A DNA stretch of 64,000 bases from assembly GCA_002104985.1 (NCBI GenBank), contig MCGO01000089.1:62001-126000 (forward strand), written 5' to 3'. Source of the stretch: Rhizoclosmatium globosum. Its lineage: Eukaryota > Chytridiomycota > Chytridiomycetes > Chytridiales > Chytriomycetaceae. Positions 1-64,000 of the stretch are shown here, in pieces. The position numbers and the translations under genes are program-made. Position 1 is the stretch's first letter, and each line of letters opens with the position of its first letter. The notes beneath the pieces were generated by a model that had not been told where the DNA came from, made no database searches, and was given only the letters and a program-made list of their open reading frames with translations.

Positions 1-908
1 GACAAAAGTCTCTGAACAAACGATACGCATCCTTCAGCTTGTCAACAGTTTCGAGATGAGCGAGACGGGCAGCGGTTGGTACTTTCAGGAGAGTTTCTTT
101 GAAGGCGTCCAGGAATGGAAGGACGGCATCAGGAATGTCTGCAAGGTTGTTTACAACAAAGTCTTGTTTCTGAGGGTTAAGGTTCGCCGCTGAAGGCCTT
201 TGGGTTACAGAGCGAGGCGCCTTTGGTGATGAATTCATAATAGCCAATCCAGTCATCATTGAGTTTGCAAGGTCGTCAACGGCTTGGTTTATCGACGTTC
301 TTCCCACCAACTTTCTCCACGCCATCAAGGTATAGGCAGCATCGTTTCCTGCATTATGAAATGAGCCAGGCGTGACCGAGATGCCAAGTTTCAAGCACAA
401 GTTCTCGAGGGATATCTTTCCCTTCTCGTTATATTGGGAGGCATACAGATCGCCTGTGTCGACAACAACCAAATCATCGAACGAGTCCAAGTCGACATTG
501 TTCCTGAGCAGCACGTTCCTGTCGCCTGTTCCATTGTGCAGCACGAGTGTTGCGCAGTTGACCAGGACTTGGGTGACTGTGAAAGCGATCTTATATCGTT
601 ACTGGTCAGTTCAACACCACCACCGAACACCGAACCCAAAGAGAAAGAGAAAGAGAAAGAGACAAAGAGAGACCCACGTGCGCCTTTGAAACAACTTCGT
701 CTTTTCCAAACACGAATCCGGTCGTCGACGTTGGCGCAAACCGCGACTTGAACCGGCCGTCCGAGTGTTCGCGAACAAGAATGTTTCGATGCGCGGCCGC
801 CGACTCCGCGCCCGCCTGCACTGCGAACCCTATCTGCGTCACGTGTTGTCCGCCGGTGCCGTCGAACCACTCCAGGTCAATGGCGCACACGGGATACGCG
901 ATCGTCAT
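1..908 (-). CDS. Gfd2/YDR514C-like DEDDh exonuclease-fold protein, 3' end cut by window
   Basis: Two exons, 908-678 and 589 to beyond base 1, joined across an intron that holds a GAGAAA-type repeat. The start is the ATG at 908, followed within a few residues by the first catalytic motif, DLEWF. The RNase H-fold DEDDh residues can be picked out in order: D-x-E in DLEW, an N-x4-D in HNGTGD, a central Asp in VVDTGDLY, and the terminal H-x4-D in HNAGND. This matches the Gfd2/YDR514C-like C-terminal domain of fungi, whose substrate is poorly known; all catalytic residues are present, so nuclease activity is plausible. The reading frame is still open at base 1, so the C-terminus is missing. It is the last gene of a minus-strand run and faces away from the FTR1 genes. 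Family assignment is from motif pattern. Confidence 0.7.
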
Positions 909-998
909 TTGTGTTTCTTTAAAGTGCTTGGGTGGTTGTTAATATCTTTAAAACAATAAAGAAAAGAAAAGAAGGAAAATGTAAGTAAAGGTATATCC

Positions 999-2575
999 TC
1001 ATCCTCGAAAGCTCGCTATCCATTCCTTGATCATTCTCTTCATTCCAACCTTCTCTCGCCCTAACCTTGCTCGCCGTCGGTCCATCAACTTCATGCCTAC
1101 CAACACTCCAGATATAGTGAACCAATAAATAATATATGCTGTGACGCTGCCTATTGTCGGAGATGAATGCCATCCAAAAAGCGCATTAAAAAGCTGCCAT
1201 CCTCCTTGCCTCGGATCGTCGGGGTTACAGCAGTTTAGATGCCTTTGATAAAGCTTAGGAGACATACTGTGCATTGAATTAATCTTACCACACAGATTGC
1301 TGAACGTTGTAGTAGATAGACATGTCAGAACTTTGGAGCCAATCAATATATTCCACTCATTCTTCTGAAACGCCCAGACAGACTTTGCCATGAGTCCGCT
1401 TGATAAGTAAAAAATTGTGATGGTAGCACTTAGGAAAAATGTCTGCAGCTTCATAGAGTTTCCAGCTCTGTAAATCCAGCATTAAAGCATCATAACAGCC
1501 AAGATGAAAGAAACCTGAAAATAGCATATCCTAGCGCCAACCCCGCAGTTAATGCGCCAATAATAGCCAAAGGAATATGTCCCGGATCTTCACTTATCGC
1601 AATTCCACCTAGAAACAACATTCCTTCAAGTCCTTCGCGTATAACTGTCACAAACGGAATCCAAAAGAATGCTTGTGCCCCATTTCCACCTTTCTTTGTT
1701 GCTTTACTGGTTGTCTCGTCATCCCCCTTTTCAACCACAGTTTTGCGACCGTCAAACGCTTCAGAGTCGCGCTTTACCATACTTTTCCTTTCACCACCGC
1801 GTATTGTTTCAGCGACAGAGTGCCGAACGCCTTCCAACTCAGGGTCTGTATTTGGCTTATTGGTGGTATTGGCTTGTAAGTCAACATAATCCGCTTCGGG
1901 TGTTGGTGCCAAGGGACTCTTTTGAATGCTGTTCTCAGCACCATCAGACGAATTTGCTCCATTGAGTTTTGTGGATGGGTTTGAAGACCCTCCTGTATCC
2001 AACTCCTTGAGTTTTATTACTTGTTGTTCTTCTGGGACCGCGTTGTGCTCTTGAAGGGCTTTGTGGAGCTTGCGATGCCATTTCGCAGTGAGCTCGTCAG
2101 ATTTGAGGAAAGCGAATCCTGCCAATAACCAGTACATTAGATTTATGATTCGATTTGAGTTCAGCGACACACACCCATGATGGTCATCAAGATACATGCG
2201 ATTAATTGCAAAATGGCCTCCCATAATGCTTCTGCAGACGACCTAATTCCTGAATTTACAACAAATATCCCATATCGAACGACATACCACAGATTACTTG
2301 CATAGTTGAACCAAATGTATAAAAATATGCCTCCGATCGTGAGACTAAGTAAGATCCCTGATCCAGTTCCCAACCAAATATGACGCGCCAACATCCGACT
2401 CATCGACATCGTGGCGTCATGAGAGAATCGTCTTTCGACGAACGACAGAAGTACTGAGAGTACGATAGAAGCCTCGGTACATTCTAGCGATCAAGAGATA
2501 AATATGATTTTTTGACAGCTGTTGTCTCTTACCTCGGAAAATTACGAAAAACACGGATAAACTGAAACCCAACAT
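999..2575 (-). CDS. FTR1: High-affinity iron permease, FTR1 family, copy 1
   Basis: Five exons (2575-2533, 2483-2288, 2242-2175, 2118-1515, 1467-999) sum to 459 codons in frame. FTR1 imports ferric iron at the plasma membrane together with a multicopper ferroxidase. Both iron-binding R-E-x-x-E motifs are present: RECTE at residues 14-18, its last codon split by the first intron, and REGLE in the second half. Several membrane helices flank them. Between the helices that carry FLKSDELTAKWHRKL and the REGLE helix lies a charged loop of about 150 residues, much longer than in copy 2. The third exon is defined by homology to copy 2 (W|xNAEALWEA); the 45 bp intron before it has a multiple-of-three length. 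No FET3-type oxidase partner lies in the window. Confidence 0.9.
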
Positions 2576-2794
2576 ACCTACACTTGTGAATGGATACTAC
2601 AATATAGACACAATGGGGCACGCGACTTGTGGTGCAATACTTTTGGTTTAGATGGAACCGACCTCCAGTCTTCAATGGCAAAAAACCAACTTTGAAAATC
2701 AGATTGTCTCATCGCAACAGTGCCATTGGTGCGCTTCATCCGACAAATTTATGGGCATAATGGAAAATTTATTAGGAGGATCAGAGGCTTTCTC

Positions 2795-4137
2795 TCAGTT
2801 ATTGTTGCGAGCAAAGTATCCTTTGATTGTCTTTTTGAAACCAACCTTCTCCAACCCAAGTCTTTCACGTCGTCTTTCGTTTAACTTCATGCAAACAAGT
2901 GCAGCCGCAATCGCCAGCCAGTAGAGACAGTATGAGGTAACCGTTCCAATCGTAGCATTGTTGGTCCATCCAAAGATGGCAGAAAACATTGCCCATCCAC
3001 CTTGAGTGCTGTCTTCGGGGTTGCAACAGTCTAAATGCCACACATTTGTGTCAATGCGATAATAAGCAGCTTCGTCAGAATCAACCGTTCCCAACATCTT
3101 GTTCCAGTTGTCAATCTCGAACATGCCCACGGACTTGGACAAGAGACCGGCGGAGAGGTATAAAATCAGGATTGTGGCGGAGACGAAGAATGTGTGGAGC
3201 TTCATTGAGTTTCCGGCCTTGTAGATTGCGAATCCAACCACGAAACCGGCGGCAAGGCCGGTGATGGCGGCAAGAGGAATGTTCTCAGCAGATTCACTTA
3301 GACCAATCTGTTACGTTTTGTTAGTTCTTTCATCATAAAGAATACGTAACGTTAACTTACGCCACCAACAAAAACCATTCCCTCAAGACCTTCACGCAAT
3401 ACAGTCACGAATGGAATCCAGAAAAATGCCTGGATTCCCTTATTTTTGAATCCAACTTCAGTGGGAGGAAGCGAAGAATCCTCTTCTCCAGCTTCCATAA
3501 GCTTTTTACCTTGAGTTGCATCATTTTCCTCTCCAAGAGTGGCAGTCGATGAACATCCCTGATCGGAGGTCGTCTGCACGCCAGTCGCCAAATCGCGGTC
3601 TTTGAGGGACTTATGCAACTTGCGGTGCCATTTTGCAGTGAGTTCATCCGACTTGAGGAATGCAAATGCCATGATTGTCATCAAGATACATGCAATCAAC
3701 TACCAAGCATTAATTAGTTGCAATGCTTAGACGGTGCGATCAAAGTACTGCCCACCTGAAACACAGCTTCCCACAAGGCCTCAGCATTCGCCCTTTAAAA
3801 TTTAAAGATCAGGTCAAAGTACTTTGACGGCTTTGCAAACTTACCACAAATTGGATGCATATTTAAAGAAGACAACGAGGAAGCCAGCCCCGATTGCAAG
3901 CGAAATGAGGAGTCCGGAAATAGTCCCGAGCCATACAGCACGTGAAAGCATCCGTCTCATGACCACATCATCATGGAAGCGGGTTGAAATGAATGCAAAC
4001 AAGACTGAAACGACGATCGAGGCTTCAGTGCACTCTGTCGGTGAAAGTTAGGTTCAACAAGGAGGGTAATGGGAAAGGACGAATGCAACATTACCACGGA
4101 AGAGGACGAAGAATAGAGGAATCGAGAAGCCAACCAT
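2795..4137 (-). CDS. FTR1: High-affinity iron permease, FTR1 family, copy 2
   Basis: Five exons (4137-4095, 4034-3845, 3792-3756, 3699-3361, 3307-2795) sum to 373 codons with no frame problem. It is a tandem paralogue of the gene immediately downstream on the same strand, with only about 220 bp between them. It keeps RECTE at residues 14-18 and REGLE in the second repeat, as expected for a functional iron permease. The cytosolic loop before REGLE is about 70 residues, close to usual FTR1 size. Exon boundaries match copy 1 except for one extra intron after the FVGG segment. Two divergent permeases side by side may differ in affinity, stage or membrane; the sequence does not say which. Confidence 0.9.
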
Positions 4138-4417
4138 TATGCTGGGTGGGTATTGAAAGCAACTTGGATTCAAAGGCAAGGAAAGGTAGAGTACTGGTGA
4201 AGCACATACATCAATCTTGTGAAATCATGTAAACCCATTCATCGTTTGTGCACTTACCCACTGGGTCCAATGAGGTTTTCCGTTTGCAAAGAGAAAATGC
4301 CGGGAGAGTGGGACCATTTTAGCATCAACGGGAAGGGATCCTGACCAATGGGAAGGTTGGACCGATAATCTCCATCCGCCTTCCATCTCCATTCTTAAAT
4401 TTTGCCAAATCCCTTTT

Positions 4418-5200
4418 TCAATTACAAAAAGAATAAATAATTTGCATAAGCAGAGTTAAAATTAACAAGTTTCCGTAGGCGAGTTCCAACTTTGGTGATG
4501 CAAGCTTTGAAACGTTCCTTCCGCACTTCGGATTTTTCTCTTCTGTTCCTCTCTCAGTTGAAAGTCTCGCTTTATGCTCGCTTCGAATGCCCTTTTTACT
4601 CGGTTCGAGGATTTTGATTGATCCCGTTTCCCTCAACAGTTTCTGTTCTTCCTCGTTTCGTGCCATTGCTTCAGCCTCAACATCATAAAATATCTTAAGT
4701 TTTCCTCCAAAAATCATCCAAACTATTATCTTGTAACTCCAAAACACAAGGTTCGCGGAAGTCTCAACGGATATTAACCAAATCGTATCAACGGCTTTGA
4801 AAAAATGTCGGAACGGTAACTGCTTCTTCTTTTGTCGTTGTCGTTGAGGTTTTGAGGTGCTGGGCATAGTAGTTGGGTGCTTTAGTGGAAATGCGGGAAC
4901 CTTGTGGCGATCACTGAGGGGTTTGCCGAAACATAAACTTTGCTTTTTAAGAAGATATTTAGAGGATTGCTGGGAAGGAAATAGTTGTGGTGTTGATGGC
5001 GGTGGCAACTTTCGCGTTCGTCGAAAAGGGCGTGTGATAGTCAGGATTCCTCGTTTGGCGAGGATAAACGGACTTGCTGCGAGCAAAACAGATATTTCCC
5101 ATGCAAGGTCGATGCAGTAAAATACGGGATGGAGAGCTTCGGGAATCTTGGTCGTGTCCATTTGCAAATCTTTTACTTTTGTGAACTCATTATAAAACAT
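4418..5200 (-). CDS. Hypothetical small membrane protein
   Basis: A 260-codon open frame between the START gene and FTR1 copy 2, same strand. I do not recognise a family. Three hydrophobic stretches are visible: near residues 28-52, near 137-168 and at the extreme C-terminus (240-258). Between the first two lies a basic, proline- and serine-rich segment with a run of Lys/Arg/Gln. A second ATG at about codon 14, leading into DTTKIPEALHP, is an equally good start. No intron is needed. It could also be a long chance frame, since there is no homologue in the window to compare with, but hydrophobic blocks separated by basic linkers are unusual for a chance translation. Confidence 0.45.
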   Translation of the reverse strand: MFYNEFTKVKDLQMDTTKIPEALHPVFYCIDLAWEISVLLAASPFILAKRGILTITRPFRRTRKLPPPSTPQLFPSQQSSKYLLKKQSLCFGKPLSDRHKVPAFPLKHPTTMPSTSKPQRQRQKKKQLPFRHFFKAVDTIWLISVETSANLVFWSYKIIVWMIFGGKLKIFYDVEAEAMARNEEEQKLLRETGSIKILEPSKKGIRSEHKARLSTERGTEEKNPKCGRNVSKLASPKLELAYGNLLILTLLMQIIYSFCN

Positions 5201-5240
5201 AAGAAGGATCCAAAATCTGCTCCAGAATTAAGTCGTAAAG

Positions 5241-6721
5241 TTAATTGTCGTCTAGATCATCATATGCAGCCCTGACTGGTTCTTTTCCATGCACACGTGC
5301 AGTTCCATACAGAAATGAGGTCAAATAAACATAGCTGGTGGCAACAACAGAAGTTGAGAGCGCGAGAGCAGAATCCCACGTTAAGTCTAATCCTTTTATC
5401 TCTAGTGCCGCCCTAGTTTTTTGAATAGACTCTGTAGGTGTCAGTTCTCTTTCCTCTTCCTCCAAAGTCTTTGTTGCTACCTCATCAAAAGCAATAGCAC
5501 TGTCGACTGGCGATAGACTTCCGTCCAAAACTTGAACACCATTAAACTCATATATAGCTTCGCCACTAGAATTTCCAATCACGCTCGATAACCTCCTTTG
5601 AGATATTCCAGCATATGGTCTCACATGTATTGTGATGTTTTGAGAGGCTTCCTCCGAAGTATGAAAGTGAAGCTGAACCAAACATTTCGTTGATTCTCCC
5701 ACCACGCCGTCCAATAAATACATGGATGCTACCTGATGTGCTTGGACAAGCAATCCCGCATGGCTCTTCATTTCAATTGAAGCGCCAGGCCAATATTTTC
5801 CTTTCACTGGGAATGCGATTGAAAAGTTTGACTTCCCAGGCGGAATCGCGGCTTTAACAGTAAAGTTGGTGTTGTCTGGATCGATCCATTCGCTTTTAAT
5901 TATGATTCGTCGTGACGGACTGAATTGGGAGAGGCCAAGGACAACGAAAGGCAATGTACCATGTTCTTGTATTGCATCAGCTACGTTTTTAATGCATAGA
6001 GGAGCTTGTACTTGAATTATATTGATAAGGGCTGGTTGAATAGAGTTTAACAAGTGTATTCTGTAATAGGAATCTATGATGCACTTACATTGAGGAATCT
6101 GACCTTTAACATCGACTTCTACAAAGTCGCCGCGACATTCCTCCCTTCTTGTCGCAACATCCAGCCCAACGCCTTCGCTTCAGCACGAACATAATTTCCC
6201 CAATATCCTTCAGGCGGAGCTAAACTATCCACAACAGATGTACTAACTACAATAGCTTCATCAGCGGTATTCTCCAGAGTGTACACGTTTGCTGTCAAGA
6301 AATCTCGTGACCGAACAATCAAGTTTCCTTTCTGTGAGCTTAAATACAAGTTTTCTGTTTCACTGAGAGTCTCTAGCAGTTTCCCTTGCTCGAATCGCGG
6401 ATCCCCTGATAGGTTGTGTGAGTTCCTCCCAAAGTAGTATTACGTGTACTTACACAACTTCCTGGCGCCAAATCCTCTCAACACGCTCGCCACTTCTTGA
6501 ACAGTAATATTCTCGATTATTCCATCACCTCTAAAGGTGGGCAGTAACGAGGCGCCATAGCTTGATTGTAAATCTCGTGACAGGTCTTTTTTGGAGATGT
6601 CGATTCCATCGATGGTGCTCACTTTCTTCCAACATTCTGTATCAGTGTATAGCTCTTTGAAGTATTTAACAGCTGTTTCGATCGCTAGGCGGTGGCGATG
6701 TGTTTTCCCTCTTGTTGGCAT
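5241..6721 (-). CDS. START-domain lipid-transfer-like protein, one frameshift
   Basis: Exon 1 is 6721-6454. Exon 2 runs from 6405 to 5241, about 477 codons in total if one base is restored. Residues about 70-270 follow the START fold: VASVLRGFGARKL joined across the intron to WDPRFEQG, then SRDFLTANVY, ALGWMLRQEGR and VDVKGQIP. START domains bind a single lipid or sterol and move it between membranes. The C-terminal half has an Asn-rich, beta-like segment and a hydrophobic stretch near the end, possibly a membrane anchor. The frame breaks at about 6123-6125, in a TTT run, between RNVAA and FVEVDVKG. No intron fits there, so this is either a consensus error or a real single-base loss. Confidence 0.7.
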
Positions 6722-6747
6722 TGTGTATTTCCAATATATGAGTAAAT

Positions 6748-8951
6748 TTATTGACGTGCATTGAAGACTAAATCCAGCACTCTCCTCAGAGATTGCTCCA
6801 TCATATCCATTTGTTTCTCTGAAACAGCGGAACCAATCGGAGAATCATCATACCTTAGGAAAAGTATTAGTAATGCTCAGAAGAAAAAAAGTGAAACCAA
6901 CTTACACATGACCCATTCTTTTTGCCATATTGTGAAACTGTTGATTTGCATATCCTCTTTCAGGAGGCTTCAATTCAACGACTCCCGCCACAGGCATCTT
7001 CCTTAAATACATCAAATAGGCGAACACAGCCCCGTGAGGTCCGATAAATACATCTGTACCCTGAGCAATTGCAATTTGGTCATCAAAGCTGAGGGTCGCG
7101 AAGTCAATGGCACGGAATTCGACATTTCGTGATGACAAAAGTAATGGTGAGGCCCATCGATTCACTGTATTTTGAATACGCTGAATGAGTTCAACCTCAT
7201 TGTTGACCTTGCGGAACAACGCTGGCTCAGCTCCGTTTGTCGCTTGAATGGGAGGATTTGTATTTGTACCTTCTGGACCTTGGAGTTGTAAACCGAAGAT
7301 AGAACCGATGGGAGAAGGTCCGTGTGGTGTTTCAGATTTACGAATTGCATATGTGACTACAATTGTGTTTGTTGCTTCGCTTTTTAAAGTCAACAGTTGT
7401 TCTTTGCGTTGCTCGAAGGGCTCTTTCATAGCTTTCCAGTACTTGTGACGAATTCGTTGTTCAAACAATGTGCCATATTTGGCGCTTTTGACCGGCAAAG
7501 GCAACCAAGTTGGTACTTTCTTTTCGTATTCCTCGTTATCCGGATTGTTACTTGCCCAGAAACGTGCTCTACTCAACAGGAACTCCCGAAAAGCCTTGAA
7601 TAGTGGTGAGTGGGCACACTCACTCCTCTGCGAGCCTCCGCGGGCCATTGGACTGATTCCCCCATGAATGCCAAACACGGCCTTCTTGAAACAAATATTT
7701 GGACTTCGAGTCTCCTTCCACGGTTGGTTATTGTGTTCCTGCTTCCACTTGGTCATGGCAGTTTCCATAAGTTGTCGGATATCAATGAGGCGACGAGATG
7801 AAGTAAAATAGTGAGACCATGCAGCCGTATAAGGTCCATCGGGATTTCTCGGATCCAACAGAACGGGTTGGATTGAGTTATCGGTTGTAAGGTTCAGAAG
7901 GGAATACACCATGAACGTATTGAGGACATCTTGATGAAACTGATATGGATTCGTGGTATCCCAACGGGAAATGAAAAAGACTGGTGTCTCGAGCCTATTT
8001 AACAAATTTATGAGATAATTTTAGAACTGAATGATGACAAATACCAAATATCACAGGGAATATCAGTCGTTGAACTTGGACTCCGAATCTCCAGTGACTC
8101 TACGTTATAATTAGAAATCTTACAGAACATTTGCAAAGTGGAAACTTACTGCTCAAAACACCTGCAGCACCCACGCCAAATCCTTTTCCATACCATGTAT
8201 TCTCATCAACATGACACAAAGCTTCCATTGTTCCAAACTTGAAATAAATCTCCCCATTACCCTTAACATTCTTTGGTGCTGAAGAAGGAACTTGATTCAC
8301 CTTCACAGCAATATTACGAGTCTCGCAATACCTTTGTGGAATATCATTGTCAATAGTTCCGCATTGGATTTGTGAAGCGAAAGATTCTTCTTTCATACTG
8401 ATTGAAGGGCCATTGTGGGACCACTGAAGATTGGCAGAGCGAGAGGATGGAGGCGATGGACTCAATTGTTCACGCTTTGTTGTATCAAGATAGCGCTTAA
8501 GTAGAATGGCGTCTTCAGAGCTTTGTGAAGTCTTCAGCTGCTTCACTAGAGCAGCGAACGAGAGACGACTGGTATTTGCAAGTTCGAACTTCAAGGGGAT
8601 ATCAAGAGATGGCGATGACCCACACTCAATCATGGGCAGAGCCGTGGAGAAGAAGGAGAGGGATGTGAAGGCGTCGCAGGTGGCTGAAGACGGGTGGGGT
8701 ACTTTGACTGCCTCCTCGATCAGAGAGCGAGGTGCCGGTATTTCCTCCAAAGTCCAAGTTGAAAGTATGCCCGCAGCTTCTGAACTGACTCTAACGAGGC
8801 TGTGGAATGCCACAGTCGCTTGTCGCAGAGACCAGACACTGGCCACTATCACACAAACAACGGCGACAAACCCTATTGTTCGCTTTGATCGTCGTGGAAG
8901 TAGAAGCGAGGACGGTTGTAGGATCGGTGAGATTGACTTTTTTGAGAACAT
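6748..8951 (-). CDS. GT61-family (DUF563) glycosyltransferase, copy A
   Basis: Four exons (8951-8150, 8099-8045, 7994-6906, 6853-6748) add up to 683 codons with an intact frame. It looks like a type II Golgi protein: a short basic N-terminus, a signal anchor at about residues 25-45, then a lumenal catalytic region. Recognisable GT61 signatures are WDTTNPYQFHQD, GIHGGISPM, and near the C-terminus GPHGAVFAYLMYLR followed by VELKPPERG. GT61 enzymes transfer sugars such as xylose or GlcNAc from nucleotide donors to glycans or proteins; the donor cannot be read from this sequence. It is the youngest-looking and only undamaged member of the three-gene tandem set. Confidence 0.85.
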
Positions 8952-9129
8952 TTGATTTGTTGGTGGTGTGGAGGCTTGTGCACTCTTTTTCTGTTACATT
9001 TCTTGGCCGTTTCTTGGCACTGCGCAAAACAATAAAGCAAACAATCTGAGAATCATTTCATTTAATTGACATACTTAAAATGGAACATATATCTTAATAC
9101 CCAAACACAATCGTATTAAGAATTGGGCT

Positions 9130-11366
9130 TTATTGAAAATGATTTCTCGATTTAGCAATAGCCTCCAACAACAATTCAACTTTTCCCAAAATATCACCCA
9201 TTTGATCATCGCTCACAGACTTCCCTATGCTTGCATATTCATATCTATGACCCATCCTGAGCGCCAAGTTATGGAATTGCTGGTTTGTCATTCCACGCTC
9301 AGGCGGTTTCAACTCCAACACACCGGCCAAAGGAAGTTTCCGCAAGTATAACAGATAAGCAAAGACTGCTCCGTGTGGGCCAATAAACAAATCCGTGCCG
9401 TGTGCTACTGCAATCTGGTCACTGAAACTTAAGGTAGCAAAGTCAACCGAACGAAACTTGATTTTCAGAGAGTTTTCAGTTTTCCAAGTTGTATTGGAAG
9501 AAGGAAATGAATCCACGAAATTGCGTATCCGATTGATCAAACTCGCTTCGTTCTCAACTTTTCTTTTCAGCTCTGGTTCCTTCCCGCTAATTGATTGGTA
9601 TGGTGGAGAAGTAGAATTTCCAGAGGCGCCTTGATACTGTTCTCCAAACATAGTTGTGTCTGAGAGTGGTCCATGAGAAGTTTGTGCCTGTCGCAGAGCA
9701 TACGTCACGACAATTGTGGATTTCGCTTGTCTTTCAGCATTTTCTAAAGACCTTTGACTTCCTATTTTGTATAGTCGACGAACTTGTTTTTCTAACTCCG
9801 TATCAACAACAGTATTTGAAGAAGGCAATGGTAGCCAGCTCGGAGCATCCAAGTCGTCTCCACTTGTAACGCTTGCCAAAACCTTGCCCTTCCTAAAAGG
9901 AACTGGCGAAATGCAGTGAATAAAGGAGCGTCCCGGCATTTCTTTTGGATTTTTCCATCACGAGACATTGGACTGATACCGCCGTGGATTCCAAAGACAG
10001 CTTTTTTGAAGCACAGATTTGGAGACTTATCGCTGGTCCACTGGGCACTGCCATTTGTTTGTGACCATTGGGTTTGGGCTTCCTTTGAAAGTTGACGAAT
10101 ATCCATAAGACGACGAGATGACGTAAATATGTGGGACCAAGCAGCGGTGTAGGGTCCATCAGAGTTACGAGCGTCGAGCAAGATGGGCTGAATTGTGGTG
10201 TCCGTTGTAAGGTTGAGCAACGAATACACTATGAACGTGTTCAGAGCATCTTGATGGAATTGGTATGGGTTGGTTGTATCCCAACGAGAAATGAAGAAGA
10301 CAGGAGTTTCAAGCCTGTTAAATGTTTGTCAAGTTAAGAATCAGGGTTCATTTTACGTTCAACAGTATTTACCACAAATCACATTTAATCTCTTCGGTTT
10401 CTTTCGGATTCAAGATTTCCATTCCATCTAAGTTGTTTTTTAAATTAGGTTTTGTGTATGTGTGTTTTAAGATGTACCAAACATCCAACCAGCTGCACCT
10501 CCACCAAAACCACGTCCAAACCAAGAATTTTCGTCCAAGTGGCATAAGGCTTCAAGACCGCCAAATGCAAGTGGGAGATCTTGTCCTTTGTGGCTTGAAG
10601 GAATGACCGGTAAAGTATCCAGTTTCAGAGCAATATTTTGTACATCGCAGTATCGTTGTGGAATATCTTTATCAATAATTCCACATTGAATAGACGAGGC
10701 TGTGTTCGATGCATTTGAATCTGAAGGGCGTAGAATTATTGGTGTGGTCATATTGGACCACTTCAACAAGGCATCTGATTCCATTCGAGTTGGATTACGA
10801 TCTTCCAGTAATCTATATTGCTTCTGCTTTGTGATTTCAGTCAAAAGTTCTGGGTTATTTACAACGAGAGGACGTGGAGTCTCTCTATCGATAAAGTTCC
10901 ACATTCTTGGGTTGTTTGAATGCCTCAAGTTGTTTGTTGCCGTCCTGACTTTCCGAATCTTATCCAAGTAGGAGCTTTGCGGATCAAGAACAAGTTTTGA
11001 AGCAAGAGAATCCAAGGCGGCGCAGTGAAGAATTGGACCAGCGTCAGAAAAGAAGGCGAGCGAGTTCCAGGCGCCACACTCGCCATAATCAACTTTGTCT
11101 TTGGCGCGCAAGTCGACGAGATGCCTTGGTTCCCAGTCGGAGTTTGAAACAAGGGCCCGGGCGAGTCGGTCGTTGGCGCCTTTGCTGCCTTTGCTGTCTT
11201 CGAGGACACTCTCTAGGCCCGGTTCTTGGCTATGATCCACTCCATCCACCTTGACCTCCCTCCGAGTCAGCCACCGCAACCATCCCAGCCATGACAGCAT
11301 AAACACAAGTGCGGCGGCTGTGAGGAGCACAGTCAGTCCTCTGCGGGGTTTGAGCTTGATGCGCAT
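9130..11366 (-). CDS. GT61-family glycosyltransferase, copy B, one frameshift
   Basis: Three exons: 11366-10478, 10427-10373 and 10314-9130. The central exon is 55 bp, the same size as in copies A and C. With one base restored the total is 709 codons. It has an N-terminal signal anchor at about residues 12-30, then the shared lumenal motifs IDKDIPQRYC, GGGAAGWMF, WDTTNPYQFHQD, GIHGGISPM and GPHGAVFAYLLYLR. The frame shifts by one base near 9860-9890, just after GRARFW and before the WLPLP motif, next to a TTTT run. Copy A shows both flanks in one frame, so the shift is not an intron. Unlike A and C, there is no intron before the last 40 residues. Confidence 0.8.
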
Positions 11367-11509
11367 TTCCTGCCAAGAATGTCAACAAGGAGATTGCCGC
11401 TTTCTTGGCAAATGGATTACCATAAAGGATGAAAACAACAACACCTGTCGGAATACGATGAGAAACAGAAAGAATCAGGCGAAAGAAGCGGTCGAAGCTT
11501 TCGTCAACC

Positions 11510-13663
11510 TCAATACACATCTTTCAGAGCTTGTGACACAAGCCCAACAAATAAAATTTTACGATAAATCTTTGGCATATCGTCGTCATCAACAACGATG
11601 GGTACTATGTCCTTGGTATCACCAAGTCGTGCTTTGTAAATGGCCGTCAATAGTAAACGCAGCGAACGCGTTATTTTTGAGAGATGTTTTGATTCCACTC
11701 CATGTCCTATTGGAACAAACATATACCTATACATTACATTAATCACAACTTCAATTCTTTGAAAAGCCACTCACTTGTTACCATACCGCTTCGCCATATT
11801 TTGAAATTGGTGATTTCCTATTCCTCTTTCAGGGGGTTTCAGCTCTAACACTCCGGCAAACGGCATTCGTCGTAAATACGTAGTGTAAGCAAATGCAGCA
11901 CCATGCGGCCCTACAAATAAGTCCGTTCCATGAGCGATAGCTATTTGATCATCAAAGCTAATGGACGCAAAGTCCACTGCTCGAAACTCCACTTCTACGC
12001 TTGTCTTTCCATCCTCACTTTCTTCCACAGTCTTCCTCCACTCTTTCACGATTCTCTTGATACTCGAAATTAAATCCTTTTCGTTTTCGACCAGCCGTCG
12101 CAGTATCGGCTCCGTTCCTGCTACAGACTCTGCCGGGGGCTTTAGCTCTTCACCATCAGCTCCATGGAGCTGAGTTCCAAATGCCCCGTTTTCTTCAAGT
12201 GCACCATGTCTTGTAGCTGACTTACGGATAGCGTAAGTAACTACAATCGTTCGTGTCGATAAAGCATTGGCGGCCTCCAACTTTTCCAATCTTACTTTCT
12301 CATTCGTTTCTCCCAAAGCGGATTCCACCATTTCCCGAACCTTTTCCTCAAACAAAACACCATACTTTCGGCTTTGAACAGGAAGAGGTAACCAATTATT
12401 ATTTCCGCCCATCACATCACCAATCCCACCAAATCCTCGAGTAGTTGTGGCCCAATACTTTGCACGATCCAACATAAACTCACGGAAAGCGAACGACAAT
12501 GGCGCGTTTGAGCATTCATTTGGCTTATTAGCACCTCGCGCCATGGGGCTGATTCCTCCATGAATTCCCCATATAGCTCGACTGAGACATAGGTTTGGAC
12601 TGCTTTTGCCTTTCCATCCTTGTAGCTGCTTTTTGGCGGCTTCTGACAATTGTCGGATATCCACTAAGCGCCGCGAATTTGTAAATATGTGGGACCATGC
12701 CGCTGTATATGGCCCATCTGCTTTCCGTTGATCCAGAAGAATCGGTTGTGTCGATGCTGTCGAAAGATTGAAGAGAGAGTATACGAGGAACGTATTAAGT
12801 GCATCTTGGTGGAGTTGGTACGGGTTTGTAGTATCCCAGCGTGAAATGAAGAAAAGCGGTGTGTCGAGCCTTTTTGTGTGTGTGTGTGTGGTGAGTAATG
12901 GTACAAACAAAAAAGAAAGTCGCCGAACCATAAATCGCATTTGATGTCATCACTTTCCGATGGCCGTAAGATTTCCAATCCCTCTTTGTTTACAATTAGT
13001 TCATATTGCGATAATGAGTAGTACTAACCCAACATCCAGCCAGCAGCACCTCCTCCAAACCCTTGACCAAACCAAGAATTTTCATCTAAATGACACATGG
13101 TCTCTAACAGACCGAACGGCGGAAGCAAGTCAAGCCCCTTTTCCGAGTTTACTTGAGGAACCATTTCCAACTTCACCGCAATATTTCGCGTCTCGCAATA
13201 CCGCTGCGGAATCTTTTCATCAACAACGCCACACCGTATTTGAGATGCTGTTTTTGATTTTCGTTTGAGAGTGATGGGTTGCTTACTCCTCCGCCAAAGC
13301 AATGTTGACGACCCCATAGTATCAATGCGGTCATCAGCTTCTTTAACCTTGCTATCTCCCAAAATTTTCCCCTCATTCAACTTTTCAAACAGTAATCGAC
13401 GGTCTTCACGTGCGTCGAGGTAATCAGACACTTCCCTCCTCAAAGGGAAAAATAGATTCGCGGTATATATTGGGTCCTGCGAGGGCGTTTCGCTTTTGGA
13501 GATATGATTTCTCGTCGTCCTGAAGATATCCAAACCTCCATGTGTCGGCAGTCTTTTTGTCACTTCCACAAACAATGAATGGATACGCGTGGAAGTCAAC
13601 AATAAAGTCTGAAACGCGTGCAACAAATGAAGGAGGACAAACACTCCACCACCACGCATCCAC
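11510..13663 (-). CDS. GT61-family glycosyltransferase, copy C, damaged 5' part
   Basis: Exon boundaries equivalent to the other copies are clear: the first exon ends at 13029, then 12983-12929 (55 bp), 12869-11775 and 11726-11510. The lumenal motifs are conserved: VDEKIPQRYC, GGGAAGWML, WDTTNPYQLHQD, GIHGGISPMARG, GPHGAAFAYTTYLRR and LELKPPERG. The 5' part is doubtful. The segment containing YPFIVCGS aligns with YxxIxCGS-like sequence of copy A but lies in another frame, with a one-base shift near 13440-13450. No signal anchor or convincing ATG is visible upstream, so I place the 5' limit only at the last aligned frame. The C-terminal exon extends about 40 residues past the usual end. It may be a gene losing function. 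Confidence 0.65.
12870..12890 (+). repeat. TG microsatellite in GT61 copy C intron
   Basis: A run of TG dinucleotides sits directly at the acceptor end of the intron before the third exon of GT61 copy C. It gives a CA-rich tract on the coding strand just upstream of the AAAAAG acceptor. Confidence 0.8.
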
Positions 13664-13729
13664 ACACCCATTCCATCAACAGCCATCCACAAAAGAACCC
13701 TCCCCTTCTTCCAATCGTTCTCTTTCACC

Positions 13730-14261
13730 TCAAATCACTCTTCTCTAGTCCCAGACATCTTCGCCGACCAGCAATAGCGATTGTGACTGCACAAGAAACA
13801 CTCTCCCATGACATCTCAAAACTCCTTCAAGACATCAACTTGAGCGCGCCCCTCATCTTCATTGCACTGTTTTATTTAACAAATTCCGATACGAATGCGT
13901 TACTGGCGTCCAAGTATCCTGTGATGAGCAGTATGAGTTGTTTGTCGTGTCCTTGATTGTCGCGTGCAAGGTAACCTGTACTTTAACTCTCGAATGAAAT
14001 GATAACAATCTGTGTGTAGATGCACGACGACGACCGATACACGAACCTTGTATGGAGCCAAGTATGTGGAATACCACTTGAAGCCTTGAATGGGAGTGAA
14101 CGAGTATTCTTGGATGTATTGGAGTGGAAGGTACACGTACCAAGGAAGTGTACGATGAAATGACGCGGGACATCAAATAGTTTTCTTTTATTTATTTATT
14201 TCTGTGGTTTCGTTTGTTGCCACGCGCCGCTGCAGCCAAGCAATCCAATTCTTGACCACCA
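13730..14261. other. Intergenic stretch between GT61 copy C and aminotransferase relic
   Basis: It holds the 5' flanks of two diverging units. Minus-strand frames of 78-105 codons occur here but overlap one another in different phases and match no family I know. A T/A-rich TTTATTTATTTATT tract lies near 14185. I see no convincing gene, and no anchor exon for the GT61 copy. Confidence 0.5.
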
Positions 14262-15663
14262 ATGAACACACAACCACCACCACCACCACCACCTTCGTTT
14301 GGCTCGCAACAAATGCGGGCCGAGTTTATGCTCGATCCAAAGTATTTAGCGCTGAATCACGGCTCGTTCGGAGCGACGCCTTCGAAAGTGTTTGCCGATC
14401 GAATTGCTCAAATGAGAATGATTGAGACAAATCCAGATCATTTGGTCAAAGTGACGTTCGATGGTTTGTTGGACAAAGCCCTGGTTCCAGTTAGTTGTTT
14501 GCTCGGCCTTGAAGGGGACTTGGGCTCACTCGTGTTTACCAATAATGCTACTACCGGGCTCAATGCAGTGCTGCGGTACTGTACCCTCTCTCTTTGCTCT
14601 AGCACGGATATCCAATCAATGCCCACCATACAGCTCCCTCAAACAGATTCTGCGATCGACGGGTCGCTACCCAAAACCAACCGCACTCAAAGCTCAAAAG
14701 ATTCTCTACTTTTCAACAGTCTACGACAAGCTTCTCTTTGCAATCAACTACACTTGCCAAAATGACGGATTTCTCCTCTTCAAATCGACATTGAATATCC
14801 CATTTCCTCTGAGGACCTGCTTTCGCTCGTGGAATCCACTATCCTGAAGGAACGTGCAAATGGAAACGATATTGTTATGGCAGTTACGACGCAATCACGT
14901 CGCTTCCAGCTGTAATCACCCCTTCAAAGAACTTACAGAGCTTTTCCGAAAGTAGGAATCCTGACTTGCTCGATGCCGCACACGCCATTGGCCAAATTCC
15001 ATTTGACCTCTCTGAAATCAAACCAGATTTCTGTGTCACAATCTACACAAGTGGCTCTACGTACCACGTGGATGCTGTGTCTTTTACTGCTCCCCGAAAT
15101 ACCACGGCGTGATTAACCACCCAGTCATTTCCGAACTCCCACCCGGAAACTGGCGCCGCACTTCCACTGGTACTCCCTCCCTCTCTCTTACTCGTCTCAT
15201 GGTATCCACCCAACTAAAATTCACAAACCTAGGGTCGGAACCAACGACATATCCGCCTTCCTAACAACCCACTCCGCACTCGCATTCCGCGCCTGGATCG
15301 GCGGTGAATCCGCAATCCAAACGTACTGCCACACCCTGCTACTCGCGGCGCCCAAATCGTAGCAACCCGTCTCAACACACACGTCTCCAGGGCCCATCCT
15401 CTGACCCTTACCTCAACGGCGACAGCCTGTACGCGTCTATGGCTACCATCGCCGTCCCTGAAACGCCGTTCGTGACTCCGTTGTTGATGTCGAAGGTATC
15501 TGTTTTCTTGACGAGAGAACAGAATTGTAGTGTGTATCCGTTCAAACACGGTGGTAGGTATTGGGTTCGTGTGTCGGCGCAGGTTTATTTGAATGAAGGT
15601 GATTTTGAGAAGTTGGCAGAGTTGTTGTATCGCGTGTTTTACGGGGAGTTGGCTGTGGAATAG
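14262..15663 (+). pseudogene. Class V aminotransferase (isopenicillin-N-epimerase-like), multiply frameshifted copy
   Basis: The start ATG at 14262 leads into a Pro run, then FMLDPKYLALNHGSFGA, a typical N-terminus of PLP class V aminotransferases. An intron from 14576 to 14633 joins LNAVLR to SLKQILRSTG as in the better copy at 18-19 kb, and a second intron lies near 15170-15232. From about 14770 on the conserved protein can only be followed by hopping frames at least six times. The PLP-lysine region HKWLYVPRG is still spelled out near 15050, and the C-terminal block ending VFYGELAVE is intact (15400-15663). The density of shifts is far above that of any other gene here, so I call this a decayed copy. 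Confidence 0.8.
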
Positions 15664-15780
15664 GTGTTTGTTGGAGGGATGTGGTGGAAGGTTGGAGTAG
15701 CCTGTACTTTGTGTATCTTGGTTTGATTGGATAAAGACATTTCATACCCCATACGTTCATGATTGATTGCTCAATACGTA

Positions 15781-15985
15781 ATGATTTTCAGAAACCTGGT
15801 TAGTGGCACATACATTTGTATCGAGATATCAGTGTTTTTCACATGAGAACAGAATTGCAGTAAGTACCCGTTCAAATATGCGGCCAGGAATTTGGGTAGT
15901 GTTTCGGCGCAAGTTTCTTTGAATGAATTTTCAAGGGGCTTGTTGAACTGATGTATTGTGTGTATGGAGACTTAACTGTGCAGTA
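15781..15985 (+). pseudogene. Relic of the aminotransferase 3' end
   Basis: The sequence from about 15815 to 15985 resembles 15485-15663: a decayed version of the block coding for EQNCSxYPFK, then SAQVxLNE. It carries substitutions, an in-frame stop and small deletions. It therefore looks like a partial tandem duplicate of the last exon. Confidence 0.7.
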
Positions 15986-16046
15986 GGAATTGGATCGAGT
16001 TTATTTATTTTCATTCTTCAGAATAACTTTCAGAATTTTAATGAGA

Positions 16047-16517
16047 TCACTCGTTGGATGGCAACGGAGTTGCACCAACAATCAAACCAGTTGCAGCCAG
16101 AATAGCTCCTCCGGCAATCCAACCCACCGGACCAGCCGCAACGAGGGCTGTTCCCAGCCCAGAGGCGAGAGTTCCTCCAGTGGCTCCAACTGCAGTCCCG
16201 GAAGCTAGGGCACCGGCTGAAGCTAGTGTAGCTCCACCTGCAAGACCACTGCCTACCAATCCGGCTGCAGAGCCCACGGCTGCAGCGCCAGTAACACTAC
16301 CAGCTACTCCTGCTGCCGCGCCTACTGCAGCCCCTGAGGCTACACCAGCACCGATTCCAGCAGCAGCAACAGTTCCTCCTACTGCGCCAGCTACTCCAGC
16401 TGCTCCAGATGCTCCAATGGCGGCACCCGCCAAAACTCCTGCAGTTGCAATTTCTGCTGCTGCACCAGCTGCACCAGCAACTGCGACAGCGGGTCCCACG
16501 GCAACGGCAACAGCCAT
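16047..16517 (-). CDS. Gly/Ala-rich glycine-zipper-like hydrophobic protein 1
   Basis: A 156-codon intact frame made almost wholly of Ala, Gly, Val, Ser and Thr with periodic GxxxG/AxxxG spacing. It ends in GPVGWIAGGAIL followed by a short polar tail. Such glycine-zipper composition is known from membrane-inserting helices in bacterial and eukaryotic proteins, but no specific family is assured. There is no classical signal peptide with charged start and cleavage site; the chain is hydrophobic throughout. It points away from a related gene starting at 16748, and the two share the 230 bp spacer that contains an 11 bp tandem repeat. Function unknown. Confidence 0.6.
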   Translation of the reverse strand: MAVAVAVGPAVAVAGAAGAAAEIATAGVLAGAAIGASGAAGVAGAVGGTVAAAGIGAGVASGAAVGAAAGVAGSVTGAAAVGSAAGLVGSGLAGGATLASAGALASGTAVGATGGTLASGLGTALVAAGPVGWIAGGAILAATGLIVGATPLPSNE

Positions 16518-16572
16518 GTTTTATTATCAAGATATAAGGATACAGCAGCGGTTAACAAAATATATGAAAATC

Positions 16573-16623
16573 ATCTTGAACCTTTCTTGAACCTTTCTTG
16601 AACCGTTCTTGAACGTTTCTTGG
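16573..16623 (+). promoter_or_regulatory. Tandem 11 bp TTCTTGAAC repeat resembling heat-shock elements
   Basis: Four and a half copies of an 11 bp unit, TTCTTGAACCT with small variations, lie head to tail. Each unit contains TTCnnGAA, the inverted pair recognised by heat-shock factor trimers, and the period is about one helical turn. The array sits between two divergent Gly/Ala-rich genes, 56 bp from one start and 125 bp from the other. A stress-responsive bidirectional promoter is an inference. Confidence 0.55.
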
Positions 16624-16747
16624 TTTCGCGTTCTTTTTTTTGTTGGGATCTGGTAAGTTTCAAATACAGTTGAATAAGATGCTTACAATCTTGAAACGGT
16701 AAATGATTTAAAAGTACAGAGGTTCTTTCCATAATACTCGTCTAAAA

Positions 16748-17269
16748 ATGGTTACAGCTCTCGTGGCAGGTCCTGCTGTAGTTGCAGCCGGTGCAGTTGG
16801 TGCTGCTGCAGAGCTCGGGGCTGCGGCTGGTGTGGCCAGCGCTGGTGCTGCAGCTGCAGGAGCAGGTGCTACAGCTGTAGGAACTAGTGCCGTTGTGGCC
16901 AGCGCCGGGGCTGCCAGTGCAAGTACTGCTGCTGCTACTGCAGCTGGAACAGTTGCTGCCGCTTCAGGCCCAGTTGGCTGGATTGCTGCCGGCACTGTAG
17001 TAACGCCAACTGCTAGAGTCTCCATTGACTGGTCATGCTGGAAAAAGTGCGTTTGCTGCCCCGATGTCCTTCAAACTCTTCAGGGACATAACGAAGGAAT
17101 CCAGCTTTCTGAACTATTAAAAATCAAGTGTATTGAAGAAGTTTTAACGCTGCCTGATGGACGAGATGCCATCAGAAACCACTCCGGAAAGATTTTCGGT
17201 TTTAAGATTGTTAATTGTCCAGTCAGCGGAAACTTGATAGGTCTCCACGCTGAAGAAATTACCTTGTAG
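16748..17269 (+). CDS. Gly/Ala-rich glycine-zipper-like protein 2 with a C-terminal extension
   Basis: A 173-codon frame. Residues 1-80 are an Ala/Gly/Val/Ser repeat region ending in GPVGWIAAGTVV, the same terminal motif as the divergent partner. The remaining 90 residues are different: a Trp/Cys-rich patch (SCWKKCVCCPD), a helical segment, and FGFKIVNCPVSGNLIGLH near the end. That last block is repeated in decayed form at 17880-17970, showing that the unit has been tandemly copied. I do not recognise the C-terminal domain. The join between the two halves contains GTAGTAACG and TAG, so an unseen small intron cannot be excluded. Confidence 0.5.
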   Translation: MVTALVAGPAVVAAGAVGAAAELGAAAGVASAGAAAAGAGATAVGTSAVVASAGAASASTAAATAAGTVAAASGPVGWIAAGTVVTPTARVSIDWSCWKKCVCCPDVLQTLQGHNEGIQLSELLKIKCIEEVLTLPDGRDAIRNHSGKIFGFKIVNCPVSGNLIGLHAEEITL

Positions 17270-17639
17270 GCCTTTGAGGCGTGCATCGTTTTTGACATCA
17301 TTTAATAAGCTTGTATAATGAACTCGAATAAAAAAAAAGTTGATTATCAAATGATAGAGAGGCAAGGGATCGGTGGCAGGCGCTTAGTACTGGATCGCTG
17401 TGTTCGGGTGAACGATAGAGTTTTATGGGAGAATTATTATTCATTAAACGAGGCGCTTTGGAGCTTGCTCCGCTTGCTCCGTTCCATTCCAACATCAAAT
17501 TATTTACATGAACCAGAGATGAATAACCCAGTATCCGCTAGTTCCCCTCAACAAGGTGAACTTTGTACTCTTTTATGCACTTGCTGCTCGCGTCACAAAG
17601 CGTGAAGTCGTGTTAAAATATCCTATGAGCATCAATGAC

Positions 17640-17820
17640 TACCATCACCTTATTACTTAGAGGACAAAAATATAGCGTATGCCAGTTCAAACACGCTGGT
17701 AGGTATAAAGTCCATGTGTCGGTGCTCAGTAACTGCATTAGCCTTATTCTTCAAATGAAAACGCCTCTGCGAAAAGTTAGAATGCAAGCCAACCTCATAA
17801 ATTCTTTTCAAAGCTAACCA
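17640..17820 (+). pseudogene. Second relic of the aminotransferase 3' end
   Basis: Between about 17655 and 17790 a decayed match to the aminotransferase C-terminal block is visible (YSVCQFKHAGRYKVHVS compared with YPFKHGGRYWVRVSAQ). The rest of that copy is gone. It lies between the Gly/Ala-rich gene and the longest aminotransferase copy. Confidence 0.65.
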
Positions 17821-17874
17821 AGCAGCCGTTGTACCGTCAAGTGTAAACCTGCGCTGCCACTGATGCTGCAGTTG

Positions 17875-17970
17875 GAGACGCCATTCGTTAGGTTTTCGGT
17901 TTCAAGGCTGTGAGTTGCCCTAGAAGTGGAGCCTTGATAGGACTCCATGTTGCAGAAGATTAGAAGGAAT
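17875..17970 (+). pseudogene. Relic of the Gly/Ala-rich gene 3' end
   Basis: An interrupted match to the last 30 codons of the gene at 16748-17269: VGDAIR, a stop, then VFGFKAVSCPRSGALIGLH. It shows that the Gly/Ala-rich gene and the aminotransferase were duplicated as neighbours. Confidence 0.65.
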
Positions 17971-18040
17971 ATTTGTTTTCGGAACGGAAGCGGGAAGAGC
18001 GGGAAGAAAAACAACCCCTCAAACAAGCACTTATTTGACC

Positions 18041-19389
18041 ATGACTCGATTCAGTGGACCAGCGCCCGCCTTTGGCACACCCGAGATGCGATCCGAGTTC
18101 CTTCTCGATCCATCGTACATTGCGACAAACCACGGATCATTCGGAGCGCCGCCACGAAAGGTTCTCGAAGAACGAGCACGGATCACTTTGGAAATTGAGG
18201 CGAATCCGGACCTCTTTTGCAAAGTGAATTACCACCACGAATTAAATGCGGCGCTGGAGCCGGTGAGTCACTTGCTTGGCCTTGGCGGGGACGTGGATGA
18301 ATGGTGTTTGCGACTAATGCGACTACTGGGATTAATGCTGTGATGAGGTACTTGGGTCGTAGTTACTTGTTTAATCTAGTTTATCTAGTTACACTTATTA
18401 ACCATGTATAATATGATACAGATCCCTCAAACAGATCCTGTCTGCAACTGGAAGGCACCCAATCCCATCCTCCCTCCGCACCCAAAAGATCCTCTACTTT
18501 TCAACAGTCTACGGAAACGTCCTCAACGGCATCAACTACACATCTTCAAACGACGCCTTCTCCTCAATCCAACTCCAAATCACATACCCAATCTCCACAA
18601 AATCCATCCTTCCCTCATCGAATCCACAATCGCAACCGAACGCGCAAACGGAAACGACATTGTCCTCGCAATTTACGACGCAATCACATCCGTCCCAGGC
18701 GTCACCTTCCCCTTCACCGAAACAACCGCTCTCCTGAAATCCCACGGAATCTTGACTTGCATCGACGCGGCACACGCGATGGACAGGTTCCATTCAATCT
18801 CTCGAAAGTCAAACCAGACTTTTTCGTTACGAACTTGCATAAGTGGTTATACGTTCCTCGTGGCGCTGCTGTCTTTTACTGTGCCCGTAGATTCCATGGG
18901 GTGATTAGACATCCTGTGATTTCAGAGTATGATCCGAAAGACTGGAAACGTGGGTTTCATTGGGTGGGGACTACGGACGTGTCTCCGTATTTGACGGCGC
19001 CGTTTGCGATTGAGTATAGAAAGTGGATTGGTGGAGAAGATGCAATCATCAAGTATTGTCATGACCTTGCTGTTTCTGGGGGGCGTATTGTTGCGGAGAG
19101 ATTGGGGACGAGTGTTTTGCGTGGAGTGTTGGATGGGGAGGACGCTCTTTCTGGAGATGACTTGTATGCGTCCATGGTGAATGTTGCTGTTCCTGACACT
19201 CCACTTGTTACGGAGGATTTCATGAACAAGTTGCAGGTATACTTACTTCAGGAGTTTAAGGCTGGTACAGCGCCATACAAACATGGAGACAAGTACTACC
19301 TCCGACTTTCTGCTCAAGTGTATTTGAACGAGCAAGATTTTGTGAAATTGGCAGACGTGTTGTACACTGTGTTTTATGGCAAGCAGTGA
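18041..19389 (+). CDS. Class V aminotransferase (isopenicillin-N-epimerase-like), better copy with three frameshifts
   Basis: The start is the ATG at 18041 (MTRFSGPAPAF). The conserved order of a fold-type I PLP enzyme follows: LDPSYIATNHGSFGA, VFATNATTGINAV, LYFSTVYG, CIDAAHA, then FVTNLHKWLYVPRG carrying the predicted PLP-binding Lys, and the C-terminal LRLSAQVYLNEQDF. An intron occupies 18348-18421. These enzymes resemble isopenicillin-N epimerase and cysteine-desulfurase relatives; the substrate is unknown. The frame slips at about 18300, 18612 and 18775, each by one base and each within an otherwise conserved run. If these are consensus errors, this is the working gene of the array; if not, the whole family is dead here. 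Confidence 0.7.
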
Positions 19390-19724
19390 GTGGTGAAACG
19401 GTCAAGCTATCTAGAAATAAAATGATCAGTTATCGTTTATATTGATGCGTGTATGATTCGTGTATTTAAAAAACGCGTCTAAATACTGGCGCCGCCTCTT
19501 GGCTTCGAAGATTGTCTATACTCCCTCTAAAGAACAAGAAACAAATCTGCCGCCAACTGGAAATTATTGCACCTTGAGACTTATACTCAAGTTGTTCAAT
19601 TACTTTATGAATAAACGCGTATCCGAATGTCGTAAGGAACGCTGTCTCCATGACCAGCCAAAGATTTTGGGAAAAGGAGTCCGAAACCAACACACACCCA
19701 ACAAACCAAAAACACGTCTAGTGA

Positions 19725-19796
19725 GGTCGTACCCAGACTCGAACTGGGGTTACAGGTATCAAAAACCTGGGTGCTGAACCACTACACTATACAACC
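19725..19796 (-). tRNA. tRNA-Gln (anticodon TTG)
   Basis: 72 nt cloverleaf on the minus strand. The 7 bp acceptor pairs GGTTGTA with TACGACC, the 4 bp D stem is GTGT/GCAC, the anticodon stem is CAGGT/ACCTG with loop TTTTGAT, and the T arm is CCCAG-TTCGAGT-CTGGG. The anticodon TTG reads CAA. No intron. Confidence 0.93.
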
Positions 19797-20211
19797 TTGT
19801 AGTGGAAAAGGATAATTAAAGTATATTTCAATTTTACAGAGCAAAGACCCGTCTTTATGCTCTATGGTTGCGGAATGAAGAAAAACTATTGGATATCAGA
19901 AGAGTAAAGGTTTGAAGAAGCTATTAAAGTCTGATTCTGGACACTTATTTTGAATCGCCGTTATGAATCTCAGAGAATGTACTTCTGAATAGGCCTAATG
20001 AAGTACCCTTATTCGAAATAGAGTATATCCCCTAAACCCATTCATTTTGTGAATTGGCGGATGTGTTGTACAGCGTGTTTTATGACAGCAGTGAGAGCAT
20101 CAAGCCAATGTGAAACAGTACAGCTGCGTAAAAACAAAATTATTATTTATCACTCAACGTGATTTGTGCATAATTCATGTTAGAAAACGCATCAATTTCT
20201 CTTAAAACGTA
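19797..20211 (+). other. Intergenic stretch with a fourth aminotransferase relic
   Basis: About 20040-20105 repeats, with damage, the end of the aminotransferase gene (LADVLYSVFYD compared with LADVLYTVFYG) together with some 3' flanking bases. The remainder is A/T-rich sequence in which I see no gene. Confidence 0.6.
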
Positions 20212-21165
20212 ATGCTCACAGACAAGAGCCAAGCACGTGTTGTGCGAGACCGGCGCCTTGAGCTTGTCACCAAATCCGCACTCGGTCTCAATCAAGAAAA
20301 AGAAATCGCAATGCACCTTCTCTTTGACGAATCGCCCGAACCAGTTCTTTCCTCAGACACAAAAGCAATCACAGCAATCGCAAACAATCAATCGGAACAC
20401 ACGTACATCCGAGCACTTGCCTGTGCGCTTCTCACTCGTCTTTATTCGTTCCAAGAAAAGGTTGTGCGTGCGAATGCGTGGTCGGAAACGCTGGCGTCGT
20501 TGTTGGAAAGCTTGACACCGGAACAGCGGAAGGAAAAGGTCTGGGCACGGGTCAAGTACACGCCAGACGGCCCTGTTTACGGACAAGTGTCGGTACAGCA
20601 GTACATCAACAATGTTGGAAGCATGATTGGTCATATTATGGTTCCACCTCCTGGCGAGAAGGAAATCATGGAGGCACGGACACCTCTTGACGTGAACCCT
20701 CATGTCATGATGTCAGCGACTTAAAAGGCGCCTGCTTGATTTATGTAGCCATGGCGCTATTCCCGAAACTTTTTGTCGATCCCTGGACTGTGCTGCCACT
20801 TCGACTTTAAGTGATGCGAAATTTTTAAACGTTCCCTACGCAAAGCTTAGGAAATGTGAAGGATGCATGGCAGTGTACTACTGCTCGCGAGAATGTCAAC
20901 GTCAAGATTGGAAGGAAGGTCATAAACGCTCTTGTCGACCTATTCAGCAACTGAGAGAAGGAGATTTGGTGCGAATACATGGGTTATCAAACAACAGTGA
21001 ATTAAACAGAAGGTATCGCGAGCTTGGAAAATATATTGACGCGAAAGGTCGTTGGGAGGTACTTGGATCGGTGGAACAAATGGAGTATTGATAAAACCAG
21101 AAAACTTGAAACGGGTGGTGACGGTGGAAGATAAGGAAGCATATTATGAGGCATTTTCGGATTGA
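20212..21165 (+). CDS. MYND-type zinc-finger protein, two frameshifts
   Basis: The first 165 codons from the ATG at 20212 form a helical region without a recognised domain. After a one-base shift at about 20705 the frame continues through [13 protein letters not shown] to a MYND finger: [19 protein letters not shown], then H-x3-C in HKRSC, with an additional Cys pair upstream. MYND fingers bind proline-rich partners. A second shift near 21050 is needed to reach the natural-looking C-terminus [13 protein letters not shown], a segment common at the end of such fungal proteins, ending at 21165. Without that correction the protein stops at 21091. No intron fits either site. Confidence 0.7.
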
Positions 21166-21344
21166 TAATTGTACCTTGAGACGAATATTCGCGTTGGTTT
21201 AAAAAATTATAAATAAAGAGTGTGATCAATTTCTCTTTCGCCGAAGAAAAGATTAGCTCTATACTATATACATCTAAGAAGTATTTTACGTTTTCTTCTC
21301 TTTCTTCTCTGATTATATCGTTGTTAAGCTTTTCAGTCGACCAA

Positions 21345-21427
21345 GGGAGTATGTCCGAGTGGTCTAAGGAGCTGGACTTGAAATCCAGTATGCTCTGCAT
21401 GCGCAGGTTCAAACCCTGCTGCTCTCG
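21345..21427 (+). tRNA. tRNA-Ser (anticodon TGA)
   Basis: 83 nt type II tRNA with a long variable arm. The acceptor pairs GGGAGTA with TGCTCTC, the anticodon stem is CTGGA/TCCAG with loop CTTGAAA, and the T arm is GCAGG-TTCAAAC-CCTGC. Anticodon TGA reads TCA. It converges with the tRNA-Gln at 21651, and the same pair recurs at 31.2-31.5 kb. Confidence 0.93.
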
Positions 21428-21650
21428 CTTATTGTTTGGACGACGTTGGTTGTAGATGTTGGGGTTGGTGTGTGGGTGTTTCGATTGAGCCAGTTGAGAC
21501 ATCCGTTTTAGTGGAAAGCGTTTCAGTGTTGCGTTTTGTATTGAATTGTCGTAATGCACGCATCTCCGTGACATACCCAGCTTGATGTTGGAAGAAAGAG
21601 TTTCGAAACCAACACACATCAATCCAACAATCCAAAAACGCGTCTAGTGA

Positions 21651-21722
21651 GGTCGTACCCAGACTCGAACTGGGGTTACAGGTATCAGAAACCTGGGTGC
21701 TGAACCACTACACTATACAACC
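21651..21722 (-). tRNA. tRNA-Gln (anticodon CTG)
   Basis: 72 nt cloverleaf on the minus strand, identical to the other two Gln tRNAs in the window except for the anticodon loop TTCTGAT, which gives anticodon CTG and reads CAG. All stems pair. Confidence 0.93.
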
Positions 21723-21916
21723 ATGATGTTTGAGAGGAATTATTTAACTATGTTTGAAATAGGAATCTCCCAGTGCAAGTACATAGAGACATCTATTATT
21801 TTGGCGAACAAGTTAGACTGATCTTCACGTTTATTGAGTTGTTGAGAATTTCAGTATATTCATGAACGAGTTTTGCAAAGTAGTACTTAAAAGCGTCTAT
21901 CCCCTGAAACCATTCT

Positions 21917-22829
21917 TCAATTCACGCAGCTTTCCAATAACTTCAACAAATCGGTAGCGCCAACAACCTGCTGAACGCTAGGCTCGGCAACACGCATGAA
22001 CGGATTAATCTTCTTCTCCTCCCCAATCGAGCTCGGAACAGTAACAGGATTATTTTGAGCCCATTCGAGTTTATTCTTGATATCTTGATTCGTTGGTTCA
22101 ATGCTTGCTGCGAATCTGTTTTTGGATGTCAGAATCACTTATGTCTCGTAGTCCAAGGAAGCTACAACAAATACCTCAAATTCGACTGAGTGTACTCATG
22201 GCCACAGTAGACTAGAGTGTTGTTATCCAGCTTTCCAAGAATCTCGTTCAGAGAGGTGTGCATTTCCTGTGGCGTGCCTTCAAAGAACCGGCCGCATCCA
22301 GCAATAAACAGAGTGTCTCCAGTAAATACGGCAGATTCAGTTGCAGTCTTGACGTTGAATGACACGGATCCACTGAAACAAGGTTGTATAAGCTTGTATG
22401 TCCCCCATTTCAAATCCATGCAATCATATTACCGAGTATGGCATACAGTGAACAAGGGAGTAACATCCAAGGTTCCCAGCTTGAATGCTGCTCTATCTTC
22501 GACCTTGTGCGTGAGAGCAGGAATGCGATCGTCACCGCCATAGACTGGAGTGTTTCCACCAAGCAACCTGACCAAGTCTTCATTCCCACCCGAATGATCA
22601 TGGTGATGGTGTGTCTACCCTCTAGTTAGCTACAGTATACTTCCTAGCACCCTACCGTAATAACAGCATCGATTGTCCACCCCCTTCTAGTCGCTGCATC
22701 AATAACCTTATCCGCCTCAGCCGGATCAACGGCCGCACAAGTCTTTTTCGCCGAATCCGTCAAGACCAAGTACGCGTAGTTGTCCGCATTCACCGGAACT
22801 GGCACAATCAAATCGCGGAGGCTGCCCAT
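21917..22829 (-). CDS. GLO2: Hydroxyacylglutathione hydrolase (glyoxalase II)
   Basis: Four exons (22829-22656, 22614-22433, 22372-22175, 22115-21917) total 250 codons, the usual size for the enzyme. It hydrolyses S-D-lactoylglutathione to lactate and glutathione, the second step of methylglyoxal detoxification. The metallo-beta-lactamase metal motif THHHHDH is completed across the first intron ([13 protein letters not shown]). Further ligands are visible in [18 protein letters not shown] and in CGHEYTQSN, the glutathione-side motif. No targeting sequence is obvious, which suggests a cytosolic form. It is divergent from SEH1, whose start lies 45 bp away, so the two share a compact promoter. 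Confidence 0.92.
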
Positions 22830-22873
22830 CTTTCTTGGAGGAAAACAGTCTTTTTGACAAAGAAAACATAAAC

Positions 22874-24114
22874 ATGGTTCAGTACGAGCCTCTGATTGCG
22901 CCTTTCGCCCCGGATCACTCGGACTTGGTGCATGATATTCAGTACGACTTTTACGGAAAGAGAATTGCGGTTTGTGGTTGCAGTGATTAGGGACGTGTAC
23001 CTGATGATATCTGATTGTGGGACAGACTTGTTCCTCGGACCAGCGCGTGAAAGTGTGGCATATTGACAGTGAAACAGAAGGCTGGGAAGTAGCTGATGCC
23101 TGGAAGGTGCGGCGTTGGTCGCTTTACGAACTCACAGTCTTAACACATCAACACAATAGGCACACGACTGTTCCATCGTCAAAGTCGCCTGGGCCCATCC
23201 TGAATTCGGGTCTGTTCTCGCATCGTGTTCATACGACAGATCAATCAAGATTTGGGAGGAACAGGAACATGGTTTGTTCGATAACCTGCTCTGACACCCA
23301 TCGCTAGATACTAAATACACCTTAAATTAGAGCCATTCAACTCAACCCGCCGATTCAAACTCCGCGCTACTCTCACTGACGCGAAATCATCAGTCCAAAC
23401 ACTTTCTTTGCTCCAAACCACCAAGGCCTCAAACTGGCCACTACTTCCACGGACGGATACCTAAGAATCTGTAAAGTTCCACCTTTTTTTCATTTCATTC
23501 AGGTCTAATACAAACTAGACGAATGCCCAGACCCACAATCCCTTTCCCTCTGGTCCCTTACCTCAGAAACCCAACTCCTCACACACCAATCTCCAAAAGA
23601 AACAGACCGTCTACCGATTACATGGTGTCCGTCCCGCTTCCATCCTCCACAACTCGTAATTGCGACTTCAACTTCACACCGTCTGTTTCTTCCGTGTCAG
23701 AATTACAGACTCTCTGCAGCGTCTCTATGGATGCCATTTGAGCGTCTTGATCCTCATTCGGATGCAGATGTACTCGATGTCGCGTGGGCTCCGAATATGG
23801 GACGGAGTTATGAATTGGTTGCGACAGGGTCGAGGGATGGTGTTGTGAGAATATTCAAGCTGGTTTGGATTGATATTATTGAGGAATCTGGGGTTGCTGT
23901 AGAATCCGGTGGTGGGAAGGGGATGTGGAAAGTTGATTTGGTGGCGAGTTTAGCGGATCATGGTGCGGCAGTGTGGCGCGTTTCCTGGAATTTGTTGGGG
24001 ACTGTATTGAGTAGTTGTGGAGAGGATGGGAAGGTACGCGTTTGGAGGGCCGGTGTTGGGAGGGAAGAGTGTCAGTGGGTATGCAGTCAAGTGATTGGAG
24101 CTTCCGACGCGTGA
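22874..24114 (+). CDS. SEH1: Nucleoporin / SEA-complex WD40 protein SEH1
   Basis: Five exons (22969 end, 23026-23106, 23160-23271, 23331-23470, 23519-24114); with one base restored the total is 341 codons, a typical SEH1 length. SEH1 is a six-bladed propeller shared by the nuclear-pore Y complex and the TORC1-regulating SEA/GATOR2 complex. The first blade [14 protein letters not shown] joined to [11 protein letters not shown] and the second, [24 protein letters not shown], are diagnostic. Later blades include [15 protein letters not shown] and [12 protein letters not shown]. The frame breaks at about 23405-23415, in CTTTCTTTG between SSVQ and FAPNHQG; one extra T repairs it exactly. A conserved housekeeping gene with such a break argues for a consensus error. 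Confidence 0.88.
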
Positions 24115-24978
24115 ATCATAAGTAAGAACCAACGAAATTGATAATGAAATACTGTATATTCACATACCCATAAAATCAACTCACTTAACAAAATACCCAT
24201 CTCATGAACAAACAAACTCAACTCCTCCCCTTCATTCGCCAACCCAACGGACTTTTTCTCCTTCCAGTCCAAAGAATTCAAAACCTTAACACTATCCACC
24301 GTCAACCGACACTGATCAAACAACAATCCCCAAACAGGTTCCCACACCCTCTGCCACCACTGCACCTCCTTCACTCCACTCTTCACATGCTCATACACAA
24401 TCAAACACCTCCCTCCTTCAACACAGAATGAAGCGTCTTCGCAGCACGATGAACATCCGGCACAGAACACAGCGTCAACACACAAACAACGGAATCAAAC
24501 CTCTGCGCTACTCAGAAAGCTCATCAATCCCACAACTAAGCACTTCAACAGGAACACCATACTTCCCGCCTCTTCATAAATCCGTGGATGCATCGACACA
24601 TTCGGTTCAAGCGCAACATACTTGGTCACCTTGGATTTATCCTGCACACACACAACCACACACTCAATCAATCAATGCACTATTCCTCAAAAAAAACACT
24701 CACAAGAAACCGAATAGTATGTCCATGCCCTGCCCCAACATCCAACACAACGCCCTTCGCATTCGGCGTAATGATCCGGGTCTTCAAGTCCCGATTGGAG
24801 TCATTCACGCCGTCGCCGAACCCATTCGCCCAGATATTGGCCATCAGCAAGCCCTGGACTTTTCGCGGGGAGAAGAGAAGGGATGGGGATTGTAGGAGGG
24901 CAAAGAGGGTTGGGAGGAGCGAGATCTTGAGGGCTGTTAACATGTCCCAGATGATTCCGTATTTGTCGGACAAGGTCA
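24087..24978 (-). CDS. METTL7-like SAM methyltransferase, several frameshifts
   Basis: The start is the ATG at 24978 (MTLSDKYGIIWDML). The SAM-binding motif I VLDVGAGHGHTIRFL ends exon 1 at about 24708, and exon 2 opens with DKSKVTKYVALEPN, where the acidic residue after the second strand binds the ribose. Later SVVCVLTLCSVPDV and GRCLIVYEHV correspond to motifs IV-V of the METTL7/thiol methyltransferase family, ending with the C-terminal block CRLTVDSVKVLNSLDW. Between these blocks the frame changes near 24565, 24505 and 24410, all at short homopolymers. The annotated stop lies 27 bases inside the opposing SEH1 coding end, so the two genes overlap tail to tail. Confidence 0.72.
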
Positions 24979-25029
24979 TTTTGTTGTGAGAGGTGGGGTT
25001 GTGTGTGTGATCGTTGCACATTTTTGGGA

Positions 25030-25037
25030 GAGTTTTT
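25030..25037 (+). repeat. Target-site duplication, left copy (GAGTTTTT)
   Basis: The 8 bp GAGTTTTT immediately outside the left inverted end is repeated exactly at 30119-30126, immediately outside the right end. Confidence 0.8.
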
Positions 25038-25071
25038 GGCTCTATTACCATACCGGTCCGGGCCAACTTGA

Positions 25072-25172
25072 AAAAGGGAAAAGGAGAAAGGAAAAAGAAA
25101 AGAGGAAGAAAGAGAAAGAAAGGGAAAGAAAGGGAAGAAAAGAGAGGGAAGAGAAGAGAAGAGAGGAAAAGG
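25072..25172 (+). repeat. Polypurine tract inside the element
   Basis: About 100 bases composed almost only of A and G, built from GAAAGG, GAAGA and GGGAAA units, just inside the left inverted end and downstream of the element gene's stop. Such a tract can form triplex or nucleosome-poor DNA; here it is probably the 3' non-coding part of the element. Confidence 0.8.
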
Positions 25173-25212
25173 AGGAAGCTGCATACCATCAGACAAGAGA
25201 TTTTCAAATACT

Positions 25213-28200
25213 TTATTCTTCATTGTTACGCGCAGCCATAAATTTTTCAATCCAAAGCTGAATAATGATATTGTTTGAAGCAGAAAAAAGGGTTCGTGCA
25301 TAATGCAAATCTTGTTCCGAACGTGCTGGATCCCAAACAATTCTATCACCATTTCCATATAGCCTGTGCATTGAATCGTTAAACAATTCAATTTTCGCAT
25401 CGAGAGCAGCTGAATCTATTGACAACGCGGGAATTGATGTTCGCTGAGTTATACTCCGAATCGTTGGAGTTTTTGTGGAAATTGGTTTCACAAAATCGCA
25501 TTTTGACTGTTTCCAAACTCCAGCGCATTTTTGCCGCTCGCATCGTTGACAAGTACGTGGTTTTCGAGGCTTTTTCGGAAGAATTGTGGCAGGTTGAGGA
25601 GTGGTAATGGGCAATGTTCCGAAAGGTACAGCCAAGGTACTATTTGAGGAAGGTAAAAACACTGTGGCAGCTGGTTGCGGCTGAAATGAAATATTGACTG
25701 CATTCTGGAGAACTTGCGGCAAAGTGTCAAATTCAAACTCGCCAACGGGCTCCTCCGCAGTAACATAACTCTCCATGTCACTGTCTGAATCTACGAGATT
25801 TTCGTCGAATATAACTCGGAATGGACCAATCTCAGCTCCGTCAAATTCAGCTAGATACGGGAAGTCCAATTCCGAAAACCGTGCGAGTGAATCGTCAAGA
25901 GAACTCATTCCAGTTTTGTTCTTATTCATAAGGTCTTTACGTTGGAGCCGCTTGAGCAACACCTGTAAATGGAGTGTTGAGCAAGATTTAGAACCAAGAA
26001 TCACCGACCTTATGAGCATCCTCCAAATGTGCTTCCAATTTCCTTGTAATGATAAGTTCTTTAGAAATTGTGGGTGCTTTTGGACAAACAGGTAATTTGC
26101 CTGAATTCCAGTCCAGAGCCATATTCTCAAGTCCTGACTTTGAGCTTGAGCCTCCTGCAGTTTTTCCAACGTAGAAAGACAAATTTTGTGTAAACAACCG
26201 CCATTCTGCTGGCGTATGAACTGGAAGGTAGGGAATAAGACACTTTGTCCGAAGAGCAAGGAATCGGTAAGTCCGAGGATAGCTTTCAACGTCCTTTTCT
26301 GTCACAGGCTCCCATTCTTCTTCAGGCAGATGCGGGATAATGCCAAAGGTTTCAGAAGTTGGGCGAAAGAGCGACGTAACTGTCCACCACTTGTGAATGG
26401 GCTTTCCTGCATAAGAATTAATGATACATAACTTAAGCTGAAGGTCAACATACCGTATATTCGAAACGTTATCTCATTAATAGCATCAATCATATAATGC
26501 TCATAGTGTCCAATTTTTGGAAAACCTGGTCGATTCCGTTCACTGGCTCGAATATTGAAAACATGTCGTATCTGAGAAAGAACTGCATCCATAAACTCTG
26601 GACTGCAATTCATTGAAGAAAAGATTTGTTCCAGTAATTGATGGAAGGATTCAACATCACTAGTAAGTGTTAAGTCAACGCTGTTTCTACACAAACACAT
26701 ACCTAGTACCGCGAAATGTTGCATAAAGTGGGAGACCATCTTTATCATCTCCTATTCTTGTGTAGAGAGGAAAATCTACTGGATCGCTCAAACATCCTTT
26801 CCTTATATGGTCGTTGAGCAACGTTTTCATATCCTTCTTTGCTTTTGCACTCAAAAGTGGAACTCCTTTTTCATCCTTGTAAGAATCCAGACTAAATTCT
26901 ATAAGTAACTCGTTCACCCGGTCATACAAAATGTCCGACGAGGGAATACTTCGCCGAACTCGCTTAAGACACCAATCTGGATTTCTCAACAGCTCTTCTT
27001 CAAATGTTGTCCCCTTTGTTCTGAGATACTCGTCTACCCTTTTCACATCTTCCGGATTTAAGATGAATATTGCATCACGAAGTTTCTTTGCAAACACTCC
27101 AGCCATCGGATGCTTTTTGGGTAACTCAATTCGCATCATTCCATGAACAGAGTCCAATTTAACTGTCACACCATTTTCTACCTCCAGAAGTTGGCGAAAA
27201 AGACTATCCGCACTTGTCCCAGCTGAATCGTTTTCCAGAACTTGAGGTTCGGGCACTGTTGTCGGCAGAACAAGGCGAGAAAATGAAGTGTCAACAGCGT
27301 TTTGCAACTGTAAAAATATCAACAGTCCGGCCCAAGCATCCCTTGCTGCATAGTCTTTTTGTTGCTGAGAATAACGTGGCTTTGACCAGTCTGAACAGCG
27401 AACTGAATCACTCTTATCCAAACAATATCCCAAAACAGCTGCACAACACTTTGACAGAGACGCATTTGCTTTTTCAACGAAACCCTTTCTCTTGCACAGA
27501 TGGCCCGTATCGCAAATATCAGCAGAATCCAGAGAGCGCGGCTGAATACCCCAATCTTCATTCAAATACTTAAAGTCTGCAGCTACAATCCGACTTCCAA
27601 TTTTTAAGGTTTTCCGCGATTCGACGACTTCTTTAAGGTACGGTGGCCAATCAAAGCGGTCTTTTAACACCACCAAAAGAATCAATTCTGTCTCTGATTC
27701 GTCATTCAACAGCTTTTCTTTTATAGCCAGCTGCAGAAGCTGGATTTTCCCTTCTTTTCCACGGGGACCAACCTTCCATTCAGTGTCCAATCCGAGAGGC
27801 ATTCGAGAACTGTTTGGAAGACTTCGAATGTGTTGAATAATTCGGGCTAAAGCAGTTGTGATTTCCGTTGGACGTTCAGTGGAAAGAAGTCGCACACATA
27901 ATGGATTATCAGGCAAGGGAAGCAGTGGTTTTGCCGCCGTTCCAACAGGAAGCGATTGTTCCAGAACTGACTGTAGAAATGAGCGATCAGAGCAGCATTT
28001 GTCAGTGTAGACTAGGGTAATAGGACTGTATCCAAAGTACTCTCGAGTTCTCTCATGGCTCCGAAACAATGGAATCAAATCAAGGTGCCCAGAAGACTGT
28101 GTCAGTGCTTGCAACCGAATCTCGCGATATTCATTCTTAGCTGTGAATAATGCTTTGAAGAGTCTGTGGCCGTTGATTGGAGCCAGATGTTTACAAATCT

Positions 28201-30018
28201 AACCAAATCAGACAATCAGCCCCTATTTCCAAAAATTGAAGACACTACCTTGTAGTAATGATCAATACTAAGAACTGTCCCACTTCTACGTTGAACCTCA
28301 AAATCAAGCCAGTCTCGACGCTTTAAATTATCTTTGACGAGGATCTTCTTTAAATAGTTGATTGAGGGGTATCCGCCGTCATAATCTGGGCTTGTGAATG
28401 ATGGAAACGGCGGAATATCATTTGGATCTATAACTTTTCTCATTGAAACAGACGGCTGAGTTCGTGACTGCACCATCAAGGATTCTACAACAGAGTAGTA
28501 TTGCAGTTCAGAGAGCGAGTGGCGGTAAGTTGCTTTCTGTCGTTGAAGAGAATGGACACCTGCCGGTCCCAGTCCTTGATAGAGCCCATTCCGTAACAGA
28601 AAAACCAGTTCATCGTCAACACCAGCGCGCTTGGTAAGAGTTTGATTGAACTTTGGCTGATAATGTAGAAGTAATTTCGAGACTGTGACTGCGTTGGTAG
28701 TTCTGAATTTATGTTTACAATCTTGACACGTTCCTCTGCAACAGGTTTAGATTAGTGTGTAAGAATTTAGGAAGGCTTACCGTGCAGCCAACAAATAGTA
28801 AAGAAGTCCGTTGATTCCATAAATTCGGCGCGGCTCCTCAGAATATCCAGATTGTCGCGTATTATTGCTATTACAATTTGGGCATACAACATTGGATTCG
28901 TCACATGTCAAATATGGGTTGCAAACAACCAGATTTGAGTACAAGAAGAACTCTGGGCTATAGTCTCCTCCCCGAAGAACAGATTTTCGCAAGCTAGAAA
29001 CTGGGTCTGGTGGAAGAATCAGGACGTTTCCAAGTTTCAGTTGTGCATCATGATCTCCTCTCCGAACAGCGGCGCAAACCTGAGTAAGATAGGCAGCATT
29101 TGGATCAGTACGATGAATAAATCGTTTTCGAGTTGTTGAACTATTATTTGAAGCATGATCTTCATCGTCGTCGGAGTCACCATCGTCGTCATCTTCGCCA
29201 TCTGCTTCATCGCTTGCTGGAACATAGCTCGAAACATTTGGAACAGTCGGCGCTGTCTCAAACTCTTGCGTTGAGTCTAAAACAACCTCATAGTGGTCGC
29301 TCGACACACTTAGATGCAGTGAGATTTTCATGTAAGAAGCTGGTCGAGCTTGTGGCGTGAATACAGTCACATGATACTGAGTATTTATGTTCGAGAATAC
29401 TGTCACTTCCATTTGATAAAGGTCACAGAAGGAGGCTAGGCAGTACTCGTCCCCAAACTCTCCATTAGTTTCATATTTCGCACATAGATCATCTAATGAC
29501 ATATTATCAATAGCAGCAAGTCTCTCAAAAACGTTTGAGCGCTTTCGAAAATGACCAACAATCTTGCGACGGATATCACGGTGGTGGGATTGATCTCCCT
29601 TGTGCATGAACCATGACAAGCAACGAAAGAGACAATTTCCATCGCCGTCAATGAACTGAGAGACTTTGCCAGTAAATGATTCGTTCTTAACGGTTCGAAT
29701 AACAAGTGGCGAATAAGGCTGATTAAACTGACTGTTGTTTGTTAGAGCTTTGATTGCAGTGGTAAAATGCAAAACACTAACCAGGACATTTGCATCTACA
29801 TCCTTGTCTCCGACATCTGCATTCGTTTCATTGTGACTGTTTGCAGCATGTGACTCGGGCAAAGTGGGTGACTTCATTGGCTCTTTTCGCTTAATGCCGA
29901 ATGTTACAAGATCCAATTTCAATTGACCTGCAGGTAGTGGAGCCTTCTTGCGACCAGCCCCTTCCCGAGCTCCGCCGTGTTTCGATTTGGTTGTCTTGGG
30001 AGTCTGTTGTTGTTTCAT
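25213..30018 (-). CDS. Element protein: OTU, zinc ribbon, putative DDE domain and WRN-like 3'-5' exonuclease
   Basis: Six exons (to 28781, 28735-28249, 28198-26703, 26659-26454, 26406-26009, 25962-25213) sum in frame: 1543 codons from an ATG at 30075, 1524 from the ATG at 30018. I prefer the latter because 30075 lies close to the inverted end. Numbering from 30075, in order: GGAREGAGRK (residues 34-43); an OTU cysteine-protease fold with DGDGNC (Cys 148) and DHY (His 261); an acidic spacer; a C4 zinc ribbon (CPNC at 398, CQDC near 436); SIDHYYK near 590 and VYTDKC near 660; a DEDDy exonuclease with LDTEW near 735 and YAARD near 870; RGTSDVES near 1095; and a C-terminal Cys cluster. The early D, D and late E may be a transposase triad with the exonuclease inserted; this is inference. 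Confidence 0.8.
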
Positions 30019-30096
30019 CTCAATTTTTAGCGGAGTGATGTCATTGGTGGACCTAAGAACGTAATTGTGGAACAATCTGATTGGTCGACCTATTTA

Positions 30097-30148
30097 GGTC
30101 CGGTATGGTGATTGAGCCGAGTTTTTGGCTCACTTTCCATGCCGGTCC
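30097..30148 (+). repeat. Right inverted end, target duplication and a second, outward copy of the left end
   Basis: Bases 30097-30118 are the right inverted end and 30119-30126 the target duplication. Directly after it, 30127-30148 again begins GGCTC and matches the left end of the element at 18 of 22 positions, followed by a shared CCAACTTGAA tail. The whole stretch can fold as a long hairpin with GAGTTTTT in the loop. Confidence 0.75.
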
Positions 30149-31177
30149 AAGTCCAACTTGAATAAATACAAAAAGATCGACGAGAAGGTGTCATACGCCG
30201 CGATTCCATCGTTTCAACTTTTCAATTATGATAATTAACGGATTTTTCGAGCAGAGAGTGCGGAGAAAAAGTGTTAAGTCAGGGTTGGTGAGTTCGAGTT
30301 GGACTTTCAGTTATGAATACCGACTGTCGAATACATACACAACAAATAGTCGATATTCATTCACGCAGTTTAATTGGCTTTATTACGAAATTTGGTTTGC
30401 GGGGTTTCTTATCTTAAATTGTTGGTCGCATTCAGAACACGAAACTCACAACTTCCTGTTGTCGGAATGACGGCAGAAACAAAGTATGCCAATCAATTCT
30501 AATAAACTAAATCCTTTTTATTTTTAAATCGGTCATGTTTGTAACGGTGGATTGAGGTACAATACGATATTGTCACTGATTCCGATCAAAACTCGCAAAT
30601 CATTCGTCTTATACATTTATATTACTTTATCAATCGTCTCTAATGCTTTAAAATGCTTGGTTGAATGGTAGATTGATTCCTTCTACGACCTGTTTATCAC
30701 TTTGGTCTTGGTTGTCTCCTACAGAAAAGCCAGCATAAAATCGCCGCTATACTTGCCACAAGCTTCAGATTCGGCGTAATCATTCATATAGTACGATTAT
30801 ATAACTGGGGAAATCGAGGAGATCCGTGCTTCAGTGGAAAGGCGGTGGTGGTAAGTTTTGGTGGGGTTTGATTCTGATTGGTGCCCCTTCCAAGAACTTT
30901 TTTCGCCACATTAAATACGTTCTTCAGAAAGAGATTTCGAATCAATATCTTTGTCACTTGTTTGATTGTTTCGGAGGGCGAATACTAGGGATAACTTAAA
31001 AGACGATGTGACTATATGGCCGTTGCTTTTGCTCAATGATGCGGTATTTATCATCTTCATAAACTTAGGGACGTCAAAACAAGTGAAAAATAATGAACAA
31101 TAACGTCGAGAATAACAGAGTTAGGATCTTGAACATTTACGCGTCGATCTTAGTTGCATAAATGACGTGGAGCAACT
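30149..31177. other. About 1 kb without a recognised gene
   Basis: A/T-rich sequence between the mobile element and the second tRNA-Ser. The longest plus-strand frame (80 codons from 30228) has no recognisable features. Because a left-end-like sequence opens the stretch at 30127, part of it may be a degraded older element, but I could not find its other end. Confidence 0.5.
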
Positions 31178-31260
31178 GGGAGTATGTCCGAGTGGTCTAA
31201 GGAGCTGGACTTGAAATCCAGTATGCTCTGCATGCGCAGGTTCAAACCCTGCTGCTCTCG
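31178..31260 (+). tRNA. tRNA-Ser (anticodon TGA), second copy
   Basis: 83 nt, identical in its body to the tRNA-Ser at 21345-21427: same acceptor pairing, CTTGAAA anticodon loop, variable arm and T arm. The first 20-odd flanking bases downstream (CTTATTGTTTGG) are also conserved. Confidence 0.93.
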
Positions 31261-31481
31261 CTTATTGTTTGGGCAGTGGTTGTAGATGTGGGGTTGGTGT
31301 GTGTATGTGTCGAAAACAATGAAAGCAGTTGAGACTGCCACAGTTGGCTGAAAGAGTTTCAGTGATGAGTTTGTATCCGACTAGCCGTTGATGTGTATGT
31401 GGGCTTGATGATGAAAGCAGTTTTGAAGAGGAATATCCAACCAACACACACACACACACCCAACACCCAAATGCATCTCCT

Positions 31482-31553
31482 AAGGTCGTACCCAGACTCG
31501 AACTGGGGTTACAGGTATCAAAAACCTGGGTGCTGAACCACTACACTATACAA
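31482..31553 (-). tRNA. tRNA-Gln (anticodon TTG), second copy
   Basis: 72 nt, identical to the tRNA at 19725-19796 over the cloverleaf, anticodon loop TTTTGAT. It converges with the tRNA-Ser at 31178 in the same arrangement as at 21.3-21.7 kb. Confidence 0.93.
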
Positions 31554-31747
31554 CCGTGCGATTACTGTGGGTTATTCCGTATGTGATGGCAAACAAGCGA
31601 TATCCAGTACAATCAATCGTGCTAGCTAAAGACTGGATCTTACAACAAATAACACTGTACCCTCATGATTAAAAGAACCTCCAAATTAATCGCTGTCAAT
31701 GTGATTTCATATCAAAGAGAGATAAGGACAAATGCACGATGAAGCCT

Positions 31748-32956
31748 TTATTCACGGATACAGCCTCCAGGTAATAAATAAGAAAACTTCCTATCTCGTC
31801 TTGCAACAGTTTCCATAAGATAACTCGGCAATGCGACAGCACTCTCCGATTTCCTAAGCTTCCCCACTTCCATACCAAATCTTTAACAGAATAAGCTTCC
31901 GGGAGCATCCCAAAAATATCTGATCCTTCGCATATTACACGTTGAATCCGTTTTGGGTCCAATAAGTCTTTTGAAGTGACTCGGTCCGCGTGGGAATATG
32001 CTTTCATTTTAAAAATGAAGTCAGCGATTTTGGGGAAGCAGAAGGAGCAATGCCATCCCTGTGCGTTTGTTCGTCAAAAGGTACCGTCAGCTGAGAAAAA
32101 AAGAAGAGCGTACCAGCATCTGAGAGAATAAAATCTGATACTTTTGAGTGTTGATAAAAGAACTGATCCAGGCTTTGCGGCACAGTTACGACGCGCGCTC
32201 GCCAATGATCTTTGTCCATCAAAAAATCAAACGAATAAAGATAATTACGCATCCTTAAGCATATATCAATTAATACACGTGAAATAATGTAAATAATAGC
32301 TTGAACTCACCGTAAGTGTAACTTGTCTGGGACATCATTACAAGCCTTGATCAACGCACTGCATCTCTGGATGGAATCTCATCCACGTCACTCATAATAA
32401 CGCGATCTCCGTCCAAAACCCCCACGTTCCACCTCAAATACTCTGTCGTCTTCCACCTCATTTCCCCTTCCGCCCGAAACGGATCCTCCTTATACTCACC
32501 CAACTCAACCTCCAAATACCGGATTTTATCCTCCACAAACTCAAACCGCTTCCGATTCTCCTTGAACACCAAGTCCTTCTCCAATCCCGTAAACGTCCTC
32601 CGACTCTCAACAACGACAAAGAAATCAACCACATCCATCAACTCGCGCATCCGAAGTTCCAATAGATCCAGCTCAACGGAAAACAGAACAACGTCCCAAA
32701 CACGAGTAGGTCGAGTTGCAGGTGTCCATCTATGTGCGTGGCAGAGGAGTGATGCGTTCATGTGGGGAGGTGGCGGGAAGAACGGAATCACGGTCACATT
32801 TGGACCAAAGAGAGGTGTATCCCAAAGAGGCCGTGTTGCATACGTTGCGACGTGGATTATACGCGAGGAACTGTATACTATGAGGCTGGTGAGAAGGCAA
32901 AATAGGCTGACTCGAAGAAGCAGGGCGGTGCTTCGTCGAGTGAGAGATAACTTCAT
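31748..32956 (-). CDS. GT17-family N-acetylglucosaminyltransferase (MGAT3-like), copy D, three frameshifts
   Basis: A short basic N-terminus and a signal anchor at about residues 15-35 precede a lumenal GT17 domain: DVVLFSVELDLLELRMREL, VVDFFVVVESRRTFTG, GDRVIMSDVDEIPS with a DxD-type motif, MRNYLYSFDF, and WHCSFCFP. In animals GT17 (MGAT3) adds the bisecting GlcNAc to N-glycans; in fungi the acceptor is not established. Introns follow KLHL and LSDAG, as in copy E. One-base slips occur near 32366 (T), 32052 (extra G at the acceptor) and 31858 (missing G before KLRKSES). The corrected end is YLLPGGCIRE, stop at 31748; without correction it would run to 31696. Confidence 0.8.
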
Positions 32957-33366
32957 GAAACTGAAATGAATTTTGAGCTTTGGCTGTTGGAGTGGAGAGG
33001 TTGATTGGTGTACAAGTTTGGGCGTGCTGCGAATTGACGTTGGTTGGCCCTGGCGAAGTTGGCGGGACGGTTACAGATAACTCTTCTGTGCAAGCGTTTC
33101 GCGATAAAGTAAGCCGCTTTTTGATTGAGGAGTTGTGGGGCTGGCGGTGCTCCGATGGCTTTTCCAAATTCATTGCGAATTGAAGTATTGCATGTGGAGA
33201 TATGAAGTACCACGACAGAAGTACTTATTTAATCAACGGGTTGTTGTTGACACGAGGATATACATGTTTCCGTTGAGAAGGTTTCTATGGCTTGAGTGGA
33301 TCAAATTCTGTTTCGAAACGCATCTCCTTTTGTTTTTATTTTCATAAATATCATTTATTTCATCTA
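32957..33366. other. Intergenic stretch between the two GT17 genes
   Basis: 410 bases separating copy D's 5' end from copy E's 3' end. Short frames on both strands overlap without any domain or codon continuity. I see no gene and no repeat. Confidence 0.5.
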
Positions 33367-34617
33367 TCATTCTTTTCTCACACAGCCTCCAGGTAAAAGG
33401 TACGAAAATCTTGTGTCGCCCAGTGCAACGCTTTCAACCAGATACTTTGGCACCGACACTGCACTCTCCAACCTTTTCAGTGGTCCCCACTTCCATGCCA
33501 GCTCTTTGAATGAATAAGCTTCCGGTAGCATATCAAATATGTCTGTCCCTTCACATATAACACGTTGGATCCGATTTGGATCCAGGAGGTGAGCTGAAGA
33601 GACACGGTCTGCATGAGAGTATGCTTTCATTTTGAAAATAAAGTCGCTGATGCGTGGGAAACAGAAGGAACAGTGCCAACCTATGTCAAGAAAGTCAGAA
33701 TTAACAAGATGGATGCCTAGTAAGTACCTGCATCCGAAAGAATGATATCAGACTCTTTGGAATGCTTGTAAAAGAACTTGTCAAGACCAACTGACGCAGG
33801 AGGCGTGGTTACAATTTTGGCACGCCAATGGTTGGCGTCTTGCTGAAAGTCGAATGAGTACAGAAAATTACGCATCCTAGGAATGGAATGAATATGGACT
33901 GCGATTTCCGTAAAGGATGAATTACCTTAAATGCAGTTTCTCAGGCACACCTGCTCCACAAGCTTTAATTAGCCGTATGGCACTTTCTGATGGAATCTCG
34001 TCAACATCGCTCATAATAACTCGATCTCCAGGACCAAGTCCAGCTTTCTCTCGCAAATACATTGTGGTCCTTCCACGCATTTCGCTTTCTGTTTTGAAGG
34101 GATCGTCCGTTGGTTTGTATTGATCCAACTTTGAACAAAGAGTTGAGTGATTAGCCAAAGCACGAGCACTATACCTCTAAGGGCACATGTCTAATCTTGT
34201 CCTTCACAAAGTCAAATCGAGCCTTATTCTTTTCAAACACCAGTTCCTTTGGAAGTCCTGTAAATGTCTTTGAAGATTCCACAACGACAAAGTAATCAAC
34301 GACATTCATAAGCTCTCGCATTCGAAGTTCGAGCAATCAAGTTCGACGGAGAAGAGAACAACGTCCCATACTTTCGTTTGATTCACCGCTGGTTGCCAAC
34401 CATGGGCGTTGCAAAGGAGCGCAGGATTAACGTTTGGCGGCGGCGGAACAAAGGCAACGACTGAAAAGTTTTGGCCAAAGGGCGGCGAGTCCCAGAGCGG
34501 GCGCGTGGCGTACGTTGCGATGTGGGCGAGGCGCGGGTTTGAGAGAAGGCCAAAGAGAACGAGGACAAGCGCAATCACAAGCCCGATCGAAAGTGTTTTC
34601 TTGCGGAGAGTAATCAT
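33367..34617 (-). CDS. GT17-family N-acetylglucosaminyltransferase (MGAT3-like), copy E, one frameshift
   Basis: Start at the ATG 34617 (MITLRKKTLSIG), leading directly into a signal anchor; an in-frame ATG 57 bases upstream is possible but adds a polar tail. The catalytic region mirrors copy D: DVVLFSVELD, VDYFVVVESSKTFTGLP, GDRVIMSDVDEIPS, MRNFLYSFDF, then LSDAG joined to WHCSFCFPRISDF, and the C-terminal YLLPGGCVRKE. Introns lie at about 34173-34135, 33925-33880 and 33728-33680, the last two at positions shared with copy D. The frame slips near 34335, within VELD|LLELRMREL. The domain otherwise reads cleanly, so the gene may well be functional. Confidence 0.8.
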
Positions 34618-34851
34618 TTGATGAGTGTTGTGGTGTATTGGTTGTGGTTTGAGGCAGTGGGAGACAATGGACAATAAGATGGACTGGTAGGATGGACTAT
34701 GCAGATGACTGGGATATATCCGTGTGCGAGATACTGATGTTATGCCTCAGAAGTGCACAGAAAGGATGCTGCTAATACTAATGTGTGATGAGGTGGAACA
34801 ACGATTTGTTTGAACTTTGATCAAAAGTAATGAAAAAAACAAATAAATGAA

Positions 34852-36443
34852 TTAAAATAGAATCCATCCTCCCAATACGCCCGCCAGAGCAGCTCCAATC
34901 ATTCCAACAGCTCCTCCATAGTCGGCACTCTTGGTTGTAACTGTCGCTCCAGGAGCTGTCACAAGCCCAGCTCCATTGATAACCGCAAGAGCATTCAGCA
35001 AACTGACGGTTTCAAATTGATCACGAGGGTTAGTGCCATTCTGCATCGTGAACTCGGTGTCCTTTGGTAGATTGCGGATACAGTACCAATTGCTATCACA
35101 TCCTTGAAAGTTTACCTTTGCAGTCGCTTGAAGAATTGTTGCAATAGATGCCTTGACGCTGTTGTCGGTACTGGTAGCATAAAGAGTTGCAAGACCTTTG
35201 TAAACCGGGAAACTGTACCCAGAAGGAGACTTTCCACAAGATGCCGTCGTTCCATCTGGACAACTTGGCTCCCTGTTGAGAATATTTGTGGCCGGATCAA
35301 CAAAGAGCCTTTGAACAGCCTTGAAGATTTTGTGCGCCTCATCCAAATAGTTTTGGTCGTTTGTCGCTTGATACATAATCCCAAGGGCAGCCATGAGTTC
35401 ACCTGTATGGTACGAATAAAGTTCTTGAGAAACCGCACACGCATCAGTAGTAAGACCATCATGGACAGTGTAATCGTCATCCACGATTTTGTAAGTCTTA
35501 AGCCACGCATAGATAACGTCGAAACGGTCCTTAAACTTTTGGTCCTTCGTCACCACATATAGTCTTGCACCCAATTCCATTTCTTCGACATTGGTGATGG
35601 TACTCTTCAAGTTCGCATTGTTACCAGTTCGTATTCTCGACCAGTAGATTCCACCTCCACATTTGGTGGTGTCCCAGTCCATCCAAATTTGCTCAAACGT
35701 CGTGTTCGCGAGAGAAAAGTATGTTGGGTTATATCCTTGCATGATATTGTTTTTTGCGACAATTGCATCTTTCCCAAACGTTTCGGCTGCCGTCATTGTT
35801 GCTAAAGCCCACCATCCAATGTCTATTCCATCATTTTAGTTGTAGAGAATAATAAAACAAAGTATACCATCATTCCAGCGCCCTGAGATCTCAAGGATCG
35901 CGCTTTGGCCATCCTTTTCAAAATGTTGGTTTTTAAGGTTGTGGCAATTTAAAGACTCACTAAAAAGTCGCCGTTTCCTCCAACCGTAAGCTGCATATTC
36001 GTATCGACAAATGAAAGAGTGCTATAATCGCCACTGTACTGCATGTACTTGTAAAACAAGTCAAAGTAGATTCCACTGCAACCGTATTCAGCACCTATCA
36101 ATTAAGAAAAATGTTACGAACCTTTCGTGCCATTGAATAAGCCTTTTAGGATGACAAACGGATTAAATACGTTTTGTGACAATAAAGACTCCCACCAATG
36201 CGAATCATCGTATTGTTCAATCCAAGCCCCATTTCCACGAGTATTCGAGGCGTAAAATTGCTGAAGTGGCCAGACGGCCGCCTTAGCCGCAGCGATGACG
36301 GCACCTGAACAAGGATTTCAACTCGATGATTCCTCTTTCAAGACAGACAACTTCTCCTCACTTTTGGACGTCAAGTCGATATTCTGTTGCGCCAAAGATA
36401 CCGCTGATGCAGCAAGAGCTGCTACAATGTAAGCCAAGTTCAT
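34852..36443 (-). CDS. Secreted GH76 alpha-1,6-mannanase-like protein, copy F
   Basis: The ATG at 36443 opens a signal peptide (MNLAYIVAALAASAVSLAQ). The GH76 fold follows over five or more exons. The catalytic Asp pair is formed across an intron as RWNDD followed by IGWWALATMTAAE. Further family motifs are CGGGIYWSR, KSTITNVEEMELGARLY, YSYHTGELMAALG, PSGYSFPVYKGL and TNPRDQFETVSLLNALAVIN. The C-terminus is a hydrophobic tail ending in GVLGGWILF without a cytosolic segment, as in GPI-anchored DFG5/DCW1 relatives that cross-link cell-wall mannoproteins. It is the most diverged of the six GH76 copies and the only one with a GPI-type end. Confidence 0.87.
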
Positions 36444-36576
36444 TGTTTGATGCAGAATTTTGAACCTGTTAAATACCATTGTTCGAACTTCAAAGACGCC
36501 AATCAGATTGTAATTCCAATATATATACTAAACACATTAAATATAAAGGATATAGAAGTGGGGAATTATAAGCAAT

Positions 36577-39569
36577 TCAACTCCGTTTGCTAAACCCGAG
36601 CACACTTCCTAATCGCTGTTTATCTTGAAAGTCCTCTTTTATCGCAATTGCAGCGGCCTCCGCCAATGAAAGGCCGCAAAAGTTGGGGACGAGAGGTTGG
36701 CATTTTTCGTGTGCGCTCTTGACACACTGTGAGCATTGGACGCGTCGTTCATTTGGCATTATTTTTAGACCGCAGTGAGTACACCATGATCGTAGGTTCA
36801 TTGATCGAGGCTCGAAAGCGTGTGGTTTGTTGTAATCGAGTAATTGTCCTGTATTCAGATCTGCTCCGATAGGGGCCTGGGAAAACGTCTGTCAGTTAGC
36901 TTTGCCTTCTATGATAGATGTCTCTTACGCTTTGAATATCGTCTTGGTTGATGCATTTGGTGAGAACACCTTTGAAACATCGTGTATGACAAACGAACGA
37001 ACATCCTAATGGTCGAATCGATCAGCCAAAGTTAACCAGCAATGGATGTACATACTTTGGCAATAACACCTCATTCCCCCAATCATACTCTCCTCACATA
37101 CAGAACAACGAGCACCAATTACATCTGATGCAATGGAGTTCACTGCCTTGAAAATTTGAAACTGATGTCCATTCTTGGCATATATTTTTCGAATATCGTC
37201 TGTCAGGAAAATGTCCTCGTCTTTCAGGTCTTGCAAAATGTCGTTGGCGAGTGGGTTCTGTTTCACACGAGTCGGTTCCACTAAAAACAACATGAGTTGC
37301 CGAAACGTGGTTATAGTTTATACATACCCAAGTTGGCTTTGAGAACGACGTATCCGTTTGGTTCCAGCGTCAAGACCACATCAGGCACGTCTACAGGGAA
37401 CACACTGAAGTACTTATCCAGCAGCTCTTCCCTCAAATCTCCAACCGTAAACCAACATAAGCCAAGGAGTTGATGATTTCCCATCAAAGAAGATTGAAAC
37501 ACTTGAATTTCGACTCGATTACTCAACCGATCGATAGGAATCTCAAAATGCTCGTCACGGAGCTGAGCAGATATCCTTGACGTTTTTGCTTTCGGAAAAT
37601 CATTGATGGTGATGACAGCAAAGAGATCTAGTTTCTGTTTGGTCGGCGATGTTAAATCTGTGCTTGATTTCAGAGATATGCGCTCAATTTTGATACGAAG
37701 CTGTGCGTTGATTTTGGTGTTGTTGACTGAGATGTATAAAGACTAACTTAACACGCTAAATTGCCTTAAAACCTCTTACCCGGAAGTTCAGGTAATCCGT
37801 TCTCATCGACAAACCAGTTGATAAGCTTTTTATACCTCTTTTCCGCTTCTACCAGCAGTGCGATTTTTTGCTGCGATTTTTCGATATCTTCCCGCAATCC
37901 CCGCTCATCTTTCGATGCAATTATTTGATCTCGATTTATGACGATAGATTTCAGAATGTTTTGACAGGACTCATTAAACCGTGTTTCGTTTCTCAGTTTG
38001 TGCCAGATATTTACAAGACGGTGGCGAGCGATTTCAGCAGTTATGTCGGCAACTTCTTTGAGGTAATCGAATTCTGTTTTGCCACTCGTGACAGAGTTGA
38101 CAGTTTTGTCCACGCTTGTCATTGTTTCGTAGGTTGTTTCCCATAACGGCTCTAGGTACTTGTAGAAGAGATAGTTTGCTCCGTTGTTGTTGTACAACCA
38201 TAACAAAACACTGATCGCGTGGTATAGTAGAGAGGAAACACCTGAAGGATCGATGTTGACAGCTCATCTATAGCTAACACTGCAGCATAAATCGGCCCTA
38301 CACATTGCAAATCATGAGTTTCAGCTCCAAATTCTATATTCAACTCACAATACGCTTTCCATTTCTCCATTTCATGTGCAGTATTTGTATATGATTGCTG
38401 TTGGCCATACAAAAGCCTATTTGGGGTTATCACTTCCGTCGGCGACATAAGCATCATGACTGTCTTGTAGAGAGGAAATACAAATCCGACGTAAGTCGAT
38501 ACAAGTTTCGCATTCTTTCGATATATCCTTTGGAAGAAAACCAGCCCCAATATTCCAAGCACCATTAAAAGCGGGGGTATTCCCCAATGTTCGCAATATT
38601 CCACGAGCCAAGGCCACTGCTCCAACTTATCTTCCACCAGATGAATTCGAGGTACCAAGGCTCTCCGCAGTCGAGGTATTTTCCGTTTGATGTACTCGGA
38701 AGATATCCAGACGATGTTTCAAGCTTCCTGAAGAATTGCAAGACTTGTTCCGTAACTGAATCGTGTCTGTATTCAACCATATCGTCTTCATCGCTATCTG
38801 AATCGCCTCCGAACCGAGAGTTGGCCAAAAAGTAAGGGCTTGAGCTGGAAGGACTTATAGTATCTCTGCCTCCAAAGAGGCCAAGCTTTGGACCACCACC
38901 AGGAAGAGACATTGCTCGCACGATTGCAGGGGACGTCTGATTTTTGTTTGAGTAAGTTGATATGCGATTCTCTTCCGGCTCATTAGAGCAGTTTTCGATC
39001 TTCGGGACAAGGTGAGTGAGAATGAAGAGATATTGGTAGGCGACTTGGTTTTTCGCTGGATTCATCATCAGAAGGTTGCCGATTACGATTGAACAGAGAA
39101 ACGAGTGATAATCTTGTATTTCCTCCTTCCAAGTTTGAAACTGGCCGAGTTTAGTTTTACCGAACCTTTCGCTATTTTGCCTTCGACCTGGACGAGGAAG
39201 GCTCATTGCTGAGTATTCCTCTCCTGTAGGCAACGCAGAACCCTGATTCTCTAATAACTGATAGACCTTCAGATTCCTCTATTGCAGCCGTCTTTGGTTT
39301 GAAAACCTTTGCGTGGAGATGTTTCGGAGTTGTTGATGCACTATTCGGTTGTGTTGGGGGAACCAAACGATCTTGAGTCGGCAATTGTAGTGCTGCGATT
39401 TGCTGCTTCGGATGGTACTTTTCGGGGAAAGAAGGGAAGGTTTTGCAACTTCAGCCAATCCTGTAATAATGGCTGGGCTTGGGCTTTCGGATCCATGTTC
39501 AGCTCTGATAGAATCACTTTCAGAGTCTGTAGAGTCTAACGCCGGCAAAGTAGCACGACTCGGGAACAT
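36577..39569 (-). CDS. PKC-like regulatory protein without kinase, fused to a TB2/DP1/HVA22-like membrane domain
   Basis: Coding blocks can be followed from an ATG at 39569 to a stop at 36577. The order is: Ser-rich N-terminus; a helical region; a membrane segment (PPLLMVLGILGLVFF) leading to GFVFPLYKTVMMLM, EKWKAYC and NNNGANYLFYKYLEPLW, which fit the TB2/DP1/HVA22 (REEP) fold; an HR1-like coiled coil (ILKSIVINRD through KIALLVEAEKRYKKL); a C2 domain (37726-37328); and two C1 zinc fingers, the first ending CQRCSFVCHTRC, the second CTHCGLKIMPNERRVQC. HR1-C2-C1-C1 is the regulatory half of fungal Pkc1, but the protein stops 40 residues after the last C1, with no room for a kinase. Frames slip near 39410, 39255, 38700 and 38193. 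Confidence 0.68.
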
Positions 39570-39660
39570 AAGATCTAACACTCAGAGTTAGAATGGATTT
39601 TTTGGAACAATGGTGTCAAGAATGAAATCCTTCTATTCCTTCCATTTGACAAATGAGGCA

Positions 39661-41179
39661 TTAAATCGCCAAAAGGATACTAATCAAAGCAAACAATGTT
39701 AATTGGATCTGAGGCCCTGCGAATGATTTTGTTATGGTTGCAACACCAGATTGAGAAGCAGTTGACTGTGCAAACACCAAAAACGATGTCATATTCGCAT
39801 CAGCGTCAACGCGAAACGCAGCTGCAACATCTTGACTTGCTGACTTGAATGCATCAGATCCAGGAGCTCCTCCAAAGTTGGAAAAGTCGCGCCAGGTTTC
39901 TTCTTCCCACTTGATAAACTCAAAGGTGCAAACGCCTTGAACATTGGATACTTTGCAATAAACGCTGGATTCAAGAAGAATCCCACCATGCTCTCTTCAT
40001 TTGTGCCGAGTGATGGTTTGGTCTGGAGCGCCTGGCAAGCTCGAGTTTTTCCAAGCAAAGTGGTACGCTGCCCGGTTTCGGCAACAATAAAAGGCTTGGA
40101 TCCAGCAGAATACCCAGGGATCCAGTGCCGACGAGAAATAAGTATAGAATGGTTTGCTGCCCCAAACTTGTTTGGGACATCAGGGGCCAATCCTTGCAAC
40201 ATTCCTTCGAATTTCCGTGGAGATGGAATCACATTACTCGTCCAAGGATATACGTTTCCGTATGTGTAAATCGATAAACCGACCCAATCAACGTAAGCGT
40301 CGCCGGGGTAGTAAGGAAGGTATGGGTCATCGTCCTCATCAAGTCCACCATTACCATTCGTATCCATTTGTTGCATCCTCAGTCTCCCTTCTGGCGTAGT
40401 TAAATCTGGCCCATAAAACTCGTCTTTACTTTCTGGATCTTTTGGGAAAGGATATCCATTCCCACTGTTTGGAGCCCAAATAAATGCAACCTTGGATTTA
40501 TCATCACCAAGTTCTTTGCGCCAATAGTTGATGCAATATATCCAAGATTTCTTGAATTCTTCTGGTCTCTGTCCGTATGGGAACCAGGAGCCATTCATTT
40601 CTAAAATTGGTCAGCCTCCAAAGAATATCCGTCATTCACATTATACCTGGAGCAAAGCGCACGAAAACACTACGCCCAGCAGCAATAAGAGCCTTGAAGT
40701 AAACAACCATTTGGTCCAATTGGCTGTCTGGAATCGACATTAGTTTGATTGATTGAGAGCAATCAAAACGAACCCTTGATGGCGTCGAAACCCAAGAACG
40801 GATACAGAGTCAAGTAAGCATTTGCATCTGTCTTTGTATCCTGCAGCTGTTGAATAAACTGTTCGGTGATGATGGGGGCTGTCCACGGCTTATGGACACC
40901 ACTAAGATCGATATCGGTCTGAAAGAAGTTCAGGTTCTTTCCAAGGCGGTCATTGATTGCTTTTGGGGTGTCGCTGTTGTTTCGGTCGTACCAAGCTCCT
41001 CTATTGGTTCGTTAGCATTGATGGGAAGGGTAGGTTGTGGATGTAGATTGAGAGCCCGCATTTGGGCTGACAAGGATTACCAGTACTAACATTAACACCT
41101 TTCCAGTTGGTGGTTCAAGTGGAGCAAGGCAGAGGCAGAATGGGACCAAGGAGAGGAGTGCTACGAAAGTGGCTTGCAT
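39661..41179 (-). CDS. Secreted GH26-type mannanase-like protein, copy 1, several frameshifts
   Basis: Signal peptide from the ATG at 41179 (MQATFVALLSLVPFCLC). The split at GKVL|IGAWYDR is an intron shared with copy 2. The TIM-barrel motifs FVRFAPEMNGSWFPYG (general acid/base Glu) and KPFIVAETG (nucleophile Glu) are those of clan GH-A mannanases of family 26 type; WAPNSGNGYPFP and VDWVGLSIYTYG lie between. The stretch from 40165 to 39900 reads only with about five frame changes (near 40160, 40125, 40075, 39985 and 39920). The true C-terminus then continues to a hydrophobic tail and stop at 39661, GPI-like. So many shifts within 300 bases suggest real decay more than sequencing noise. Confidence 0.7.
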
Positions 41180-41309
41180 TGGCGAACTTAAAAATTGTGT
41201 TGATTGGATGAGTTCATGTGCCGTTTAAACATGCGTAATTGGAAATTAATAATTGATATTTTATATATAGTTATATAGTTATCAGCAATATACATGCAGA
41301 GAATCCCCT

Positions 41310-42786
41310 CTAAACACAGAGAAATATAAATAGCAGCGACAGCGAAATCCCAATTTCAGTCGACCTTAACCCCGCTCTTGATGCAAACACTAAAAACGAT
41401 GTCATATTTGCCTCGGCGTCATTACGAAACGTCGTTTCGACTTCCTCATTCGCTGCTTTAAATGCATCCGACCCAGGAGCCCCTCCAAAATTTGAAAAGT
41501 CACGCCAAGTTTCTTCTTCACTCTTGACAAATTCAAATGTGCACACTGCCTTGAACATCGGGTACTTGGCAATAAACGCTGGATTCAAGAAAGACTCCCA
41601 CCAAGCTTTTTCATTTGCGCTCGAGTAATGTCTGATCTGGAGCTCCTGCCCAGCTGGCGTTTTTCCAAGCAAAGTGGTAAGCAGCACCGGTTTCAGCAAC
41701 GATAAAGGGTTTCGAGCCAGCAGAATAGCCAGGAGATCCCGTGGCGGATGAGAAATACGTATAAAATGGCTTGTTTCCCCAAGTTTGTTTCGGATCATCG
41801 GGTTGTAGTCCTTGCATCATACCCTCGAATTTCCTTGGAGATGGAATCGAATTATTTATCCACGGGTATGAATTTCCGTAAGTGTATATTGATAAGCCAA
41901 CCCAGTCAACGTATGCATCGCCCGGGTAGTAGGGAAGGTACGGGTCGTCATCTGCGTCTAGATCACCATTCCCATTCGTATCCATTTGGCTTATTCTCTG
42001 CTGTCCAGAAATAGTTGAGTTGTCAGGTCCATAAAATTGGTCCTGGCTATCTGGGTCTTTTGGGAAAGGATACCCATTCCCACTGTTTGGAGCCCAAATA
42101 AACCCAACTTTGGATTGATCGGCTCCCAAAGCTGTGCGCCAATAGGTAATACATTTGATCCATGTTTTCTTAAAGTCTTCAGGACGTTGGCCATAAGGAA
42201 ACCACGATCCGTTCATTTCTAAGGAATATCATTAAACGGATGCCTTCTCACACAATCCAAACAACAAACCTGGAGCAAACCGAACAAATACTAAACGACC
42301 AGCGATAATAAAGCTCTTGAAGCGTCCGGCCATATCAGCAAGTTGTTCCGCTGAAAAGGGTTCAACCACGTCAAATCAAGCAGCTTTCCAAGAATCCACT
42401 GACTCACTTGTTATCGCATCAAAGCCCAAGAAAGGATAAATAGTTAAATAAGCATGCGCATTTGAACCAGTATCGTTGAGTTGACTGAGGAACTGGTCCG
42501 TGAGGCTCGGAGCAGTCCATGGCTTATAGACACCACTCAGGTCAATGTCCGTCTGGAAGAACCGCAGCTTCTTTCCGATGCGATCGTTGATTGCTTTTGG
42601 GGTATCGCTGTTGTTGCGGTCGTACCAGGCTCCGCTGTGGTTCACCAAAGAGTAGTTGTATTATTAGAACTCCGACATGGGTTCGAGGGTAGTTTACATA
42701 AGGACTTTGCCCGTGGGAGGCTCCAGTGGTGCCAGACAAAGTATTTGAACAGGAACAAGGAGCAGCAACAGTGTGCTGAAGTGCAT
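41310..42786 (-). CDS. Secreted GH26-type mannanase-like protein, copy 2, one frameshift
   Basis: The start ATG 42786 gives MHFSTLLLLLVPVQILC, a clean signal peptide. An intron at GKVL|IGAWYDR precedes the barrel: FFQTDIDLSGVYKPWTAP, YLTIYPFLGFDAI, EMNGSWFPYG with the predicted acid/base Glu, FIWAPNSGNGYPFP, WVGLSIYTYG, and FIVAETGAAYHFAW with the predicted nucleophile Glu. A one-base slip near 41620 separates QTLLERK from NEKAWWESFLNP. The C-terminus ends in a hydrophobic stretch, so the enzyme is probably GPI-anchored or cell-wall bound. It lies head to tail with copy 1 and most motifs match; the likely substrate is a beta-mannan, but only the clan-level assignment is firm. Confidence 0.78.
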
Positions 42787-42889
42787 GGCAAGAGACAATG
42801 CTTTGATTTGAAGTTTTGTTTTTTGTGGACAAGAGATCAAAAGAACACACAAAGAAAAGAGATCGGATATGAGGCTGGTTAAAACAGAA

Positions 42890-44639
42890 TTACTGACTAG
42901 GTGTAAAGAATGAGGAAGGAAGAGCTTGCTTGTTTTGAAGCTGGCGGCGACGGTAAAGGAGGACACTTCCTGCTGCGAGAATGAAGACAGCTGCTCCACC
43001 GAAAACTGATCCAACAACAATACCAACATTAACATTAGACGAAGAAGAAGATTCGGTGTTGGAAGGATTGTTGGATGCATTGGTTGGAAGAGCCGTTGCA
43101 GAAATTGTAGACGACACTGTACTCATAGAAGAAACTGTAGAGAAAGTGGTGGCGGTGGAGCCTGAAAATGAGTTGGATTGTGTATATGAAGTAGCTGGAA
43201 GTGCCATACCATTTCGGGGAACAACACCGTTAATAACGGCAAGTGCATTGAGAATCGCGACAGTTTCAAATTGATCGCGAACATTAGTACCGTCTCTCAG
43301 AGTGAATCCGGTTCCAACTCCAAGGTTTCTCATACAATTCCAATTGGAGTTGCAGCCTCTGAAGTTAGCTGTCGCAGAAGTACGAATAACACTTGCAACC
43401 GAATTTTGAACCACTGCATCTGGTGTGGCCAAGGACAAATGAAAAAGGCCCTTATAAATAGCCCAATAATAACCGGTCGGAGATTTGCAGTTTGCACCAG
43501 CGGCGCAAGACGGCTCGAATGAAAGGACATCGTTGACCACGAATTGACGCTTGATGGAGGCGAAAATGTTATGCGCCTCAGTCAAATACTTGGTATCTTT
43601 TGTTGCAATATACATGTTGCTCATTCCGGTCAAGAGTTCGCCAGTGTGGTATGAGTACTGTTTATAATTGATTGGTTGGATAGAACTTAGGACATTGGAT
43701 TTCGGATAGAACACAACATACCACTTGCTGATTTGGAACACATTCGTTGCTCTCGACTCCATCATAGACGGTGTAATCAGCGGAAACGAGTCCAACTGTC
43801 CTCAGCCAATTCCAAATTTGATCAACTTTGTTCTTGTAATCGGCATTTCCAGTCAAGCGAAACAATCTCGCACCTAAATCAACCATCTGCGCGTTTGTAA
43901 TGGTCGATTTTAAGGTTGGATGATATCCGCCGCTTCTACTTCTGGACCAGAAGATTCCACCTCCACAAGTTGAAGCATCCCAAGACATCCAAACCTCTTC
44001 GAAGGTTCTTGTGGCAAGTTGAAGATGAAATGAGTCACCATTTTCCGCAGCAGTCATACTAGTGAGTCCCCACCAACACATATCATCGTTCCATCGTGTG
44101 GTTTCCTCAACATAAGGGGAAAGTCCGCCCATATAATCACCATTTCCACCCGCACTTAAAGCAAGCTGTGAATCGGCAAAAGACTTCCATGAAAGATCTC
44201 CGCTCCATCTGAAGTATTGGTAAAACAGCTGTCAAAGTGAGTGTGTCAGAGCACTCAAGTTCCCAACTTCCGATCCTGACAGAACTTACATCCCAGTACT
44301 GTCCCGACTCATGCCATTGAACATTCCTGTACAAGATCAAGAAAAGAGAGGCATTTGTTTGATCAGATCAAGATTGATTGCCTCCAAACACACTCACCAC
44401 TGTCCATCGCCTCCATACTGCTCAATCCAGGCTCCGTTTCCTTCTTGATTATCGTTAAAGTATTGTTGAAGCGGTCCCATGGCAGCCTTTGCAGCAGCCG
44501 CGACCGCATCTGATTTGAAGTTTTACCAAAGTCCGCACTCGATATCAACCGTACCTTTGCTGCCAACGTCAATGTTTTGCTGTGCGAGAACAAAAGGTGA
44601 AAGCCCAACAAGAGCTCCGATGAGGTTTGGTAAAAACAT
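42890..44639 (-). CDS. GH76 mannanase-like membrane protein, copy G
   Basis: Signal peptide MFLPNLIGALVGLSPFVLAQ from the ATG at 44639. The catalytic Asp pair is in RWNDDMCWWGLTSMTAAE, followed by CGGGIFWSR, KSTITNAQMVDLGARLF, YSYHTGELLTGMSNMY, PTGYYWAIYKGL and NVRDQFETVAILNALAVIN. Then come a Ser/Thr-rich stalk and a single transmembrane helix with a basic cytosolic end (LLYRRRQLQ). The enzyme is therefore held at the plasma membrane with its catalytic domain outside, unlike copy F. Introns fall at the same family positions. No frame break is needed. GH76 members cleave or transglycosylate alpha-1,6-mannan backbones. Confidence 0.87.
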
Positions 44640-44770
44640 TTGTGAGAGTAAAAGTAAAATCCTGTGCTGACCCCCTTATCGCAAATTTACACGAAAACGA
44701 AAAAATTAAGACTACTTTATTGAACGTAGTGAAAACAAAGGACTCTGCTTCGTGACATTTTTTAAGTCCA

Positions 44771-46958
44771 TCAAACTCGGGCCGCCATGAACTCGGATGA
44801 TCCTCCAAGTTGAGACTCCAGCGCATTGGCCTTTGCGGACAACGCCCCAGTCTTGTTTTTGTAGTAAAACGCGCCGGCTGCAATCAAAGCCACGGCTCCG
44901 ACACCTCCTACAACTCCACCAACGATAGCTCCAGTATTTGTGCTCCCAGAATCAGAACTTGAATATAACCCCGTGACTGTTTGAGTGAACGAAAAGGCTC
45001 TTATAGTTGGAATAGCTTCTTGTGAAGACGTCTTGGTCGAGCTCCTAGAAACTACTCCAGAGGAGGAATAAGAAATGGACGAAGAATACGTGTTAGAAAA
45101 GGTTGTACCGGATGAAAATGTAGAGGTGGGTTTTGTTTGTGATGTGAAAAAAGTAGATAAAGTAGATGGCACATTACTAGTAGAAGATACGACCGTTGTT
45201 GCAATCGTTGACGTGAATTCAGTGGTTGATGTTGCGGCTGCCGAGCTGGAAGTTGGGACGACTGTCGTTTCAGCCGTTGTTGTTGTCGTAGTCGTGGTAG
45301 TTGTAGTTGTGTTTGTGGCAGCTGCGACTGTAGTCACTACAGGAGCTACAGCGGATGAAACAACTGGTTTAGGGGAGGACGGGCCAAAGCCTCCACCACC
45401 ATTCACAATGATGATAGCAGTCAACAAAGAAACTGCTTCGAATTGATCACGTACGTTCTTTCCATCAGGGCTGAGGAGTGTAAAGCCCGCACCTGGACGA
45501 ACACTTTTAACCAAATCTTGAGATCACCAGCAAACTCACCTGCCCCGAAATTACGCATACAGTCCCAGTTATTTGTGTTACAATGGCTCAGAGTACTAGC
45601 AGCTGTGGCTTTCAGAATGGATGCGATTGAGTTTCGGACACCAGAATCACTAGTGGCGCGGTATAAATATCCAAGTCCTTTGAAAACTGGCCAGTTGTAT
45701 CCTGATGGATTCTTGCTGCAACTCAATACGTCACAATTGGGGCCGAGAATCCCATCCCCACCAACAAAGTTGGCCTTCAGTCCGTTGAAGACTTTAATGG
45801 CTTCGTCAACTTGTCCCATCAACGATAAACCAGCCATGGCTTCTCCAGCATGATACGAGAACACATCGTTCGACACGGCTCCACAGTCATTCGTGTACAC
45901 ACGGTCTAAAATCACGTAACCGCCTCCGTTCTCAATCACAAGGCCAGCCGACTTCATCCAGTTCCAAATCTGCATCGCTTTGTCAGCATGACCGAGACGA
46001 GAACCAAGATCAATCATTTGCACGTTCGTGATTGAGCTCTTGAGATACGGATTAGTAGATCCAGGTTGACGGTTTCTGCTCCTACATTTATGCAGTTAGC
46101 ATTCCAACAACGATAATCCAAATAACGAACCAGTAAATGCCACCACCGCACTGATCGTCCCAACTCATCCAAACTTGATCAAACGTTGTGGAAGCAAACG
46201 CCCGCAAGTCTGCGTTCCCAGTAGCTTCAGCTCCAGAGATACCTGTCAAAACGTGTCAAAAACAAATTTTTTCTCTTGTTTGCTGGCTGAACACACTTGA
46301 CAACGCCCACCACGCAATATCATCGTTCCATCGACCATCTTGAGACTCGTTCGGAGAAAAGCCACCCCTAATTTTGTTTAGGGTTACGGTATACCTTATC
46401 ATAATCAGTCTGACTTACAAGAAATCGCCTCCATTTCCAGATGCAGCAGAAGCATACATATTGTTAGTCGCGAATCCGTTGTTACTTCCATCTCCAGAAG
46501 CAAGAGAGTACTGAAAAAACAAGTCTTGATACATTCCTGTATATTGAAAGAGTAATCAATATCCCAGAGCTATGGATAACCATATAATCGACTGTATGTT
46601 TACCTGATTCGTGCCATTGAACCACCCATCGACCATCTGTTGATGTTCTACCACGTCAGAATATTGTCTTTGCTGGACGCATCAATCAAAAACGCACCTG
46701 GGTTCTCCTTCCATGATCCCTTTCCTTCAATATTAGGATCAACAAAGTACTGCTGCAATGGTCCCATGGCAGCTTTGGCAGCGGCAAGGACAGCACCTAA
46801 GAACATAAGAAAGCAAGACACCAATCAGCCACAACACTACAACAATTGAAATGCAGTAGAATAGACAAGAAATCCTACTTACCCTTGTCAGTTACATCCA
46901 GTTGTGCGTTGACGACTGCGCAAGAAAGGACTGCCAAGATGATTAGGATCGATCGCAT
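44771..46958 (-). CDS. GH76 mannanase-like membrane protein, copy H
   Basis: The ATG at 46958 gives MRSILIILAVLSCAVVNA. The catalytic region contains DGRWNDDIAWWALS, CGGGIYW joined across an intron to SRNRQPGSTNPYLKSSITN, YHAGEAMAGLSLMG, PSGYNWPVFKGLGY, and NVRDQFEAVSLLTAI. The extracellular stalk that follows is extreme in composition: a run of about a dozen Thr followed by alternating Ser, Thr and Ala, encoded by a GTT/GTC/GTA trinucleotide array. A transmembrane helix and short tail close the protein. Copy I shares nearly the whole catalytic region, introns included, at nucleotide level. The stalk is a candidate for heavy O-mannosylation. Confidence 0.87.
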
Positions 46959-47184
46959 GGAGGAGTCTTTTTGTGAAAGTGTTTTTCGGCAGCCAGTTTG
47001 CCGGTCAATAAAACAAAGAGTCAAGAAGCAAAGCAGTGAATTCAACTCTGTACGTAATGAAAAGAAAAAGGAGGAGAAAGGTTTATCGTCATACTGATCA
47101 ATGTGTTTCAACCTCAAAGCAATCAACTAAAACACGCGTATAGTCGCAGAACAAAAAATGAATTTAACAGGACTGTCCAACGAA

Positions 47185-49140
47185 TTAGGTAGAAGACATG
47201 AATTGTGATGTCTCAGAGGGTGCGAATGGTCCCTCCTTCGCCACTGAAGTCTTTTTAGAGTAGAAGTAATATCCAAGGGCAGAGATTGCAGCTAAAGCCC
47301 CAAGTCCACCGACTACACCACCCGCAATGGCTCCACCGTTAACAGAGTTGCCGGAATCTGTTGCTTGTGTCGTTGTCGTAATCGCAGGAGCTACTGCCGT
47401 TGCAGTAATGATTACTGTAGAAGTGCGGAATGTCGAAGCTGATGTCGAATTGAAGGTGGAAGTTGCGATCGAAGTAGATACAAAAGATGTCGTCTGTTCA
47501 GAGCTTCTTGAAGGGACTGCATTTGTAGCATTCACGACTACGGCGGTTGTGGAAACAGCAGGTTTTGGCACAGAAGGACCGAAACCTCCTCCTCCGTTCA
47601 CAATGATGATGGCAGTCAACAAAGAAACTGCTTCGAATTGATCACGTACGTTCTTTCCATCAGGGCTGAGGAGTGTAAAGCCCGCACCTGGACGAACACT
47701 TTTAACCAAATCTTGAGATCACCAGCAAACTCACCTGCCCCGAAATTACGCATACAGTCCCAGTTATTTGTGTTACAATGGCTCAGAGTACTAGCAGCTG
47801 TGGCTTTCAGAATGGATGCGATTGAGTTTCGGACACCAGAATCACTAGTGGCGCGGTATAAATATCCAAGTCCTTTGAAAACTGGCCAGTTGTATCCTGA
47901 TGGATTCTTGCTGCAACCCAATACGTCACAATTGGGGCCGAGAATTCCATCTCCGCCAACAAAGTTGGCCTTCAGTCCGTTGAAGACTTTAATGGCTTCG
48001 TCAACTTGTCCCATCAACGATAAACCAGCCATGGCTTCTCCAGCATGATACGAGAACACATCGTTCGACACGGCTCCACAGTCATTCGTGTACACACGGT
48101 CTAAAATCACGTAACCTCCTCCATTCTCAATCACAAGGCCAGCCGACTTCATCCAGTTCCAAATTTGCATCGCTTTGTCTGCGTGGCCAAGTCGCGCACC
48201 TAGGTCAATCATTTGCACGTTCGTGATTGAGCTCTTGAGATACGGATTAGTAGATCCAGGTTGACGGTTTCTGCTCCTACATTTATGCAGTTAGCATTCC
48301 AACAACGATAATCCAAATAACGAACCAGTAAATGCCACCACCGCACTGATCGTCCCAACTCATCCAAACTTGATCAAACGTTGTGGAAGCAAACGCCCGC
48401 AAGTCTGCGTTCCCAGTAGCTTCAGCTCCAGAGATACCTGTCAAAACGTGTCAAAAACAAATTTTTTCTCTTGTTTGCTGGCTGAACACACTTGACAAAG
48501 CCCACCACGCAATATCATCGTTCCATCGACCATCTTGAGACTCGTTCGGAGAAAAGCCACCCCTAATTTTGTTTAGGGTTACGGTATACCTTATCATAAT
48601 CAGTCTGACTTACAAGAAATCGCCTCCATTTCCAGATGCAGCAGAAGCATACATATTGTTAGTGGCAAATCCGTTGTTACTTCCGTCCCCGGACGCCAGA
48701 GCATATTGAAAAAACAAGTCTTGATAAATTCCTTACTCAACGAATTAGCGTCAAAATATATGGCTAGAAACAAGTAAAATACCTGATTCGTGCCATTGAA
48801 CAACCCATCGCCCGTCTATTGATTGTTGAAGGTTCGAGAACGAGGGTTAACAACTTCAACATCGAAGCCTCGGTTGCCCCTAGAATAATCAAAAATGCAC
48901 CTGGGTTTTCCTTCCATGATCCCTTTCCTTCAATGTTAGGATCAACAAAGTATTGTTGTAATGGTCCCATTGCAGCTTTGGCAGCGGCTAGGACTGCGCC
49001 TGTTGAGTAAGACACAGTTAATGAAGAACAACAGCGATCAAGGCTCTAATCTAGCGATCCGTACCTTTATCGGTTACATCCAGCTGTGCATTGACCATGT
49101 TCACAGCCATGAGCGGAAGAAGCGTCTTGATCAAGTGCAT
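47185..49140 (-). CDS. GH76 mannanase-like membrane protein, copy I
   Basis: Start at 49140 (MHLIKTLLPLMAVNMVNA). From the catalytic Asp pair to NVRDQFEAVSLL the protein is almost identical to copy H: the 200-residue central exon differs by one residue (DVLG in I for DVLS in H), and the adjacent introns are also the same. The signal peptide, first exon, stalk and cytosolic tail differ, the stalk here lacking the poly-Thr run. The single transmembrane helix is GAIAGGVVGGLGALAAISALGY-like in its composition. The arrangement points to recent duplication or gene conversion limited to the catalytic part. Confidence 0.87.
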
Positions 49141-49697
49141 TTGAGGCGTGGACTTGGAGATGTTCGGTGTTTTTCCTCTGACAGGGAATGCGAAAGGAAT
49201 CGACTCGCAATCAACAGGGGAACGTTTCACTATAGTTGATTCGTTAATCAAATATTAACAAGGTATGATGAAAACTAATGATAGCAGGGAAGGTTGTCGT
49301 AAATAAGGGACTAAAGTACAGTGGGAATGGTTGCCAAGACTCGCTATGTAATAATGCATCGTCGTCGTTTAATTTCGGTAGAAGCGATGCCACACTTTTT
49401 GATGGCGAGGATGGATTGGTGGTGTCTTCATGGTTTTCAAGTTTGTTGTTGGGAAACCATTTTCAGGGTGCTTTGGAAATCCACAATCGTCCAGCAACGG
49501 GATCTTCATTTACACTGAAAGCATTTGTAATTTTCAGCGTGCAATAGCCACAACTCAGTGTTCCGAAGTTATCTCTTGAACCAACTTTCGGCGCCAAAGG
49601 GAAATATAAAAAGAGGAACATCCTCGAAAGAAATCAAAAAAATACGCGTCTTTGAGGAGAAAGAACACTGAGAACAGAAAGCGAAAAATTCAAAACA
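49141..49697. other. Intergenic stretch between GH76 copies I and J
   Basis: About 560 bases containing the 5' flank of copy I and 3' flank of copy J. A plus-strand frame of 89 codons (49278-49547) has no domain and lies antisense to nothing useful; I regard it as chance. Confidence 0.5.
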
Positions 49698-51578
49698 TTA
49701 AGCGTTAGAGGTTACGAATTGAGAGTTTTCGGATGGCTCAAAGGTTGCCTTGGTGTTGACGGCACGTTTTGAATAAAAGTAGTAAACCGCAGCAGCGATA
49801 GCACATAAACCAGCAAGTCCTCCGACGACTCCACCAGCGATTGCACCAGCATTATTAGAGCTTCCTGAGTCCGCGAGTGCCGCAGCTGTAGTTGTCGAAA
49901 CAGCAGCAACAGCAGTGTTGAAGCGGATAGAAGAGCTTGCAGTAAGAGTTGAAGAAGTGACATTTGAAGTGCTTGCAGTAGCGGAGGCTGTGACATTGCC
50001 AGCTGGTTTGGCAGTTGATGGTCCAAACCCTCCACCACCATTAACAACGATGATCGCATTCAACAAAGCGACAGCCTCGAACTGATCACGAACATTCTTT
50101 CCATCAGGACTGATGAGAGTGAACGCAGCACCTGATTTTGGGTGAAGAGAAAAAAATTGGGATTTTTGGCAAAACTCAAATTTGCAAATTTGTGTCAACT
50201 CACCAGCCCCAAAGTCACGCATACAATCCCAGTTCGAAGAGCAGTGTCCGAGAACGTTTGTTGCTGTTGCCTTGAGAATCGCGGCGATGGAACTCTTGGT
50301 GCTTGCGTCACTGGTTGCTCGGTACAAGTAAGCCATTCCCTTGTAGACTGGCCAAGAATATCCAGACGGGTTCTTGTTGCACGGCATAACGTTACAATTG
50401 GGTCCCAAGATACCATCACCACCGACAAAGATATCCCTCAGACCCTTGAACACCTTTGTAGCTTCTTCAATTTCGCCCTGAAGGGCCAAAGCTGTCATTG
50501 CTTCTCCCGCATGGTATGAATACACGTCTTGAGCAACGTTTCCGCAATCGTTCGTGTAAAGTCTGTCGAAAATAATGTATCCTCCATTTCCGTTGTCGAC
50601 AACTAGGTTTGCGGACTTGAGCCAGTTCCAAATTTGGGTTGATTTGTTGGGTTGCCCCAGTCTGACGGCCAAATCCATAACTTGAACATTTGTGATTGTA
50701 CTCTTCATGTAAGGATTTTGGGAACCAGGTTCGCGATCTCTGCTCCTGTAATGCCAAAGGTCAGGAGTTGTTAGAGTCAGGACACGAATCAAGTTCCATA
50801 CCAGTAAATCCCGCCACCACATTTGTCGTCCCAACTCATCCAAACTTGATCGAGGGTTGTTGAAGCAAATGATTTTAGATCCGCGTTGCCAGTAGCCTCA
50901 GCTCCAGAGATACCTGTCAAGCTGCCCGTCAGCCACAATCTCGACAGAAACGCCTCGGATTACTCACTCGACAAGGCCCACCACATAATATCGTCATTCC
51001 AGCGTTGATCTTGCACGTCGGTCGCCTTGAAGCCGCCTCTGAGATCGAGTTAGGGCTGGTTCAAGGTTCAACGTGTCCACTCACAGGAAATCACCATTGC
51101 CAGCAGCCGAAGCATACATGTTTCCATCAGCGAATCCGTTGTTGCTTCCATCGCCGGTAGCAAGTGCGTATTGGTAGAACAGATCTTGATACATTCCTAA
51201 TCCAACTTGTTAGCAGCCGATCTAACCATACACCCCTTCCTCCACGCACCTGACTCGTGCCATTGAACAACCCAGCGACCTCCTTCAAAGACGAGGGTTA
51301 ATGACGGGCTTTGACAGCTGGATTCTTGACACTTGATCAAGTGTACCTGGATTCTCGGCCCACGATCCTTTTCCTTCCACATTCGGTCCATTAAAATACT
51401 GCTGAAGGGGTCCCATGGCTGCCTTGGCTGCGGCGAGAACAGCTCCTGATTCAGACACAAGTATTACTCACCATCAACCAATCAAAGCTGTATGCGAGGC
51501 TTTACCTTTATCAGTCACGTCTAATACTTGGCCATTGGTCAGTGCGATCAATGCGGCAAAGGGGAGAAGGGGAAGCAT
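49698..51578 (-). CDS. GH76 mannanase-like membrane protein, copy J
   Basis: Signal peptide MLPLLPFAALIALTNG from the ATG at 51578. The domain follows copies H and I in intron positions and motifs: QRWNDDIMWWALS, CGGGIYW then SRDREPGSQNPYMKSTITN, YSYHAGEAMTALALQG, PSGYSWPVYKGMAYLY, NVRDQFEAVALLNAI. The Ser/Thr/Ala-rich stalk and single transmembrane helix are present, ending SENSQFVTSNA, a tail related to those of H and I. It is clearly the next closest relative of H and I but is diverged along its whole length, so it is an older duplicate. No frame problem. Confidence 0.87.
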
Positions 51579-51783
51579 TGCGAAAATGAGGGTTGATGAT
51601 TGTGTTCTGCGGTGGAGATGTTCACGTTTTTGGTTCTTCAAGAATCCTGAAGACACTCAATTAAAACAAGTTGCCGAGAGAGAACAATGCAAGTCGAATG
51701 ATTCTCAGTTCGAAAGTAACATAAGAATTGTTGAAAAATAGGGGTACTTAAATTGAATCTACTGTTGATTTTTTGATCGTGCA

Positions 51784-53751
51784 TCAGAATCTTGAGCGTG
51801 AAGATTGGCTTCGACCTGACCCTTGAGAATGGCCTCCAGTGCTTCCAGTAGGCGTCCTCACATCCCAACCTTCGTTCCTTCCCGCATTTCGACCGCCATC
51901 CATGTAATCATTCCTTCCAGCATCATTTCGTCGAGGAACTCCACGCCCCATATTATTCTTGCTGCCACTTATTGGACCTTCAACCAACTTCTCCCTTGAC
52001 GAGCTCGTATACATTTCCCTTTCTGAATACGCCACCTGCTGCTCAGCGCCTTATTGCGCTTCACAACCAAAACCACAATCAAGATGACAAGGATAAGTGC
52101 GACACAACCGAATCCAATTCCAAGATACAGTGCGAGTTTTGTGTTTGCTCCAGTAGCAGCTTTCGTTGATCCATCTCCAGTGACGATAGGAGTTTTGTCT
52201 TGAACATGTTGGATCACTGGCGCACCTGTGATGACGACTAGGGCGTTTAGAATGGCAACAACTTCGAATTGATCACGCGGAGATGTTCCGTTCCATAGAG
52301 TACGATCGGTGCCTGAAAAAATGTTTCGAAGTTGCGATTAGGAACGTTAAAGCAAATTCAACCTTTATGAAGACTCACTGGGATCCAAGTCACGAATGCA
52401 GTACCAAATTGAATTGCAGGGCTGGAAATTGAACGCAGCACTTGCGGCCATTATTGTACGGATCTGAGCTTTGATGGAATCGTCTGTTGTAATTGAGTAC
52501 AAGACCCCAATTCCTCTGTAGACTGGCCACATGAAACCGTTTGGCATAATCGGAGCAGGTCCACGCATGGGATCGTACAGAATATTGTTGAACGTGAAAT
52601 GTGAGGCAACGTGCTTGAAGTGTTTATGCGCTTCGTCAAGATATCGCTGGTTTCCCGTTGCTTTGTACATTGTAGCAAGACCTGACATAAGCTCTCCAGA
52701 GTGGTATGAAAACTGAGAAAAGGTTTACATAATTTAGCTGTTGTAGGTCGGGATACATACCAGCGTTCTATCAATTGCACAAGCACGGCTGTCAAGACCA
52801 TCGGCAACAGCGTAAGTGACCGGATCAATCAATGTTGAACTCAGCATCCAAGTGTAAACACGATCAACGTAGTCACGATACATTTCGTTCTTGGTATAAG
52901 CGTACAATCTGGCGCCCATGTCCACATGCTGCGCGTTTGTAATCGAAGACTTGTAGTAGGCATCGTTGACTTTTGGAGTTGTTCTATCACGACTCCCTGC
53001 TTGATTTTTAGAGTATGTACACTTACACAGCAAACACTCACAAAACATCCCTCCTCCACACGAGTCATCCCACTGTTCATACATCTGAATAAAGGTCGTA
53101 TTGACGACATCAATGTACCGTGGATTCTGCCCCTCAATGGGATTTTTCGGGGCCAGAATACCATCCTTTGTCGCTTCAGCTGCAGACATCACACCAAGCG
53201 CCCACCATCCAATATCTATTACATCCCGATTTAGTAAATGATTTCATGAATGAAATAAAACTCCACAAACCGTCATTCCATCGTCCAGTCTTCTTCGTAA
53301 TCTCATCGAGAAACCCAACATTTGGTCCAACAGCTTGCTGCATCTGATCATCCACCCAGTCATTGAACTGACTATCTCCCGTGAGTCCAAAGTAATCATA
53401 AAAGAAGCCCCAATAAATTCCACTGATGAATATCAGTAACGATCTATATAAGGTGTCTTTCTAAAAAATACCTCTCATGCCATTGAATTAACGTCTTTGA
53501 GGCTGAGTAAGTTTCCTGCCATGCTCCGAGACCGGGCGAGTTGTCTTTGAAGAACATCTTTAACGGCCACATTGCCATTTTGTAGGCGTTCAGGACGGCC
53601 GCTAGAGGTGAAGATGGGGCACGAGTTATTTTGATGAAGCATAAGTGGCTAGAAAAACGGAAGAATTGAAGTGTTTACCTTTATCAGTGACATCCAAGGG
53701 TTCAGCGAATGCACATATAGACAGGAGGCTAAGGAGTGCAACGAGAAGCAT
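51784..53751 (-). CDS. GH76 mannanase-like membrane protein, copy K, frameshift before the tail
   Basis: Signal peptide MLLVALLSLLSICAFAEPLD from the ATG at 53751. The Asp pair is formed across an intron (GRWNDD|IGWWALGVMSAAE) as in copy F, and CGGGMF, KSSITNAQHVDMGARLY and MPNGFMWPVYRGIG follow. A transmembrane helix (LGIGFGCVALILVILIVVLVV) leads to a cytosolic tail. A one-base slip near 52035 decides the tail: uncorrected it ends at 51969 with a basic peptide; corrected it continues QQVAYSEREMYTSSSRE to 51784 as a long Gly/Arg/Ser-rich tail. The latter has tyrosine- and serine-rich sequence that could be regulatory, but the correction is not proven. Confidence 0.82.
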
Positions 53752-53979
53752 GCTGTCGCCTTCGCTACTTAGGTTGCTCTGATGAATTTTGAACCCGCCC
53801 AATAACGCTCTGAATTTTTTTGTAACGCCCCGCAAAGTTCAACCACACAGAATTCAAAGCCAACAAACAAAATTGAAACACAAGCCAATGTGCATAAACC
53901 ACCTTGTCCCGCAGTCCCTTTCCAACACTTATGCACACGTTCACCTTTTACGTTTGGTAGTACTCGTTTATTTTTGTTA

Positions 53980-56900
53980 CTATTCTTCTTGAATAGAGTA
54001 TTTCTCCAACAGTTCGACAACTTTAGTATGACCCATTGCTCTTGCCAAACTGACGGCAGTTCCACCTTGGTAATTCACAAAATCCAGACAAGCTCCTTTT
54101 GAAAGCAAAAGACCAACCTTCTCTAAATTTCCATCTTCTGCTGAGTACATTAAAGACGACGACCCATTTTTATCACATGCATTCACATTGGCCCCTTTCG
54201 AAAGAAGAAGAGCCAGAACCTCTGCGCTTCCGTATTTTGCTGCGTAAATAAGCGGTGTACAACCTTTGGCATTCGTTGCATCCAATTTTGCACCCGTTGA
54301 TATTAAAAAGTCCACTGTGTCTACGTGTCCCTTCAGTGCTGCGAGCATTAAAGGTGTCCATCCTTTCTTGTCTGCAGTATTCACCATAGCTCCATTAGAT
54401 ATTAACATCGAAACTGTTTCGGTGTAGTTTTTAATCGCTGCCAGTGATAGTGCAGTCCATCCATGGTGGTCTTCCGCATTCACATCAGCTCCATTCTCTA
54501 ATAAAAGCATGATGACTTTTGTGCTATTTGATTGGGCAGCTGACATCAACGGTGTACATCCTTTTAAGTTATAAGCGTTCACTGTAGATCCTTTTGAAAT
54601 AAGGAAAGCAACGGTGTCTGCATATCCACCTTCAGAAGCAAGCAACAGAGCAGAGTTTCCGTTTTTGTCCGCCGCATTCATGGAAGCTCCACTGGACACC
54701 AACGATTCAACAACCTTAAGGTGGCCCTTTGACCCAGCCAACATCAGAGATGTCTTTCCATTATTGTTTGCAATATTCACGGCAGCATTTTTCGATAGCA
54801 ATAGAGCAACGACATCGAGATGTCCTTTCTCGGCTGCGTACATAAGAGGAGTATTTCCTTCCTTGCAGGGAGAATCAGTTATCGCGCCATTGGATAACAA
54901 TAGTGAGACTGTCTCCAGGCTTCCATTAAGTACAGCGTAAGTCAGCGACGACCACCCTTTGCTGTCAAGAGCATTTATCGAGGCTCCAGCATTAAGAAGT
55001 ATCTGAACGATATCATAGTCTCCAATTTCAGCCGCTTTCATTAATGCTGTCCATCCATTCTTGTTCATTGCATCCACAGTAGCTCCATTTGAAACCAAGA
55101 GTATTACTGTTTCTTTATAGCCCTTGGAAGCTGCATAGAACAGCGACGACATCTCGTTCTTATTGACAGCATTCACAGTGGCGCCATTTGAAATAAACAG
55201 AGCAGCTGTTTTTGTGGATCCCGTCAATACCGCGAATAGTAACGGTGACATTCCGTTTCGATTTGTGGGATGCACGGAGGCTCCATACTTGAGCAAAAGG
55301 GAGCAGGTGTCATTATTTCCGGATTGAGCTGCATACAAGAGAGGTGTCATTTCATAGTTGTCTATGGAATCTACAACTGCACCGCTTGATAAAAGCATTG
55401 AACAGATTTCAGTGTATCCTTTGTGAGCAGCATACATCAGAGGCGTTAATCCATTTTTGCAAGGCTTGTCAATTAAGGCTCCTTTAGAAAGCAGGAATCG
55501 AATAATCTTGGCGTTTCCAATCTGCGCTGCAATCAGTAAGGCTGTCATTCCGTTGTTGCTAACACTGTCCACAGCGGCGCCGTTTGATAGTAATACATCA
55601 ACAATATTTTCATCGCTCTTTTCGACAGCAAGAATGAGTGGTGTTAATCCGTCCTTGTCTGGTTCATCCACATTCGCACCGTTTGAAATTAGAAGGGAAA
55701 CAGCCTCTGTGTGCCCATTTGAAACTGCAAGCGTCAAAGGCCTCACTTTGTCCTTTGTTGCCCGATCAGAAAAAGCACCGTTCGACAGCAGAATCTGAAT
55801 CACTTGAACGTTTCCGTTCTTTGCTGCAAACATCAAAGGCATCCACCCAGTCCTACTAACAGAATTTACATTGGCCCCATTTCCAATCAACAATTCCACA
55901 GTCCCAACATGCCCATACAAAGCCGCATGCATGAGAGCGGTCCAACCATTCTTTGTTGAAAGGTCTACAGCGGCTCCGTTCGAAAGCAAGAACCCAACCG
56001 TTTCAGTTTGTCCGTTTCTTGCTGCAAATATCAACGGCGTCCACCCTTTCTCATTCGCAACATCAACATGGGCCCCATTCGAAACAAGCTGTGAAACACT
56101 TTTAATGTCTCCGTTCTGCGCTGAATACATGAGCAACGTAAGACGCCCATACGTTGTGAAATCCCAATCAACAAGAGCCTTGACTGATGCCCCATTCTCC
56201 ACAAGCAGTTCGAAAATCGCGTCATTGTTCAAAAGAATCGATGCGGCTAACGCAAGGAATCCGAATTTTTTAGAAAAGTCGGCTATATTGGGAGGAGGGT
56301 TGTTGGTATCAATGTGATGCGACCAGTTCTCTAGAGCATAAGAAGTTGCAGTGGAGAGCTTTTCTTTGATGCCGAACCATGCTTTTTGGGCGAGCGAGTA
56401 GACGACTTGTTTGTGGCGGCTGACATCTTGAGTGGTAAGGAACGACCCCAATATATCCAAACAGCTGGTTGCAAGAGCGTAGTTTGATTCAGATTCGCTG
56501 ATCAAGAAATTTTGTTTGCATCGCGCAGGGTTTGAGAAATAATCTTTGACACTCTTGTGAATCACTGATATTCTGTTGGCTGAAATTTTGAGGACGGAGC
56601 GCATCTGTTTGAAGTCAATCAAAACAAATATCAAAACGATTAATGGCTCACCTTATCAACAAACATCACTGTCTCGTTATACAACGTATTTGTCAATATA
56701 CTTAAAGAATTCAAGTCGAGAGGAACTCTAGAAAACAGAATCGCGCCAAACAGGGCCTTAAACACATCGATATCGAATTCATGTGCTATATTCGCTGCAA
56801 TTGCGGCATAAACGTCATCAGGTCCCTCGGAAAATTCTTGGATGGCTTTCACAGCTTCATCAGGACCATATTTAGAAGATTGTAAGAACTGAATCACAAC

Positions 56901-58965
56901 CTTGACAAATATCAATAGCCCTTCTGATTTGCTGACAATGAGATCCATGGCTACCAGAGCGGCAGCTGGAAGTTCAAAGGTTTCAATGTTCCAAAGCTCC
57001 TTCAACCGTTGTTTTACAACAATCTGAACGTCAATTAAATTGTTTTCATTCGTTGGCGACAGTTCATATGAACTCAGCTCCGTAAGGCAATCGTAGATAT
57101 CCTTTTCAGGTCGGCCCGTCAAAAATATTTTGACAAATGAAGGAAGCTTTGGACCAAATTCCGTCAATATAGTCAAAAGCACTTGTCGTGTTTCATACTT
57201 CAACTCATCAATGGCATCGATCACCATCAACACTGTCTTTCCACAATTCTGAACTTGATTGAATCCACCAAGAACCAAGGTTTCAAACGCCTTGACCGGG
57301 CTTGTAAGGATACTCGCATCGCCTTGTTCAACAGCCGCCGCATCCGCTTCCATTTCAGATTCCACATATGCCTTGAACTCAGGAAACCGTTCAGAAAGAG
57401 ACCATACCATATTCGAAACAACCATTGCAGGGTCATTCCGCCAACTATCACCAAACGAGCAATAAAACTGAAACGCGAGCACAACGTCATCCGGAACGCT
57501 TTGAGTAACAGCATACGAAATCAACGACTTCCCCGTTCCCGCGCCTCCATTCAACCAAATAATATTAACTCCATCCTTTCGAGTTGCCCACTGATACACC
57601 AAGTCCACAGCCCACCCTCGCGTCCCACCCACAAACTCCTTTGCATAATCCGCAACAACGTTCTTGAAGTCGAACGGGTTGAGCCATTCTTGCAACTTTG
57701 ATACAAATCCAACGACAGATTTGGGCATGTATTTCGGGACTTTGGATTCAATCTGGCGGAATACAGTCTCTAATGCTGAGGACCAAGTGGGATCGTTACC
57801 CTTAACCGCGCCTTTGAAGTCACCGTATAATATTCCAGCAGTGAGAAGGAAGGGCTTCGCAGTCGATGGTTCGCGTTTGTAGGATTTCACTTGCTCGATT
57901 GTCATGTCGCCAAACATGTAAACAGGGATAATAGGGATTCCTGAGTCAGCAGCATATTCAAGTTCGCGTACGCAATTGGGTGAAACCTATTAATGTCGTT
58001 TTTGGAATAATGTGAGTTGGGGTGAGAAAGGCAATGGAAGACACACCAAATATTTGGGCGAGAGACAGACAATCAAAGCGCTGGAACGCGTCAACCCGAA
58101 CGTCATTCCATCGTAAATATTGGTTTTCATTTGCTCCTTATCCCACCATAATCGAATGTCAGGGTATTTGAAACGGATACAGGCACATAGGTCTGCTACT
58201 TGATCTTCGGTGGACCAACTTTGCAACCATAAACAAAAGAAGTCAATTGTAAAAGAAACAGAGACAGTTGAAATACCTGTAAGATATCATTACGTCAAAC
58301 GTTTCACCCATATCGGCCATCGGAGCTATGAGTTCACGTTGCGGCGCAGGAGTCCGTGCCACAGTGTCGAGAGTTTTGCTGGAAACACGCTCAAGGTACA
58401 ATTCGTATCCAGATATACAAAGGTCTCGAAGACTGTCATTGTCCACTGGGATTCGGTTTCCAGATACAGAGAGAGCTGCAGAGAGCTTATACCCATGCGA
58501 CGAGACGTCAAGTTTCTGTTCGATCTACAACCGGTATTAGTGATTTGGAATTTTTGGAAACAATGAGAACGCAAACACCTGTTTGGTCAAGTGTTCGACA
58601 GTAAATTCAAACACTCGAATACCATATCCGAACTGCGCCTTAGACCCAACATCAAAGACAGTGAGTACAGCGTAATTTGCGAATTCAAAAACTGTCTGTT
58701 TCGAGGGATACTGAACGCGCTCGATAATCGCATCAATACGTCCGCGATCCGTAAGCATCTGCCGCAATGCAACTCCCGACAACAACGATTCATTATAGAA
58801 CACCATAATATTGAAACTATTGTCGAGGTCGAATGCTTCCCGTATCTGTTTTCAAAGTGGTATAAACAACTTTTATGATATCGAATCGAAAGCAACCTTC
58901 GCTTTGAGTTCGCGGCCTCTTGTTCCTTTGTCGATCTCAACGAGTTCATAGTCTTTTGAATCCAT
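53980..58965 (-). CDS. NLR-like protein: two ubiquitin-like domains, TIR, NACHT, about 22 ankyrin repeats
   Basis: Six exons (58965-58897, 58845-58579, 58524-58277, 58218-58047, 57986-56652, 56604-53980) sum to 1571 codons, intact. Residues about 5-75 and 85-165 each resemble a ubiquitin-like fold (VEIDKGTRGRELKAKIREAF; VFEFTVEHLTKQIEQKL). A TIR domain follows at about 185-275: DVMISYSWST, IRLWWDKEQM, ALIVCLSPKY, NCVRELEYA, IPIIPVY. NACHT: Walker A GGAGTGKS near 400, Walker B VLMVIDAIDEL near 505, sensor region TGRPEKDI. Residues about 860-1565 hold 22 ankyrin repeats with near-constant GWTPLMxAA and LLLSNGAxV. In other NLRs TIR signals through NAD-consuming or scaffold chemistry and NACHT senses and oligomerises; no function is proven here. 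The UBL calls are the least certain. Confidence 0.85.
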
Positions 58966-59574
58966 GTGGCGTTCTACCCTCACACTGAGGGGGAACGTGT
59001 GTTCATAATGTGTTGGCACAACTGTTGCTCGGTATTGGTCAGGCTACGATGGATGCAAAGAGGAGAGAGGAAAGGTTACCTGATTCATTGTTTTGGCTCG
59101 GATGCAAAGAGACAAAATGCGTGACAGTTGAAGGTTGATTGGCTGACGAGAACAAGTTGTCACTAACAGTTTATCAAGAGATAGTATCTTGAAAAGAGTT
59201 CTCACATTGGTCTATTGGTATTGAGATCGGACTGTCAGTGTTGCTCGGAACTTGCTTCACTGCTGCCACTGAGATGTTTACTATGCAATCAAAGACTTTA
59301 ACAACTGGAAGTCCCATCATTCATAGGTTACCTTCTTTTGAAGACCCATTTCCCATTATTGTGGGCTAGAACGGGTTGTACTTTGGGTCAACTTTGCTGA
59401 TGTGAAGAAAGTGTAAATGTCACTCTAGGTTTATCCCACTTTTATTGTATTCTTTAACCATACATCATTTGTTAATATACAGTTTTATCTATCAAAAAAA
59501 TGAATTTCATAAAAAACAACCCCTAATTATGTCACCACACCACGTCCAGGCTCCAATCCACCCCTTTTTCCCCT
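58966..59574. other. Intergenic stretch upstream of the NLR gene
   Basis: About 600 bases between the NLR start and the CorA stop. I see no gene. The stretch contains GTTGGTGTTCATAATG-like and A/T-rich sequence only, without repeats or strong motifs. Confidence 0.45.
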
Positions 59575-61501
59575 TCATGCACGCTCCAACAACCCCATCT
59601 TCCATGACCCAATCATCGTCACAACAACAATCACAGTCGTCCAAATCCAGAAATACCAAAACCCAAGATCATAATGCAATTCCGGGAAATAATCAAAGTT
59701 CATTCTACGGAACAAAAAATTAGAGTTTCTTGAGGTGGGGGAAACAAGGGTAAAAACTTACCCATACACACCCGCCACAAACGTTGTCGGCAGAAACACA
59801 AAACTAACCACAGACAACAACTTCATACTCTCATTCGTCTGATGCGATATCATATTAAACGTCAGATCAAGTAACGACGTAGCAGACTGTTCCATCGCCT
59901 CCAGCTCTTCAAGGATCGTAAGGCAGTGGTCCAACACGTCCCCGAAATACGTCTTTGTGAGAGGGGAGAATAGGTTTTCCGGGGATGTTTCCTTCAACGC
60001 TGTCAATAGGTTTTCAGTTGGCGCGAGTTTTCGACGAAGGATTGTGAGTTCTTTGAGGACGAGGTGGAGGGCTATACGTTGGGGGAATTTTTTTTGATGA
60101 ATATTGTGGCTTGAAATAATTATGTGCGTTAAAGAACGTACTCTTTGTGTAAGCGACTTTCGGGGCTCCAACAACACTATCATGAACACGATTAATCTGT
60201 TCCTCGTAAAACTCAACAACTTCGAAAAAGTGGTCCACGATTCCGTCAACGATTGCATGGACGAGGAGACCGGGGTCGCCTGTTTTACGATGTCAAAAAG
60301 TCAAAGTCCGCTCGAAAGGGATCAGAAACCGTACCAGACTTTCGCAAGACAGTAAACCGTTCTTTTACGCCACAAGCCCGACAATGTTCGACAAATTCAC
60401 CCAACTCCTTATTCTTTCCACCAGTCACGGCAGGAGTTGTAGAACTTGAGGAAGCCCCGTACAAAACCTCCATGACACGGTCAGTGACTTGTCGCCCGGA
60501 CCCTTGGAACACGGAAACGACGATATTCCCGCACAGAAAGATGCTGCATTCTTCGAGATGAACTGTAGGCCTGGGAAAAGCTTGAGAAATGTTGCTCCGT
60601 TTGTCTGGTATTCAAATAACATGTTAGTTCATGCTCCCTCGTATTCGGCATTGGTCAAATGCAGTCATCAGTTCACAGATATGCACTCACTCCGCTGCTC
60701 TTTCCCCTCGTGAAGATGACACTGCTTGATTCATTTGGGCTACACTCAGAACTCTCCCCACAACTTTCCCCCGTTTCCACACATCCAAACTCAACGCACC
60801 TCCTTCCACCAAATCAAAACAAACACTAACCAGTAACCCGGTCAATAACCTCATTATGCCCCTGAATCAACACCGGCAAATTCTGCGGCACACTTGCACT
60901 CTCTACACTCCCAATCGACAGAATCGGCATCAACAGCGAAATGTACGTGTGCGAGTCATACGAGTCCGTCTTTATACGTTGCGGGAGGTGGAACACGTCT
61001 TCCTGTATACATTTTGCCAAGAGTTATTTCCGGGTTTTTGGTTTATGTTGAAAGGAGGGAGGAGAATGGTACCACAGCGAGAGGGTGGAGGTTCAGTTTC
61101 GATTGGAGGGCAGACATTGAGGATGTTGTTAGGCCGGACACGTTGATCCATCTGATTGCGGTTGGGTCTGATGAGAAGGGAGACGGGGTGTTGAGAGCGG
61201 CAGACAGGGATTCGGAGGATACGACAGTTGAGTGGATGTCAGCGTGGGTAAAGTCAACGATTGAAATGTGTGGGGCAGTTTTGTGGTTGTGTTGGATTGA
61301 GGGAGAAGGTGAAGGTGCGGGCAGAGTGAGGCCCGGAGCAGAGTTGCGCACGTGTTCTCGCTTTGACTCCGTTTTTGGCGGTTGCGAAAGTGCGAGAACC
61401 GCAGTCGTTTTGTGCACGGCGGCTTGGAAGCGGTGGCGGGCCGATTGCGATCCTGTTACTTTCGGTGGTGGTGGTTGGTCGGATTGTTGGAACTCGCTCA
61501 T
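59575..61501 (-). CDS. CorA-family divalent metal transporter, one frameshift
   Basis: The N-terminal cytosolic domain begins at 61501 and includes IRWINVSGL and KLNLHPLAV, joined by an intron to EDVFHLPQRIKTDSYDSHTYISLLMP, the conserved CorA core. Later come LEECSIFLCGNIVVSVFQ, DRVMEVLYGA, LVHAIVDGIVDHFFEVVEFYEEQI, and the helical stalk SLLDLTFNMISHQTNESMK. The pore is SVVSFVFLPTTFVAGVYG with GMN completed across the last intron as G-MNF, followed by a second membrane helix ending at 59575. GMN identifies the Mg2+/Co2+ or Zn2+ transporter superfamily. One slip occurs near 60290 between DFDFLTS and KTGDPG. An unusual feature is the long poly-Pro/Ser-rich extension before the core. Confidence 0.82.
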
Positions 61502-62002
61502 TCGATTCGTGGTTCAAGTCAGTGGGAACAAATTAAAAACATATTGGCGGACATCAAACATCCATTTTCCATACTCAAAATGGAGACATGAGGTATCCCA
61601 ATTTCAATGCTGCCTCGTAAAAGAACAGACACTGAAAACCCTCAAGTCTCATTCTTCTGCTTCTCCATTTCCTTGTAAACAAGTACTCTGAAAAGAAGCA
61701 GGTATAGAAAAGGAGATGTGTATATCCGCAATATGCAATTCCCTTTCTCAGATCCAAATACATGAACAGAGAAAAAAGGAGGAAAAGCAAGGTGGGCAAT
61801 CAACAATCCCTTTTACAAAAGCGGTCGTGTATTTTATTACGGGCGAACCGAGGCGCATGCAGAAGGGGTAAAGAGAGGTAGGATGGCTGACTAAAACAAT
61901 CAGTAGCCCTTGAAAGAAAAACATACACTAAATAGAGAAAGAGGAAAGAGGGAGGAGGGATGATTACCGCCACCTTCTAAGATCCCAACAAACCAATCCA
62001 GC
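61502..62002. other. Intergenic stretch between CorA and RPL6
   Basis: 500 bases with the 3' flank of RPL6 and 5' flank of CorA. Only short overlapping frames; no gene, tRNA or repeat recognised. Confidence 0.5.
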
Positions 62003-62707
62003 TTAGAACTTCATCAAGTGTGGCTTCTGTCCCTTGGTGAGAGAGAAGGAAGCGTTCAAGTAAGCCTTCAACAAAGGAGTCTTCTTGACCTCAGCAAGGA
62101 TGGCAGCATCAACAGCCTTCTGGGCAGCAACACGCTCCTCAGCAACTGGGCGCTTGGCAGCAATGTCGAACAAAGCAGCCTCAGTAGCCTTCTGCTTAAC
62201 CTCACGGGTAGCCTTGAAAGCAGCGTCGTTGACAATCTCTGGAACAACAACCTTGGAGACATCCACCTTAGCAGAGGTAGCGATAGCGTAAGCCTGGTTA
62301 ACACGACGCAATGGAACACCGTTGATCTTGAATGGACCAGTAACCAACAACAAACCAGAAGGCAAGGTCTTCAAGTAGACGACACGCTTTCCAGCGAAAC
62401 GACCGGCAATCAAGATCAAGACAGTTCCAGGGGTGATGGAAGCACGGGTGGTGGATGGGCGGTTGACCTTGCGGGAGAGACGTGGGACTGGGGCGTCTTC
62501 GGCCGGGTAGAATTTGGAGGTCTTGACGAGGGAGACGGTACGGGTCTTTCCGTTCTTTGCTCCACCGATTGGCTTGACGACGGTGGTTGGCTTTGGCTCG
62601 GTCTTGGCTGGGGAGGCCTTCTTGCGGTGGAAGAGACCCTTGGCCTTGTAGGCGGCAGAGCGGGAGAGCGTGGCGACTCCTGGGATCAACTGGGGGTTCT
62701 TGGTCAT
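62003..62707 (-). CDS. RPL6: 60S ribosomal protein eL6
   Basis: A single 234-codon exon with an intact frame. The conserved core reads TPGTVLILIAGRFAGKRVVYLK, TGPFKINGVPLRRVNQAYAIATS, characteristic of eL6 of the large subunit, which sits near the expansion segment ES39 region of 25S rRNA. The N-terminus MTKNPQLIPGVATLSRS and Lys/Arg-rich linker are typical, and the C-terminus ends HLMKF. Codons are strongly biased to C- and G-ending forms (AAG, GTC, GCC), unlike neighbouring genes, as expected for a highly expressed gene. A TTTTTAGATG tract directly upstream may be a splice acceptor of a 5' leader intron. Confidence 0.95.
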   Translation of the reverse strand: MTKNPQLIPGVATLSRSAAYKAKGLFHRKKASPAKTEPKPTTVVKPIGGAKNGKTRTVSLVKTSKFYPAEDAPVPRLSRKVNRPSTTRASITPGTVLILIAGRFAGKRVVYLKTLPSGLLLVTGPFKINGVPLRRVNQAYAIATSAKVDVSKVVVPEIVNDAAFKATREVKQKATEAALFDIAAKRPVAEERVAAQKAVDAAILAEVKKTPLLKAYLNASFSLTKGQKPHLMKF

Positions 62708-63033
62708 TTTTTAGATGTCTGCTTTCGAAGAGGTGAGGGTTAGTGTCCATATACTGAGGAGGGGTTGGAGGAGGGATGTCGCAACAGACAGCATCATCGA
62801 TCACATCCATCGCATCCAGTCCACGGCAATCACGGCTGATCATCAGATGGTACTCGACACGGTTGGATAGATACGATGACGCAGTGATGGCTGTGGTCGT
62901 GGTGATGGGTGATGGCAGGTAAGTGGTCACATACGTTTTTGGCAAAGGTACGAAAGCAATGAGAACAAGACGAACAACTCACTCAAACAAAACCAAAAAA
63001 GAAGCGAGAAAGTAAAGTATGATACAGTGTAGT
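62708..63033. promoter_or_regulatory. RPL6 upstream region
   Basis: 325 bases that must hold the promoter and 5' leader of RPL6. A pyrimidine-rich TTTTTTAG just before the ATG and CACCTCTTCGAAAGC farther upstream are the only features I can point to. Other frames here are antisense chance. Confidence 0.4.
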
Positions 63034-63667
63034 TTATTTCGAATTTCTCTTTGATGAAGATGATTTACTTCTCTTTCTCTTCTTTCCATCATCTGAATCA
63101 CTGGCCGAACTTGAGCTAGAGTCACTGTCACTGTCACTGTCCGAAGCACTACTATCACTAGAGTCACTTGAACTACTCGAACTACTACTTGAGTCTGAGT
63201 CTGAATCCGAATCCGATGCATCCGGCCTCCTCTTCTTGTTCTTGTTCTTTCTCTTGTTCTTGTTCTTACTCTTCAATCGTTCCTTCTCCTTCCGTTCCAG
63301 AATCCGATTCGCCAGTCCCTTTCTGTCTTCCACTTTCGCAACGTCGTCGTCGTCGTCGTCGTCGAAACGGGACTCGTTGTCGCCGCTCTTCACGGCCTTT
63401 GCGAGCAGCTTTGAGCGCGATGGTCGCGAGGCAAATGCTTTTTCGCCTTTGCATTCGAATGAGAAGTGGCCCTGTGTTTTTGGGTTGGAGAATTGAGTTA
63501 AAGTTGGATGCAGTGGTGGAAGGAGTTGAGGAGGTACAAGGGAGAAACGTGACACGCACAAACTGGAGACAATTTTGACAGCGGGTCGTTGACTTGTTGG
63601 AGGGTCCTGCGTTGGTGCCCCCTCGTCGGATTTGTGTGAGCGATGTCACAGGAACTGAGGAGAACAT
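63034..63667 (-). CDS. ZCCHC10-like zinc-knuckle protein
   Basis: Exon 1 begins at the ATG 63667 and contains STTRCQNCLQ; exon 2, from about 63490, opens with GHFSFECKGE, making a CCHC zinc knuckle that should read C-x2-C-x4-H-x4-C. My join is one base short, so either the acceptor is elsewhere or a G is missing. The rest is an Asp run (DDDDDDD, from a GTC array), a Lys/Asn-rich basic block and a long Ser/Asp alternating tail. This composition matches ZCCHC10/SREK1IP1-type proteins, which work in RNA processing. The Ser/Asp tail suggests phosphorylation, by inference. Confidence 0.75.
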
Positions 63668-64000
63668 TTGCTTTCGTTTGAAGTGAACAAAATAAACCTA
63701 TTCAAAGTATGGAGAACTCCTTGCATCCAATAAAGGAGTATAATGATGTATACAATCAATAGATAAACTCTTTTCTTTTCTCATGGATAGGTTCAACCAG
63801 ACTGAACTTCAACACCCAAAAAACTAGAGTAAATAAATAAAAAGCGCATGGAAATAGTTCAGCCAGTGAGTAACAGCATGGAATGTCATAATGGCTCGGG
63901 GAAATCAATCAAATAAGCAATTTTGATGACTAACGGTCCCGCGCACACCCCATATTTATCAGATGGGCAGTTGACCGAGCGGTCCAAGGTGCCACGTTAA
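63668..64000. other. Right edge, no gene recognised
   Basis: The last 330 bases hold the 5' flank of the zinc-knuckle gene. No coding frame, tRNA or repeat is visible; a transcript could begin to the right of the window. Confidence 0.5.

Follow-up and report, generated by a model that had tools for sequence, protein, structure and literature searches.

The minus strand of the window analysed here (the whole stretch of 64,000 nucleotides, from the chytrid Rhizoclosmatium globosum) carries a gene predicted to specify a TIR domain, a NACHT-type P-loop module and a long ankyrin array, in that order, behind two domains that look ubiquitin-like (UBL1 and UBL2; Table 1). When the six exons recognised in the first-pass annotation (53980-58965) are spliced, they give exactly 1571 stop-free codons, with five GT-AG introns of 47-60 nt, which bears out the intact frame claimed there, joining TIR, NACHT and 22 ankyrin repeats. 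The start ATG chosen at that stage proved to be internal: the exon runs on upstream in frame, and the extension specifies a strand (H.(Y/F/L)P..(V/A)K(V/I)-like) that is conserved among the paralogues: of the 12 others read from the gene's clade, 10 have it. The true start is likely to be the ATG at 59356, which would give a protein of 1644 aa from nine exons. Phase-0 introns follow residues 23, 112 and 252 (first-pass numbering) in 12/13, 11/13 and 11/13 rows, respectively, of this clade (the gene included), and a second clade has the intron at residue 252 in 11/11 rows. Because paralogues at 31-44% identity have the same domain order, that order is not due to chance.

Table 1. Predicted features of the TIR-NACHT-ankyrin gene (positions in the window)
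Feature	Position	Strand	Evidence or remark
Whole gene (predicted model)	53980..59356	minus	9 exons, 1644 aa; spliced frame, and constraint on the coding sequence in comparison with the collinear copy (contig C130)
Six exons of the first-pass annotation	58965-58897, 58845-58579, 58524-58277, 58218-58047, 57986-56652, 56604-53980	minus	
Exon 1 (25 nt, phase-1 donor, MGNGSSKE)	59332..59356	minus	MGxxx(S/T) exon at 11 of 24 family loci; likely start
Exons 2 (59280-59206) and 3 (59142-59080), unconserved leader, residues about 9-54	59080..59280	minus	borders modelled
UBL1 (putative), residues about 60-151 of full model; phase-0 intron 58896-58846 inside helix 1	58681..59007	minus	profiles, predicted structure, Foldseek
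UBL2 (putative), residues about 152-238; phase-0 intron 58578-58525 inside helix 1	58366..58680	minus	profiles, predicted structure, Foldseek
TIR	57846..58302	minus	Pfam TIR_2, 2.4e-13
NACHT/STAND P-loop module, including last intron (56651-56605)	56605..57599	minus	Pfam NPHP3_N, 7.2e-21
Ankyrin array and stop	53980..56244	minus	Pfam Ank_2, 4.7e-223

The predicted product begins MGNGSSKE, in agreement with the start consensus of N-myristoylated proteins (G2 and S/T6). An MGxxx(S/T) start whose phase-1 GT donor falls at nt 22 or 25 was found ahead of the header formed by the two UBLs at 11 of 24 family loci (the gene included), compared with a mean of 0.77 and a maximum of 4 in 300 rounds of a shuffled control, the loci being related and some of them near-duplicates; at the other 13 of the 24 no such exon was found. 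Two annotated homologues, P0004 and P0005, start with MGGNQSKP and MGGEQSKP, and a third, P0007, with MMASSGVK.

The TIR domain matches TIR_2 (51.1 bits; cut-off 28), and the earlier description of a fungal NLR-like receptor with TIR in the N-terminal effector position is supported. A catalytic-type glutamate (E333, or E260 in the first-pass numbering; 57965-57963) lies within SPNCVREL and is kept in 12/13 and 11/11 rows of the two clades (23/24); a glutamate conserved in helix C is the sequence mark of a catalytic, NAD-consuming TIR. By sequence, the best solved relatives are tir-1/SARM1 (tir-1, 1.3e-7), Cat1 and MyD88, and TIR structures make up most of the Foldseek listing for P0005. Behind the TIR domain, the NPHP3_N match (NACHT-type P-loop) extends over 57599-57111, the Pfam NACHT model itself falling short of its cut-off (22.4 bits, where 26.7 is needed); Walker A (GGAGTGKS, 57548-57525) and Walker B (VIDAIDEL) are both intact, as had been asserted. 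P0007 gave fold matches to Avs3, APAF1 and plant NLRs. Of the features that define an NLR, a P-loop with Walker A and B and C-terminal repeats are both present, and ligand-induced oligomerisation with an immune output would be the third. The count of 22 ankyrin repeats is correct, since an exact 33-residue register gives 21 full repeats and a shortened last one, in addition to a degenerate leading repeat. There was no sign of recent concerted evolution among the repeats (top repeat-to-repeat nucleotide identity, 0.68).

The first-pass annotation had noted two ubiquitin-like stretches before the TIR domain, and profiles, a homologue model and a fold search give support to both, although neither rises above any Pfam cut-off (UN_NPL4, 0.0066; ubiquitin, 0.063); the start codon of the gene and the boundaries of the first stretch had to be corrected, and two probable ubiquitin-like folds before the TIR domain remain supported. 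In a sequence search of the PDB, all eight matches wholly within the header were to ubiquitin-like proteins (E 0.01-0.47), and UBL1 matched NUB1 (0.0052). Compared through a joint profile with the genome's own ubiquitin-like domains, UBL1 gave P=2.8e-4 (0/60 shuffles); direct similarity of UBL2 to the genome's own ubiquitins was not significant (2/60 shuffles reached the score). The header is homologous between the two clades (UBL1, P=3.5e-10; UBL2, P=2e-5; 0/60 column shuffles reached either score), and UBL1 is homologous to UBL2 (P=1.7e-5; 0/60 column shuffles), so that the two look like tandem duplicates. Structure prediction for the homologue P0007 shows the beta-grasp topology (beta-beta-alpha-beta-beta-alpha-beta) twice. 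Confidence in this model is low to moderate (7 sequences, pTM 0.33, mean pLDDT 53 and 37-76 in the header blocks), the blocks of UBL1 being at about 49-76 and those of UBL2 at 37-55. In the model of P0005 the UBL2 topology is present (block pLDDT 51-80), and that of UBL1 was not seen (pLDDT under 40). Among the 50 Foldseek rows listed for P0007, 16 were to linear poly-ubiquitin, to a di-ubiquitin derivative or to ISG15, over 171-178 columns and with prob 1.00 (E 1.2e-4 to 9.1e-4). The alignment length suggests that it is the header to which the di-ubiquitin rows correspond; the orientation of the two domains is unmatched, because the rmsd is 6.7-12.7 A. For P0007, VIA-align, by which the header is barely covered, listed matches to TIR and NACHT only. 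Both N-terminal domains look ubiquitin-like, UBL2 less clearly than UBL1. UBL2 ends ...YELYLERVSSKT and continues into a linker and the TIR domain, with no GG-type tail apparent by eye. The "ubiquitin-type recognition" first suggested for the header does not follow, as resemblance to ubiquitin does not of itself make a UBL a module for such recognition.

A collinear copy of the locus (L054, contig C130) is 94.9% identical over 10 kb. Its coding exons contain 14 deletions of a single base and an insertion of 9 bases, which break the frame, with no substitution to a stop, and over the whole 10-kb alignment one-base deletions outnumber one-base insertions by 24 to 5. We read this copy as an error-rich second haplotype, the alternative being a decayed duplicate. 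Pseudogene status for the gene studied here was considered and rejected. Residues 1-58 show no non-synonymous and two synonymous differences between the alleles, and dN/dS is 0.09 for UBL1, 0.03 for UBL2 and 0.06 for TIR (0.03-0.13 across header, TIR and NACHT), with the ankyrins evolving faster at 0.27; this shows that the UBL-UBL-TIR-NACHT core is under purifying selection. Diversification of the ankyrin binding face between the alleles was also considered and is not supported: 9 of the 37 non-synonymous and 7 of the 40 synonymous changed codons lie at what we take to be the contact positions (p=0.58).

What had been taken for a single system is one member of a multi-copy family. The R. globosum genome has 92 TIR places (exon pieces counted apart), in 34 of which NPHP3_N lies directly downstream (haplotypes not collapsed), and 27 of these 34 TIR-NACHT places have a detectable shared header. 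The sensors behind the UBL-UBL-TIR-NACHT core are ankyrin, WD40 or Sel1+SAM. Seven annotated proteins (P0001-P0007) from three Rhizoclosmatium genomes have TIR-NACHT with a whole or partial header in one chain. A header-TIR-NACHT profile, scored against the best 7999 word-sharing candidates of the protein database, gave 28 matches, comprising seven Rhizoclosmatium family members and 21 NACHT-type proteins, and those outside Rhizoclosmatium had no precomputed TIR_2 label wherever the full label list was given. A profile of header and TIR gave one match, and residues 1-380 (first-pass numbering) gave none at E<=1e-3 among 3786 candidates from 5.8 billion proteins. The annotated protein of the gene itself was not returned by the protein-database searches, though R. 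globosum proteins are included there. As judged from the sequences, this TIR-NLR-like family is large and actively maintained.

How might such a protein work? On balance, we lean towards an N-myristoylation-type, membrane-tethered TIR-NLR with a tandem di-UBL header. The acyl group would tether the receptor to a membrane, and the ankyrin array would act as ligand sensor; the NACHT module would then switch its nucleotide state and oligomerise, and the clustered TIR domains, through the conserved glutamate, would break down NAD+ or produce a signal derived from NAD, leading to cell death or arrest. The di-UBL header would most likely have a docking or regulatory role, as a surface for ubiquitin-binding partners or as a spacer between TIR and NACHT in the resting state, or alternatively may be an integrated decoy for factors directed against ubiquitin signalling.

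Could the TIR domain instead be a non-enzymatic scaffold, like that of MyD88, recruiting other TIR proteins and making the NLR an adaptor rather than a killer? The numerous TIR places, including the 34 with NPHP3_N downstream, would provide many possible partners, and MyD88 is one of the nearest TIRs of known structure, but the retention of the catalytic-type glutamate in nearly every row and the top rank of the NAD hydrolase tir-1 make this rather unlikely. Plant NLRs are known to carry integrated decoys, and the fold match of P0007 with linear di-ubiquitin and ISG15 could be taken to mean that the twin UBL is a ubiquitin mimic, on which a parasite's ubiquitin-cleaving or -modifying factor would act, so tripping the receptor. 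The header, however, shows comparatively strong constraint between alleles and is common to receptors with different sensors, so that a common signalling part fits better than a fast-evolving bait; together with the absence of a GG-type tail from UBL2, this leaves the decoy improbable. We attach a similarly low likelihood to the more far-reaching idea that these proteins constitute a chytrid lineage's own class of membrane-anchored TIR receptor, in which an ISG15-like twin-ubiquitin header would serve as built-in ubiquitin mimic and contact with parasite factors that attack or exploit ubiquitin signalling would free the TIR NADase, and which would, as part of the same reading, be a fungal counterpart of the integrated-decoy NLR.

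NACHT proteins are not all immune, some having no such role, and the gene could conceivably specify a housekeeping ankyrin/NACHT protein involved, for example, in development or trafficking; we find this improbable too, given a multi-copy family with swapped sensors, the faster evolution of the ankyrins relative to header, TIR and NACHT, and the position of TIR as effector. It seems very improbable that we are dealing with a version of the Crinkler (CRN) header, which is known from the N-termini of fungal NLRs. The two would share the ubiquitin clan, as far as the consulted part of PMC9815663 indicates, the R. globosum genome has 21 Crinkler places, and a comparison of header and Crinkler profiles scored above 60/60 shuffles (P 0.02-0.04); yet Crinkler (PF20147) has no match at E<=1 in 13 header+TIR rows, and none of the 21 places overlaps a match to header or TIR; the closest lies on C24, at a distance of 4.6 kb from the header.

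The membrane-tethered TIR-NLR with a tandem di-UBL header may be set against several known systems. HET-E-type fungal NLRs (HET-NACHT-WD40) are alike in their NPHP3_N/NACHT core and in having WD40 or ankyrin sensors, and proteins named HET-E-1 were among our profile matches; they differ in that the chytrid protein has a TIR domain recognised by Pfam TIR_2, together with the twin-UBL header. HET is itself distantly related to TIR, according to the portion of PMC4986451 consulted. Fungal NLRs with the ubiquitin-clan Crinkler domain (PF20147) at the N-terminus, as described in PMC9815663, are alike in that position, whereas the chytrid header has no Crinkler match and consists of two UBLs followed by TIR. 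PMC9815663 also reports TIR-containing NLRs in Chytridiomycota, so a TIR domain in a chytrid NLR is not without precedent; phylum and TIR-NLR idea are common to both, but neither an architecture nor a UBL-UBL header is given there. Of the undescribed system first proposed, it is the twin-UBL header that appears to be new. We found no description of a UBL-UBL-TIR-NACHT protein among the literature matches listed, nor in the retrieved portions of PMC4986451, PMC9815663, PMC10197012, PMC12881547, PMC7075850, PMC11291939 and PMC12258605. In the excerpts consulted, one NLR survey has no matches in chytrids (PMC4986451), and in another the Chytridiomycota numbers start from one (PMC12258605), to be compared with the 34 TIR-NACHT places found here, 27 of them with detectable header.

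The combination of twin UBL and TIR would be a new module to be tested in fungal immunity and, if the header is a twin UBL and the TIR domain active, it would be a physical link of ubiquitin-like folds to a TIR switch that could be tested with small recombinant domains. SARM1/tir-1, with the domain order ARM-SAM-TIR, includes the nearest solved TIR by sequence (tir-1), and the family member P0007 also has a SAM domain, at its end; SARM1/tir-1 has neither NACHT nor UBL. ISG15 and linear di-ubiquitin have two consecutive beta-grasp UBLs, as predicted for the chytrid header from the fold match of P0007, and conjugatable modifiers such as ISG15 have an exposed C-terminal GG-type tail for conjugation, whereas the chytrid UBLs are fused within a receptor, have no exposed C-terminal GG and are not matched in domain orientation. 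Plant TIR-NLRs such as RPP1 and Roq1 (TIR-NB-ARC-LRR) are alike in their N-terminal TIR, STAND ATPase and repeat-based sensor, and RPP1 was the top Foldseek match for the models of both P0005 and P0007; the chytrid protein has an NPHP3/NACHT-type P-loop in place of NB-ARC, with ankyrin, WD40 or Sel1 sensors in place of LRR, and twin UBLs ahead of its TIR. If the header is indeed a twin UBL and the TIR domain active, early fungi would have possessed a TIR-NLR solution of their own, in parallel with plants.

The window gene of this chytrid (Chytridiomycetes, Chytriomycetaceae) had been read in the first-pass annotation as 1571 codons, which six exons reproduce exactly, but its first exon is not the gene start: the frame continues upstream into a strand conserved in 10 of the 12 other paralogues of its clade and included in the annotated homologue P0007, where it is modelled as the first beta strand (residues 17-21). 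Upstream extension across three phase-1 introns (51, 63 and 58 nt) reaches an ATG and MGNGSSKE, on an exon of 25 nt with a phase-1 donor; this is the likely start, and where exactly exons 2 and 3 begin and end is a matter of modelling. A phase-1 first exon, 22 or 25 nt long, that encodes MG(N/G/Q)xx(S) lies upstream of the header (the two domains, UBL1 and UBL2, before TIR) at 11 of 24 family loci, the window included, versus 0.77 on average and at most 4 in 300 block shuffles (12 of 24 versus 1.48 with the residues at position 6 widened), although these loci are related and the figure is not a clean probability. The annotated starts of the homologues P0004 (MGGNQSKP) and P0005 (MGGEQSKP) are of this kind; that of P0007 (MMASSGVK) differs, lacking an MG-type beginning. 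The product of the window gene was not among the annotated proteins returned by protein searches with first-pass residues 1-380, header plus TIR, or header-TIR-NACHT; profile searches with the latter two gave four annotated R. globosum proteins, on contigs C1, C224, C409 and C135.

The header had been proposed to comprise tandem ubiquitin-like folds. Neither domain reached a Pfam cut-off, but a profile of ten paralogues gave five matches among PDB sequences (E<=10), four to NUB1 (best 0.0052) and one to the U11/U12 25K protein, both of which contain ubiquitin-like domains. With a 13-row profile, the eight matches wholly inside the header (E 0.01 to 0.47) were all to NUB1, 25K or ubiquilins; an extra weak match (E 4.2), starting within the header and running into TIR, was to a phage fibre protein. 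When compared with nine ubiquitin-like domains encoded elsewhere in this genome, the joint UBL1 profile was significant (P=2.8e-4; none of 60 column shuffles as good), whereas UBL2 alone was not (2 of 60 as good). UBL1 and UBL2 are homologous (P=1.7e-5, 0/60 shuffles), and most rows of both clades of header paralogues have a phase-0 intron inside the first helix of each, as expected of tandem duplication. AlphaFold models have the order beta-beta-alpha-beta-beta-alpha-beta in UBL2 of P0005 (block pLDDT 51-80; UBL1 region below 40) and in both domains of P0007 (37-76). In Foldseek, 16 of the 50 rows listed for P0007 were linear poly-ubiquitin, a di-ubiquitin derivative or ISG15 (E 1.2e-4 to 9.1e-4; 171-178 columns); as this length fits the twin UBL and no other part of P0007 is ubiquitin-like, these rows probably cover the header (aligned ranges being inferred from length), and with an rmsd of 6.7-12.7 A they do not match it in domain orientation. 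Short of proof, UBL1 is likely, and UBL2 probably, ubiquitin-like.

The header is coding and constrained. Relative to the collinear copy on C130, which has the look of a second haplotype rich in errors (of its 45 gaps, 24 are deletions of a single base), the leader has no non-synonymous and two synonymous changes, and dN/dS, with 14 gapped codons excluded, is 0.09 for UBL1, 0.03 for UBL2, 0.31 for the linker, 0.06 for TIR, 0.13 for NACHT, 0.27 for the ankyrins and 0.17 for the whole gene; residues 774-895 are unchanged. The ankyrins evolve faster than header, TIR and NACHT, with no specific excess of change on their binding face in this comparison.

The TIR and NACHT-type P-loop assignments are borne out by Pfam (TIR_2, 2.4e-13; NPHP3_N, 7.2e-21). 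The solved TIRs closest to the 13-row profile are tir-1 (1.3e-7), Cat1 and a SARM1/tir-1 chimera, with MyD88 next. All 11 rows of the second clade retain the helix-C glutamate E333 (260 in first-pass numbering), as do 12 of the 13 in the window's clade; the remaining row, L055, is poorly aligned beyond the last intron. Fold matches of P0007 include the plant TIR-NLR RPP1 tetramer, Avs3, CED-4 and APAF1.

The assembly (56.9 Mb, 420 contigs) contains near-identical duplicate contigs, and counts are of places unless stated as collapsed. A TIR match follows within 1.5 kb on the same strand at 31 of the 35 header places entered (two being pieces of the window gene), and direct comparison found TIR at two of the other four (C130, C24). 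NPHP3_N lies downstream at 34 of 92 TIR places, 27 of them with the header; by eye, two of the remaining seven seem to have a diverged header. The window's clade has about 13 header loci once collapsed; the second clade was recognised from mutually alignable upstream frames. The sensors identified are ankyrins in the window gene, L042, L050 and L054, WD40 at L044, L048 and L049 (by eye) and in P0003 of sp. JEL0117 (Pfam), and Sel1 repeats plus a terminal SAM domain, without ankyrins, in P0007; 'WD40 clade' is a label taken from those WD40 cases only. Among the best 7999 word-sharing candidates scored, header relatives were confined to Rhizoclosmatium (R. globosum, R. hyalinum, sp. JEL0117).

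Downstream of receptors L040, L041, L043 and L047 (two being near-duplicates) similar non-NLR open frames recur, one starting MGWDKLVFG, perhaps a mobile element. Crinkler occurs at 21 places and HET at 17, with no overlap with the TIR-NACHT places; on C24 a Crinkler match is located 4.6 kb ahead of the header.

Coordinates of the window gene, its relatives and neighbouring features (G000, the R. globosum assembly)
Feature	Location	Remark
Window	G000:C409:62001-126000	
Likely ATG of window gene	window 59356	minus strand
Collinear copy L054	C130:48155-58154	window 51467-61475; 94.9% identity over 10 kb
P0007 (L024)	G000:C135	
Apparent diverged header (by eye), L047	C412:136954	
Apparent diverged header (by eye), first half of P0006	C409:4480	
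P0006 (BCR33DRAFT_857744)	G000:C409:1-7159	TIR-NACHT-ankyrin receptor continuing into tandem neighbour's header and part of TIR; looks like two genes fused by annotation
Second-clade headers, no downstream TIR match	G000:C400:10540-10875; C97:4674-4919	
Open frames beside receptor gene L050	C224, about 4.9-5.9 kb past TIR start	resembling a PIF/Harbinger-type transposase
Window neighbours	49698-53243; 59758-60611; 62003-62710	resembling secreted glycoside hydrolase family 76 genes, CorA-type magnesium transporter, ribosomal protein L6 (by eye)

What the sequence shows is the architecture, the intron homology, a catalytic-type residue and constraint. Beyond these, an acyl group may tether the receptor and the ankyrin array do the sensing; a nucleotide switch would then operate, TIR domains oligomerise, and NAD cleavage lead to cell death. 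We favour the UBLs as a common signalling or docking part, rather than bait, because the header is used with different sensors and is strongly constrained.

Accounts of fungal NLRs, in the portions cited here, range from no matches in chytrids (PMC4986451) to Chytridiomycota numbers starting at one (PMC12258605) and TIR in Chytridiomycota NLRs (PMC9815663); the last also lists a member of the ubiquitin clan, Crinkler, among fungal NLR N-termini. Those portions hold no description of two UBLs before TIR, and, unlike in Crinkler-headed NLRs, a Crinkler model found no match in the 13 header-plus-TIR rows. TIR in chytrid NLRs has already been reported, and on these grounds it is the twin-UBL header that appears to be the new part.
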